The notes under the pieces are model-generated. The model was not told where the DNA came from, did no database searches, and saw only the letters and a program-made list of their open reading frames with translations. Made by a program: the position numbers and the translations under genes. A DNA stretch of 47,767 nucleotides, taken from NCBI GenBank assembly GCA_026195895.1, contig JAPHRO010000051.1, positions 1-47,767 of the forward strand. The letters are read 5' to 3'. This document shows positions 1 to 47,767 of the stretch, piece by piece (within the stretch, counting starts at the first letter, position 1; every line of letters starts with the position of its first letter). This stretch comes from Gammaproteobacteria bacterium. Its GTDB lineage: Bacteria; Pseudomonadota; Gammaproteobacteria; SZUA-229.

Positions 1-163
1 ATTAGTCAGGCCTGAAAAAGAAAAAAATCCATTGATAATTTTATATTCCGCAATCGGTAATTTTTGAGTAATTTAAAACCACATGAAGCACCTTCTGGAA
101 TTCTTCGCCAGCCCTCTTTTTTAAAACAAATAAACATTGAAGACGCTGACTGGACCTAAGCTA
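1..163. other. window edge without assignable gene
   Basis: No complete gene is visible. One plus-strand frame is open from the window edge to a TGA at about 65-67 (about 21 codons) and could be the tail of a gene cut by the edge, but it is too short to identify. The rest is AT-rich. Confidence 0.3.
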
Positions 164-433
164 TTAAAAGTCCTTCGCTTCCAGGATATATGAGGAGTCG
201 TTGCTGGTATCGTAGACGTAGACTTTTTCCGCAACTTCTATAATTTTATTGTGCGCATGCTCGAATGCCTGCAAAAATCCGACTTCGGTATCAATCATCT
301 CGGGACAAAGTCGTTTTAGTGCATTTTCTTCCACAAAAAACTGAACCTCAATTCCACTACCATAACCCCAGAAACAAACACGCCTTCGTCTTGCATCAAA
401 ACTATAACCTGATTTTGGAAAAACCATTGTCAT
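164..433 (-). CDS. DUF1488 family protein
   Basis: An 89-residue soluble protein. It matches my memory of the DUF1488 family: an N-terminal F-P-x-x-G-x-S-x-D-x-x-R-R-R-V-x-F-W-G block, a central F-F-V-E-E-x-A-L block, and a C-terminal stretch ending in Y-I-L-E-A-K-D-F. The function of the family is unknown. There is no signal peptide or membrane segment. The start is the first ATG of M-T-M; the second ATG six bases on is equally possible. It stands alone: the next gene on this strand begins about 300 bases upstream, and no terminator is obvious. Family assignment is by recall of the pattern, not by a search. Confidence 0.75.
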   Translation of the reverse strand: MTMVFPKSGYSFDARRRRVCFWGYGSGIEVQFFVEENALKRLCPEMIDTEVGFLQAFEHAHNKIIEVAEKVYVYDTSNDSSYILEAKDF

Positions 434-732
434 TTTAATACACCAGAACCTTCATTAGACCCATATTGCTACAGGGAATATGACGAGTCACAAGCAATAC
501 AACTCGTTGCTGTGCGGCGGAAGGCCTTATTTTTGTATTGATTATGCACTGTTGTTAACATCCCTCGTTGCATTGGCAAAGCCAGTTAACAGAACTAATA
601 AAGCAAATATCAACAATAACTTTATTACATTAGCTAACAGATAAATTAGAACGCCGGCTAAGCCAATGAATACTCCATTTATCACCCTGCACCAAATAAC
701 ACATGATGAATAGTTTTATTTTTTCAGCTAAT
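434..732. other. intergenic region, nothing assignable
   Basis: About 300 bases between the DUF1488 gene and the repeat protein. Short open frames here have no recognisable content and no good ribosome site. No strong hairpin plus T-run was seen. Confidence 0.4.
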
Positions 733-1533
733 TTAAAGCATTACACATACATTATTTCGTTTGCTATAGGGTCTGTTACAATCCCAGTTATTACCCGAAT
801 AATTAATATGCGCATTTTCAGGAATGATCATAGCAGCACAGGTGGCTTGCTTCTTTCGATAACCGCGATTGCATTCCCAGCCTGGACCATATGAAGATAC
901 TTTCAGATATCCATTATCAGGCACCTTGATGCCCAGGCAATCCCCGTTGACTTCGCGATAGCCTCGATCACATTTCCAACCATCACCTGAGTGATCAAGA
1001 TAACCATGCGCAGGCACCTTAACCGGATCACAGACCTTACCCATCTTCCTGTATCCTCGACCACACTCCCATCCTGATCCAGTTGAAGAATCATTCAGAA
1101 ATCCGTTCACAGGCACATTGACCAGATCACAGGCACCACTGACTTCGCGATAGCCTCGATCACATTTCCAGCTAATGCCCGAATAATGCAAATAAGCATT
1201 GGCAGGCACTGTGACTATTTCACAGATATCACCAATTTCTCGATAGCCTCGACTGCATTCCCAACCCTTTCCATAGGTTTTATTTGTCGGATAAGCATGG
1301 AGCGGCACCTTAAGCTTAACGCAAGCACCTTTGATCTCACGATAATTTTTATTGCATTCCCATCCTCCTCCATAACTCCTGGCATGCGCATTATCTGGCC
1401 GACCAGCAGGATCATCCTGGGCTAATCCAAGTATAGGAAAAACCAGCAATAGCATTAAAAGCATTAGCGAATATATGATAGTCGTGCGTACTTGCGACAT
1501 ACCGCTAGTGAAACTGAATATTAGTTTAATCAT
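733..1533 (-). CDS. secreted protein of seven Cys/Trp repeats
   Basis: A 266-residue exported protein. An N-terminal hydrophobic segment (SLMLLMLLLVFPILGLA) looks like a signal peptide. The rest is seven units of about 31 residues with the consensus G-W-x-C-x-R-G-Y-R-x(5-6)-C-x(5)-V-P-x-N-x-Y/F-L, the last unit truncated after its second Cys. Each complete unit has two cysteines, so each could form one disulfide. Similar W-x-C-x-R-G-Y/F units occur in secreted proteobacterial proteins, but I know of no assigned function. I place the start at the ATG at 1533, which has a GAGAG about 5 bases upstream. An upstream ATG at 1548 and a downstream one at 1500 are in the same frame. The repeats may be a binding surface, but that is not shown. 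Confidence 0.8.
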   Translation of the reverse strand: MIKLIFSFTSGMSQVRTTIIYSLMLLMLLLVFPILGLAQDDPAGRPDNAHARSYGGGWECNKNYREIKGACVKLKVPLHAYPTNKTYGKGWECSRGYREIGDICEIVTVPANAYLHYSGISWKCDRGYREVSGACDLVNVPVNGFLNDSSTGSGWECGRGYRKMGKVCDPVKVPAHGYLDHSGDGWKCDRGYREVNGDCLGIKVPDNGYLKVSSYGPGWECNRGYRKKQATCAAMIIPENAHINYSGNNWDCNRPYSKRNNVCVML

Positions 1534-1772
1534 GACAACTCTCGACATCTGGGTAATCGGTATTACTAGCCGAAGAGCATAAAACCATTGAAGGAGGTAT
1601 TGATAAATAGTCGGTTAGTATCGCGGCTGCTGTTATACAGCACTCACCGATCTGGATTTCTGAAGAAGCCAATAGAGGTGGGCAAGCTGTTTCATGATAC
1701 ACCTGAAAAGCCATTCGACCTAATGGTTATTTTTTACGGATAAAAACTTACACAACATCAAATGAAATAAAA

Positions 1773-1800
1773 AAGCCATTGAACAGTCAATGGCCTTTTT
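1773..1800 (-). terminator. intrinsic terminator after the metal-efflux operon
   Basis: A perfect 8-bp stem (GCCATTGA / TCAATGGC) with a 4-base loop is flanked by A-rich and T-rich tracts on both sides, so it could work in both directions. It lies just past the stop codon at 1811 of the last minus-strand gene of the efflux locus. Confidence 0.85.
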
Positions 1801-1810
1801 ATAATTCTAT

Positions 1811-2236
1811 CTACTTAGCAATATTACCAGAGTGCGCTGGCTTTTTTTCCATCAACGCTTCCTCATGGAACGCAACCTTAAAGACAGTTCCCGCAGGGAA
1901 AGACTGACCAAAGCTGGCAGAAAAACGCACGCCACCTTTCTGCTTTGTGCGGTATGTCAGACTAGACGGCACATAGGCTGTCGTTGTTTCTGCCAGCTTG
2001 TTGCCATCCGGCCCAAAAGCGGCAACATCAATATGGCCCCGGGGTAATGCAAAACGACTTGCCGCTGTCATCCTGCCTTTTACCATAATCATATTGTCCT
2101 GCTCTATTACTTTCAGGTTTTTAAAAAACCAGCATTGATCCGTTTGCTCCATTGCCTGAACTTCATATTTGTTTTCAGCCCAGCTCACGGGCATCAGTAG
2201 CCAGCTCATCAATAATACATAAAATAATTTCATCAT
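1811..2236 (-). CDS. small periplasmic protein of the RND locus, unknown function
   Basis: A 141-residue protein with a clear signal peptide (M-M-K-L-F-Y-V-L-L-M-S-W-L-L-M-P-V-S-W-A, cleavage after the last Ala). The mature part contains a single Cys (QCWF) and appears rich in beta structure, with a late GQSFPAGTVFKVAFHEEAL segment. I do not recognise a family. It is the last gene of the minus-strand efflux operon, 18 bases after the DUF3240 gene and just before a terminator, with a GAGG ribosome site about 6 bases before the double ATG. Context suggests a periplasmic accessory to metal efflux. It does not resemble a membrane-fusion protein: it is too short and has no lipoyl or barrel-sandwich halves. 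Confidence 0.75.
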   Translation of the reverse strand: MMKLFYVLLMSWLLMPVSWAENKYEVQAMEQTDQCWFFKNLKVIEQDNMIMVKGRMTAASRFALPRGHIDVAAFGPDGNKLAETTTAYVPSSLTYRTKQKGGVRFSASFGQSFPAGTVFKVAFHEEALMEKKPAHSGNIAK

Positions 2237-2254
2237 AATTACCTCGAATGATTT

Positions 2255-2554
2255 TTACATGCGTCCATGATCAAGCACGTCATTGACCCAATAAATACCA
2301 TGGTCACGGATACCGGAAATCTGTCGAATATGTTCGATCACCGTTTGAACTTCAGTGTCATCCAGTAGAATGTCCACGCGTACACGGGGAATAAAACCAA
2401 CCACTTTGTCGCGCGCAGATAACACCGGATCCTGTTCTGTATGACGGCCATGCCCTTCAACGTGACTGAAGGTAAAACCACTGACCAGTCCGCGCAGAGA
2501 ATCTGCCAGATCCTGCTGCAGGCTGGCATGAACAATAAGTACCAGGCTTTTCAT
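2255..2554 (-). CDS. DUF3240 family protein (PII-like small protein of metal RND loci)
   Basis: A 99-residue soluble protein. The opening (L-V-L-I-V-H-A-S-L-Q-Q-D-L-A-D-x-L) and the late V-R-V-D-I-L-L-D-D-T-E-V block fit DUF3240, a small ferredoxin-like/PII-like family often found beside CzcA-type pumps. It has several histidines in the middle (HVEGHGRHTE) that could bind metal. Its start codon overlaps the stop codon of the RND gene by one base (TAATG), so translation is probably coupled to the pump. By analogy with PII-like partners it may sense metal or trim transporter activity; that is inference. Confidence 0.75.
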   Translation of the reverse strand: MKSLVLIVHASLQQDLADSLRGLVSGFTFSHVEGHGRHTEQDPVLSARDKVVGFIPRVRVDILLDDTEVQTVIEHIRQISGIRDHGIYWVNDVLDHGRM

Positions 2555-5500
2555 TAGTTTACTCCTGTATCAGTTTGGGCGGGTTGAGCTGTTCTGTTTT
2601 CCAGCCACGCATACAGGGTGGGTAACAGTACCAGTGTTAATAGTGTCGAGCTAAACAGACCACCGATAACGACCACCGCCAGTGGTTGTTGTAATTCCGA
2701 TCCGGGGCCGGTTGCGGTGAGCAGCGGCAACAAACCAAGACTGGCGATCATGGCTGTCATCAGTACCGGACGTAATCGACGTTCGGCACCTTCTTTCACC
2801 GCACTGACCACATCCCTGCCCGCGGCACGTAATTGATTGAAATAACTCACCATCACCACACCATTTAATACGGCAACACCAAACAGCGTGATGAAACCAA
2901 CGGATGCTGGCACAGAGAGATACAGACCCGAGGCATACAGACTGATTACGCCGCCAATCATGGCGAAGGGAATATTCAAAATAATCAGACCCGCCTGACG
3001 CACCGAACGGAAAGTAGTAAACAACATTAGAAAGATCAGCACAATCGATACCGGCACCACCAGACCCAGTCGCGTTGCAGCACGTTGCTGGTTTTCAAAC
3101 TGGCCACCGAATTCAAGATAATAACCCTGTGGCAAGGATACCTGCTGTGCCAGAGTACGCTGTACATCATCAACGAAACTGACCACGTCACGTCCATCGA
3201 CATTGGCCTGTACTACCACCAGACGTTTGGCCGATTCACGGGAAATTTCAACCGGGCCATCAACTTCGCTAATGTCTGCCAGCAGATGCAGCGGCACATT
3301 GGCGCCACCGGCGGTTTCAATATAAAGCTGTGCAATAGCCTCCGGTGTATTCCGCGCCTGTTGTGGAAAACGCAAGACCACCGCTGCCCGCTGATTACCT
3401 TCAATGATTTCTGTAACCGGCTTGCCGCCAACGGCGGTTTCAATCAGTTGATTAATCGCTTCAACGTCAATGCCGTATTTTGAAATCGCTTTCGGCTTGA
3501 TATTCACCTGAAGATATTTCTGACCCGACAAACGACTACGGAAAACATCCACCGCTCCATCAATCTGTTTAACCTGGTCTTCAATCTGTTGCGATAACTG
3601 CTCCAGCACATCCAGTTCATCACCGTACAGTTTAATCGCCATAGCCGCGCGTACGCCGGTCAGCATTTCCGAAACGCGCATATCAATTGGCTGAGTAAAA
3701 GCGTAATCAATATCTTCGAATGCAGCCAGTTTATTACGCAGATTTTCCTGGAAAGTATCCAGTGACACATTCCATTCCGAGCGCGGTTTGGTGATGAGGA
3801 AATTATCGGTTTGATATAAGCCCATTGGATCCATGCGCAGTTCATCTGCACCGGTACGTGAAACTACGCCGAGCACTTCCGGCAATTCCATCATCGCCTT
3901 TTGAATCGGCGCATCCCGTTCCAGTGAATGCTCCAGCGAAACATCCGAGGCTTTTTCAACAATGACAACCGTCGTACCTTCATCCATCAAGGGCATAAAT
4001 TCCTTGCCGATGGATGGAAAAATATAGGCCGCGACACATAGCGCAACCAGGGCCAGACCAATCGCCATGAAACGAAAATTCAGCGCCCAGTTAACCACCG
4101 GCCGATACATTCGTTTGAGCTGCGTCAGTAACCAGCCATCTTTTTCGTCGCCCCCTTTCATTAACATGCTGGCTAGCACCGGTATCACGGTCAGCGAAAG
4201 TATCAGCGACGCCAGCAGTGCAAATGAAATCGTGATCGCCAGTGGCATAAACATCTTGCCTTCCAGCCCGGTCAGGCTAAACAAAGGCAGGAACACCATG
4301 ATGATAATCAGTACACCGGAGATCACCGGTGTGGCCACTTCAAGTACCGCGCGATAAACCAGATGCAATTGACTAATGCCAGCGGGTTTATGACTCAGCC
4401 GGGTGTGGATGTTCTCCACCACCACAACCGCCGCATCCACCAGAATACCAATCGCGATGGCCAGGCCACCCAACGACATCAGGTTGGCGGAAATATTGAA
4501 CACGTACATCAGAATAAAGGTAAACAACACTGACAGTGGCAGGATCAATGCTACGGTGAGTGCCGCGCGCAGATTACCCAGCATCACCACCAGCACCAGC
4601 ACCACCAGCACCACTGCTTCTGCCAGTGCTTTCTCCACCGTCCACACCGCCGATGTAATCAGCTCGCTGCGGTCATAAAACGGCAGGATCTCCACCCCTT
4701 TGGGTAATGACGGCTTCAATGCTTCCAGTTCACGCTTGACGCCTTCGACTGCCAGGCGACTATTAGCACCTTTACGTAACAGCGCCAGCCCGGTCACCAC
4801 TTCACCCTCACCGTGGGCGGTGACCGCGCCATAGCGCGTCATATGACTAATCTTTACCTCCGCCAGATCACTGATATGCACCGGGTTACCATGGCGTGTC
4901 GCCACCGTGATAGCCCGTATATCATCTTCATTTTTCAACAGGCCAACAGTGCGTACCAGCAATATGGACTGCTCACGATTAATCCGATCACCACCGGCAT
5001 TGCGATTATTCTGCTGTAATGCCATTTCCAGATCATCGATATGAAGCCCATGACGCAACAACGCCTGTGGGTCGGGTATCACTTCGAAACTACGTACTTC
5101 ACCGCCGAGGGAATTGATATCGGCAATGCCTTCCACGGTTCTCAGTTTGGGACGAATCACCCAGTCCTGCAGACTACGCAGTTGCTGGTTGGTGTGGCCA
5201 TCACTTTTAATACGGTACATGAAGATTTCACCCACCGGGGTGGTAATCGGGGCGAGCCCGCCATCGACACCGGCCGGCATATCACTCCAGACCTGGTTCA
5301 ACCGTTCCGCCACCTGGCTGCGTGCCCAGTAAATATCGGTACCATCTTCAAAGTCGATGATGATGCTGGCCAGCGCATACTTGGTAGTAGATCGCAGCAC
5401 GGTTTGCTTAGGCAAGCCCTGCATTTCCATCTCGATAGGAAAGGTGATGCGGTTTTCCACTTCACTGGGCGACATGCCCGGTGCTTTTACAATAACCTGT

Positions 5501-5640
5501 ACCTGGGGGGAAGAAATATCAGGAAAAGCATCAATAGCAAGATTGTTAAAGGCCCATAAGCCGGCACCGATGATAGCCAGCGCCATGAGCAAAATCATTA
5601 ACCGCTGAATTAACGAAAAACGAATCAGTTTTGCAATCAT
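2554..5640 (-). CDS. heavy-metal efflux RND permease, CzcA/CusA family
   Basis: A 1028-residue inner-membrane pump of the HME-RND family, which drives proton-coupled metal export from periplasm or cytoplasm through a tripartite complex. It has an N-terminal membrane helix (about 10-30), a large periplasmic loop, TM helices around 340-480 and 530-550, a second periplasmic loop, and a C-terminal TM bundle. The TM4 proton-relay motif reads AIGILVDAAVVVVEN at 396-410. As I recall, the AIG..VDAA form is closer to the Cu/Ag (CusA) branch than the DFG..VDGA form of CzcA, but the metal cannot be fixed from this alone. Length is normal for the family. The start ATG overlaps the stop of the outer-membrane channel gene (ATGA). 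Notably, no membrane-fusion (CzcB/CusB) gene lies in this operon. Confidence 0.93.
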   Translation of the reverse strand: MIAKLIRFSLIQRLMILLMALAIIGAGLWAFNNLAIDAFPDISSPQVQVIVKAPGMSPSEVENRITFPIEMEMQGLPKQTVLRSTTKYALASIIIDFEDGTDIYWARSQVAERLNQVWSDMPAGVDGGLAPITTPVGEIFMYRIKSDGHTNQQLRSLQDWVIRPKLRTVEGIADINSLGGEVRSFEVIPDPQALLRHGLHIDDLEMALQQNNRNAGGDRINREQSILLVRTVGLLKNEDDIRAITVATRHGNPVHISDLAEVKISHMTRYGAVTAHGEGEVVTGLALLRKGANSRLAVEGVKRELEALKPSLPKGVEILPFYDRSELITSAVWTVEKALAEAVVLVVLVLVVMLGNLRAALTVALILPLSVLFTFILMYVFNISANLMSLGGLAIAIGILVDAAVVVVENIHTRLSHKPAGISQLHLVYRAVLEVATPVISGVLIIIMVFLPLFSLTGLEGKMFMPLAITISFALLASLILSLTVIPVLASMLMKGGDEKDGWLLTQLKRMYRPVVNWALNFRFMAIGLALVALCVAAYIFPSIGKEFMPLMDEGTTVVIVEKASDVSLEHSLERDAPIQKAMMELPEVLGVVSRTGADELRMDPMGLYQTDNFLITKPRSEWNVSLDTFQENLRNKLAAFEDIDYAFTQPIDMRVSEMLTGVRAAMAIKLYGDELDVLEQLSQQIEDQVKQIDGAVDVFRSRLSGQKYLQVNIKPKAISKYGIDVEAINQLIETAVGGKPVTEIIEGNQRAAVVLRFPQQARNTPEAIAQLYIETAGGANVPLHLLADISEVDGPVEISRESAKRLVVVQANVDGRDVVSFVDDVQRTLAQQVSLPQGYYLEFGGQFENQQRAATRLGLVVPVSIVLIFLMLFTTFRSVRQAGLIILNIPFAMIGGVISLYASGLYLSVPASVGFITLFGVAVLNGVVMVSYFNQLRAAGRDVVSAVKEGAERRLRPVLMTAMIASLGLLPLLTATGPGSELQQPLAVVVIGGLFSSTLLTLVLLPTLYAWLENRTAQPAQTDTGVN

Positions 5641-6941
5641 TGTATGTCTCCCTGAACTAATGCTGTGCTATCAATTAACGACAAACCGGCGGCCAGGCGC
5701 AGGCTGGCCAGCTCCTGTCCTGCTGCGGCAAGCAGCTCCAGATAGGTTCTGCGAATTTCAAAATAGGTGTTGTGGCTATCAATCAGACCCAGAATATTCT
5801 GTTCGCCTGCAGCAAAACTTTTGCGACTCAACTGGAACATGTCTTCCGCCGGTTTTAACAGTTGCGTCCGGTAATCGCTGGCCTGCTCAAGCAAATGACC
5901 GTAATGCATAAAGCTCTGTTGCAACCGGCTATTCAGCTCCCGCCGCTGCATTTCAAGCTCGGTGCGTGACTCAATCAGATTGGCCCGAGCAACCGATAAT
6001 TCACGTTTGTTTTCATTCCACAATGGAATTTCCAGATTTACCGAAATACCGGTATAAGTTTCACGCTGGCTATTAAAATTATCCCGCTCGACAAATAAAT
6101 TAACCGTCGGATCCTTATAACGTGATGCTCTGGCCAGATCGATTTCGGCATTAGCCGCCGCAATGGCATGCTGCGCCGCCTGCATTTTTGGATGCCCTGA
6201 CAGTTGCTGCTGTAACTGACTGAGATCAAAGGTTTCCGGTATTGTATTTAAAGCGGATACAGCCGGTAACCTTGCCTGATCAAGATTCAACAGAATACGG
6301 AACTGACTGGCGCTCTCATTGAGTTCGCCTTCCGCACTGCTGGATGCCTGACGAGCGGTTTCACGCAAAATTGCCAGCCGCTTCTGTTCCAGCGGGGATA
6401 GATAGCGAACCAGTTGCCCCGTAGATCGTTTACCTGCTTTTTGTGCATATTTAAACTGATCAACCATTTCCAGGCGCTGCTGGCTCAATGCAAAAATGGC
6501 CGATTTAAGCTGCAATTCGTGAAACAGCATGGCCGTTTTATGTTCCAGCATTAATTGCTGCTGCAGATTTTGTGAGTGGGTCACAGACAGCATGGCGGCA
6601 GCCTGTTTACCCTGTGATTGCAGCCGCTTGACCGGGATTGGCTGACTGATCACCAGTTCTGTCAGATCATAACCGCCCGAACCATCATCCAGCCCCATGG
6701 CCTCATCGGCGCGTATTTCGATTTCAGGATTGGGCCAGAGACTGGCCTGCTGCTGTTGCATTTCTCTGATGCCAATCATTTGCTGACCGGCCTGTGTTTC
6801 AGGTGCGACTTGCAATACCCGCTTTACGCTGCTTTCCAGCGTCCAGGTATCTTCTGCAATCGCAGAAGTTGAGCATACTGTGGCCAACGCAAAAACGCCG
6901 GGCGTCAGCAAGCCCAATATACTAAATTGATTTTTTTTCAT
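5637..6941 (-). CDS. outer-membrane efflux channel, CzcC/TolC family
   Basis: A 434-residue TolC-type protein with signal peptide (MKKNQFSILGLLTPGVFALATVCSTSAIAE) and two outer-membrane-efflux repeats made of long amphipathic helices, as in CzcC. It would form the exit duct for the RND pump encoded immediately downstream. The frame extends 11 codons further upstream, but the ATG at 6941 has a GGAAAT site about 8 bases before it and gives a proper signal peptide, so I prefer it. Its stop overlaps the RND start by four bases. In typical czcCBA operons czcB sits between these two genes; here it is absent. Confidence 0.9.
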   Translation of the reverse strand: MKKNQFSILGLLTPGVFALATVCSTSAIAEDTWTLESSVKRVLQVAPETQAGQQMIGIREMQQQQASLWPNPEIEIRADEAMGLDDGSGGYDLTELVISQPIPVKRLQSQGKQAAAMLSVTHSQNLQQQLMLEHKTAMLFHELQLKSAIFALSQQRLEMVDQFKYAQKAGKRSTGQLVRYLSPLEQKRLAILRETARQASSSAEGELNESASQFRILLNLDQARLPAVSALNTIPETFDLSQLQQQLSGHPKMQAAQHAIAAANAEIDLARASRYKDPTVNLFVERDNFNSQRETYTGISVNLEIPLWNENKRELSVARANLIESRTELEMQRRELNSRLQQSFMHYGHLLEQASDYRTQLLKPAEDMFQLSRKSFAAGEQNILGLIDSHNTYFEIRRTYLELLAAAGQELASLRLAAGLSLIDSTALVQGDIQ

Positions 6942-7059
6942 CACTAGATTTCCAACGCGCGCACAAATGCACACGCTTGCTGTTAAAAAATTAAAAACAA
7001 TTGATTAGCTTTGCGATGAAATACCGCAAAACTTTCAAAAGGCCGAATGGCCAGATTGA

Positions 7060-7458
7060 TTAATGTAGTGGTGGAGCGCGCAGAGGCGGCCTTAACTGCT
7101 CATTATAATGATTAAAAATGAGCCGGGTTTGATACTGGCGTGCCAGCCGTATACAGCAACGGCTGCATACCATTAATAACAGGCTAATTAGAATAGCTGC
7201 CATCAACGGAGCAAAAGAAATCTTGCTGAGTAAGCCTGAGTGCGACATATCTAGCTGCGCCACTTCATTCTCATGGGGTGCATCAGACAAAATGAACACA
7301 CTATGGGCCATATCATAACGACTATCACCTGCTAGATCGGCATCATGGTTATAGGTATGCACATGGACTTGCAGACTCTGCACAAATAACATGGATAAAA
7401 TCATGGTTATTAACCAGATTTTTCTTCTCGAGCTATTTTTCTGTGCATATCGTTTCAT
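7060..7458 (-). CDS. small His-containing membrane protein at head of RND locus
   Basis: A 132-residue protein with an N-terminal membrane segment or uncleaved signal (IWLITMILSMLFVQSLQVHVH), a short periplasmic stretch with H-V-H-T-Y-N-H-D, further His and Met residues (AHSVF, DAPHENE, MSHS), a second TM helix (FAPLMAAILISLLLMVCSRCC) ending in two Cys, and a Pro-rich tail (RPPLRAPPLH). I recall similar small proteins with a PPLRAPP tail ahead of czc/cus-type operons, but not a characterised function. The His and Cys content and the position suggest metal sensing or delivery for the pump; that is inference. The gap to the channel gene is about 120 bases. Confidence 0.7.
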   Translation of the reverse strand: MKRYAQKNSSRRKIWLITMILSMLFVQSLQVHVHTYNHDADLAGDSRYDMAHSVFILSDAPHENEVAQLDMSHSGLLSKISFAPLMAAILISLLLMVCSRCCIRLARQYQTRLIFNHYNEQLRPPLRAPPLH

Positions 7459-7816
7459 GGGTGCGAACTATAAATAAAATATTTTTGTATGTAAATCTGA
7501 AAATTCAATCTGCTGTAAACAAGTTTTAAATCACGACACTGATGACAGCAGGAACGATTTAAAGTTCATATTAAAACAATGTTTTTTTAAAAAATAATTT
7601 TACTAACACACTTTTCAGAACGGAAATATCACGTAAAAACCAGATCTTTTTTGACAATCTCTGAATTATAAAAAGCCTGCTCTGACGCTGCTGCGCGTTT
7701 ACTCCTGCCTGAAATGAGACCCATTTAGTTTCAGTGAAATATTATCTGGATTTTCAGTTTGATTTCAGTTTGCCCTGATACTTTTATCTCAAATCATAAC
7801 TGGAGGTCTGAATATC
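7459..7816. other. divergent promoter region
   Basis: About 358 bases between the minus-strand efflux locus and the plus-strand cytochrome operon. It is AT-rich and must hold both promoters. The plus-strand end carries TTTCAGT repeats, listed separately. No gene is evident. Confidence 0.5.
7729..7772 (+). promoter_or_regulatory. TTTCAGT direct repeats, candidate OmpR-type operator
   Basis: TTTCAGTTTG occurs at 7752-7761 and again at 7763-7772, an 11-base period, with a third partial copy TTTCAGTG at 7729-7736, about two turns upstream. OmpR/PhoB-family regulators bind direct half-sites at 10-11 base spacing. The repeats lie 45-90 bases before the cytochrome b start, and the operon itself encodes such a regulator, so autoregulation is plausible. 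Confidence 0.5.
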
Positions 7817-8410
7817 ATGACAGCTACAACACAAATAAAAGTCTGGGACCCACTCGTAAGATTCTTTCACTGGTCACTAGTGAGTGCTTTTTTTATTGCC
7901 TATGTGACGGAAGAAAACATACTGGTGGTTCATACCTGGGCCGGCTATCTCATACTGGCACTCATCAGCATTCGAATCGTGTGGGGTGTTATAGGCACAC
8001 GTTATGCCCGTTTTTCTGATTTTATCTACAGCCCCAAAACCATTATCCAGTTTTTGAAAGACACTATACATCTCAGAGCAAAACGCTATCTCGGCCACAA
8101 CCCCGCAGGAGGCGCGATGATTATTGCGCTGTTAATTAGCCTGCTGCTGACAACCACTAGCGGCATTATGTTGCTGGGTGCCGAAGAACAGGCGGGGCCC
8201 ATGGCTCACTGGTTCAGCCAGACCAGTGGTTCCTGGAACAATGCGCTGGAGGATGTACACGAGTTTTTTGCCAACTTTACTGTGTTACTGGTGTTTTTCC
8301 ACGTGATAGCTGTGCTTATCGAAAGTCTGATTCATAAAGAAAACCTGGTTTCAGCCATGTTGTCGGGGTTCAAATCTACAACACCAAATTCTATTGAGGA
8401 AAACCTGTGA
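7817..8410 (+). CDS. cytochrome b561 / Ni-hydrogenase-type b subunit
   Basis: A 197-residue diheme b-type membrane cytochrome with four TM helices. Candidate heme ligands are His18 (RFFHWS), His39 (VVHTWAG), His148 (DVHEFF) and His162 (VFFHVIAV), the spacing typical of this family. It should pass electrons from the quinol pool or membrane donors to the periplasmic c-type cytochromes encoded next. A GGAGG ribosome site lies about 10 bases before the ATG. Its stop overlaps the GTG start of the next gene by three bases. As I recall, SHP and DHC cytochrome genes commonly travel with such a cytochrome b, so the three probably form one electron-transfer chain. Confidence 0.92.
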   Translation: MTATTQIKVWDPLVRFFHWSLVSAFFIAYVTEENILVVHTWAGYLILALISIRIVWGVIGTRYARFSDFIYSPKTIIQFLKDTIHLRAKRYLGHNPAGGAMIIALLISLLLTTTSGIMLLGAEEQAGPMAHWFSQTSGSWNNALEDVHEFFANFTVLLVFFHVIAVLIESLIHKENLVSAMLSGFKSTTPNSIEENL

Positions 8411-8823
8411 AAACACATATTTTAGTAACAGTTTCGCTGCTCTTTTCATCTGCGAGTATTACTCTGGCCAATAGCGAAGCAATGGATACATTATTGCAAA
8501 CCTATGCGGCCCAGGGTGCAGCAACAACAAATGCAGAACAGGGCAAACGCTTATGGGTAAAAACATATCAAAACAAAGGTGAATTTAGCGAGCGCAGTTG
8601 TACTAGCTGTCACACCCAGGATTTAACAGCGCCTGGTAAGCACGCTAAAACGGGCAAAATCATAAAATCCATGTCGCCATCAAGTAATCCGGAGCGCTTA
8701 ACAGACATTAAGAAAATTGAAAAATGGTTCAAACGTAATTGCAAATGGACGATGGGACGCGAATGCACGGTACAGGAAAAAGCCAATTTCCTGGCATACA
8801 TTGACAAGCCGACAAATTTTTAG
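8407..8823 (+). CDS. shp: SHP-type (DUF1924) monoheme cytochrome c
   Basis: A 138-residue precursor with signal peptide (cleavage near SITLA-N). One heme-binding motif C-T-S-C-H is at 65-69. The following P-G-K-H-A-x-T-G-K-I-I and N-P-E-R-L-T-D blocks and the R-N-C-K-W-T-x-G-R-E-C segment are those of DUF1924/SHP (sphaeroides heme protein). Asn111 in R-N-C-K-W is the likely counterpart of the labile Asn heme ligand that lets SHP bind oxygen. Cys112 and Cys120 could form the disulfide known in SHP. The start is GTG overlapping the cytochrome b stop. SHP is a periplasmic oxygen-binding cytochrome whose physiological substrate is unsettled. DHC, encoded next, is its reported electron donor. Confidence 0.9.
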   Translation: MKTHILVTVSLLFSSASITLANSEAMDTLLQTYAAQGAATTNAEQGKRLWVKTYQNKGEFSERSCTSCHTQDLTAPGKHAKTGKIIKSMSPSSNPERLTDIKKIEKWFKRNCKWTMGRECTVQEKANFLAYIDKPTNF

Positions 8824-8832
8824 GAGATCAAT

Positions 8833-9396
8833 ATGAAAAGCACACTCGCAATCACTGCAATTATTTTTACCATAGGATTTGTCACACTACCCGTCGTTAT
8901 GAGCGATAGTGATTATGGATGGGGAAAAGATGAAGAATATGACCGTTCATCAACTGGGGTCGCCGCGATAAGTAATCCTGTATATAAGGAAGAATGTGGT
9001 AGCTGCCACATGGCCTACCCTGCCGGATTATTACCCGCCAGATCCTGGACAAGATTAATGGCTGACCTCGAGAACCACTTTGGAGACAATGCTGAACTGG
9101 ATGCAGCTACACACCAGTCAATTAGCAAATTTCTGTTAGCCAATAGCGCGGATCAGTCTAATTACCGTCGTTCTCGAAAACTTAACAACTCCATCCGCTT
9201 AGCTGATGCGCCATTACGTATTTCTGCAATACCTTATTTCAGACACGAACATGATGAAATACCCGAGCGCCTGGTATCGGGCAATGCAGAAGTAAAAAGC
9301 TTTAGCCACTGTAATGCCTGCCATACTAAAGCTGAGCAAGGCTCATTTAATGAACACGATATACACATACCCGGATATGGCCGATGGGATGATTAA
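8833..9396 (+). CDS. dhc: diheme cytochrome c (DHC)
   Basis: A 187-residue exported protein with a signal peptide (roughly residues 1-23) and two heme-binding motifs, C-G-S-C-H at 55-59 and C-N-A-C-H at 160-164, near the two ends of the mature chain. This arrangement and the P-A-R-S-W segment match the DHC partner of SHP. It should relay electrons from the membrane cytochrome b to SHP in the periplasm. It starts at an ATG with AGGAG about 6 bases upstream, 9 bases after the shp stop, so it is in the same operon. Confidence 0.9.
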   Translation: MKSTLAITAIIFTIGFVTLPVVMSDSDYGWGKDEEYDRSSTGVAAISNPVYKEECGSCHMAYPAGLLPARSWTRLMADLENHFGDNAELDAATHQSISKFLLANSADQSNYRRSRKLNNSIRLADAPLRISAIPYFRHEHDEIPERLVSGNAEVKSFSHCNACHTKAEQGSFNEHDIHIPGYGRWDD

Positions 9397-9422
9397 ACTA
9401 AAATTAGGATATACTGGTAATT

Positions 9423-9737
9423 ATGAATAATTTATTTTCTATCACTTTTATTTTACTCATTGCTATGGCCGTTGTATTACCCTTGCATACAGCATACGCA
9501 GATGATGATTATATTGAAGCTCGACGTCTACATGAGTCGGGAGAAATATTGCCGCTGGAAAACATACTCGAAAAAATCAGATTGACTTATCCGGGTAAAG
9601 TACTGGAAATTGAACTGGATAAAAAAGCTGGCAAAATAGTTTATGAAGTAGAAATACTGGGTAAAGACGGCGTTGTCAGAGAAATCTATATTAATGCCAA
9701 AACGGGCCAGCTATTGTACGAAAAAAAGGATGACTAG
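9423..9737 (+). CDS. PepSY-domain periplasmic protein
   Basis: A 104-residue protein with signal peptide (cleavage near TAYA-DDD) and one PepSY domain: an E-A-R-x-L-x-E-x-G-E-I-L-P-L-E-x-I-L segment followed by a G-K-V-L-E-I-E-L/Y-E-V-E-I-L beta unit and D-A/N-A-K-T-G-Q-L-L. Small PepSY proteins are often encoded beside OmpR/QseC-like two-component systems and may modulate the sensor. It is followed two bases later by the response regulator gene, consistent with one transcript. Confidence 0.88.
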   Translation: MNNLFSITFILLIAMAVVLPLHTAYADDDYIEARRLHESGEILPLENILEKIRLTYPGKVLEIELDKKAGKIVYEVEILGKDGVVREIYINAKTGQLLYEKKDD

Positions 9738-9739
9738 AC

Positions 9740-10405
9740 GTGCGCTTACTTCTGGCTGAAGATGATCATCATCTGGTCGCCACATTAAAAAAAGATTTAC
9801 AACACGCAGGTTACGCGGTTGATGTGGCAGATAATGGCGTTGACGCAGAATATCTGGGTAACGAAATGATTTATGATGTTGCCGTACTTGATCTGGGTTT
9901 ACCCCAACGAAATGGTATTGATGTTCTCAAAAACTGGCGCAGTAGCGGTAACGTATTGCCAGTAATCGTTCTTACTGCACGTAATGCCTGGCATGAACGG
10001 GTCGATGGTTTCAAAGCTGGGGCGGATGATTATCTGGGAAAACCTTTTCATGTAGAAGAATTACTGGCAAGAATCACGGCCTTGCTGCACCGCTCAAACC
10101 GACAATCGGCTGGACTGCTCAATACGGGCGGGGTGACGCTGGATGAAGCACAGCAAACTATGGTCACAGAAAGTGGAGCTACACATAAACTAACGGGCAT
10201 AGAATTCCGCCTGTTGCGTTATTTTTTACTTAATCCCGACTGTGTTTTATCCAAATCCCGCCTCACAGAACATGTCTATGATTTTGACTCTGAAAAGGAC
10301 AGCAATGTTATTGAAGTCTACATCAGACGCTTACGACAGTTGTTAGGGAAAGATCGAATAGAAACACGTCGTGGCCAGGGTTACGTCTTTAAGAGCACAT
10401 CCTGA
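9740..10405 (+). CDS. OmpR-family response regulator (QseB/PmrA-like)
   Basis: A 221-residue regulator. The receiver domain (1-115) has the acidic pocket E7-D8-D9, phospho-acceptor Asp51, Thr79 and Lys101. A winged-helix DNA-binding domain (about 125-220) ends in R-R-G-Q-G-Y-V-F. The start is GTG, two bases after the PepSY stop. It is paired with the kinase gene, which overlaps its stop by one base. It is the natural candidate for binding the 11-base repeats upstream of the cytochrome b gene. The signal is unknown; metal, redox state or oxygen are guesses from the neighbours. Confidence 0.93.
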   Translation: MRLLLAEDDHHLVATLKKDLQHAGYAVDVADNGVDAEYLGNEMIYDVAVLDLGLPQRNGIDVLKNWRSSGNVLPVIVLTARNAWHERVDGFKAGADDYLGKPFHVEELLARITALLHRSNRQSAGLLNTGGVTLDEAQQTMVTESGATHKLTGIEFRLLRYFLLNPDCVLSKSRLTEHVYDFDSEKDSNVIEVYIRRLRQLLGKDRIETRRGQGYVFKSTS

Positions 10406-11733
10406 TGCAGTCCTTACAAGCCAGACTCAGTACCGGTTTATTCGTCAGTTTAGTTACTGTCTTTTCTGCATTATGGTTAATAATCAATATCAACATCCAG
10501 TTTCTCGCCGAAGAATACATTGCATCACGCCTGAAACATGATGCTGACACTTTACTCAATGCCATTAGTTTTGACGCCAACGATAAATTAATACTAAACA
10601 ACAATAAAATTGATCAGGTTTATCATCAGCCTTTCTCCGGCCACTATTATTTGATAAGCACCAGAACCCAGTACAAACAGTCGCGCTCACTCTGGGATCA
10701 ACAGCTGAAACAGATAAATATCGCCACCGGCGAACAATTGCGCACCCATCAACCGGGACCTGAAAAACAGTCGCTATTGGTGATATCCAGTGGCTACCAG
10801 ATATCTGACAGCTTATTCACCATTTCGATTGCAGAAGATTTAAATCCGATAAAAGAAAACATCAATACCTTTCTTTACTGGTTTGCCCTGATTTCTTTGG
10901 GCATGTTAGTTGTCCTGATCGCGCTACAGGCAATTATTCTACGCTACAGTTTGCAGCCCATAATCCAGATCCATACTGAATTAAAATCTCTGGAACAGGG
11001 ACAACTGGATAAACTAAGCACTGACTCGCCCAGGGAACTGCGCCCATTAGTGAATGAAGTGAATCATTTGCTATCTGTCATGGAGCAGCGCCTGCGCCGC
11101 TCTCGGAACGCACTGAGCGACCTGGCACATGCCATTAAAAAGCCGTTAACAGTCATTCAACAGGTCGCTATTAACAGCAATATCCCTGATGGCACCAAAG
11201 ACACATTAGTACAACAGTCCAGTGAAATCCTTCAGTTAACCGATCGAATTTTAAAACGTGCGCGCCTGGCCGGTCATAGCCATAGCGGTGCTTTGTTTTC
11301 TTTTGCAGAAGACCTGCCTGCTCTAATCAAAACACTGGATATGATCTACACCAGCAAAACCCTGCAATTAACTATAAACATGCCAGATAACATCACCTGC
11401 CCTATTGACCGTGAAGACATGCTGGAGCTGCTCGGCAACCTGCTGGATAATGCTTATAAATGGGCTAATCAGCACATTATTTTTAGTATAAAAATTATTA
11501 ATAGCGCACTTCATATCTGCATAGAAGACGATGGCCCGGGCGTTGAAACTGATAAAATAAAAGAACTATCACAACGCGGCGTGCGGCTGGATGAAAAAAC
11601 AGCAGGCCATGGTTTTGGCCTGGCCATAGTAGCTGATATTGTTAACAGTTATGGCGGCCATATGGATTTTAATAAATCCACCCGCCTTGGCGGCTTTATG
11701 ACCGAACTAGTTGTACCTATACAACAGGCATAA
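10405..11733 (+). CDS. sensor histidine kinase (PhoQ/QseC-like)
   Basis: A 442-residue membrane kinase with TM1 at about 9-29, a periplasmic sensor region of about 125 residues, TM2 at about 155-178, a HAMP-like linker, a dimerisation domain with the phospho-His at 242 in D-L-A-H-A-I-K-K-P-L, and a HATPase domain with N-box (LLGNLLDNAYKWA), D-D-G-P-G and G-H-G-F-G-L-A-I-V. The A-H-A-I-K-K-P form is near the A-H-S-L-K-T-P box of PhoQ-type kinases. TGATG overlap with the regulator gene couples translation. The periplasmic domain has no family I recognise. Confidence 0.93.
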   Translation: MQSLQARLSTGLFVSLVTVFSALWLIININIQFLAEEYIASRLKHDADTLLNAISFDANDKLILNNNKIDQVYHQPFSGHYYLISTRTQYKQSRSLWDQQLKQINIATGEQLRTHQPGPEKQSLLVISSGYQISDSLFTISIAEDLNPIKENINTFLYWFALISLGMLVVLIALQAIILRYSLQPIIQIHTELKSLEQGQLDKLSTDSPRELRPLVNEVNHLLSVMEQRLRRSRNALSDLAHAIKKPLTVIQQVAINSNIPDGTKDTLVQQSSEILQLTDRILKRARLAGHSHSGALFSFAEDLPALIKTLDMIYTSKTLQLTINMPDNITCPIDREDMLELLGNLLDNAYKWANQHIIFSIKIINSALHICIEDDGPGVETDKIKELSQRGVRLDEKTAGHGFGLAIVADIVNSYGGHMDFNKSTRLGGFMTELVVPIQQA

Positions 11734-11914
11734 ACTAGTTGCCGCAAGAATTATAAACATGAAAGATTCTTCTTAGCAGAGATAAAATGATACGGCATAT
11801 CATTCATGTAGCAGGGCCTGCAGCCGTTAAAAACAGCAGCATACTGACAAACAGTGGATTGTTATACAGCTTATCACCTGCTGCCTTCTATCAATTGAAT
11901 AAAAACACTTCAAT

Positions 11915-11947
11915 CAATAATATTGATCATGTCGATCAATATTATTG
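11915..11947. repeat. perfect 14-bp inverted repeat, 5-base loop
   Basis: CAATAATATTGATC at 11915-11928 and its exact complement at 11934-11947, separated by ATGTC. It lies about 180 bases after the kinase stop and 83 bases before the next gene. It could be a weak terminator for the cytochrome/two-component operon, although it is AT-rich and lacks a T-run, or an operator. It is not an FNR box: the TTGAT and ATCAA halves are 7 bases apart, not 4. Confidence 0.6.
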
Positions 11948-12030
11948 TCTTTACAGCGCCGGTTCCCTGATAAATATTACGCGATATTGATACCACTCAG
12001 CCAAGCTGTAACTTGCAGGACCTTGCCGTT

Positions 12031-12240
12031 ATGTCTAGAAAAATTGAAGACAATGATGATTATGAATCCATTGACGATGATGAAATTCCAGATGATGACA
12101 TCCCGGATGATTTTGAAAAAGTCGAAACGCGGCAAAGCCTGTTAAAAAGAAGCTCAGATGCTCGTCGAAAACTTGAACAGCTACTGGAAAATAGAGAACT
12201 GGAACGACTGATCAACGGTGAAAGCTATGACTGGAATTAG
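12031..12240 (+). CDS. small acidic protein, PA3496-like
   Basis: A 69-residue protein with a very acidic N-terminal half (runs of Asp/Glu up to about residue 35) followed by a basic helical segment R-R-K-L-E-Q-L-L-E-N-R-E-L-E-R-L-I and a short D-W-N end. This layout resembles the small PA3496-type proteins of gammaproteobacteria; the function is unclear. The ATG at 12031 has AGGA about 10 bases upstream; a TTG six codons earlier is less likely. Its stop codon overlaps that of the convergent LysR gene. The family call is from pattern memory. Confidence 0.65.
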   Translation: MSRKIEDNDDYESIDDDEIPDDDIPDDFEKVETRQSLLKRSSDARRKLEQLLENRELERLINGESYDWN

Positions 12241-13076
12241 CTGTTATCAAACCAGGTCAGCACTTGTTCGATAATCTCTTTTTTGCTACTGGTTTGAGAA
12301 TAAATAGCATAGGCATCTTTCTGGATGACGGCTGCATCCTCGACCTGGAACAGGCCCGAGTCAAGCTGATCAGCCACTATGGCTTCAGGAAGATAGGCCG
12401 CTCCGCCACAACTGTTCAGGAAACTGAGGGCAATTCTCCCCACGCTGGCCCGTAGCATCGGCGGCGGCATGTCGGGATACTGACGGGCATGGGTCATGCC
12501 AAACGATGTTCCCCAGTCTACAAAAATATAATCTTCTTTAACGGCTTCGTCTGCACTAACACCCTTTTTTGTAGACACCATAATCAGAGGCACTGGCACC
12601 ATTTCTTTTACCAGTATTTGAGGAGTCCTGGGTGGATCGAAAACGAAGCCCAGATCCAGGCTGCCATCGAGCAAGTTACGCATCAATGAATCGCTTCGCA
12701 TGACATCCACCTGCAGCGCCGTGGCTAAATTGCTCTGATGCACCCAGTTTAACCAGTCCTCAAGAAAAATATCCCATATGCTTGGCAATGCCGCAACACT
12801 TAACAGGGTGTCGACACCTTCCGGGATAGCAATTTCCTGTCTCGCCTTATTCCAGGTATTCAGAATATTTTCTGCATAAACCAGGAATTTTTTACCGGCT
12901 GTCGTTAGCTCTATGTTATTTCGTTCCCGGGTAAATAATCGAATACCCAGTTCATCTTCAAGCTGCTTTATTCTCGCACTCACCGCAGATTGACTAATAA
13001 ATAAATTTTTAGCGGCGCGGCCAAAATGTCTTGCACGATACACTTCAAGGAAAGCTTTTAATAGTCCAACATCCAT
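12237..13076 (-). CDS. LysR-family regulator, HdfR-like
   Basis: A 279-residue regulator with an N-terminal winged helix-turn-helix (about 1-60; A-A-K-N-L-F-I-S-Q-S-A-V-S-A-R-I-K-Q-L-E) and a C-terminal effector-binding domain. The opening M-D-V-G-L-L-K-A-F-L-E-V-Y-R-A-R-H-F-G-R-A-A is characteristic of the HdfR group. Targets and ligand are unknown. The PA3496-like gene converges on it with overlapping stops, and a small secreted protein is divergent from it across a promoter region of about 226 bases, which it may control. Confidence 0.88.
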   Translation of the reverse strand: MDVGLLKAFLEVYRARHFGRAAKNLFISQSAVSARIKQLEDELGIRLFTRERNNIELTTAGKKFLVYAENILNTWNKARQEIAIPEGVDTLLSVAALPSIWDIFLEDWLNWVHQSNLATALQVDVMRSDSLMRNLLDGSLDLGFVFDPPRTPQILVKEMVPVPLIMVSTKKGVSADEAVKEDYIFVDWGTSFGMTHARQYPDMPPPMLRASVGRIALSFLNSCGGAAYLPEAIVADQLDSGLFQVEDAAVIQKDAYAIYSQTSSKKEIIEQVLTWFDNS

Positions 13077-13302
13077 TAGCAGATCATCTCAATGTTATTT
13101 CTGGTTAACTTTTTTTCAAATTTGTGATGTATTTAAACAAACGCACCCGATAACAATATTAATCGAAAAATGTAATTGTGACATGCAATTTTATTCACTT
13201 TACTAGCCTCAGATAATGCCATAAAAAATCAACATCCTGTTTATTGTATCTGATCAGTAGCAGGTAGAAAGACAACAAAATTTACTACTGGAGTAACATA
13301 AT

Positions 13303-13521
13303 ATGAAACTTGCTGTATATCTGGCAGCTTTGTCCTTAACTGCCACGCTCGGCACTGCTTTTGCGGTAGACATGGTCAATGCTGATGATGACATACCAGG
13401 CTACTGCAATGAGCAGGCGGAACTATCTGGTATTGAGGATATGGATGAAAAAACGCAATATATTCAAGACTGCATTGATAGCTACGGACCGCCCATTGAT
13501 AGTCAGCAATCAGGAGAATAG
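13303..13521 (+). CDS. small secreted protein with two cysteines, unknown
   Basis: A 72-residue precursor. Residues 1-22 are a signal peptide (MKLAVYLAALSLTATLGTAFA). The mature part is about 50 residues, acidic, with two Cys (GYCNEQ and QDCIDSYG), which could form one disulfide. GGAG lies about 9 bases before the ATG, and a strong terminator follows about 55 bases after the stop, so it looks like a single-gene transcript. I do not recognise it. It is divergent from the LysR gene. Confidence 0.75.
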   Translation: MKLAVYLAALSLTATLGTAFAVDMVNADDDIPGYCNEQAELSGIEDMDEKTQYIQDCIDSYGPPIDSQQSGE

Positions 13522-13573
13522 TTACATTATATAATCATGTAAACCACCTGAATTGTTTTGATAATAGAGCTAA

Positions 13574-13600
13574 AAAAGCCCCGGACAACCCGGGGCTTTT
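13574..13600 (+). terminator. intrinsic terminator
   Basis: GCCCCGG at 13578-13584, loop ACAAC, CCGGGGC at 13590-13596, with A-run before and T-run after. A strong GC stem, located after the small secreted protein and before ptsP. Confidence 0.92.
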
Positions 13601-13667
13601 CATTGTTACGCGACTGAAAACAGGATATGGTCTAAATATTCACAAGTTTGAAATAGGTTACTTGCCC

Positions 13668-15950
13668 ATGGCGAATAAAATGTTCGAGACACTGAAAGAT
13701 ATCATTCAGGCAGTTAATAAAGCCCCCGATCTCAAACAGGCACTCAATATTATTGTTCAGCACACAAGGCAGGCAATCCAGGTCGATGCGGTATCTGTTT
13801 ATTTCCGCGACGACAAGACCGATCAACTGGTGTTAATGGCCACGGATGGCTTAAATCCGAATGCTATTGGCAAGATACGATTTAATCCCGGTCAGGGGCT
13901 GGTAGGCCTGGTAATGAATCAATCGGAGCCGGTTAATATCCAGGATGCCCATACGCATCCTAATTACTGTTTTGTCACAGAAACTGATGAAGCTTCATTT
14001 CATGGATTTCTCGGCGTCCCCATTATGCAGCATCGCCAGGCACTGGGCGTACTGGTGGTACGCCACACCAGTAAAAGGCGCTTTTCGCCCGGCGACGAAA
14101 CCTTTCTGATAACCCTTGCCGCACAACTGGCTGGCGCTATTTCTTATGCATCACGAATGGGTGAATTAACCCAATGGCTTGATCATGTTGCTGGCCAGTC
14201 TTTCCACATGAAAGGCTTATCCGGGTCACCGGGCATAGAGATTGGCGAAGCGCTGATCGTGTTCCCGCCGGCAAATCTGGAAGCGGTACCTGATAACGCT
14301 ATTCCCGCAGAGGAGACTGATGCGCAAATACAGGCTTTTACCAATGCCGTCAGCAATGTCGAAAGTGAGTTTAAAGAACTGTCCCGGCGCATGGAAGGCA
14401 CTTTACCCAGGGAAGAATTAGCCCTGTTCGATGTATTTGGCCTGATGTTAAAAAGTGATTCGTTGATCGATGCCATCATCTATCGAATAAAAGCGGGTCA
14501 GTGGGCGCAGGCCGCCTTGCGCGACACCATTGCTGATCATGTAAAACAGTTCGATGCCATGGATGATGCCTATTTTCGCGAACGTGCCATCGATATAAAA
14601 GACCTTGGCCGACGTATTCTAATGCACCTGCAGATGCAGCAAACAAGCACGCCAGATATATCCGGACCCACTGTACTGGCAGGAGAAGAAGTCAGCGTTT
14701 CTCAGTTGGCCGAAGTTCCACTGGAAAACCTTGTCGCCATCATTTCTACCAAAGGATCGCCCTCATCGCATATTGCCATTCTTGCCCGAGCATTAGGCAT
14801 TCCTGCTGTAATGGGCATCGATGATTTGCCTATTAATCGTATCAAGGGACAGAAAATAATCGTCGATGGTTATAGTGGCCAGATCTATGTTAAACCCACC
14901 AAAGCCGTACTGGATGAATTTAATCGGTTAATTAAGCAGGAAAAATCACTTGATAGCCAGTTACAGGAATTAATCACTCAGCCCTCTGAAACACTGGATG
15001 GCATCCATATTCCTCTGCTTGTGAATACCGGTTTGTTAGCCGATATTACGCCGTCATTACAGAGCGGTGCCGAAGGTGTTGGTTTATATCGCACCGAAAT
15101 TCCGTTTCTTATACGCGATGGTTTCCCCGGCGAAGACGAACAGACAAAAATATATAAACAGGTGTTGCAGAATTTTTCGCCGCGCCCGGTAACTTTCCGC
15201 ACGCTGGATATTGGCGGCGACAAAGCATTACCCTATTTCCCGGTTGTTGAAGACAATCCTTTCCTTGGCTGGCGCGGCATTCGCATTATGCTCGACCACC
15301 CGGAAATTTTCCTGACCCAAATTAGAGCTATATTAAAAGCCAATATATATGACAATAATCTGCGCTTAATGCTACCGATGATTAGTGATGTTGGCGAAGT
15401 TGACGAGTCCCTGCGTTTAATAAAAAAAGCACATGCCGAACTGATTAACGAAGGCATTGACGTCCCCTATCCGGCAATTGGCCTGATGATCGAAGTTCCC
15501 TCTGCCATTTATCAGATGAAGGCACTGGCTAAACGGGTCGACTTTTTTTCAGTGGGCAGCAATGACTTAACCCAATACTTATTGGCCGTAGACAGAAATA
15601 ACAAACAGGTGGCTAATTTATATAACTGTCTGCATCCCTCGGTGTTAAGTTCAATTCAACATATTGTAGACGTAGCTCATCAGTACAATAAAACCGTTAG
15701 TGTCTGTGGTGAAATGGCCGGTGATCCGGCATCTGCATTAGCACTTGTGGGCATGGGCATAGACAGTCTGAGTATGAGTGCGGGTAGTTTATTAAGAATT
15801 AAATGGGTCGTTCGATCATTTACTCAGCAACAGGCAAAAACCCTGATTAGCCAGGCGCTGGAGATGGAGCATACTGCGGATATTTATTCATTATTTAATA
15901 ATGCAATTGATCAGGCTGGACTTGGCGGTTTGATTAGAGCAGGCACATAA
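13668..15950 (+). CDS. ptsP: PTS-Ntr enzyme I, PtsP
   Basis: A 760-residue cytoplasmic phosphotransferase that takes phosphate from PEP and passes it to the nitrogen-type HPr (NPr). Domains: N-terminal GAF (about 15-155), NPr-binding/phospho-His domain with active His368 in the S-S-H-I-A-I-L-A-R-A motif, and a C-terminal PEP-binding barrel with E-G-V-G-L-Y-R-T-E, S-V-G-S-N-D-L-T-Q-Y and the active Cys680 in V-C-G-E-M-A. Length and layout are normal for EI-Ntr. I chose the ATG at 13668, with AGG about 10 bases upstream; a TTG two codons earlier and an ATG four codons later are alternatives. It controls nitrogen/carbon balance and potassium or envelope functions in relatives. Confidence 0.95.
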   Translation: MANKMFETLKDIIQAVNKAPDLKQALNIIVQHTRQAIQVDAVSVYFRDDKTDQLVLMATDGLNPNAIGKIRFNPGQGLVGLVMNQSEPVNIQDAHTHPNYCFVTETDEASFHGFLGVPIMQHRQALGVLVVRHTSKRRFSPGDETFLITLAAQLAGAISYASRMGELTQWLDHVAGQSFHMKGLSGSPGIEIGEALIVFPPANLEAVPDNAIPAEETDAQIQAFTNAVSNVESEFKELSRRMEGTLPREELALFDVFGLMLKSDSLIDAIIYRIKAGQWAQAALRDTIADHVKQFDAMDDAYFRERAIDIKDLGRRILMHLQMQQTSTPDISGPTVLAGEEVSVSQLAEVPLENLVAIISTKGSPSSHIAILARALGIPAVMGIDDLPINRIKGQKIIVDGYSGQIYVKPTKAVLDEFNRLIKQEKSLDSQLQELITQPSETLDGIHIPLLVNTGLLADITPSLQSGAEGVGLYRTEIPFLIRDGFPGEDEQTKIYKQVLQNFSPRPVTFRTLDIGGDKALPYFPVVEDNPFLGWRGIRIMLDHPEIFLTQIRAILKANIYDNNLRLMLPMISDVGEVDESLRLIKKAHAELINEGIDVPYPAIGLMIEVPSAIYQMKALAKRVDFFSVGSNDLTQYLLAVDRNNKQVANLYNCLHPSVLSSIQHIVDVAHQYNKTVSVCGEMAGDPASALALVGMGIDSLSMSAGSLLRIKWVVRSFTQQQAKTLISQALEMEHTADIYSLFNNAIDQAGLGGLIRAGT

Positions 15951-15994
15951 AAATATTCATTGATACCTCGTCTTTGTAATACACCCGCTTAATT

Positions 15995-17356
15995 CTAATT
16001 TGACGGGGCGCTGTCATCATCACCATGCGTAACGGATAGATCCTTAAGTGTTCGCCCTTGAAGAGATTTTTTAATCGCATCTTCCATTGCCAACAGAACA
16101 TCAGCTATTTCAGGTTCTGGTTTAACACTGGCCGATGAAAGATTACTGCTTTCTCCTGATGAGCGAACCGATGATATTATTTCATCCAGCGTCAGTGTTT
16201 CAATATCATAGGCAGGCAGATAAGTTGCTGGTGACTCGGAGGTTTCTGTCAACAACCTGGCTTTCACCAGTCGCTCAACCAGCAACGAACAAACTTCAGC
16301 ACTTACCCCCATATGTTCGGCAAGTGTATCAATAGACCATGCGGGCCGATGCAAATGATAATGTCGCCCTATCAGCAGCATAATATTTAAAGCCAGGCTT
16401 TCACGCAGACGGTTACTTAATCTAACTACACGTGAACCTAGATGCCGATGTGATGGTTGCTGATGATAAAAAACAATACTGCAACCGATTAATAAAATCA
16501 GCCAGTTTACATACAGCCAGATAAAGAAAATAATCAGCGTTGCAAAAGCAGAATAGATAGCCGTGTATTTGGCCGATGTGACCACAAAGGCAGCAAACGC
16601 CCAGCTTGCTGTTTCCCATAAAATTCCCGCAACGATTGCACCAACCAGTGCCGATTTTATTTTTACCCTGGTATTCGGCACGAACACATAAACAAAAGTA
16701 AAGGCGCAAATCACCAGCAGATATGGCACTAGCCGCCCAAAAAATTTGACCATAAAACCAATGGTTTCCATTTCCATGGCTTCCTGTATTAATGCGAGAT
16801 TGGAAACCGATGCAGTTACCCCCAGTGCAGAAAATAATAATACAGGCCCAATAAGAACCACCGTTAAATAATCGCTGAACCGCTGCCCAATGGGTCGGTG
16901 ATGGGTTACCCGCCAGGTATAATTAAAAGCGCGCTCAATTTTTTGCAGCAGTGATACCACCGTGTACATTAGCAACGCCAGTCCTAATGTTCCCAGCACA
17001 CCCGCTTTGGTATTATCGACAAATTCAATGATTTTTGCCGTCACTTCTGCCCCCTTCTCGCCCAGTGGCTGAAAAAGGCTGAGCAACATGGGTTCCACCT
17101 GGTTATGCACACCAAAGCCTTTTAACACGGAAAAGCTGACCGCAAGCAGTGGAACCAGCGCTAGAATGGTTGTGTAAACCAGGCCCATGGCCCGGAGCGT
17201 TATCATGCCATCCAGTAAATCACGAATAATTAAATGCGTGATTCGAAGCCCGGTAACCAGATTACTTCGCGCAACTGACATTGTATCCTGCGAAGTTTGC
17301 CAGACATTTTCCAGATAAAAACGTTTTAAAAACCTGAAATTGAGTTTTGTTTTCAT
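15995..17356 (-). CDS. YihY/BrkB family inner-membrane protein
   Basis: A 453-residue membrane protein. Residues about 40-310 carry the six-TM YihY/BrkB region (formerly annotated as RNase BN), including the R-A-M-G-L-V-Y-T-T-I-L-A-L-V-P-L opening, E-R-A-F-N-Y-T-W-R-V, and a Y-x-A-I-Y-S-A-F-A-T-L block. About 140 more cytoplasmic residues follow, containing a winged-helix-like segment (SIDTLAEHMGVSAEVCSLLVERLVKARLL) and an acidic Ser-rich tail. The substrate is unknown. It converges on ptsP with about 45 bases between the stops. Confidence 0.9.
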   Translation of the reverse strand: MKTKLNFRFLKRFYLENVWQTSQDTMSVARSNLVTGLRITHLIIRDLLDGMITLRAMGLVYTTILALVPLLAVSFSVLKGFGVHNQVEPMLLSLFQPLGEKGAEVTAKIIEFVDNTKAGVLGTLGLALLMYTVVSLLQKIERAFNYTWRVTHHRPIGQRFSDYLTVVLIGPVLLFSALGVTASVSNLALIQEAMEMETIGFMVKFFGRLVPYLLVICAFTFVYVFVPNTRVKIKSALVGAIVAGILWETASWAFAAFVVTSAKYTAIYSAFATLIIFFIWLYVNWLILLIGCSIVFYHQQPSHRHLGSRVVRLSNRLRESLALNIMLLIGRHYHLHRPAWSIDTLAEHMGVSAEVCSLLVERLVKARLLTETSESPATYLPAYDIETLTLDEIISSVRSSGESSNLSSASVKPEPEIADVLLAMEDAIKKSLQGRTLKDLSVTHGDDDSAPSN

Positions 17357-17453
17357 AAGCCACTTACAATAAATAATTAACGCACATGAGACTAGATTCT
17401 TTCTATTCTACGTCTTAATCATTAATACAGCACCCCGATCGAAAAAACACTAA

Positions 17454-18197
17454 CTACTGCAACTTTTTTGCCCAGTTAATATTTTTATAATTGAACCCTT
17501 TTACCAAATTTGGTTTAACAACCTCAAAGAACGGAGAAATATCAAAATCACGTGGCGTATATAGACTGTGATGACGAATATGCATGATTTCACGTTCAGC
17601 ATGACCTGTTTTCTTCGACTGATCAATTTCTATAGTAGGCAATATCGGGTAGCCAATTGACTGAAATGCTTCGGCAATCAAGGTGGAGCAAATCGCGCGC
17701 GTTGGATCACCGCTACCAAGCGCGATCATGCGCCTGCGCCAGCGAACCGGCACCGGGGGCGTCGGCAGCAAATAGCGCACCAGATCGATAATATTTTTTA
17801 AATCATATTGGTAACCAATGCGCGCCACTATAAAATCAATCAGGCCCTGCAGGTCTTCATCGGTCAAATTCTGGGGCCGACAAATTCGAGTATGCAGGTT
17901 TTCATATTTTGATAGCGGCACCATAACCACACCAGCTTCAAGATCTGCTTCTATCAGCACGTCTGGATCATCGCCGCCCTGCTCAAATACGTCCCCCACA
18001 TAAACAGCCGCATGAGACCAGGTAGATTGAGTGAGATATTTAATAGCCACGCTGATGCGCCGATCACCCTCTACCAGCAGTACATCAGCAGGCTGTAATA
18101 TATTTGCTAGCACTCGAGGTGGACTGGTGGAAACGGCGCTGTAGTCTCTGGAGGGGGAGTCAAGGTAGCGTGCTAACCAGTTGGTCACTATATTCAT
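17454..18197 (-). CDS. YiiX-like permuted papain-fold (NlpC/P60-related) hydrolase
   Basis: A 247-residue protein with the circularly permuted papain-like order: His first in T-W-S-H-A-A-V-Y-V-G-D (His62), an acidic partner in I-E-A (Glu83), and the Cys later in A-I-C-S-T-L-I-A-E-A-F (Cys170). This is the layout of the YiiX/YebB group, proposed amidases or thioesterases on lipid or peptidoglycan substrates. I see no convincing signal peptide. It lies about 97 bases upstream of the YihY-type gene on the same strand, so the two may be cotranscribed. The substrate is unknown. Confidence 0.82.
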   Translation of the reverse strand: MNIVTNWLARYLDSPSRDYSAVSTSPPRVLANILQPADVLLVEGDRRISVAIKYLTQSTWSHAAVYVGDVFEQGGDDPDVLIEADLEAGVVMVPLSKYENLHTRICRPQNLTDEDLQGLIDFIVARIGYQYDLKNIIDLVRYLLPTPPVPVRWRRRMIALGSGDPTRAICSTLIAEAFQSIGYPILPTIEIDQSKKTGHAEREIMHIRHHSLYTPRDFDISPFFEVVKPNLVKGFNYKNINWAKKLQ

Positions 18198-18371
18198 ACT
18201 GAATACTCAGATCCTCTTTGGATATATAGAAGCATAGGCTAAAAATTCAATCATCCCCATTTCGATGTATATTTCCAATTTGCTTATGGCTCATTTAGGA
18301 CTATATTGAAGTATGCTTTAGACCTCATCAAAGCCGTACCGATATTAAAGATCAAACATAAGGATACCCAT

Positions 18372-18725
18372 ATGAATACTTTCACGCGCCTTTATCCAGT
18401 ACTCACTATTGCATTGCTGGCAATTCCCTTTAGTGCAAATGCCGAATCATGGAGCTGTAGACATGACAACGACGTACGAGAGATCCATATAGAACGTGAC
18501 TCATCTGCGCCTGTTCCCTGCCGTGTCGTTTACAAGAAACTGACCGAAGGAGTCGAAGATCAGGTACTCTGGAGCGCGAACAACGATGAAAACTACTGCG
18601 ATGAAAAAGCACGGGAGTTTGTTGCAAAACAGGAATCCTGGGGCTGGACCTGTGTTGAAACCATTTCAGACAGGAATAGTGAAGAAGAAGCCACACCAGC
18701 GGAAGAAACCGCAAACGAATCCTGA
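18372..18725 (+). CDS. small secreted protein with four cysteines, unknown
   Basis: A 117-residue protein. The ATG at 18372 follows an AAGGAT ribosome site and opens a signal peptide (M-N-T-F-T-R-L-Y-P-V-L-T-I-A-L-L-A-I-P-F..ANA). The frame extends 22 codons further upstream but without signal-like content. The mature part has four Cys (WSCRHD, PCRVV, YCDEK, WTCVE), likely two disulfides, and an acidic Glu/Ala tail. I do not recognise the family. Confidence 0.75.
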   Translation: MNTFTRLYPVLTIALLAIPFSANAESWSCRHDNDVREIHIERDSSAPVPCRVVYKKLTEGVEDQVLWSANNDENYCDEKAREFVAKQESWGWTCVETISDRNSEEEATPAEETANES

Positions 18726-19067
18726 TACATAATTTGTAGTAACTGAGACTTAGCTTAACGGTTTAAAATCAAAGTTTTGCTATAACCTGACAATTTTTAA
18801 CGTTTAGAACTGGCCAGTCGCTCTAGTTTCAGGGCTGTTAGTGGAATCGGCTCACATTCTGAAGTGGTCGTTAATATTTTAAGGTCCAAGTCAAAAAATT
18901 AAACCGCAGAGAGTACAGAGGACATAGATACTTATGGCGAAGCTGGCGCTGGCTTCGCCAACTATGTTTGCGATCAATAAAGCACAAACATGGAATTTTC
19001 GAAATAATAAATATTCGTATCCTGAACCTGGAGAACAGATTATACGCTCATTCAACAGCTGGCTCAG
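18726..19067. other. intergenic region with hairpin and repeat-like stretch
   Basis: About 340 bases without a gene. It contains a stretch at about 18900-18925 (AACCGCAGAGAGTACAGAG) that resembles common dispersed non-coding repeats of bacterial genomes, followed by an 8-bp perfect hairpin GGCGAAGC / GCTTCGCC at 18936-18959. The hairpin could be a terminator without a T-run, or part of a repeat element. Confidence 0.4.
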
Positions 19068-19289
19068 CTATCTCGACAATTCATCGTCTCGATAGTGCGG
19101 ATCCATCCAGCAACGCGGTAATTTTTCACCGGATAAAAAAACCAGATCCTGTTTTTTAAAATTATCCGGATCCTGGACTTCTTCACCTTCCTGGTAACAG
19201 CCAATAACTTCATCACGATTTAAATCAATCAAATCAATATAATTGACAACCTCTACCATATGACCGCTGGATTTTTGTCTTAATAACAT
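19068..19289 (-). CDS. small conserved protein at end of suf operon, unknown
   Basis: A 73-residue soluble protein (MLLRQKSSGHMVEVVN..). The G-E-E-x-Q-D-P-D-x-F-K-K-x-D-L-x-F-x-S-G-E-x-L-P-x-C-W pattern is one I recall from small gammaproteobacterial and cyanobacterial proteins, sometimes mislabelled acetyltransferase. It has two Cys. It follows sufE by about 80 bases on the same strand, so it may be the last gene of the suf operon. No function can be given. Confidence 0.65.
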   Translation of the reverse strand: MLLRQKSSGHMVEVVNYIDLIDLNRDEVIGCYQEGEEVQDPDNFKKQDLVFLSGEKLPRCWMDPHYRDDELSR

Positions 19290-19370
19290 GACTTCTCTCC
19301 TGTTTTTATCTGATCTTACATTTATAGATTTTTAGACACCCCTGTCACCAATAACTTATGTTAACTACAA

Positions 19371-19805
19371 TCAGGCAACATCTCTGGCCGATGCCGCCAG
19401 TTCATGCGCCTGCTGCTTCATCAAAGCAACAATCGCATAAATACCCACATGCCGATTGGGTGATAAATGCTCAGCAAGATGCAAACGTTCAAATAACTCA
19501 TCGACATCAAGCTGATCAATTTCTTTAGCTGATTTTCCAGCAACGAGCTGTATTAAAATAGCAAGCACACCACGAATGATGCTGGTATCACAATAACCAT
19601 AAAACTGAATCTGCTGTGGATTTTCGGTATCACGGTAGGCATAGACATAAACTGTACTCATACAGCCTTTGACATGGTTTTTTTCTACCAGCAACTGTGC
19701 CGGCATGGCAGGCAGTTTTTCACCCAGCTCCATGATGTAATTATAGCGTTGATCCCAGTCTCCCAGCAGCTCGAAGACTTCAACCAGATCATCAAGACGA
19801 CTCAT
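19371..19805 (-). CDS. sufE: cysteine desulfuration protein SufE
   Basis: A 144-residue sulfur acceptor. The active Cys48 sits in N-H-V-K-G-C-M-S-T-V-Y, the SufE signature, and the L-H-L-A-E-H-L-S-P-N-R-H-V-G segment near the end is also typical. It takes persulfide sulfur from the cysteine desulfurase SufS and hands it to SufB. SufS is not encoded in this cluster, so SufE must work with a desulfurase from elsewhere. It follows sufT by about 23 bases. Confidence 0.93.
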   Translation of the reverse strand: MSRLDDLVEVFELLGDWDQRYNYIMELGEKLPAMPAQLLVEKNHVKGCMSTVYVYAYRDTENPQQIQFYGYCDTSIIRGVLAILIQLVAGKSAKEIDQLDVDELFERLHLAEHLSPNRHVGIYAIVALMKQQAHELAASARDVA

Positions 19806-19828
19806 CTACTTCCCCTGTTTTAACATAG

Positions 19829-20224
19829 CTAAAATAACCCCAGCTCCAGCCTGGCTTCATCACTGATAGATTGTTGAGTCCAGGGTGGATCCCAGACCAG
19901 GTTTACATTGACTTCATTTACACCGTCCATTGCTTTAATTACATCGGCTACCTGTCGAGGCAAAATTTCAGCTACCGGACAGGCTGGCGCCGTCAGCGTC
20001 ATATCAACATCCACATTGACTTCATCTTTAATACTGATGTTATAGATAAGGCCGAGATCATAGATATTGATATGGATTTCTGGATCATACACGGTACGTA
20101 TCGCTGCAATGACCTGTTGCTCCAGTGACGTGTTAGCCGATGACTCAACCGGGCCAGCAAACACATTCTGTTGCTCCTCAACATTTCGTTTATCTTTAAA
20201 AAAAACGCGCTTAATATCCATCAT
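19829..20224 (-). CDS. sufT: SufT (DUF59/MIP18-type) Fe-S maturation protein
   Basis: A 131-residue protein with one DUF59 domain: V-Y-D-P-E-I-H-I-N-I-Y-D-L-G-L-I-Y, T-L-T-A-P-A-C-P-V-A and V-W-D-P-P-W-T, with the conserved Asp and the reactive Cys in APACP. SufT acts as an accessory maturation factor in Suf-dependent Fe-S assembly. The frame extends to 20245, but the ATG at 20224 (or 20221) follows an AGGTGG site lying within the end of sufD, overlapping the sufD stop, so it is preferred. Confidence 0.92.
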   Translation of the reverse strand: MMDIKRVFFKDKRNVEEQQNVFAGPVESSANTSLEQQVIAAIRTVYDPEIHINIYDLGLIYNISIKDEVNVDVDMTLTAPACPVAEILPRQVADVIKAMDGVNEVNVNLVWDPPWTQQSISDEARLELGLF

Positions 20225-21599
20225 GTCCACCTGCGCCTGGATCATTTTTGTTCAGCGCATGCATTAGTTTTTCCGCAACATGCTTTTGTAACTCGGGAAG
20301 CGCTATGTCATCAATAATTTCAGCGGCATAGCCCTGACATAAAATTTTTCGTGCTTCATTTTCTGCTATGCCACGGGAACGCAAATAAAACATCTGTTGT
20401 TGATCAAGCTTGCCCACCGTGGTGCCATGACTACATTTCACATTGTCTGCATAAATTTCCAGTTGTGGCTTGGTATCAATTTCTGCATCAGCGACTAACA
20501 ACAAATTATCATTGATCAGTGCCGCATCACTAAATTGCGCCTGTTTATCAACCAGAATTCTGCCATCAAAAACCGCCCGACCCTTGCCATATAAAATTCC
20601 TTTAAAATGTTCACGGCTGCGACACGATTCCGCCCGGTGCTGAACATCGAGATGAAAGTCAATGAGCTGCTGATTGTCTACCGCATACAGGCCATTCAAA
20701 TCACAAATAGCAGCTTCAGCCCTGAAATCGACTTTGTACTCGGTTCTTGCCCAGGCGCCACCAAATGCCAGGTTAGAACTGTGATAAGCGCTGTGTTTCT
20801 TCTGCGTTACATATAAACTACTCAGGTGATATGCCTGTCGACTTTCATCTTGCACACGGCAATGATTGAGTTCGGCATCATCAGCCAGAGATATTTCACT
20901 AACGTTATTGTAAAAATAGGTTTCATTATTGCCTGTGCCGGAACCGTTAATAAAGCGCTCCACCAGCGTTGCACTGGCACCGACATCCAGAGAAATAATT
21001 GTTCGCGTTTGTATCATGCTGCCAGCATATTGTGCTGACTGCGAATGGTTGTTATTTAAATAAATAACCTCAACAGGACGATCCAGATGAACTGACCGAT
21101 CCAGATGAAGATAGACCCCATCATTGAACAGCGCATTATTCAGGGCGGTAAACATATATTCATTGTGCTGATGATTCCGATCAAACCAGTGAATCATTTT
21201 CTCAGGCATTGATCGCAGTCCCGCCTTAACACTTCCCAGCGTCACGCCTTCGGGCAACTGCTTAATATCTGACAGCTTTGTCGCACAATGACCGTTAATA
21301 AAAACCAGTCGATAACTATCAAATGCGGGCAATAAATAGTCATTAATATCCGGCTCGATTATGTCATTATCAAAATCCGATGAGGAATCGAAATTAATAT
21401 CAAAAATATCGTTTACTCGATTGTAGCGCCATGCCTCCTGTTTGCTGCCAAGCGTTGGCAAAGTTTTTATGGCGCGTTTTGCATCATCTCTAAGTCTATA
21501 CAACCATGCCATATTACTATCCGGTGACACGTCACTACGCGTCAGTAACTGCTGAAACCAGTCGCGCTGCTGTTGTTGACGTTGTTGGGCGGTGGTCAT
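20211..21599 (-). CDS. sufD: Fe-S scaffold subunit SufD
   Basis: A 462-residue subunit of the SufBCD scaffold. The central part is the beta-helix with repeated short strands; the C-terminal part has the H-R-A-E-S-x-S-x-E/R-x-x-x-K-G-I-L-type block (QHRAESCRSREHFKGILYGKGRAVFDGRILV) and K-C-S-H-G-T-T-V-G-K-L-D, with the conserved His and the R-G-I-A-E-N-E-A-R-K-I-L segment. It pairs with SufB. Its start overlaps the sufC stop (ATGA) and its stop overlaps the sufT start. Confidence 0.94.
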   Translation of the reverse strand: MTTAQQRQQQQRDWFQQLLTRSDVSPDSNMAWLYRLRDDAKRAIKTLPTLGSKQEAWRYNRVNDIFDINFDSSSDFDNDIIEPDINDYLLPAFDSYRLVFINGHCATKLSDIKQLPEGVTLGSVKAGLRSMPEKMIHWFDRNHQHNEYMFTALNNALFNDGVYLHLDRSVHLDRPVEVIYLNNNHSQSAQYAGSMIQTRTIISLDVGASATLVERFINGSGTGNNETYFYNNVSEISLADDAELNHCRVQDESRQAYHLSSLYVTQKKHSAYHSSNLAFGGAWARTEYKVDFRAEAAICDLNGLYAVDNQQLIDFHLDVQHRAESCRSREHFKGILYGKGRAVFDGRILVDKQAQFSDAALINDNLLLVADAEIDTKPQLEIYADNVKCSHGTTVGKLDQQQMFYLRSRGIAENEARKILCQGYAAEIIDDIALPELQKHVAEKLMHALNKNDPGAGGHDGY

Positions 21600-22348
21600 G
21601 CTGCATCCTCTTCAATAATCCAGTTATAACCTTTCTGCTCCAGTTCAAGCGCAAGCGCTTTATCGCCTGATCGCACAATACGACCGTTGACTAATACATG
21701 GACAAAATCCGGCTGTATATATTCGAGCAGGCGCTGATAGTGGGTAACTAAAATAATTGCACGTTCAGGGTCGCGCAGACTGTTAACGCCTTGCGCAATA
21801 ATACGCAGCGCATCTATATCAAGACCGGAATCCGTTTCATCAAGAATTGCCAGTTGCGGCTCCAGCATGGCCATCTGCAAGATTTCATTACGTTTTTTTT
21901 CGCCACCGGAAAAACCCACATTCACATTTCGTTTGAGTAATTTTTCATCCAGTTGCAATAATTTGGCTTTTTCACGCACCTGCTGTAAAAATTCAATCGC
22001 ATCCAGCGCATCTTCATTTCGAGCACGCCGTATTGCATTGATGGATTCGCGCATAAATATCATGTTGTTGACACCGGGCAACTCAACAGGGTATTGCATG
22101 GCGAGAAACACACCTTTATGCGCCCGTTGTTCAGGCGTCAGTTCGAGCAGGTTTTCACCATTCAATAACACCCGGCCTTCGATAACTTCATAACCTTCCC
22201 GCCCGGCCAGTACATGAGACAGGGTGCTCTTGCCCGAACCGTTTGGTCCCATGATGGCATGCACTTCACCGGGCCGAACATTCAAATTAAGACCATTGAG
22301 AATCTGTTTATTTTCTACCTTTACTATTAAATCTTTAATTGTCAGCAT
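21596..22348 (-). CDS. sufC: Suf ATPase SufC
   Basis: A 250-residue soluble ABC ATPase. Walker A G-P-N-G-S-G-K-S-T at 34-42, signature F-S-G-G-E-K-K-R-N, and Walker B L-A-I-L-D-E-T-D-S-G-L-D are intact. The ATG at 22348 matches the usual M-L-x-I-K-D-L start and has GGAG about 10 bases upstream; the frame runs 10 codons further upstream into the space before sufB. It drives conformational change of SufBD during cluster assembly. Confidence 0.95.
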   Translation of the reverse strand: MLTIKDLIVKVENKQILNGLNLNVRPGEVHAIMGPNGSGKSTLSHVLAGREGYEVIEGRVLLNGENLLELTPEQRAHKGVFLAMQYPVELPGVNNMIFMRESINAIRRARNEDALDAIEFLQQVREKAKLLQLDEKLLKRNVNVGFSGGEKKRNEILQMAMLEPQLAILDETDSGLDIDALRIIAQGVNSLRDPERAIILVTHYQRLLEYIQPDFVHVLVNGRIVRSGDKALALELEQKGYNWIIEEDAA

Positions 22349-22391
22349 GGCTACTCTACTCCACCTGTCTGTTTTCAATTCATTAAGTCAT

Positions 22392-23849
22392 TTAACCCAC
22401 TGCGCCTTCCAGGGTAATGCTCAATAACTTTTGCGCCTCTACTGCAAATTCCATCGGCAATTCTTTAAACACTTCTTTACAGAAACCATTAACGATCATG
22501 GATACCGCATCTTCTTCCGATAACCCGCGTTGACGGCAGTAAAACAACTGGTCATCACTTATTTTTGAGGTGGTCGCTTCATGCTCGACTTCGGCATTCG
22601 GATTCATGACTTCGATATAAGGAAAGGTGTGCGCGCCGCATTTGTCCCCCAGCAACAGAGAATCACACTGAGTGTGATTTCGTGCACCCTCTGCGCGTTT
22701 CGACATACGCACCAGTCCACGATAGGTATTCTGCCCTTCACCCGCAGATATGCCTTTGGACACAATGGTGCTGCTGGTATTGCGACCAAGATGCAGCATT
22801 TTAGTGCCGGTATCAGCCTGTTGCCGACCACGGGTAACTGCGACTGAATAAAACTCACCCACAGAATCATCCCCCGACAGAATACAGCTCGGATATTTCC
22901 AGGTAATCGCTGAACCGGTTTCCACCTGGGTCCAGGAAATGTGTGAGCGTTTACCCAGACAAATGCCACGCTTGGTAACGAAATTGTAGATGCCACCCCG
23001 ACCCTGCTCATCACCGGGGTACCAGTTCTGTACCGTGGAATATTTAATAGCGGCATCGTCCATGGCTATCAGTTCAACCACAGCGGCATGCAACTGATTT
23101 TCATCGCGCGTCGGTGCCGTGCAACCCTCCAGGTAACTTACATAGCTGCCAGCTTCGGCAATAATTAATGTGCGTTCAAACTGACCGGTATTCGCCTCAT
23201 TGATACGAAAATAGGTGGATAATTCCATTGGACAACGAACACCTTCCGGCACATAGACAAAGGTACCATCGGTAAATACCGCGGCATTAAGGCAGGCATA
23301 AAAATTATCGGTATAGGGCACCACCGATCCCATGTATTTCTTTACCAGTTCCGGATACTGCTGAATAGCCTCGGACAGAGAACAGAAAATCACCCCGGCT
23401 TCGGACAATTTTTCACGGAAGGTGGTAGCTACGGAGACACTGTCAAACACGGCATCGACTGCCACGCCCGCCAGCGCCTGCTGCTCCTGCAGGGGGATAC
23501 CCAGCTTGTTGTAGGCATCCAGCAAAGCGGGATCAACTTCATCCAGGCTTGCCAGACCGGGTTTTTTTCTGGGTGCGGAATAATAGGAAATGGCCTGGAA
23601 ATCGATATCCGGATGTTTCACATGCGCCCATTCGGGATCTTCCATGGTTAACCAGCGCTGATAGGCTTTCAGGCGCCAGTTCAGCACCCACTCCGGCTCA
23701 TTTTTGCGGGCGGATATGCTTCGAATAACATTTTCATCGAGCCCCACCGGCAGGGTATCTGACTCAATGGGGGTAACAAAACCGTGCTGATAACTGGCCT
23801 TGATCAGGTCATCGACAGAAGACTGGACATTTTTTGGGGTCGAACTCAT
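22392..23849 (-). CDS. sufB: Fe-S scaffold subunit SufB
   Basis: A 485-residue scaffold subunit, first gene of the suf operon. It shows S-Y-L-E-G-C-T-A-P, the [20 protein letters not shown] block and [11 protein letters not shown], with conserved cysteines and the M-V-N-G-F-C C-terminal motif. Length is normal. The ATG at 23849 opens M-S-S-T-P-K. A palindrome resembling an IscR type-1 site lies 20 bases upstream. No iscR/sufR-type repressor gene is next to it in the window. Confidence 0.95.
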
Positions 23850-23868
23850 GAAAACAAGCTCCAGAATA

Positions 23869-23893
23869 ATTCCCGAGTAAAATACTCAGGTAT
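23869..23893 (-). promoter_or_regulatory. IscR type-1-like operator before sufB
   Basis: A 25-base near-palindrome: read on the minus strand, ATACCTGAGTA, then TTT, then TACTCGGGAAT. It agrees with most positions of the E. coli IscR type-1 consensus as I recall it (ATA-S-YY-GACT...AGTC-RR-S-TAT), differing at the centre of each half (GAGT for GACT). It ends 20 bases before the sufB start, a position suited to repression. Core CCGAGTAAAATACTC on the plus strand recurs upstream of arsC/yffB at 41059. Confidence 0.7.
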
Positions 23894-24006
23894 TATCTAT
23901 ATATATGCTCCTTTGGTTCAAATTTCAACATCATAAATTAAAAGGGATTAGATTGAAGACAGGCTTTGTCACAGGCTGTTGCCAGTATCGGCAAATAAAG
24001 ATTGAA

Positions 24007-24028
24007 TGACATTTCTGCAGAAATGTCA
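24007..24028. repeat. 22-bp perfect palindrome
   Basis: TGACATTTCTG followed directly by its exact complement CAGAAATGTCA. It lies between the methyltransferase stop (24069) and the sufB promoter. It may be a factor-binding site or, as a hairpin, a weak terminator for the minus-strand ask-to-methyltransferase operon. The following minus-strand bases (ATTCAATCTTTATT) are not a clear T-run. Confidence 0.65.
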
Positions 24029-24068
24029 CTGCAAGGTGCAATTATATGAAAAATACTACGCCGCCTGA

Positions 24069-24692
24069 TTACTGCCTTATATGCATTACATATCCATCTG
24101 CCTTAAGCGGCAAGTCAATAGATACAACATGAAGCGTGACGGGTAATTCGTCTGCAAGCCGCTCAACAAGCTTTAAGAATGGCTCACATCCTTTATCAGC
24201 CAGTATGATTTCTTTATCAGCATCAGCGCAAAAACACTGGCACATCCGGCATATTTCATCTGCCAGATTTGTTGAGTAACAAATATCAGCACCCATTAAA
24301 ACATCGAACGCTGACAGGTCATGCTTATTAAACTGCCTGATTTTTTTATCCTGGAAAGGAATATGAACTTTATTTTTCTGACTTATGAGCTGCTGATAGG
24401 CAAATACATTAAAGTCACCATCACTGGCTTCAACATCGACATTAAAATGCTTTTTTACAAAAACAGAAGGTAATCCCCAGCCACATCCAACTTCCAGTAT
24501 TTTCTGACTGGATTGTATTTGACAGCTAGCAAGATAATCAATTAACAAATAACTTGAACACCATATTTTTGAACCAAACCATTTTGGATGATGCCCCATT
24601 CGTTTTAAATGCTGAACATCGAGATGATCTGGCTTTAATACCATTACATCCTGTACAAAGAAACTGTCCTCTGGGCCTTTGATTGAATGCAT
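24069..24692 (-). CDS. SAM-dependent methyltransferase, METTL21/Methyltransf_16-like
   Basis: A 207-residue class I methyltransferase. Motif I is I-L-E-V-G-C-G-W-G-L-P; motif II ends in E-A-S-D-G-D; and a post-motif D-V-L-M-G-A-D-I-C-Y-S resembles the D/E-x-x-x-G-A-D-V-x-Y block of METTL21-type protein lysine methyltransferases and related small enzymes. A W-F-G-S-K-I-W-C-S-S segment precedes motif I, also as in that group. The substrate is unknown. It follows the TPR protein by about 14 bases and is the last gene of the ask operon. The start is the ATG at 24692; a TTG immediately upstream is in frame. It has no known role in ectoine synthesis. Confidence 0.75.
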   Translation of the reverse strand: MHSIKGPEDSFFVQDVMVLKPDHLDVQHLKRMGHHPKWFGSKIWCSSYLLIDYLASCQIQSSQKILEVGCGWGLPSVFVKKHFNVDVEASDGDFNVFAYQQLISQKNKVHIPFQDKKIRQFNKHDLSAFDVLMGADICYSTNLADEICRMCQCFCADADKEIILADKGCEPFLKLVERLADELPVTLHVVSIDLPLKADGYVMHIRQ

Positions 24693-24706
24693 CAATACAA
24701 TACCAG

Positions 24707-25600
24707 TTAATCCAGGTTATCGTTGACTGAAACAAGCTGTTTGAAAGGTCCATAATCTCTTAATAGCTCCAGCGCGGGATCAGTAGCAATTTCCTCTCGA
24801 TAACTATCGCGCCTGCTCAAGGCGTCATGCAAATAACGAACGGCGTCTTCAAACTGATTCATAACCGTATATGCACATGCAAGCTGATAAAAAGCATGGC
24901 TATTCTCAGCATCAATATCCAGTGCATGATGACATAAACTCACAGCCCATTGTGGCTCTCCCAGTTCAAGCACTGCATCGGCTTTATAAGTTAATGCTTC
25001 ACAATCATCATCGCGTAGTTTTAGAATCTGATCATAAATGGCAATCTTATTGACTGGTGAGCTATCTTGAGCAGCGCGTAACCAGAGCGATTGAATTTCC
25101 TGAGTTAGTTCGATTTCCTCACGGTTTTCCTCTATATGCCGTGTTTTTTGATTAAGTTGTTGCTCTATAATATTGAGACGCTGCTCATATTCTTTAACGA
25201 GTCGTGATATTTCTTCGTCTGCCAGAGAATGAACTCTCTCTTTTATATCTCGTATTGATGTCCAGCCCACTAACACTAAAATAGAAGTAGCAGCGGCTAT
25301 CAAATAGAAAAAATAAGTTACCGTATCCGTAGCATAACTTACAGCTCGATCAACAGAGTTGTGCTCGCGATCCAGGATTTGCTGTATCAGCATATTTTTC
25401 TGTGCCGCCATATCCACACGTAACTGTTTAAGTTCATCCAGAACATATCGCTCTACAAAAGGCGTATATAAAGGCTTATCTAGTGAATCTATTTCTGCTG
25501 TTATTGATTGATGCTCATCAGCAACAGAATTTTCGGCATAAGCAACCGGCATGAACGCCATCCAGATTATTATAAAGATTACTGTCAAGATGCGAGACAT
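24707..25600 (-). CDS. membrane-anchored coiled-coil TPR protein
   Basis: A 297-residue protein: signal-like N-terminus (MSRILTVIFIIIWMAFMPVAYA), a periplasmic stretch, one TM helix (about 98-117, YFFYLIAAATSILVLVGWTS), a charged coiled coil (about 120-165), and two to three TPR-like helical repeats (about 175-275; L-x-x-x-D-D-C-E-A-L-T-Y-K-A-D-A, A-E-N-S-H-A-F-Y-Q-L-A-C-A-Y). TPRs should face the cytoplasm if the signal is cleaved. It overlaps the ask stop by 16 bases, so it is in the same operon. It probably scaffolds other proteins; no partner can be named. Confidence 0.75.
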   Translation of the reverse strand: MSRILTVIFIIIWMAFMPVAYAENSVADEHQSITAEIDSLDKPLYTPFVERYVLDELKQLRVDMAAQKNMLIQQILDREHNSVDRAVSYATDTVTYFFYLIAAATSILVLVGWTSIRDIKERVHSLADEEISRLVKEYEQRLNIIEQQLNQKTRHIEENREEIELTQEIQSLWLRAAQDSSPVNKIAIYDQILKLRDDDCEALTYKADAVLELGEPQWAVSLCHHALDIDAENSHAFYQLACAYTVMNQFEDAVRYLHDALSRRDSYREEIATDPALELLRDYGPFKQLVSVNDNLD

Positions 25601-27027
25601 ATTGCCCGCCCATGGTCATGTACTTCTACCAGCGATTCATGCAGCCCCTTAATGGTATTTGTATGATCAGATTCGTTTACTACAAACTGCATATCCACCT
25701 GGCGCATAGACTGGTGTATTGCCAGAACGCTGACATTTTTATCCGCCACTGCCTTGACAGCTTTTGCAAGAATCCCGGGTATTTGCATATCGCTGCCAAT
25801 AGCTGAGACAATAGCAACCTTCTTTTGATCTATTTCCGCTTCACTGAATTTTCTTTCCAGTTCAGAACGTATTCTTTTAATTGTTTTGATATTGGTATCC
25901 AGATAATGCGTGATAGTATTTGCATTAACATCTTTTGATACAATATACGCTTTGAAACGTTTTATAACAGTTAATATTTCACGATCATAATCGTACATAT
26001 TGCCCGCCATATCCTGATCAAAAAACTCCAATGCATAAATCCCCTTGCAGCCCGCAATAATTTCAACACAGGGTTTATCGCTAACATAATCAACCGTTAT
26101 AAGAGTGCCGGCATGATCGGGTTCATAAGTATTTTTAACTCGCAGTGGAATATTCTGTTGCCGCAATCCTTTGGCGGCTTTTGGGTGAATAGCTTCCATA
26201 CCCAGATTAGCCAACTGATCCGCAACATCAAAATTAGTTCGACCTATTGGAACAACATTTTCTTCGCCAACCAGATGAGGGTCGGCGCTACTTAAATGAA
26301 ACTCTTTATGAATAATTGCTTCTTTCGCCTGCGTCAATACCGCGAGACGACTAAATGTCATTTCACTATAACCTCGATCAAACGATGACATAAGACCATA
26401 TTCACTATGCGCATAGCCAGTAACTATCGGCAGTTGATGAGCCAGATCCAGGCTTTCGAATGCCAGACGAATCCGATCATCAAGTGATATATGCTTGTCT
26501 GTGTTCCAGCCGGTCAAATCAACATACACAGAATTGACACCATCACGTTGCAATAATCGGACTGTATTCCACGCACTATGCGCCTCACCCAGACTGGCCA
26601 ACATTTCTCTAACCGTTAACAGGTGGGTATCCAGTGAAAAGTGACCATGAAGACACAAACTATGAAGATCATTTAAGCACTTTTGGGCCTCATCAATTCG
26701 CTCACCGATAAATTGATTTGCCTCATCTAGCAGCTTGCCATCTCCAAATAATGACTGATTAATAATAAACATTTCATGCTTTAACTCAGCCAGCATATCA
26801 AGCCAGCTTTTATCCTCAATACCACCAGCAAACAATGCATAAATACCCGGTTTACCATTCTTTTTATGTTCAAGTAACTTATTAGTAATACCACTGTAGG
26901 CAGAGACTACGAATACGCGTTGATATAAAGGATGTTTAGATCCCGTCTTTAAAATAATATTATCTCTAACTGACACATAATCACTCATGGATGTGCCACC
27001 TATTTTTTCTATAGTATGATTGTTCAT
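25585..27027 (-). CDS. ask: aspartate kinase of the ectoine pathway (Ask_Ect)
   Basis: A 480-residue aspartokinase that phosphorylates aspartate, feeding aspartate semialdehyde into ectoine synthesis. The N-terminus has the kinase K-I-G-G-T-S-M-x-D/Y signature and F-V-V-S-A-Y-S-G-I-T-N. The middle has the V-T-G-Y-A-x-S-E-Y-G-L-M-S-S-F-D-R-G-Y-S-E block. Two ACT domains lie at the C-terminus (from about 320; K-V-A-I-V-S-A-I-G-S-D-M). The divergent, shorter kinase signature and the location near ectABC mark it as the specialised Ask_Ect type, reported to escape lysine/threonine feedback. It is coupled to the zinc-finger gene upstream (TAATG) and overlaps the TPR gene downstream. Confidence 0.92.
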   Translation of the reverse strand: MNNHTIEKIGGTSMSDYVSVRDNIILKTGSKHPLYQRVFVVSAYSGITNKLLEHKKNGKPGIYALFAGGIEDKSWLDMLAELKHEMFIINQSLFGDGKLLDEANQFIGERIDEAQKCLNDLHSLCLHGHFSLDTHLLTVREMLASLGEAHSAWNTVRLLQRDGVNSVYVDLTGWNTDKHISLDDRIRLAFESLDLAHQLPIVTGYAHSEYGLMSSFDRGYSEMTFSRLAVLTQAKEAIIHKEFHLSSADPHLVGEENVVPIGRTNFDVADQLANLGMEAIHPKAAKGLRQQNIPLRVKNTYEPDHAGTLITVDYVSDKPCVEIIAGCKGIYALEFFDQDMAGNMYDYDREILTVIKRFKAYIVSKDVNANTITHYLDTNIKTIKRIRSELERKFSEAEIDQKKVAIVSAIGSDMQIPGILAKAVKAVADKNVSVLAIHQSMRQVDMQFVVNESDHTNTIKGLHESLVEVHDHGRAICLAS

Positions 27028-27218
27028 TAGTAATTAATCTCTTCTTTATTCGCACAGCCTATACAAAGCTGCATATCAGGAACCGCAACAAACCGGGTAT
27101 AAGCTATCTCACGTCCACAAGCCTTACAAAAACCCGCCTCGTCACTATCCATCCACTTCAGGTTATCCATTAATAAAGCTGACTCAGCTTTATAGCTATC
27201 CAGTAATTTTAAATCCAC
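27027..27218 (-). CDS. small C4 zinc-finger protein, DksA/TraR-like
   Basis: A 63-residue protein. Its second half is a four-Cys zinc ribbon, C-K-A-C-G-R-E-I-x(11)-C-I-G-C, with I-A-Y-x-R-F-V-A-V-P as in the C-terminal finger of the DksA/TraR family. The first half is a short helix without the long coiled coil of full DksA, so it is closer to TraR size. DksA/TraR proteins bind in the RNA polymerase secondary channel; whether this one does is unknown. The longest frame starts at GTG (27218) with no clear ribosome site; an ATG at 27170 is possible. Its stop overlaps the ask start by one base. Confidence 0.78.
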   Translation of the reverse strand: MDLKLLDSYKAESALLMDNLKWMDSDEAGFCKACGREIAYTRFVAVPDMQLCIGCANKEEINY

Positions 27219-27626
27219 CGTTGAATTTTTTTAATATCCAGACCTGCCGAACTATTATCTTCCTGTGTGCGCCTTTTATCCGTCAACTCTTCACTTAGCT
27301 GAATTAAATTTTACAACTGATTAATTCTTGTCTTTATAAGTACTTTTAGCAGGAGTCGTTTACTATCATTCATATCAACCTGGCCCTGACATCTTATTTT
27401 AATAAAAAGCTATGCTACCTCTGTAAACATGTTCTAATCTCTATGCTTTATTAAAGCTTAAGCACATAAACAGTATATTCGCCATAGTTTTAAATATTAG
27501 AATAAGGCGTATGCTGTTAAAATTATTTTTACTTTTTATCTGGCTAGTTATACCCGAGTCATGGATAGATAAATTAAATTTTAAGAAATTATTGACTGTT
27601 AATTATCGAAATTAATTAATCTTGAA
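27219..27626. other. AT-rich spacer between ectC and the zinc finger-ask operon
   Basis: About 408 bases. It is likely to hold a promoter for the downstream minus-strand genes. One plus-strand open frame at 27511-27615 codes a 34-residue hydrophobic peptide and is listed separately. No strong terminator was found after ectC, so read-through from ectABC into ask is possible. Confidence 0.45.
27511..27615 (+). CDS. possible hydrophobic micropeptide
   Basis: An ATG preceded closely by AAGG (AATAAGGCGT) opens 34 codons: M-L-L-K-L-F-L-L-F-I-W-L-V-I-P-E-S-W-I-D-K-L followed by a basic tail and TAA. A single TM helix would fill most of it. It ends 12 bases before the ectC stop on the opposite strand. 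It could be a chance open frame in AT-rich DNA; ribosome-site spacing is tight. Confidence 0.25.
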   Translation: MLLKLFLLFIWLVIPESWIDKLNFKKLLTVNYRN

Positions 27627-28031
27627 TTAGTCTGCAATCACTTCTGCAACTAATTCGTATGCACCTGCAGAATTATGTACTTCTTTACCATTTAGTGGAG
27701 GATTAAAAACACAGGCCATTTTCATTTCTTTAAAGGCACGTAAGACATGTTTGTCATGTTTGTCTAAAATATAAATCGTTCCAGCCTTAATGGGATATTT
27801 CTCCCCATCTTTCAGAGTTTCCACCTCGCCTTCGCCCGAGATGCAATAGACAGATTCCAGATGATTCTGATAATGCATCTGAAAGTCCGCACCTTCATAA
27901 ATAGTTGTAACATGGAAAGAAAACCCCATATTGTCATCTTTTAAAAGCAGACGCGTACTTTCCCAGTTACCATCTGGCGATACTATTCTGCGAGCTGTTT
28001 TTTCGGCATCTTGCAACGTTCTTACAATCAT
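27627..28031 (-). CDS. ectC: L-ectoine synthase EctC
   Basis: A 134-residue cupin enzyme closing N-gamma-acetyldiaminobutyrate to ectoine. The start M-I-V-R-T-L and the blocks W-E-S-T-R-L-L-L[15 protein letters not shown], [14 protein letters not shown] and [13 protein letters not shown] are those of EctC. The metal-binding Glu, Tyr and His of the cupin barrel are present. It follows ectB by 62 bases in the order ectA-ectB-ectC. Confidence 0.96.
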
Positions 28032-28093
28032 CTTCTAACACTGACCTCAATATTCCAGTAATACTTTTTAAAAATTTAAATAACCAATCGCTA

Positions 28094-29404
28094 TTAGCCA
28101 TTGATTACTTTCGACAACTCAAAATAGTCGGTTTCTTCTGGTATAGAACTCTCCCCTGCACAGACTTCTTTAACCGCCTGCTCGACAACATCAACACCTT
28201 TTTTAAGATTTTCATCACTAATAACTAAGGGACAAAGAAATTTTATAACCTGATCATCGGCACCACTGGTTTCTATAATCAGGCCTTTTTTAAATGAGTT
28301 ATGAGTAATCTTGCCTGCCAGCTCACCATTTACACAATTGATACCCTGAAACATGCCTCGACCACGGGTAGTAAAGTTACCCTCACCATACAGATCTACA
28401 ATTGCCTGCAGGCGTTTTGACACATATTCCCCTTTACGCATCACTTCTTTTGAGAACACGTCATCAGACCAATAAGTATCAATAGCTGCTTTTGCAGTAA
28501 CAAATGCAAAATTATTACCGCGGAAGGTGCCGTTATGTTCACCAGGCTTCCACTGATCCAGCTCCGGGCGAAACAACACCACCGCAAACGGGGTGCCATA
28601 ACCACCGAGTGATTTAGATAAGGTCACCATATCGGGTTTAATACCGGATTCTTCAAAACTGAAATAAGTGCCGGTACGACCACAACCCGCCTGGATATCA
28701 TCGACAATTAGTAATACATCATGCTTTTTGCAGATGGCATCGAGATTTCTAAGCCATTCAACACTGGCGACATTAATCCCGCCTTCACCCTGCACCGTTT
28801 CAACTATTACCGCGGCAGGTTTATCAATACCACTACTGGAATCTGACAGTACTTTGTCAAGATAGGCCGTGGTATCAATATCATCGCCAAGATAGCCATC
28901 ATAGGGAATGCGGCTAGTGCCACTCAGGCTCACGCCTGCAGCACCACGATGATGCGAGTTACCAGTTGCCGCCAACGATCCAAGACTTACACCATGAAAT
29001 CCATTGGTAAATGAAATTACATTTTCTCGGCCGGTAATATTACGCGCCAGCTTCAGGGCTGCTTCAACTGCATTAGTTCCTGTCGGCCCGGTAAACTGCA
29101 TTACATAATCCAGCCCCCTGGGTTTTAAAATCTTTTCATTAAACGTTTCCAGAAACTGACCTTTTGCTTTGGTATGTAAATCCAGCCCATGAGTTATGCC
29201 ATCTGCCTGTATGTAATCAAGTAAGAGCTCCTTGAATACTGGATTATTATGTCCGTAATTCAGCGTGCCTGCGCCGGCCAGAAAATCAAGGTATTCATTG
29301 CCTTCTTCGTCGTACAGAAACTCCCCTTTTGCCCGGTTAAATATACGCGGAAACGCACGCGCATAAGATTGCACTTCAGATTCAATTTCATCAAAAATTT
29401 TCAT
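28094..29404 (-). CDS. ectB: diaminobutyrate-2-oxoglutarate transaminase EctB
   Basis: A 436-residue PLP enzyme of the class III aminotransferase family, converting aspartate semialdehyde to 2,4-diaminobutyrate. It opens [11 protein letters not shown] and has [36 protein letters not shown] and the PLP lysine in T-L-S-K-S-L-G-G. Length is normal. It is 58 bases after ectA. Confidence 0.96.
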
Positions 29405-29462
29405 GGTTTATTTTCTCCTGTCGCACACTCATCAGAGCACAACATAATATGGCATAGCCGCA

Positions 29463-29954
29463 TTATTTAAAAAAAGGTCCAATTCTGGCGATATGCTCTG
29501 AATCATGTTCACCATTAAAATGTTTGTCGCGGTCAAACATAAGTGACCGCTCAAGCCCTGTATCGAGACGCCTGGCCATACTTTCAAATAAGGCCCAGGA
29601 TGCCGGGTTAGATTCAGTGATCGTTGTCTCTATAAAAGTGATCTGCCTACAGACTTCTCGATCCAGAATATGCTCCAGCATGCGAGTTGCCAGCCCCTCG
29701 CCTCGAGCTTTTTCACTCACAGCCACCTGCCAGATGAACAATGCGTCATCACGGTTCGGAACGATATAAGCACTGATAAATCCCACCAGCTCATCGTCTG
29801 AAGCAGCGGCAACCGAAGTTTCTGCAAAATGACTGCATTGCAACAGGTTGCAGTACATGGAATTTGCATCCAGTGGCGGACACTGATTCACTAGCTGGAA
29901 AACCGCTGCGCCATCTTCACGCTCTGGTCGGCGCAGCGCTATGCTGGACCCCAT
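29463..29954 (-). CDS. ectA: diaminobutyrate acetyltransferase EctA
   Basis: A 163-residue GNAT enzyme acetylating 2,4-diaminobutyrate. It contains L-R-R-P-E-R-E-D-G-A-A-V-F-Q-L-V, N-S-M-Y-C-N-L-L-Q-C-x-H-F, the acetyl-CoA loop (KARGEGLATRML) and T-T-I-T-E-S-N-P-A-S-W-A-L-F. First gene of ectABC. A candidate EctR-binding palindrome lies 36 bases upstream of the start. Confidence 0.95.
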   Translation of the reverse strand: MGSSIALRRPEREDGAAVFQLVNQCPPLDANSMYCNLLQCSHFAETSVAAASDDELVGFISAYIVPNRDDALFIWQVAVSEKARGEGLATRMLEHILDREVCRQITFIETTITESNPASWALFESMARRLDTGLERSLMFDRDKHFNGEHDSEHIARIGPFFK

Positions 29955-30171
29955 TAATCAATCACCCAAATTATTAAATACACTTCTAAAATATACATAT
30001 CTAAATAATTACTTACCACTTAAACGGTAAAACTCGAAAATACCGACACAAGTTCTAACCATCACCGGCTTATAGCCCCGCTATTATATAATATTAATAC
30101 TTAGTACTCTAAACATTATACACTGATTTATAAATATTTTCATTGAAATATAGTAAGGAGAGCTATAATTA
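29955..30171. promoter_or_regulatory. ectA / cheW-like-ectR divergent promoter region
   Basis: About 217 AT-rich bases. At 29990-30007, read on the minus strand, TATTTAGA-TA-TGTATATT matches 12 of 18 positions of the EctR1 operator TATTTAGT-GT-ACTATATA as I recall it from Methylomicrobium. A weaker related dyad TACTTAGTACTCTAAA is at 30098-30113, and a 12-bp palindrome TATTATATAATA is at 30082-30093. It very likely contains the osmotically controlled ect promoter and the ectR promoter. Confidence 0.5.
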
Positions 30172-30175
30172 ATGC

Positions 30176-30526
30176 ATGAACAGCATCTTGAAAATCAATG
30201 GATGAGCTTCTACCTGGGGTACCTGCACACGTTGACGGGATACTGGGTATTCGCGATGAAATCGTCTCCATCCTGTCAGGCCACAGCCTGTTTGGAATTA
30301 ACAATTCAAATAACACCGACAAACCATATTATTCTGCTGAAAATACCAGCCACATAGGCATTATCGTGAATAAGCCTGGAGAACTGATTTCAGTTCGACC
30401 AGAACAGATCGAACAGGCATTTGGCACCTCCAACGAAGACCTTATCAAAAGCCCCTCCCTGTTGGTGATGAACTCGTTATTCTGCTCGATATTTCAGACA
30501 ATTTTCAAAGGATTGCTGGTATATGA
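30176..30526 (+). pseudogene. frameshifted, N-terminally truncated CheW-like gene
   Basis: Three frames together read as the core of a CheW domain. The ATG at 30176, after AAGGAG at 30155-30160, gives N-S-I-L-K-I-N. A second frame from about 30198 gives L-P-G-V-P-A-H-V-D-G-I-L-G-I-R-D-E-I-V-S-I-L then H-I-G-I-I-V-N-K-P-G-E-L-I-S-V. Past about 30455 the sense returns to the first frame as V-G-D-E-L-V-I-L-L-D-I-S, ending at TGA 30524-30526. These match the CheW pattern of xEIL, LPGxPxxVxGxxxxRxEI, GxxVDxxxE and LVxLLDI. The first roughly 30-40 residues of a normal CheW are missing. The intact ancestral stop overlaps the ectR start (ATGA). Sequencing error at the two shift points cannot be excluded. 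Confidence 0.6.
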
Positions 30527-31110
30527 ATAATCTTGATTACTCGGTGTATACTGGCTTTCAAACAGCAACGGATGGGAAAGACATTTTGAATAGTATTGAA
30601 GAAGTTCTCGTAGCATTGCGCCGTGTAATCAGGGCTACAGACCTGCACTCCAAGCATCTGGCAAAAACCACGGGGCTGACAGCACCACAAATATTATTAC
30701 TGCAAACCATTCGAAACAAAGGGGAAGTCACTATCGGCGAACTCGCCAATGAGATGAGTCTGAGCCAGGCAACTGTGACTACCATTATTGACAGACTGGA
30801 AAAACGCCAACTCGTATTTCGTAAACGATCCAGGCAGGACAAGCGTAAAGTACATGCTTATCTGACTGATGCCGGCCTGGAAATGCTAAAGAATGCCCCG
30901 ATCCCATTACAGGATCAATTTACTCGTCAATTTGGCGACCTACATGAGTGGGAACAAACCATGATCATTTCATCACTGCAGCGGGTAGCACAAATGATGG
31001 ATGCCCAGCACATTGACGCAGCACCGTTACTTGATGTAGGCGTAATTGATCGACAGGGCACAACTATTGAAAAACCTACCCCCTTTGAAGATAAAGAAAA
31101 CCCAGGGTAA
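30523..31110 (+). CDS. ectR: MarR-family regulator of ectoine genes, EctR-like
   Basis: A 195-residue MarR-type winged-helix regulator. The DNA-binding core is at about 65-120: G-E-V-T-I-G-E-L-A-N-E-M-S-L-S-Q-A-T-V-T-T-I-I-D-R-L-E-K-R-Q-L-V and R-K-R-S-R-Q-D-K-R-K-V wing. It is transcribed divergently from ectABC, the usual position of EctR, a repressor of ectoine genes at low salinity. Its ATG overlaps the end of the CheW-like remnant, so it may be translated as the second gene of that transcript. Confidence 0.88.
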   Translation: MNNLDYSVYTGFQTATDGKDILNSIEEVLVALRRVIRATDLHSKHLAKTTGLTAPQILLLQTIRNKGEVTIGELANEMSLSQATVTTIIDRLEKRQLVFRKRSRQDKRKVHAYLTDAGLEMLKNAPIPLQDQFTRQFGDLHEWEQTMIISSLQRVAQMMDAQHIDAAPLLDVGVIDRQGTTIEKPTPFEDKENPG

Positions 31111-31458
31111 TTGTTAACAAAAAATATTCCACAAAAACTTTAAAAACTTAATAACCACATCAGTGCAGTCCCGTTAACTCAGTTCTGTCACCTCTCCACG
31201 GAGTTTATCCTGAGCAATGTCGAAGGGCTTTGCTACAGTCGAGACAAGAATTACAGCAGCCACCCCACAAAATTTTTGTAATTATTAACCAAAAATAAGA
31301 TTTACCAATACATGCGTATTGATTTTTATCAAAAAATAACGTCACCCCTGACAAATACCCGGTTAATATGCTTCATAAAAACAAAACCTGAACTGTGTCA
31401 TTTCACACACCTATTCATGGATAGTTAATATTTATAAATTACTCGATACACTTGTTTG
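31111..31458. other. intergenic region with repeat-like segment and FNR box
   Basis: About 348 bases. At about 31196-31230 the text ATCCTGAGCAATGTCGAAGGG resembles the widespread non-coding CTGAG-C-x-x-x-GTCGAAGG sequence seen many times per genome in proteobacteria, so this may be a copy of a dispersed element. An FNR-type box is at 31319-31332, listed separately. A possible -10 (TAATAT) is at 31364-31369. Confidence 0.4.
31319..31332 (+). promoter_or_regulatory. perfect FNR/Anr box
   Basis: TTGATTTTTATCAA matches TTGAT-N4-ATCAA exactly. It lies about 127 bases before the first gene of the SCO1/PCuAC operon, which serves cytochrome oxidase copper-site assembly, a classic FNR/Anr-type target. 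The distance to the visible -10-like TAATAT is about 38 bases from the box centre, longer than the usual 30 of class II sites. Confidence 0.6.
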
Positions 31459-31941
31459 ATGAAATTAAAAGCCATTATGAAAAACAATGCTTTAATGATT
31501 GCAGCGTCAGTAATCCTTGCAATTACGCTTGCTTATTCTGTTTTTTACAAACTGGAGCTCACAAAAAACGAGACAATAATTGCCCAGATCGAACCTGACA
31601 ACTGCGACCTACAAAAACACGCGTGTAGCCTTGCCATTCCAGGCGGAGGAAAAATAACCTTATCAATTACACCTCGCCCCATCCCATTATTAACAAAATT
31701 CGACATAACCGTTGATATCGAGTCGATTGAAGCAAACGGTATTACGATTGATTTTCAGGGCACAACCATGAATATGGGATTAAATCGTGTAGATCTGAAA
31801 CCCCACACAAACAACCGATATAAAGGCAATGGGGTTTTACCTGTTTGCATATTAAACAGCATGGAATGGAAAGCGCTGGTCTATGTTAAAACGGATGCTG
31901 GAATGTATGTTGCCCCATTTATATTCGTGACACATAAGTAA
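31459..31941 (+). CDS. membrane-anchored FixH-like periplasmic protein
   Basis: A 160-residue protein with one N-terminal TM helix or signal anchor (ALMIAASVILAITLAYSVFY) and a periplasmic beta-rich domain. Two Cys (DNCDLQKHACS) sit just after the anchor and a third near the end (LPVCIL). The late G-N-G-V-L-P-V-C-I-x-x-x-M-E-W-K-A-L-V-Y-V block resembles FixH/YtkA-type domains found with oxidase assembly genes. It precedes the SCO1 gene by 6 bases. Start may be 31459 or the ATG at 31477; neither has a strong ribosome site. A copper or oxidase role is inferred from context. Confidence 0.7.
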   Translation: MKLKAIMKNNALMIAASVILAITLAYSVFYKLELTKNETIIAQIEPDNCDLQKHACSLAIPGGGKITLSITPRPIPLLTKFDITVDIESIEANGITIDFQGTTMNMGLNRVDLKPHTNNRYKGNGVLPVCILNSMEWKALVYVKTDAGMYVAPFIFVTHK

Positions 31942-31947
31942 AATGAT

Positions 31948-32535
31948 ATGAAAAAAACGCTCGCCATATTTATAACGCTACTAGTCGCTTCATTAATCTG
32001 GGTTGTCTTTTTCTGGCAGCCAGAAAAAGAACATGTAACGCTGGATTCCAGTGGCAATATGACGGGAGGCGACTTCACCTTACAGTCAATTGCTGGCCCG
32101 GTCTCGCTAAGTGAATTTCATGGAAAAGTAGTCCTGATCTATTTTGGCTATACCTGGTGCCCGGATATATGCCCGACCAATCTGGCCATGATGGCAGGCG
32201 CACTCAGCCAGTTGAGTGAACATGAAAAAAACAGGGTTCAGGGCATATTTGTTAGCGTTGATCCCGAGCGGGATTCCGTTGAGCGCCTGGCTACTTATAC
32301 TGATTTTTTCCACCCGACAATCATCGGACTTACCGGCACAGAAAATATTATTAACGACATAACGACTCGTTATGGTGCCGCTTATCAAATAATAAAACAG
32401 GATTCGGCAACGGACTATGTTGTAGATCATTCATCAGAAACCTACCTGGTTGATCCAGATGGAAAACTGGCAGAAAAACTACCCCATGCTGCATTGCCCG
32501 ATCAAATATTAATGTCTGTAAGAAAATATTTTTAA
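31948..32535 (+). CDS. SCO1/SenC copper-delivery thioredoxin-fold protein
   Basis: A 195-residue protein with N-terminal anchor (about 5-22) and a thioredoxin fold. The copper ligands are Cys71 and Cys75 in Y-T-W-C-P-D-I-C-P and His161 in V-V-D-H-S-S-E-T-Y-L-V-D-P. SCO proteins deliver or reduce copper for the CuA site of cytochrome c oxidase. Flanked by the FixH-like protein and the PCuAC chaperone in one operon. Confidence 0.94.
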   Translation: MKKTLAIFITLLVASLIWVVFFWQPEKEHVTLDSSGNMTGGDFTLQSIAGPVSLSEFHGKVVLIYFGYTWCPDICPTNLAMMAGALSQLSEHEKNRVQGIFVSVDPERDSVERLATYTDFFHPTIIGLTGTENIINDITTRYGAAYQIIKQDSATDYVVDHSSETYLVDPDGKLAEKLPHAALPDQILMSVRKYF

Positions 32536-32554
32536 ATTTTATAGGTAAAAAATT

Positions 32555-33049
32555 ATGGCTATTAAAAACATTATGCACGCTGTTACTTCCATGCTTATGC
32601 TGCTCTTCATGCTACCTGGTATAGCTAATGCCACTACAGCAAGTGACAGCATCAGCATAAGTAATCCATATGCCCGCGCTGTGCCACCTGGCCAACCTAA
32701 TAGCGCAGTATTCATGCAATTAACAAATACATCTAAAACATCTCAGGCAATTGTTAACGCCACCAGCAACGCATCAAAAATCGTTGAATTGCATACTCAT
32801 ACCCATGAAAACGGTATGATGAAAATGCGCCGAATAGAGAAAATTGATATTCCAGCAACCGGCAATACCATACTCAAGCCCGGTGGTTTACATATTATGT
32901 TGATCCAGCTACATAAAGACCTGAAACCCGGTCAGAATATTTCTGTGACACTAGAATTCCAGGATGGCAGCAAAACAACTGTGCAGGCACCGGTTCGCAA
33001 AATAATGATGAAAGGTATGATGAAAAATAAATCAGACATGGCACATTGA
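32555..33049 (+). CDS. periplasmic copper chaperone PCuAC
   Basis: A 164-residue exported protein with signal peptide (cleavage near GIANA-T). It has the exact PCuAC copper motif H-x10-M-x21-H-x-M: His80, Met91, His113 and Met115. Extra His and Met (T-H-T-H-E, MMKGMMKNKSDMAH tail) add copper-binding capacity. PCuAC hands Cu(I) to SCO/CuA. It follows the SCO1 gene by about 19 bases. Confidence 0.93.
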   Translation: MAIKNIMHAVTSMLMLLFMLPGIANATTASDSISISNPYARAVPPGQPNSAVFMQLTNTSKTSQAIVNATSNASKIVELHTHTHENGMMKMRRIEKIDIPATGNTILKPGGLHIMLIQLHKDLKPGQNISVTLEFQDGSKTTVQAPVRKIMMKGMMKNKSDMAH

Positions 33050-33095
33050 ATAAGCTAAAAAAACATGCCGGTTTATCTAGCTGACAAAAAATGCG

Positions 33096-33374
33096 CTAAG
33101 TATTAGACAAGGTAGAACTGAAGCTGTGCTGGATAAGATTTTTTAGAAAAACATTAATATCGATGCCTACTTCATCCAGATGAAATATCGAATCGGCTAT
33201 GAGTTTTTGTGATCGCGCATCAGAATTTAATATCAAATTGATCACCTGCTGGTTATCTATATTGTGGGTAACACCATCGACCGTGATTTTCCACTTTTTA
33301 TAGGCCAGGCTTTTGCGGGCAAAATACTTGCTAAGATAAGCAGCGCTTAATTTCATAAAGGTACCGTCAGTCAT
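33096..33374 (-). CDS. small protein, unknown
   Basis: A 92-residue soluble, mostly helical protein (M-T-D-G-T-F-M-K-L-S-A-A-Y-L-S-K-Y-F-A-R-K-S..). It has no Cys, signal peptide or TM helix and no family I recognise. The segment Y-K-K-W-K-I-T-V-D-G-V suggests a small beta hairpin. It converges on the PCuAC gene and is single on its strand. Confidence 0.55.
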   Translation of the reverse strand: MTDGTFMKLSAAYLSKYFARKSLAYKKWKITVDGVTHNIDNQQVINLILNSDARSQKLIADSIFHLDEVGIDINVFLKNLIQHSFSSTLSNT

Positions 33375-33499
33375 TATCTATCCCTGTGTTATGGTATTCC
33401 AATATCATTTACCGGCATTATTTCATTATTAAACCAACCACTCATCACCCATGCGGGTGAACACCCCTGTTTATATCAATGAATTTTGATATGCATTAA

Positions 33500-33528
33500 A
33501 AAAGCCACAACATCTCATTGTGGCTTTT
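33500..33528 (-). terminator. intrinsic terminator
   Basis: GCCACAA (33504-33510), 7-base loop, TTGTGGC (33518-33524), with A-run on one side and T-run on the other. Located just past the stop of the minus-strand 60-residue gene at 33556. Confidence 0.85.
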
Positions 33529-33555
33529 CAATTTTCTATAAATTTTTTTGGCTTA

Positions 33556-33738
33556 CTACTTATTGAGCTTCAGCTCCATGACCTGCCCAGAATGATCAAA
33601 TTCGGCTTCTAACTGTAACTCGAAATCCTGTTGTTCCTGCTTATATGATCTTGCCAGCAGCAGATTGGCCAGACGTTTATAGCCGGTCGTTTTGTAACTC
33701 GATGGGGTATTTTTTGATGGCGCTGAATACATGTTCAT
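33556..33738 (-). CDS. small protein, unknown
   Basis: A 60-residue protein (MNMYSAPSKNTPSSYKTTGYKRLANLLLARS..), basic at the N-terminus and acidic near the end. It has GGAT about 8 bases before the ATG and a good terminator directly downstream, which together support a real gene. No family recognised and no signal peptide. Confidence 0.55.
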   Translation of the reverse strand: MNMYSAPSKNTPSSYKTTGYKRLANLLLARSYKQEQQDFELQLEAEFDHSGQVMELKLNK

Positions 33739-34157
33739 AGTGATTATCCGTTTGAAAAAAGTAATTTAACGAAACTGAATGCTCTGGGTTTAGTTAAAAG
33801 ATGTTTTAATCATTTGAATAAAATTCAGAACTTACTAAGAGTGGCTTGAAATCAATAATTAGCCATACGTGAATATATACATTTTTGGTGCCAAACAGGA
33901 CTGAACATGATGCTGGCCGATGTTTTTCAGTCAATTGTTAAACCTTTGACACTCCAATAAAACAGCTATAAATAATTGTTTTATATTGTTATTTAAAAAT
34001 CACCGCTATCTTGTCAATGCTAAATTCCAAATCTTATTTTTGTCATCTATATTATTGGCTTAATTTTTCTGGCTGTACAAAATAATGCGCAACGAATGAA
34101 AACTGTAAACAGTTCCGACAAATATTGACCTTTCTTTACAATCTATTGCAGCATAAT
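33739..34157. other. AT-rich intergenic region
   Basis: About 419 bases of low GC between a small minus-strand gene and the stop of the VOC gene. It probably contains the promoter of the 60-residue gene. I see no open frame with content, no strong hairpin and no recognisable repeat. Confidence 0.45.
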
Positions 34158-34544
34158 TTAACTCGCAGCCTCAATCAGCTCGATACCATTGCCATCAAAA
34201 TCTCTGCAAAAAATGGCTTTGCGTCCAGATTTGCTACGGGTGTAGCTAATGTTATGTGCATCAAGAGCCTGTTCGATGGGCGACAGGGCATCCACCAGTA
34301 GCGCCAGATGCCGATCCCGTCCGCCATGTTCTGGCCGACCATCTACTGGATCAGGATTGGGTAATTCCAGTAAATGAATTTGCTGCTCACCTATGTTTAA
34401 CCAGGCCCCGGAGAATTTCATATCTGGGCGAGCTGGATCGAGCGCCAGCCCCAGTATCCCCGAATAAAATTCCAGCGCTTTAGCCGTATTTTTAACCAAC
34501 AAACTCACATGATGTACTGACAGAACCGACACTTTAGCCTCCAT
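34158..34544 (-). CDS. VOC superfamily (glyoxalase-fold) protein
   Basis: A 128-residue protein with a single VOC module pair: V-H-H-V-S-L-L-V-K-N-T-A-K-A-L-E-F-Y-S-G-I-L-G-L at the start, a central L-L-E-L-P-N-P-D-P, then H-L-A-L-L-V-D and the closing F-C-R-D-F-D-G-N-G-I-E-L-I-E. The metal-binding His and Glu of the fold are present at these sites. The reaction is unknown. The frame continues 15 codons upstream, but the ATG at 34544 fits the usual start. It is divergent from dapC with about 52 bases between the starts. Confidence 0.85.
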   Translation of the reverse strand: MEAKVSVLSVHHVSLLVKNTAKALEFYSGILGLALDPARPDMKFSGAWLNIGEQQIHLLELPNPDPVDGRPEHGGRDRHLALLVDALSPIEQALDAHNISYTRSKSGRKAIFCRDFDGNGIELIEAAS

Positions 34545-34550
34545 AGGGGG

Positions 34551-34556
34551 TATAAT
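34551..34556 (+). promoter_or_regulatory. -10 element before dapC
   Basis: TATAAT, a perfect -10 hexamer, 40 bases upstream of the dapC start and inside the 5' region of the divergent VOC gene frame. No convincing -35 was fixed. Confidence 0.4.
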
Positions 34557-34596
34557 CCGGCCTCTTAAATGAACGGCCACGAATAACACAGTTTAC

Positions 34597-35790
34597 ATGA
34601 ATCCTGATCTGAATCGTCTACAGCCCTATCCTTTTGAAAAGCTGGCGCAACTTAAACAGGGCATTACTCCCGCTGACAAGGCACATATTGCGCTATCTAT
34701 TGGCGAACCCAAGCATCAGCCACCGGCTTTTGTACTGGAAGAACTGGCAAATTCTCTAGCTAAAATAGCCCAGTACCCGCTGACCAAAGGCGCTATCGAA
34801 TTACGGGACAGTATTGCCGGCTGGCTGAGCCGACGCTTTCATTTGAAGCCCGGCGATATAGATCCGGAACGACACATTCTCCCTGTCAACGGCACTCGCG
34901 AAGCCCTGTTCGCCTTTGCCCAGGCCGTCGTTGATCCTGGCCAGAATCCTCTGGTGCTGATGCCCAATCCCTTCTATCAGATTTATGAAGGCGCGGCTTT
35001 TCTTGCTGGCGCAGAACCCTGTTTCTATAACACCAACAGGGAAACCGGTTATTTACCCGATTTTGACGCCATTGCTGAAGCTGACTGGCAACGCTGCCAG
35101 CTACTTTATATTTGTACACCGGGCAACCCAACCGGAGCAGTTATCCCCAAAGAACAGCTCAAAGCCCTGATCGAAAAAGCCGAGAAATACGATTTCATCA
35201 TTGCGTCTGATGAATGCTATTCAGAGATTTATTTTGATGAATCCACGCCACCACCCGGCTTGCTGGAAGCTGCCACTGAAATAGGCAACACCGATTACAA
35301 ACGCTGCATCGTGTTCCACAGCCTGTCCAAACGCTCTAACCTGCCCGGTTTAAGATCTGGCTTCGTCGCCGGCGATGCAGACATCATCCAGGCGTTCTTC
35401 CAGTATCGAACCTACCACGGCTGCGCCATGCCAGGCCATCACCAGCAGGCCAGCATCTGTGCCTGGAATGATGAACAGCATGTGAAAGACAACCGCAAAT
35501 TGTACAAACAAAAATTTAATTCCGTACTGGAAACACTTTCTCCGGTACTGGATGTTAAACTACCGGACGCTGGATTTTACCTGTGGCCCCAGACGCCGGT
35601 AACCGACACAGAATTTGCCCAACGATTATTCGCCGAGCAGAATGTTACGGTTCTACCCGGCCAGTATTTATCCCGTACCAGCAACAATATCAATCCGGGA
35701 GAAAATCATATCCGCATGGCACTGGTAGCCACTGTTGAAGAAACAACAGAAGCTGCAAAACGCATTAGACATCTTATTGAAAATCTTTAA
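34597..35790 (+). CDS. dapC: succinyldiaminopimelate transaminase DapC
   Basis: A 397-residue class I PLP aminotransferase of the succinylated lysine/diaminopimelate pathway. It opens [16 protein letters not shown] and has [29 protein letters not shown] and the PLP lysine in [14 protein letters not shown]. The next gene, dapD, catalyses the preceding step, and starts 14 bases after it. Length is typical. Confidence 0.94.
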
Positions 35791-35804
35791 ATTTGGAGAC
35801 CACG

Positions 35805-36629
35805 ATGAGCGATTTACAAAAAATCATCGAAGAAGCATTTGAACACCGCGCGGACATCACGCCCCGCAATGTAGAAACCCGGGTTAGTGAAGCCGTTGAA
35901 GAAGTCATCATGCTGCTGGATTCAGGCCAGGCCCGTGTTGCCGAGAAAAAAGATGGCGACTGGATCGTTAACGAATGGCTGAAAAAAGCCGTACTGCTGT
36001 CATTCCGCATTAACGACAACGAATTTATCAAAGGTGGCTTCACCAACTACTACGATAAAGTACAATCCAAATTTGCCGACTACAACTCACGTGATTTTCG
36101 TGAATCCGGCGTTCGCGTTGTCCCGCCTGCAACGGCTCGCCATGGCTCCTATATCGCACCAAGCACCGTATTGATGCCATCGTATGTGAACATCGGCGCT
36201 TATGTGGATTCTGGCACCATGGTTGATACCTGGGCGACAGTCGGCTCCTGCGCGCAAATTGGAAAAAATGTTCACCTGTCCGGCGGCGTCGGCATTGGTG
36301 GCGTACTGGAACCACTACAGGCAGCGCCAACAATTATCGAAGACAACTGTTTTATCGGTGCCCGCTCAGAAGTGGTTGAAGGTGTTATCGTTGAGGAAGG
36401 TTCTGTTATTTCAATGGGTGTTTACATTGGTCAGAGCACCAGGATTTTTAATCGTGAAACAGGTGAAGTTACTTACGGCCGCATACCTAAAGGCTCTGTT
36501 GTTGTATCTGGCAACCTGCCATCAAAAGATGGTACTTACAGTCTGTATTGTGCCGTTATTGTGAAACAGGTCGATGAAAAAACTCTGAGCAAGGTTGGCA
36601 TTAACGAACTGCTTCGCTCAATCGACTAA
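35805..36629 (+). CDS. dapD: tetrahydrodipicolinate N-succinyltransferase DapD
   Basis: A 274-residue left-handed beta-helix acyltransferase, the same length as E. coli DapD. Hexapeptide repeats run from about residue 105 to 230 ([21 protein letters not shown]). Typical blocks include [16 protein letters not shown] and S-E-V-V-E-G-V. The ATG at 35805 follows GGAG by 7 bases; the frame is open slightly further upstream. A terminator follows. Confidence 0.95.
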
Positions 36630-36639
36630 CACCCTTCCT

Positions 36640-36665
36640 CCTCTCCCTTCACGGGAGAGGATATT
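36640..36665 (+). terminator. hairpin terminator after dapD
   Basis: CCTCTCCC, 5-base loop TTCAC, GGGAGAGG, located 10 bases after the dapD stop. The T-tract downstream is weak (ATATTTCATT). Confidence 0.65.
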
Positions 36666-36760
36666 TCATTTATATTGTTCATCAAACTAGTTGCTACAAA
36701 TCAAGCCATACCGCTACTACACGGGTAAGCTTTATATGACTTATTCGTCTGGTACTGACA

Positions 36761-37480
36761 ATGAAACTTCTGCAAATTCCACTCTATCTTATTTGCTTTT
36801 TCCTGATGTATAACACATCGGTTGCCGACGATATTCGCATCTATACATCGCTCAGCGGTGTCCTGTTATTTTTTGCAGCCCTGTATTTAAGCTTTCGCCT
36901 GCACGGCCCCAAAATAAGACCCAGGTTTTGTATCATTCTTAAAAAATATAATACGCACCCATTGTCACTTGTCTTCCTTGGCTTCAGTCTTATCTGGGGC
37001 AGTGCCAGTATTATTCAGAACAGCCAAATCATTGCAGCACTATCGGTTGCCGCATTGTTAACAAGCATGGCTCTTGCTGTAGAGACAGCAAAGCTTTGCT
37101 ATGCAATGGGATTTACAGAACGCACAACCGCTCCTCGAACTGCCATTGCTGCCATAATTTTATTAATCCTGTTAGCAGGAATTAAGCTAACCGGCAGTGA
37201 GAATGCCTTTATATATCTTTTTATACCCGGAATAATGTATATAGCAATCCCGGCTTATTTTATTGCTCTGCTGGTGAGTGCTTCGAAACACTATGTGAAA
37301 GAAATCAGCACTAACTATTATATTGCCAACCTGGCTGCTATCATTTCAGGCGGTGCTGTACTGAGCCACGCATCTATAAACGATTTAACACAGGTTAAAT
37401 ATCTTGCCGGCATTTTTCTGGCACTCTTTCTGATTGAAAAATTAACGGATTTTTTACCTGTTAAAACCAGGCAGAACTAA
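36761..37480 (+). CDS. integral membrane protein, unknown
   Basis: A 239-residue protein with about seven predicted TM helices spread over the whole length (for example residues 5-20, 28-45, 68-85, 90-110, 125-143, 148-172 and 187-205). No conserved motif or family recognised. Few charged residues lie in the TM parts. It is followed 3 bases later by a degenerate fragment of an arsC-like start (37484-37543). Confidence 0.7.
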   Translation: MKLLQIPLYLICFFLMYNTSVADDIRIYTSLSGVLLFFAALYLSFRLHGPKIRPRFCIILKKYNTHPLSLVFLGFSLIWGSASIIQNSQIIAALSVAALLTSMALAVETAKLCYAMGFTERTTAPRTAIAAIILLILLAGIKLTGSENAFIYLFIPGIMYIAIPAYFIALLVSASKHYVKEISTNYYIANLAAIISGGAVLSHASINDLTQVKYLAGIFLALFLIEKLTDFLPVKTRQN

Positions 37481-37483
37481 CTC

Positions 37484-37543
37484 ATGGTAATTATTTACGG
37501 CATACCTATTTGCGAGACATTGTTTACAATTCAACTATACTGA
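37484..37543 (+). pseudogene. degenerate 5' fragment of an arsC/yffB-like gene
   Basis: An ATG opens 19 codons: M-V-I-I-Y-G-I-P-I-C-E-T-L-F.. ending at TGA. The intact arsC/yffB gene 3.6 kb away opens M-I-K-L-Y-G-I-P-N-C-D-T-I-K. Over the first 39 bases 28 are identical, including an unbroken 12-base TACGGCATACCT and 19 of 20 bases across that core. After this the two diverge completely. It is most simply the remnant of a second copy of the gene start. Confidence 0.6.
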
Positions 37544-37721
37544 TAATTTTCCTGTAACCACTGACCCACACTTTGACTTGTCCGTTTTTACCGATAGAGA
37601 CCGCCTCACAAAATCGATATTGCCCTTTTTATAACTATGGCTGTATAACTATAATTCATGGAGTTTTGAGGGCTGTAAACTTAACTGTAAGCGGTAAACA
37701 ATCTCAGAATACGACTTTGAA

Positions 37722-38561
37722 ATGCTTATGAAACTCATTTATGTATTTTTAGCACTCCTTGTTTTATTACTTGCCTCGCTGCTAATCTTACGATTGTTAG
37801 ATTGGCGCGCAGATCAATCTGAATGGCAAAAACTGACTTCCTTACAGCCTGCAAATCCCGAGCAATACGATTCATCAATGGTGGCGAATTTACCCGAACC
37901 CGCCCAACGTTTTTTCAACTTCAGCATTGCACCAGGCACACCTTTATATACAGTGGCAGAAATTGATATGGGAGGCCAGTTCAGCCTGGGTTCTCTAGAA
38001 AAACCTGATTATCAAGCTATGCAAGCTTTCCAGATCCTCGCTGCGCCTCATGGTTTTGTATGGTCCTTGAAGTTACCCGGTTTAATATCTGGTTCTGATT
38101 CTGCCAGATGGACAAGATTTAGAATATTGGGTTTTATTCCGGTAGCACGGATGGGAGGCGAATCAGACCACACCCGATCAGCCTATGGGCGTTATGTAGC
38201 TGAGGCTGTATTCTGGACGCCCGCTGCAATATTACCGAGAGCAGGTGTGACCTGGGAAAGAATTGATGAGAACACGGCTCGTGTCACCATGACACACGGA
38301 AAGCTTTCACAGGCTGTCGATATTACAGTGAATACCGAGGAGCAAGCTGTTAAGGTTTCCTTTATGCGTTGGAGCAATGCAAACCCGGAAAAAATACATC
38401 GTTTGCAGCCGTTCGGTGGTTATCTATCGGACTATCGTGTTGTACAGGGTTTTAAGTTGCCGTTTAGTATTGAAGCGGGAAACATGTTTGACACAAACGA
38501 GTATTTTCCTTTTTACAAAGCCAAAGTCAGTGCCATTCGTTTTCCAGGGGCCGACAGATGA
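37722..38561 (+). CDS. DUF6544-like membrane-anchored protein
   Basis: A 279-residue protein with an N-terminal TM helix (about 4-24). The body starts V-A-N-L-P-E-P-A-Q-R-F-F-N-F-S-I-A-P-G-T-P and includes F-Q-I-L-A-A-P-H-G-F-V-W and P-A-A-I-L-P-R-A-G-V-T-W, which fit the DUF6544 pattern as I recall it. The function is unknown. First of three cassette genes, 26 bases before the CPBP gene. The M-L-M start gives two possible ATGs; no strong ribosome site was seen. Confidence 0.72.
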   Translation: MLMKLIYVFLALLVLLLASLLILRLLDWRADQSEWQKLTSLQPANPEQYDSSMVANLPEPAQRFFNFSIAPGTPLYTVAEIDMGGQFSLGSLEKPDYQAMQAFQILAAPHGFVWSLKLPGLISGSDSARWTRFRILGFIPVARMGGESDHTRSAYGRYVAEAVFWTPAAILPRAGVTWERIDENTARVTMTHGKLSQAVDITVNTEEQAVKVSFMRWSNANPEKIHRLQPFGGYLSDYRVVQGFKLPFSIEAGNMFDTNEYFPFYKAKVSAIRFPGADR

Positions 38562-38586
38562 ATTGGTTAAATTTGGAGAGCCTGTC

Positions 38587-39465
38587 ATGATTACAGCTAC
38601 ATCAGGCGCTGACAATCGACAGATTCCCATCATCAGTCTACTGCCATTTCTGCTTATTACTTTTGGTTTAGCCTGGGGAATCCTGGCTCTGTTTATATTT
38701 CTCCCAGACCAGATGGCCGAGATATTCGGCGAATTGACCGGCCAGCATCCACTTTTTTTCCTGGCGGTATATGCACCTGCGATTGCTGCCTTCATTGTCA
38801 TCACATACATCAGTGGCCTGGGGGGATTACGGCGTTATCTTTCTCGATTACTGATCTGGCGCTGCTCGTTGGTCTGGTATGCTTTTTTGATTATCGGTAT
38901 TCCACTGCTGTTTTTCGGTGGTTCTGCGTTGAAAGGCAATCTTTTTGCTGAAGCGTTTCCGTTTGCCTCAATTCAGCCACTTCTCATAGCCTTGTTACTT
39001 GTTGCTATCAAAGGACCGATTGAGGAGTTTGGCTGGCGAGGGCTGGCCCTGCCTCTGCTGCAAAGGAAGCTCGCACCCGTCTGGGCCGCACTGATTCTAG
39101 GTATCATTTGGGGTTTCTGGCATCTGCCAGCATTCCTGTTGAGCGGCACCCAGCAGAGCGATTGGTCTTTCACTCCATTTTTCGCCGGCACGATTGCAGT
39201 CAGTTTAATCGTGACAGCACTTTTTAATGCATCTCGCGGCAGCATCCTGCTGCCTGCATTGATGCATTTTCAACTCATCAACCCTGTCTGGCCTGATGCT
39301 CAGCCCTATGACACAATTTTTTTCATAGCGGCTGCGGCTCTGGTTGTCTGGTTCAACCGAAAAACCATGTTCACTAAAGGCAGTGCCGTCACAGAGGTTA
39401 TCCCCCACGCCGAAAGCAAGGTGATGCCGCATGACCTCGGAAGCGGAACAGGCAACGCGTCTTGA
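38587..39465 (+). CDS. CPBP-family intramembrane metalloprotease
   Basis: A 292-residue multi-pass membrane protein. The ABI/CPBP catalytic motifs are E-E-F-G-W-R-G (Glu146, Glu147) and W-G-F-W-H-L-P (His179), with a further His227 in L-L-P-A-L-M-H. The frame is open 70 codons upstream across the previous gene, but GGAGAG 7 bases before the ATG at 38587 fixes the start. The substrate is unknown; relatives include Rce1 and bacteriocin-immunity proteins. Confidence 0.88.
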   Translation: MITATSGADNRQIPIISLLPFLLITFGLAWGILALFIFLPDQMAEIFGELTGQHPLFFLAVYAPAIAAFIVITYISGLGGLRRYLSRLLIWRCSLVWYAFLIIGIPLLFFGGSALKGNLFAEAFPFASIQPLLIALLLVAIKGPIEEFGWRGLALPLLQRKLAPVWAALILGIIWGFWHLPAFLLSGTQQSDWSFTPFFAGTIAVSLIVTALFNASRGSILLPALMHFQLINPVWPDAQPYDTIFFIAAAALVVWFNRKTMFTKGSAVTEVIPHAESKVMPHDLGSGTGNAS

Positions 39466-40759
39466 AACTTCTGATAGAAATGAAGAAACTGGCATGCTAA
39501 AGCAAGGTAAAGGAATTTTGAGTCGTCTTGCGAGATTTCGTTTTTGGAACGTGATCCTCTCCATCTTCATGCTCCTGCTGATACTGGCATGGCTTTTTTC
39601 ACTGCTGACAACAACTAAACCAAAATCGACTTCCGTAGCTGCATCTAATCTATCTGCCACATTTCAGTCAGCACTCGATGCCTTTCAGAAGCAATATAAC
39701 TTCCCGGGAGCAACCGCTGCCTTTGTGTTACAGGACGGTACAGTCGGTGTTGCAGCAACTGGCGTCGCCGATATAGAAGCAGGAACACTGATGGACGTGC
39801 AATCACGTATGCTTTCAGCCAGTATTGGCAAGACCTTTGTGGGAGCAACAACACTAGCGCTGGCTCATGAAGGTTTACTGGATCTTGATATCCCTGTATC
39901 TCGATGGTTAGGTGATCGGCAGTGGTTTACTCGTTTGCCCAATTACGATGCAATCACCTTACGCCATCTTCTGAACCACACTTCTGGCTTGCCGGATCAT
40001 GTGCATCTGCAAAGCTTTGCCACTGCTGTCTCTCACAAATGGCGAGAGAAAGATAATCCCTTTCCACCCGAAACCCTGATTCAGTTTTTTCTGGATCTGC
40101 CACCGCTTTTCAAGGCTGGCAAGGGCTGGGCCTATACAGACACCGGGTACATCCTGATCGGACTGGTGATCGAAAATGCCACGGCTAGAAGTTACTACGA
40201 TGAGATTAAGCAGCGCTTCCTGACACCGCTAGGTCTTAAACTAACGGCCCCGGCTGAACGTCGTGATCTGCCGGGGCTCGCCGCTGGATACATGGCCGCG
40301 GATAATGCTTTCGGACTTCCCCGAAAAACAATTACGGCAGATGGTGTGATGGTGTGGCATCCTGGTTTCGAATGGACTGGCGGTGGCCTGGTGAGTAATT
40401 CACGCGAACTTGCCCTTTGGGGCGCGGCGCTTTTCCGGGGCAATGCAATGCCCCACCCCTATCTGGATGAACTTCTGAATTCAGTTCCGATTAGCCCGGA
40501 CACAGCCGAGATCCAGTATGGTGCAGGGATTGGGATTTATCGTACTGGCCCCTTTGGCCCGGTTTACGGTCATGGAGGATGGGTACCCGGCTACAGTTCA
40601 AGCCTCCGTTACTATCCAGACCATGGGGTCGCCATTGCTTTCCAGATCAACACTGATATCGACATAGTAGATGACACGACGAACCTTGTGAGTGAAATGG
40701 AAGCACGACTCGCTGAAATTATCATATCTGCAACTAGTAGCTTTAGCAATGGACATTGA
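39431..40759 (+). CDS. membrane-anchored serine hydrolase, beta-lactamase/DD-peptidase (class C) family
   Basis: A 442-residue protein with an N-terminal TM helix (about 40-60) and a class C-type serine hydrolase domain. The catalytic S-x-x-K is S-I-G-K (Ser131, Lys134). The tyrosine motif is Y-T-D (Tyr235), usually Y-x-N. The third motif is H-G-G (His381). The start overlaps the CPBP gene by 35 bases and follows AAGGTG; an ATG at 39494 is an alternative. Members include esterases, peptidases and penicillin-binding-like enzymes. Antibiotic resistance cannot be inferred. Confidence 0.87.
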   Translation: MTSEAEQATRLETSDRNEETGMLKQGKGILSRLARFRFWNVILSIFMLLLILAWLFSLLTTTKPKSTSVAASNLSATFQSALDAFQKQYNFPGATAAFVLQDGTVGVAATGVADIEAGTLMDVQSRMLSASIGKTFVGATTLALAHEGLLDLDIPVSRWLGDRQWFTRLPNYDAITLRHLLNHTSGLPDHVHLQSFATAVSHKWREKDNPFPPETLIQFFLDLPPLFKAGKGWAYTDTGYILIGLVIENATARSYYDEIKQRFLTPLGLKLTAPAERRDLPGLAAGYMAADNAFGLPRKTITADGVMVWHPGFEWTGGGLVSNSRELALWGAALFRGNAMPHPYLDELLNSVPISPDTAEIQYGAGIGIYRTGPFGPVYGHGGWVPGYSSSLRYYPDHGVAIAFQINTDIDIVDDTTNLVSEMEARLAEIIISATSSFSNGH

Positions 40760-41113
40760 GTCTGCAAGTTAAATTCCTGGGCGCATAGAAATTTGCTATT
40801 GTGTTAGCGCACCTGTTAACAATGTCAATTAATACGGACATTTGATCCGTTGTCGCTTATAAATGCTCGATTATTCGCGACACACAAAAGCTCAGCTTTT
40901 CTGTTAAAGCAGACGACTGATATTGTATTTCTCAGTTCCAGCTAATGATTGAAAACAAGCATTTAGGCAAACTATGCCTGTATGAATAATTAAAGTGATT
41001 ATTCTAGCCAGATACTTGCTTACCCCGGTTTATTTACATTACCAATATATCTATTCACCGAGTAAAATACTCGACCTATATATTAAAACCCTCTTAAGAG
41101 TTGATTCAAAACC
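40760..41113. other. intergenic region before arsC/yffB
   Basis: About 354 bases between the serine hydrolase and arsC/yffB. It contains the palindromic IscR-like box at 41056-41080. No gene was seen. Confidence 0.5.
41056..41080 (+). promoter_or_regulatory. IscR type-1-like operator before arsC/yffB
   Basis: CACCGAGTAAAATACTCGAC contains a perfect CGAGTA-AAA-TACTCG palindrome. Its 15-base core CCGAGTAAAATACTC is identical to the site before sufB. It ends about 34 bases before the gene start. Confidence 0.6.
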
Positions 41114-41467
41114 ATGATTAAGTTATACGGCATACCTAATTGCGACACCATAAAAAAAGCTAGAAAGTGGCTAACTGACAATAATATTAAATATGAATTT
41201 TATGATTATAAAAAACAGGGCGTGCCCGAAAAAGCGCTTAAGAAATGGATTAAACAGCTTGGCTGGGAAATATTACTAAACAAACGAGGTACTACCTGGA
41301 GAAAGCTTGACGACACCACTAAAAACAGCATAGATCAGACATCTGCGATTCAGCTAATGCTGGACTATCCCAGTATAATTAAACGCCCGGTACTGGATCT
41401 GGGCAATAAATATGAAGCAGGCTTTACAGCAGAGAAATATCAGCAGTTGTTCGAAAATAAAACATAG
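41114..41467 (+). CDS. ArsC/Spx-family reductase, YffB-like
   Basis: A 117-residue thioredoxin-fold protein of the ArsC/Spx family. It opens with L-Y-G-I-P-N-C-D-T-I-K-K-A-R-K-W-L (Cys10) and has the N-K-R-G-T-T-W-R-K-L segment and I-I-K-R-P-V-L near the end, typical of the YffB/ArsC-like group found near dap genes in many gammaproteobacteria. There is only one N-terminal Cys (no CXXC), so it is unlikely to be a classical Spx. The exact reaction is unknown. It is preceded by an IscR-like palindrome and stands in front of the convergent ATPase gene. Confidence 0.9.
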   Translation: MIKLYGIPNCDTIKKARKWLTDNNIKYEFYDYKKQGVPEKALKKWIKQLGWEILLNKRGTTWRKLDDTTKNSIDQTSAIQLMLDYPSIIKRPVLDLGNKYEAGFTAEKYQQLFENKT

Positions 41468-41475
41468 CGACTTAA

Positions 41476-43035
41476 CTAATCTGTTAAAGAGGCATATTTG
41501 ATACTATCAAGCAGGGATTCAGTAACTTCAGCAGCCGATGCTGGTTTATGTTGATCTTTGTTCACCTGAGCAACTGAATCCACATTGATTTTTTGTCTGA
41601 AGTCATTCAAGTATTTATTCTGTATCAGCATGGTCAACTGCTCTAGCTCTTCATTATTTTTTTCTGCACAATAAACCATGTTGTGGGCTTCGTGTAATTT
41701 ACCCGCCTGTTCATTATCACGCCCCTGATAAATCAGATTTAAAGTAAATAATAAATTACATATTCTATCTCTTTCTACATCGCCAAGATCGAGAGACTGG
41801 TATAACGCATAGATAGTGTCAAACGGAAACGATTTATACTGATCTACATAACTATTAATAAGCTGACATATATATTGTGCCGAAGCATCTTTATCAGTTT
41901 TAGAAAAATTATCTTTATAAAAAAGCTGCAGTGATGACAGTAGCTCATTAATATCCGACTGCGCCAAATCATTATGCTCCAATGAATGACTAAGCATTTT
42001 TGCAACATCAACTGGATAGCTGTTAAATCGTTTAAAATAAGTATCCAGAAACCCGGTAAGCGTATCCGTCACTTCTTCCCTGGTCATATCGGGATCATCA
42101 ATATAATTCAGAATTGAATATTTATGCTCGACCAGCATTTGTCTTTTAGTTAATAATGCAGCCGATCTGAGCTTATGCCTTGAAAAATGCCCGGTTTCTG
42201 GCGTAGAAAAATCAGGCAGTTGGTCTGCCTGTTCTTTTTGCCAGAAAACACTTAATCCTTTTTCATCATCCGCTTTACTGGACAACCGATCCAGCGTTTT
42301 AGATAACCGTTCAAAGCAACGGGACGAAAGGGCTGCCGGTGTCTCGATGATGACTGGATTCTGCGCACAAATAGCCTCAGACAGAAGCTCATCTTTTAAT
42401 ACAAAACCTAAATAAGCGACTTTACAACCAATGTATTTAGCAACCGCCATGGAAAAGCGTTTATAGGTTTTTCGGGCATTCAATTCGGATGCGGTTAAGT
42501 TAACGACGACATTCAGTCGCTTCTTGTAGCCTCTTTTTTTCAACACTCGCACTAGTGAAAATGCATCCGTTAACGATGTCGGCTCGGGTGTAATCACCAC
42601 TATACAATGCTGGGCGGTCTCAATAAACGACAGCACATTGTCGTGGATACCTGCTGAGGTATCCACCAGAATATAGTCATACTCGCGCTCTAGTTTGGAC
42701 AGCGCATATATTAACCGCTGTTTTTCCACCCGCTGTAGCTTATCGAAATCGGTAATACCGGAAGCACCAGGAACCAGGCTAATACCTGATCTCTGTATCA
42801 TGATGCCGTGAATACTCTTCTCGCCTTTAAGCACATGCTCAAGCGTAAACTCGGGCATCACTTTAAGCATGATATTTATATTGGCTAAATTTGAGTCGGC
42901 ATCAAACAGGCAAACTTTATAGCCCTGCTGAGCCAGCGCAATGCCTGTATTAACTGTAAGGGATGTCTTGCCAACGCCACCTTTACCACTGGTGATCGCT
43001 ATAATTTTTGCGGATTTAGGACCTGAACTGCCCAT
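41476..43035 (-). CDS. MinD/ParA-family ATPase (FlhG-like) with repeated C-terminal domain
   Basis: A 519-residue protein. The N-terminal half (to about 250) is a deviant-Walker-A ATPase: S-G-K-G-G-V-G-K-T-S-L, D-A-D-S-N-L-A-N-I-N, and V-D-T-S-A-G-I-H-D-N, closest in pattern to FlhG/MinD-like regulators. The C-terminal half (about 300-515) is helical and contains two similar units of about 45 residues, at about 329-373 and 392-436, sharing Y-x(4-5)-[FS]-x-P-x-D-x(4)-L-x-x-S-L-x(4)-D and L-L-x-x-L-x-L-x-Y. No second ATPase motif is present, and no known domain was recognised in this half. The ATG at 43035 is preferred over an upstream GTG at 43044. Divergent from the HDOD-kinase gene. Confidence 0.83.
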   Translation of the reverse strand: MGSSGPKSAKIIAITSGKGGVGKTSLTVNTGIALAQQGYKVCLFDADSNLANINIMLKVMPEFTLEHVLKGEKSIHGIMIQRSGISLVPGASGITDFDKLQRVEKQRLIYALSKLEREYDYILVDTSAGIHDNVLSFIETAQHCIVVITPEPTSLTDAFSLVRVLKKRGYKKRLNVVVNLTASELNARKTYKRFSMAVAKYIGCKVAYLGFVLKDELLSEAICAQNPVIIETPAALSSRCFERLSKTLDRLSSKADDEKGLSVFWQKEQADQLPDFSTPETGHFSRHKLRSAALLTKRQMLVEHKYSILNYIDDPDMTREEVTDTLTGFLDTYFKRFNSYPVDVAKMLSHSLEHNDLAQSDINELLSSLQLFYKDNFSKTDKDASAQYICQLINSYVDQYKSFPFDTIYALYQSLDLGDVERDRICNLLFTLNLIYQGRDNEQAGKLHEAHNMVYCAEKNNEELEQLTMLIQNKYLNDFRQKINVDSVAQVNKDQHKPASAAEVTESLLDSIKYASLTD

Positions 43036-43337
43036 TAACAACACTTATTCACGTTTTTTTCACCTGAAAAACCATAAACAAGCCACCCATGTCTTTTTCT
43101 TTTACTAATGAATAGCTCATTTTATACATATATATCATATAGTTACAACATATTTTCGAAAATGTGATACAGATTCATATCACGATTGTTTTATGTAACT
43201 AAACTTATTCTCCCCCACAAAAAAGCACAATGCAATTTGTGTGTTTTTCTGTTTTTCCGAAAATAATCGACCAAAGGGCATGCAATTGCCATAAAGCATT
43301 CATTGACAAGGCCAAAATTTGTAATAGTATTAAGAAC
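43036..43337. promoter_or_regulatory. divergent promoter region with nested dyads
   Basis: About 302 bases between the ATPase and HDOD-kinase genes. It holds a perfect 12-bp palindrome ATTTTCGAAAAT (43152-43163), a GTGATA-N8-TATCAC dyad (43164-43183), and outer arms AGTTACA (43141-43147) and TGTAACT (43194-43200). Adjacent dyads in a divergent spacer suggest shared regulation of both sides. Confidence 0.5.
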
Positions 43338-45452
43338 ATGCGTGAAATTGTGATTAAATCACTTGAAGACTCTGAAGCAAATAAGCTGCCATCTCTGCCT
43401 CATATCCTGATCAACCTGCTCAGGGCATGCCGAGATGACGACATTTGCTTTACTACTATTTCTGACATTATCAGCAAAGATGCTGCCCTGTCAGCCAAAG
43501 TCATTTCTGTAGCAAATTCACCGGTTTATGGTCATGCCCGCCACCTGGAATCACTGAAACACATATTAATGTTTCTGGGGCTGGACACCATTAAATCCAT
43601 TACCATTACCGCTTCGGTTAAACAATTCTTTTCCCGCTATAGCAATGAAAAAAGCCTGTTTCTAAAAGACTTCTGGAAGCATGCGCTCCGATGCGCAACC
43701 ATAGCCAAGTCACTGGCCAGGCTAACCAACTACAAATATGTTGAAGAGGCCTATATAGCCGGTCTATTGCATGACATCGGCAAACTGGTGCTGGAAAACC
43801 ATGCTGAATTCGATTACAGCAGCATTGCGCACAGCACCTACCCCGACCAGAAGCTACTGGACATTGAAAACGAAAGTTTCAAGATTACTCATGATGATCT
43901 TGGCGCAAGACTACTGGAAAAATGGGGGCTCAATGAACTCATTAGTGATGCGGTTCGCTACCATCACGCATCCATTGAAGACGTTCTGGATGCAGATCAC
44001 CTGGTTAAAATCATCAATTTGTCGAACACCCTGTCACTGGAAATGGCTGACCAGGAAGAACTGGCCCCTATACAGTTTGATGCATCAGTAAAACTATTCG
44101 ACCTATCCGAATCGATTATCAAGGACATTATCAATCAATCATCGGAAGAGGTGAAAACTGTCGCCCGTTCCATGGATATTGATATTGGCAGCATAGATGC
44201 CAGTGACAATGACAAAAAACAGGTCACTCTGGCGCAGGAAGTTCGGGACGTCGCGCTTATGCATGGTAGTCAGCTACCGCTGCAGGCAGATGAAAACCTT
44301 TCTGTTTATGCATCGATTCAGAAAAGTCTGATGATATTATTTGGCATACAAAAAAGCCTGATATTTAGTTTCGATGAAGAAAGTCAGTCTTTATCAATTG
44401 CAAGTAAACAGGCCTTAACTAATAACAGGCTTCTCCGCAATATAAACATTCCGATTAAGTCAAAAAGCTTATTAAGCAAATCACTCACCGAACACGACAT
44501 CAAAGATTCTTTTTCTGTAGCAGAAGATCATTTACTAGCCATTATTGATCAACAAATTATCAGGGTTTTAAGATCTGAAGGCTTTTTATGTATTCCCATA
44601 ATTAACTCGAATACAAATAATGCAATTATCGTCTCTGCTGTTGACAGCTCACAGTGCAGTAATTTATTGAAAAATAAAAATCTGTTGAGCATATTTTCCA
44701 GTGATGCAGCGATCATGATCAACAAAATTCAGGAGCAAACTGCTCTCCAACATGATTTGTTAACTCATAAAAACCTGGAAATTAAAAATAAGGCGCGTGA
44801 AATAATCCACGAGACCAACAACCCACTGAGTGTCATACGGAATTATCTACAGATACTTGGAAAACGTCTTGATAGTGAAGATCCTGCACAAAACGACATC
44901 AACATAATAAAAGAAGAAATAGATAGAGTTGGTAGCATTATCCTGAGATGCGCGGATGAATTTGACGAAGAGGAAAATAATAGTAATCAGGCTCTGAATA
45001 TTAATGAACTAATAACAGATCTGGTGGGAATTTTTAAATTATCATTATTTACAACGCATCATATTAAATGCGAACTTGACCTCGATAAAAATATTGAGAA
45101 GGTTTATGTTGTAAAGGACTCTATTAAACAAATTATTACTAACATAATAAAAAATGCTGTTGAAGCAATGGAGAATAGCGGGAAGCTTAAAATAACAACT
45201 CGAAACATCAACGTTAGTGGGAAAACATTCGTTGAACTTGAGCTAGAAGACACCGGGCCTGGCATACCTGGGGAAATATTAAAGAATTTGTATTCCCCAA
45301 TAAAAAGCACCAAAGGCAAAGGACATTCTGGGCTAGGCTTAAGCATTAGTAAAAACCTGATCGACGGGATGGGTGGATCTATTGGTTGCAAAACTAGTAA
45401 ACATGGAACTGTATTTAACCTGCAACTTCCAAAATATATAAAAACCAATTAA
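43338..45452 (+). CDS. HDOD-GAF-histidine kinase hybrid sensor
   Basis: A 704-residue soluble protein. The N-terminal HDOD domain (about 10-215) has L-P-S-L-P-H-I-L, D-A-A-L-S-A-K-V-I-S-V-A-N-S and a retained G-L-L-H-D-I-G-K-L. A GAF-like region follows (about 325-470). The kinase core has His491 in E-I-I-H-E-T-N-N-P-L-S-V-I, an N-box (IITNIIKNAVEAM), D-T-G-P-G-I and G-L-G-L-S. No TM helix is seen, so it should sense in the cytoplasm. The start at 43338 is chosen because the 36 codons upstream do not look like protein. The partner regulator probably follows, 19 bases after its stop. Confidence 0.87.
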   Translation: MREIVIKSLEDSEANKLPSLPHILINLLRACRDDDICFTTISDIISKDAALSAKVISVANSPVYGHARHLESLKHILMFLGLDTIKSITITASVKQFFSRYSNEKSLFLKDFWKHALRCATIAKSLARLTNYKYVEEAYIAGLLHDIGKLVLENHAEFDYSSIAHSTYPDQKLLDIENESFKITHDDLGARLLEKWGLNELISDAVRYHHASIEDVLDADHLVKIINLSNTLSLEMADQEELAPIQFDASVKLFDLSESIIKDIINQSSEEVKTVARSMDIDIGSIDASDNDKKQVTLAQEVRDVALMHGSQLPLQADENLSVYASIQKSLMILFGIQKSLIFSFDEESQSLSIASKQALTNNRLLRNINIPIKSKSLLSKSLTEHDIKDSFSVAEDHLLAIIDQQIIRVLRSEGFLCIPIINSNTNNAIIVSAVDSSQCSNLLKNKNLLSIFSSDAAIMINKIQEQTALQHDLLTHKNLEIKNKAREIIHETNNPLSVIRNYLQILGKRLDSEDPAQNDINIIKEEIDRVGSIILRCADEFDEEENNSNQALNINELITDLVGIFKLSLFTTHHIKCELDLDKNIEKVYVVKDSIKQIITNIIKNAVEAMENSGKLKITTRNINVSGKTFVELELEDTGPGIPGEILKNLYSPIKSTKGKGHSGLGLSISKNLIDGMGGSIGCKTSKHGTVFNLQLPKYIKTN

Positions 45453-45471
45453 CTAATTTAGGTTAGACACT

Positions 45472-47703
45472 ATGTCTAGTAAACAACGTGACACAGCTTC
45501 TCAGCGTGCAGCTAAAAACATTAAATATCTCTGCGATTTCTCAGAAAAAATACTGATTGTTGACGATGAACAACTTCATCTACATAGTCTGCGGGAGTTG
45601 ATGAACCAAAATGGCCATGAGGTTGAAACCACCAATAGCGGAAGCCAGGCTATAGAAAAATTAAAAACCAATAAATTTGGCCTGCTACTGCTTGATCTAA
45701 ACATGAATGAAATCTCTGGCGACGAAGTCATGGATTTCATTAGCGAAAACAACATCAATACAACCATTATCGTTGTAAGTGGCGAATCATCTTTCGAGGC
45801 GGCCGAAAATGCTTTGCGGCATGGAGCATACGATTTCATACGTAAACCCTATGCTATAGACAATCTTCTTAATTCAGTAAATAACGCCATTAAAAAACGG
45901 CACCTTGAATATGAAAATCTGGCCATGCAAACAAAATTGCATGAATCAGAAAAACTACATCGTTATATTGTTAATAAATCACCTGATATCGTATACATGC
46001 TAGATACTGAGGGACGTTTCACATTCATCAACAAACGCATTGAAACTTTATTAGGCTACACCAAGCGCGAAATTATCGGCAAACACTATTCTGAACTGAT
46101 ACATGAAGAAGACCAGGAGAAAGCCAGATATACTTTTAATGAACGCCGTGCTGGCACAAGGTCTAGCACAAACCTCGAAATACGTCTGAAGTGCAAACAC
46201 AATCATACTGCTCGTTGTTTTGAAACACGCTTACTCCCCATCGAAATCAATGCCGTAGGTGTATATAACCCAGGTAGAGACAAGAATGATCAGGACAAAT
46301 TTATTGGTACATACGGGATAGCCAGGGATATTACTGACCGAGTAGAAGCGGAAGAAATCATTAGATTCCAGGCCTATCACGACATGCTGACACGTCTGCC
46401 TAACAGAACATTATTAAAAGACAGGCTCAACCAGGCAATATCACATACTAAACGAAACAACACAAAACTGGCTATTATGTTTCTTGATCTTGATCGATTC
46501 AAAGTTGTTAATGACACTTTGGGACATATGATTGGCGATCAATTATTACAGGCAGTCAGTACACGCCTGAAAAAATGTCTCCGTGAAGGCGATACTCTGG
46601 CTAGAATTGGTGGCGATGAATTTACCTTGTTGTTACCTGAAATTCATACCCGAAAGGATTCAGAACATATAGCTGATAAAATAATTCATGCCCTGAAAAA
46701 ACCTTTCTGCATAGATGATCACGAATTTTTTGTAAGCACCAGTATCGGCATTGCCCATTACCCTGATGATGGCACTACAATGGAAACATTGATAAAACAT
46801 GCTGATATCGCCATGTATCACGTCAAAGATAACGGCAAAGATGGCTATAAGTTCTATGCCGATAATATGAATGAACTTTATTCCAGGCATTTATCTCTCG
46901 AAAATGATATGCGGCGGGCATTACAGAATGATCAGTTTGTTATTTATTATCAGCCACAGATTAACGTTGAGACCAATGAAGTATTTGCTATGGAAGCGTT
47001 AATCCGCTGGCAACATCCTGAGCGCGGTCTTATTTCGCCCACTGAATTTATTGCGCTCGCTGAGGAAACAGGCTTAATACAGCCTATCGGCGACTGGGTT
47101 TTAAGAAATGCCTGTGCTGAATTAAAACGCTGGAGAAATGCAGGATTAACCAGTGTTAGAGTCGCGATTAATCTTTCTTCATGCCAGTTAGAACAGGATA
47201 ATATCGTTGATACCATTTTTGAGTTATTGCGTAGCCATGACATTCCTGGTGATATGCTGGAAATAGAAATAACAGAAAACGTATTAATGAAAGATATTGA
47301 AAATGGTATCTTTAAACTGAATCAGCTAAGTGATTACGGCATTAAAATAGCAATTGATGACTTTGGCACAGGTTACTCGTCATTAAATTACCTGAAAAAA
47401 CTCCCCATTGATACTTTGAAAATCGATCGTTCATTTATCCATGACATGCAGCAAAATGATGAAGACTCTTCAATTATCAAAGCAATAATTGCGATGGCTA
47501 AAGGCCTTAACCTTAATATTATTTCTGAAGGTGTTGAAACTGAAGAACAGCTTGAACAACTAAGGGAATGGCGTTGCAAGAACATGCAGGGATTTTTATT
47601 TAGCCGACCAATGACTGATGATGATGCAATTGAGCTACTGTTAAATCCAGGCCAATACTCAAATAAAAAAGGGAGTGTTAGAAATTCTGTGTCATTTCTA
47701 TAA
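45472..47703 (+). CDS. REC-PAS-GGDEF-EAL c-di-GMP regulator
   Basis: A 743-residue response regulator. The receiver domain (about 25-145) has Asp75 and a K-P-Y near its end. A PAS domain follows (about 160-290). The diguanylate cyclase domain (about 300-465) has an intact G-G-D-E-F at 380-384 and an I-site R-E-G-D five residues before it. The EAL domain (about 480-735) has E-A-L at 508-510, N-L-S, E-I-T-E-N, D-D-F-G-T-G-Y-S-S and S-E-G-V-E-T intact. It may therefore both make and break c-di-GMP, with phosphorylation controlling the balance. It is 19 bases after the HDOD-kinase gene. Confidence 0.92.
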   Translation: MSSKQRDTASQRAAKNIKYLCDFSEKILIVDDEQLHLHSLRELMNQNGHEVETTNSGSQAIEKLKTNKFGLLLLDLNMNEISGDEVMDFISENNINTTIIVVSGESSFEAAENALRHGAYDFIRKPYAIDNLLNSVNNAIKKRHLEYENLAMQTKLHESEKLHRYIVNKSPDIVYMLDTEGRFTFINKRIETLLGYTKREIIGKHYSELIHEEDQEKARYTFNERRAGTRSSTNLEIRLKCKHNHTARCFETRLLPIEINAVGVYNPGRDKNDQDKFIGTYGIARDITDRVEAEEIIRFQAYHDMLTRLPNRTLLKDRLNQAISHTKRNNTKLAIMFLDLDRFKVVNDTLGHMIGDQLLQAVSTRLKKCLREGDTLARIGGDEFTLLLPEIHTRKDSEHIADKIIHALKKPFCIDDHEFFVSTSIGIAHYPDDGTTMETLIKHADIAMYHVKDNGKDGYKFYADNMNELYSRHLSLENDMRRALQNDQFVIYYQPQINVETNEVFAMEALIRWQHPERGLISPTEFIALAEETGLIQPIGDWVLRNACAELKRWRNAGLTSVRVAINLSSCQLEQDNIVDTIFELLRSHDIPGDMLEIEITENVLMKDIENGIFKLNQLSDYGIKIAIDDFGTGYSSLNYLKKLPIDTLKIDRSFIHDMQQNDEDSSIIKAIIAMAKGLNLNIISEGVETEEQLEQLREWRCKNMQGFLFSRPMTDDDAIELLLNPGQYSNKKGSVRNSVSFL

Positions 47704-47727
47704 AATAGCAAATAAGAGGAATGATAC

Positions 47728-47767
47728 ATGTCTGAACAATTTGATTTTAATAAGGCCGTTGAGGCGC
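47728..47767 (+). CDS. 5' start of a protein, possibly IS256-type transposase (cut by window edge)
   Basis: Only 13 codons are visible: M-S-E-Q-F-D-F-N-K-A-V-E-A. AGAGGA lies about 7 bases before the ATG. The opening resembles IS256-family transposases, which often begin M-x-x-x-F-D-F-x-K-A-L-E. This is too short to prove. Confidence 0.3.
   Translation, partial: MSEQFDFNKAVEA

Follow-up and report, generated by a model that had tools for sequence, protein, structure and literature searches.

The type-1 operators of IscR in the isc promoters of Escherichia coli and Pseudomonas aeruginosa share the consensus ATASYYGACTRWWWYAGTCRRSTAT (PMC3899308), and IscR residues C92, C98, C104, H107, and E43 have been implicated in cluster binding and type-1 discrimination (PMC3899308). 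The suf genes of E. coli and Yersinia carry a type-2 site, at which IscR activates (PMC4055776). Among the ArsC/YffB-like reductases, the structure of Brucella YffB has been solved (PMC3169414), and Salmonella yffB has been listed as up 2.6-fold without Fur (PMC3212961). A search of open-licence papers found no description of a link between IscR and ArsC/YffB. Such a link was proposed in the initial annotation of the stretch of DNA analysed here (the window; 47,767 nucleotides, contig C7 of a genome searched over 3.33 Mb in 84 contigs), on the grounds that one 15-mer, CCGAGTAAAATACTC, precedes both sufB and an arsC-like gene. Were it to hold, Fe-S homeostasis would gain a connection to a reductase whose role is unclear. 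The analysis presented below makes it likely that the site before sufB is a working IscR type-1 operator and that the 15-mer before arsC is a chance match to the inner palindrome of the motif, standing outside that regulon.

The suf operon and its operator

The suf operon lies on the minus strand in the order sufB-sufC-sufD-sufT-like-sufE, with no intervening sufS. Its first gene, sufB, occupies 22392–23849 (TIGR01980/PRK11814), and the remaining genes extend over 19371–22378, comprising sufC (21596–22378), sufD (20211–21599), a sufT-like SUF_assoc gene (19829–20245), and sufE (19371–19805), all assigned with Pfam and NCBIfam. Upstream of sufB, on the same strand, a 25-mer at 23869–23893 fits the 25-bp palindrome ATASYYGACTRWWWYAGTCRRSTAT in both its inner and outer parts, with GAGTA/TACTC allowed, and matches all six of the outer positions. 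The site scores 31.6 bits, where the maximum is 35.3, on a position weight matrix of 61 family sites found before iscR and sufB, which included the two iscR1 sites of the source genome and left out its sufB and arsC sites. On a held-out model of 53 iscR sites from relatives only, trained without the source genome on sites that had been selected using the 61-site matrix, the score is 31.0 bits. Few genomes of the family carry sufB, and a type-1 site precedes the gene in each of the five relatives whose sufB promoter could be read. Both the held-out score and this conservation bear out the resemblance to the IscR type-1 site that had been noted originally. To judge from its sequence, 23869–23893 is a genuine, conserved IscR type-1 operator, and as such it belongs clearly, and without peculiarities, to a known class of sites.

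The site would be bound by [2Fe-2S]-IscR at the suf promoter. Because it belongs to the type-1 class, the direction of control is expected to be repression, as described for isc (PMC3899308). Thus, when clusters are plentiful, [2Fe-2S]-IscR would repress sufBCD-T-E, and when clusters or iron run short, IscR would release the suf operator. The sufB site would then add a clear further case of IscR type-1 control, exerted on suf besides isc, in a host from a largely uncultured gammaproteobacterial family.

IscR proteins and type-1 sites across the genome

As had been noted from the window, no canonical IscR gene is found within it, and the prediction that the regulator is encoded elsewhere proved correct: the organism possesses Rrf2-family regulators in the form of two full IscR-type proteins, encoded on contigs C53 and C62. 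Both paralogs keep C92, C98, C104, H107, and E43, and they score 204.3 and 199.5, just below the NCBIfam IscR equivalog cut-off of 207.55. The iscR gene on C53 is followed by an apparent iscS start (read by eye) and that on C62 by a second cysteine desulfurase-like gene, so that genes of this type adjoin both iscR genes and none is present in the suf operon.

Near the suf operon, a YihY/BrkB-family membrane protein (15995–17356, minus strand) has a degenerate Rrf2-like C-terminal domain, which lies below the Pfam cut-off and contains a single Cys. As a candidate regulator this domain was set aside, being below the family cut-off in a genome with two canonical IscRs.

Occurrences of the motif were counted genome-wide by pattern searches, with chance rates obtained by simulation. 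The sequence GAGTANNNTACTC is found four times, namely before sufB, before arsC, at a site on contig C42, and once within an ORF on C58. A looser inner pattern, YYGASTRWWWYASTCRR, which was chosen post hoc with the sites already seen, has nine matches, and the pattern read backwards has none. Apart from the arsC site, the eight matches to YYGASTRWWWYASTCRR consist of six promoter sites with high full-motif scores and two sites within ORFs, the latter being about the chance level (~1 per genome, a rate drawn from few simulated hits). The motif is not spread at random through the genome; the genes before which it stands include iscR, erpA, and others concerned with Fe-S or sulfur. The anticipated presence of the same motif at isc, suf, and Fe-S genes was confirmed before sufB, erpA, iscR1 (two type-1 sites), and iscR2 (one site), and of the 30 iscR promoters compared in the family, the genome's own among them, 29 have one such site or two.

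Further type-1 sites lie upstream of a TusE/DsrC-like sulfur relay gene (contig C27:73070–73092; L115) and of an unannotated gene for a 71-residue protein (contig C40:33753–33775; L011). On contig C13 (L010/L056), a type-1 site at L010 1501–1523 stands before three small genes (~1553 to 2743), whose products of 79, 151, and 105 amino acids have no assigned function and whose genes occur together in most of the relatives compared. Pfam returned no match for the 79- and 151-residue proteins, and NCBIfam returned none for the 79-residue protein. The gene for the latter is present in 48 of 54 family genomes, and a type-1 site lies directly upstream of the cluster in 11 of the 13 relatives that could be read. 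The three-gene cluster is likely to be a new IscR-controlled operon and is a better lead than the arsC link. The top-scoring type-1 site seen in the genome (32.8 bits) is at C42:3393–3415 (L009 1501–1523), with no long ORF within 180 bases, and may serve a gene for a small RNA or a short peptide. The 240-bp stretch at this position was found only in this genome; matches elsewhere cover little beyond the operator.

The 15-mer before arsC

Within the window there are exactly two copies of the 15-mer CCGAGTAAAATACTC, at 23873–23887 and 41058–41072; the initial annotation had the number of copies right and placed the second one base off, at 41059–41073. Its statement that each copy lies 20–35 bases from a start codon holds for sufB, where the distance to the ATG (minus-strand ORF start at 23849) is 23 bases, and fails for arsC, whose ATG at 41114 is 41 bases away. 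By a rough estimate, ~2 pairs like this one are expected in 48 kb when both strands are counted, and consequently a 15-mer shared within such a distance has no significance on its own. Its significance is instead judged by motif fit, genome-wide behaviour, and conservation.

The arsC gene (41114–41467, plus strand) encodes an ArsC/YffB-like reductase (PRK10853, 148.7 bits with a cut-off of 121). The operator look-alike before it, at 41054–41078 on the plus strand, is palindromic and consensus-like over its inner 17 bp only, where it matches YYGASTRWWWYASTCRR exactly, and its flanks, TTCA and CCTA, mismatch the outer type-1 flanks ATA...TAT. The description of both copies as lying inside type-1-like palindromes is accordingly true of the full 25-mer at sufB and, at arsC, of no more than the inner 17 bp. 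On the 61-site matrix the inner 17 bp contribute +19.9 bits, a score like that of real sites, and the eight flanking bases −14.4, giving a total of 5.6 bits.

The position of the look-alike is best considered together with that of dapD (35793–36629, plus strand; TIGR00965 and synteny). Judged by the DapD C-terminal motif, arsC directly follows dapD in 33 or more of 40 relatives, whereas in the window the two are ~4.5 kb apart with other genes between them, and because of this separation arsC needs a promoter of its own. A putative promoter, TTACCA-N18-TAAAAT, is located at 41039–41068 on the plus strand and agrees with the sigma-70 consensus at 9 of 12 positions. Its TAAAAT box forms the middle of the supposed operator, and the same arrangement of putative −35 and −10 elements is kept in the relative G052. 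An alternative, TTCACC-N17-TATATA (41054–41082), agrees at 8 of 12 positions and is not kept in G052. The look-alike thus sits in the promoter region and overlaps either putative promoter, and its bases would best be read as the −10 region of the promoter belonging to arsC itself.

Taken alone, the inner 17-bp match is mildly unusual, since only 0.1 to 0.2 chance matches to YYGASTRWWWYASTCRR are expected in the 5′ intergenic DNA of the genome (a simulated rate from few hits that takes the intergenic DNA to total 200 to 400 kb). An exact inner match of such rarity, inside a promoter and overlapping whichever of the two arsC uses, could reflect a weak but real operator for IscR, which this lineage would have acquired recently, once arsC had been uncoupled from dapD. 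The ArsC/YffB-like thiol reductase would then have joined the IscR regulon by way of a minimal operator without the outer type-1 flanks and would be co-induced with Fe-S assembly. We regard this as improbable. The site matches one of the six outer positions, whereas at least four are matched by each of the 53 training sites and by the nine other sites tested from the genome. Moreover, its full-motif score is at the chance level: chance alone should yield about 68 sites scoring at least 6 bits in 3.33 Mb. On the held-out model it reaches 6.3 bits, the training minimum being 19.0.

Conservation, compared here with relatives beyond the genus, also argues against a recently gained operator at arsC. 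Within 250 bases upstream of arsC in 40 family relatives no site was found (best score −0.8 bits), and on these grounds an orthologous regulon site was rejected. A set of 80 further homologues, taken from named genomes that in part belong to the same family, gave a best score of 1.3 bits and no core palindrome before arsC. Across 369 genomes of the class, TACTC at 20–50 bases upstream of an ArsC start matching the pattern used was found only in the window and TAGTC in none; this pattern fixes part of the ArsC start, so that genomes with divergent starts go uncounted and the search yields no denominator. The syntenic loci are equally devoid of a site. In G052, where arsC has the same neighbours as in the window and the promoter can be aligned, GAGTAAAATACTC corresponds to GCGTAAAATACTG, in which the palindrome is broken and which scores −7.7, and the aligned promoter of G050 retains still less of it. 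The stretch GTAAAATACT shared with G052 was considered as a trace of an operator and rejected, as the palindrome in G052 is broken and what is shared can be read as a −10 box.

It is very unlikely that the palindrome CGAGTAAAATACTCG, although perfect over 15 bp and placed between the promoter elements, is the operator of another regulator with its own specificity, such as the Rrf2-like domain of the YihY/BrkB protein (for which we know of no DNA target), given that the window should by rough estimate contain about a dozen perfect palindromes with 6-bp arms, that this one is unconserved in the syntenic promoters, and that the domain falls below its family cut-off.

A chance look-alike is therefore probably all that the arsC sequence represents, and for this reason the proposed regulatory link is unsupported. 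Co-regulation of the ArsC/YffB-like gene with Fe-S assembly does not agree with a site that lacks the outer halves of the motif, has a chance-level full score, and is absent from all relatives examined. The case illustrates how misleading even an exact 15-bp operator match can be if the comparison stops at the inner part of a 25-bp motif.

Comparison with described IscR and YffB systems

The reductase encoded at 41114–41467 is a full-length member of the YffB/ArsC family (PRK10853). It differs from its relatives in its setting, as these mostly lie directly after dapD and the window gene is separated from it by ~4.5 kb. The sufB site resembles the isc type-1 operators in length, symmetry, its A/T-rich centre, and its outer ATA/TAT flanks (PMC3899308), and the P. 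aeruginosa iscR sites likewise have GAGTA/TACTC in place of GACTA/TAGTC (PMC3899308). The type-1 operators in this comparison stand at isc, whereas the site in the window stands before suf. The suf operon in E. coli combines a type-2 site with activation (PMC4055776), whereas the suf operon of the window is preceded by a type-1 site.
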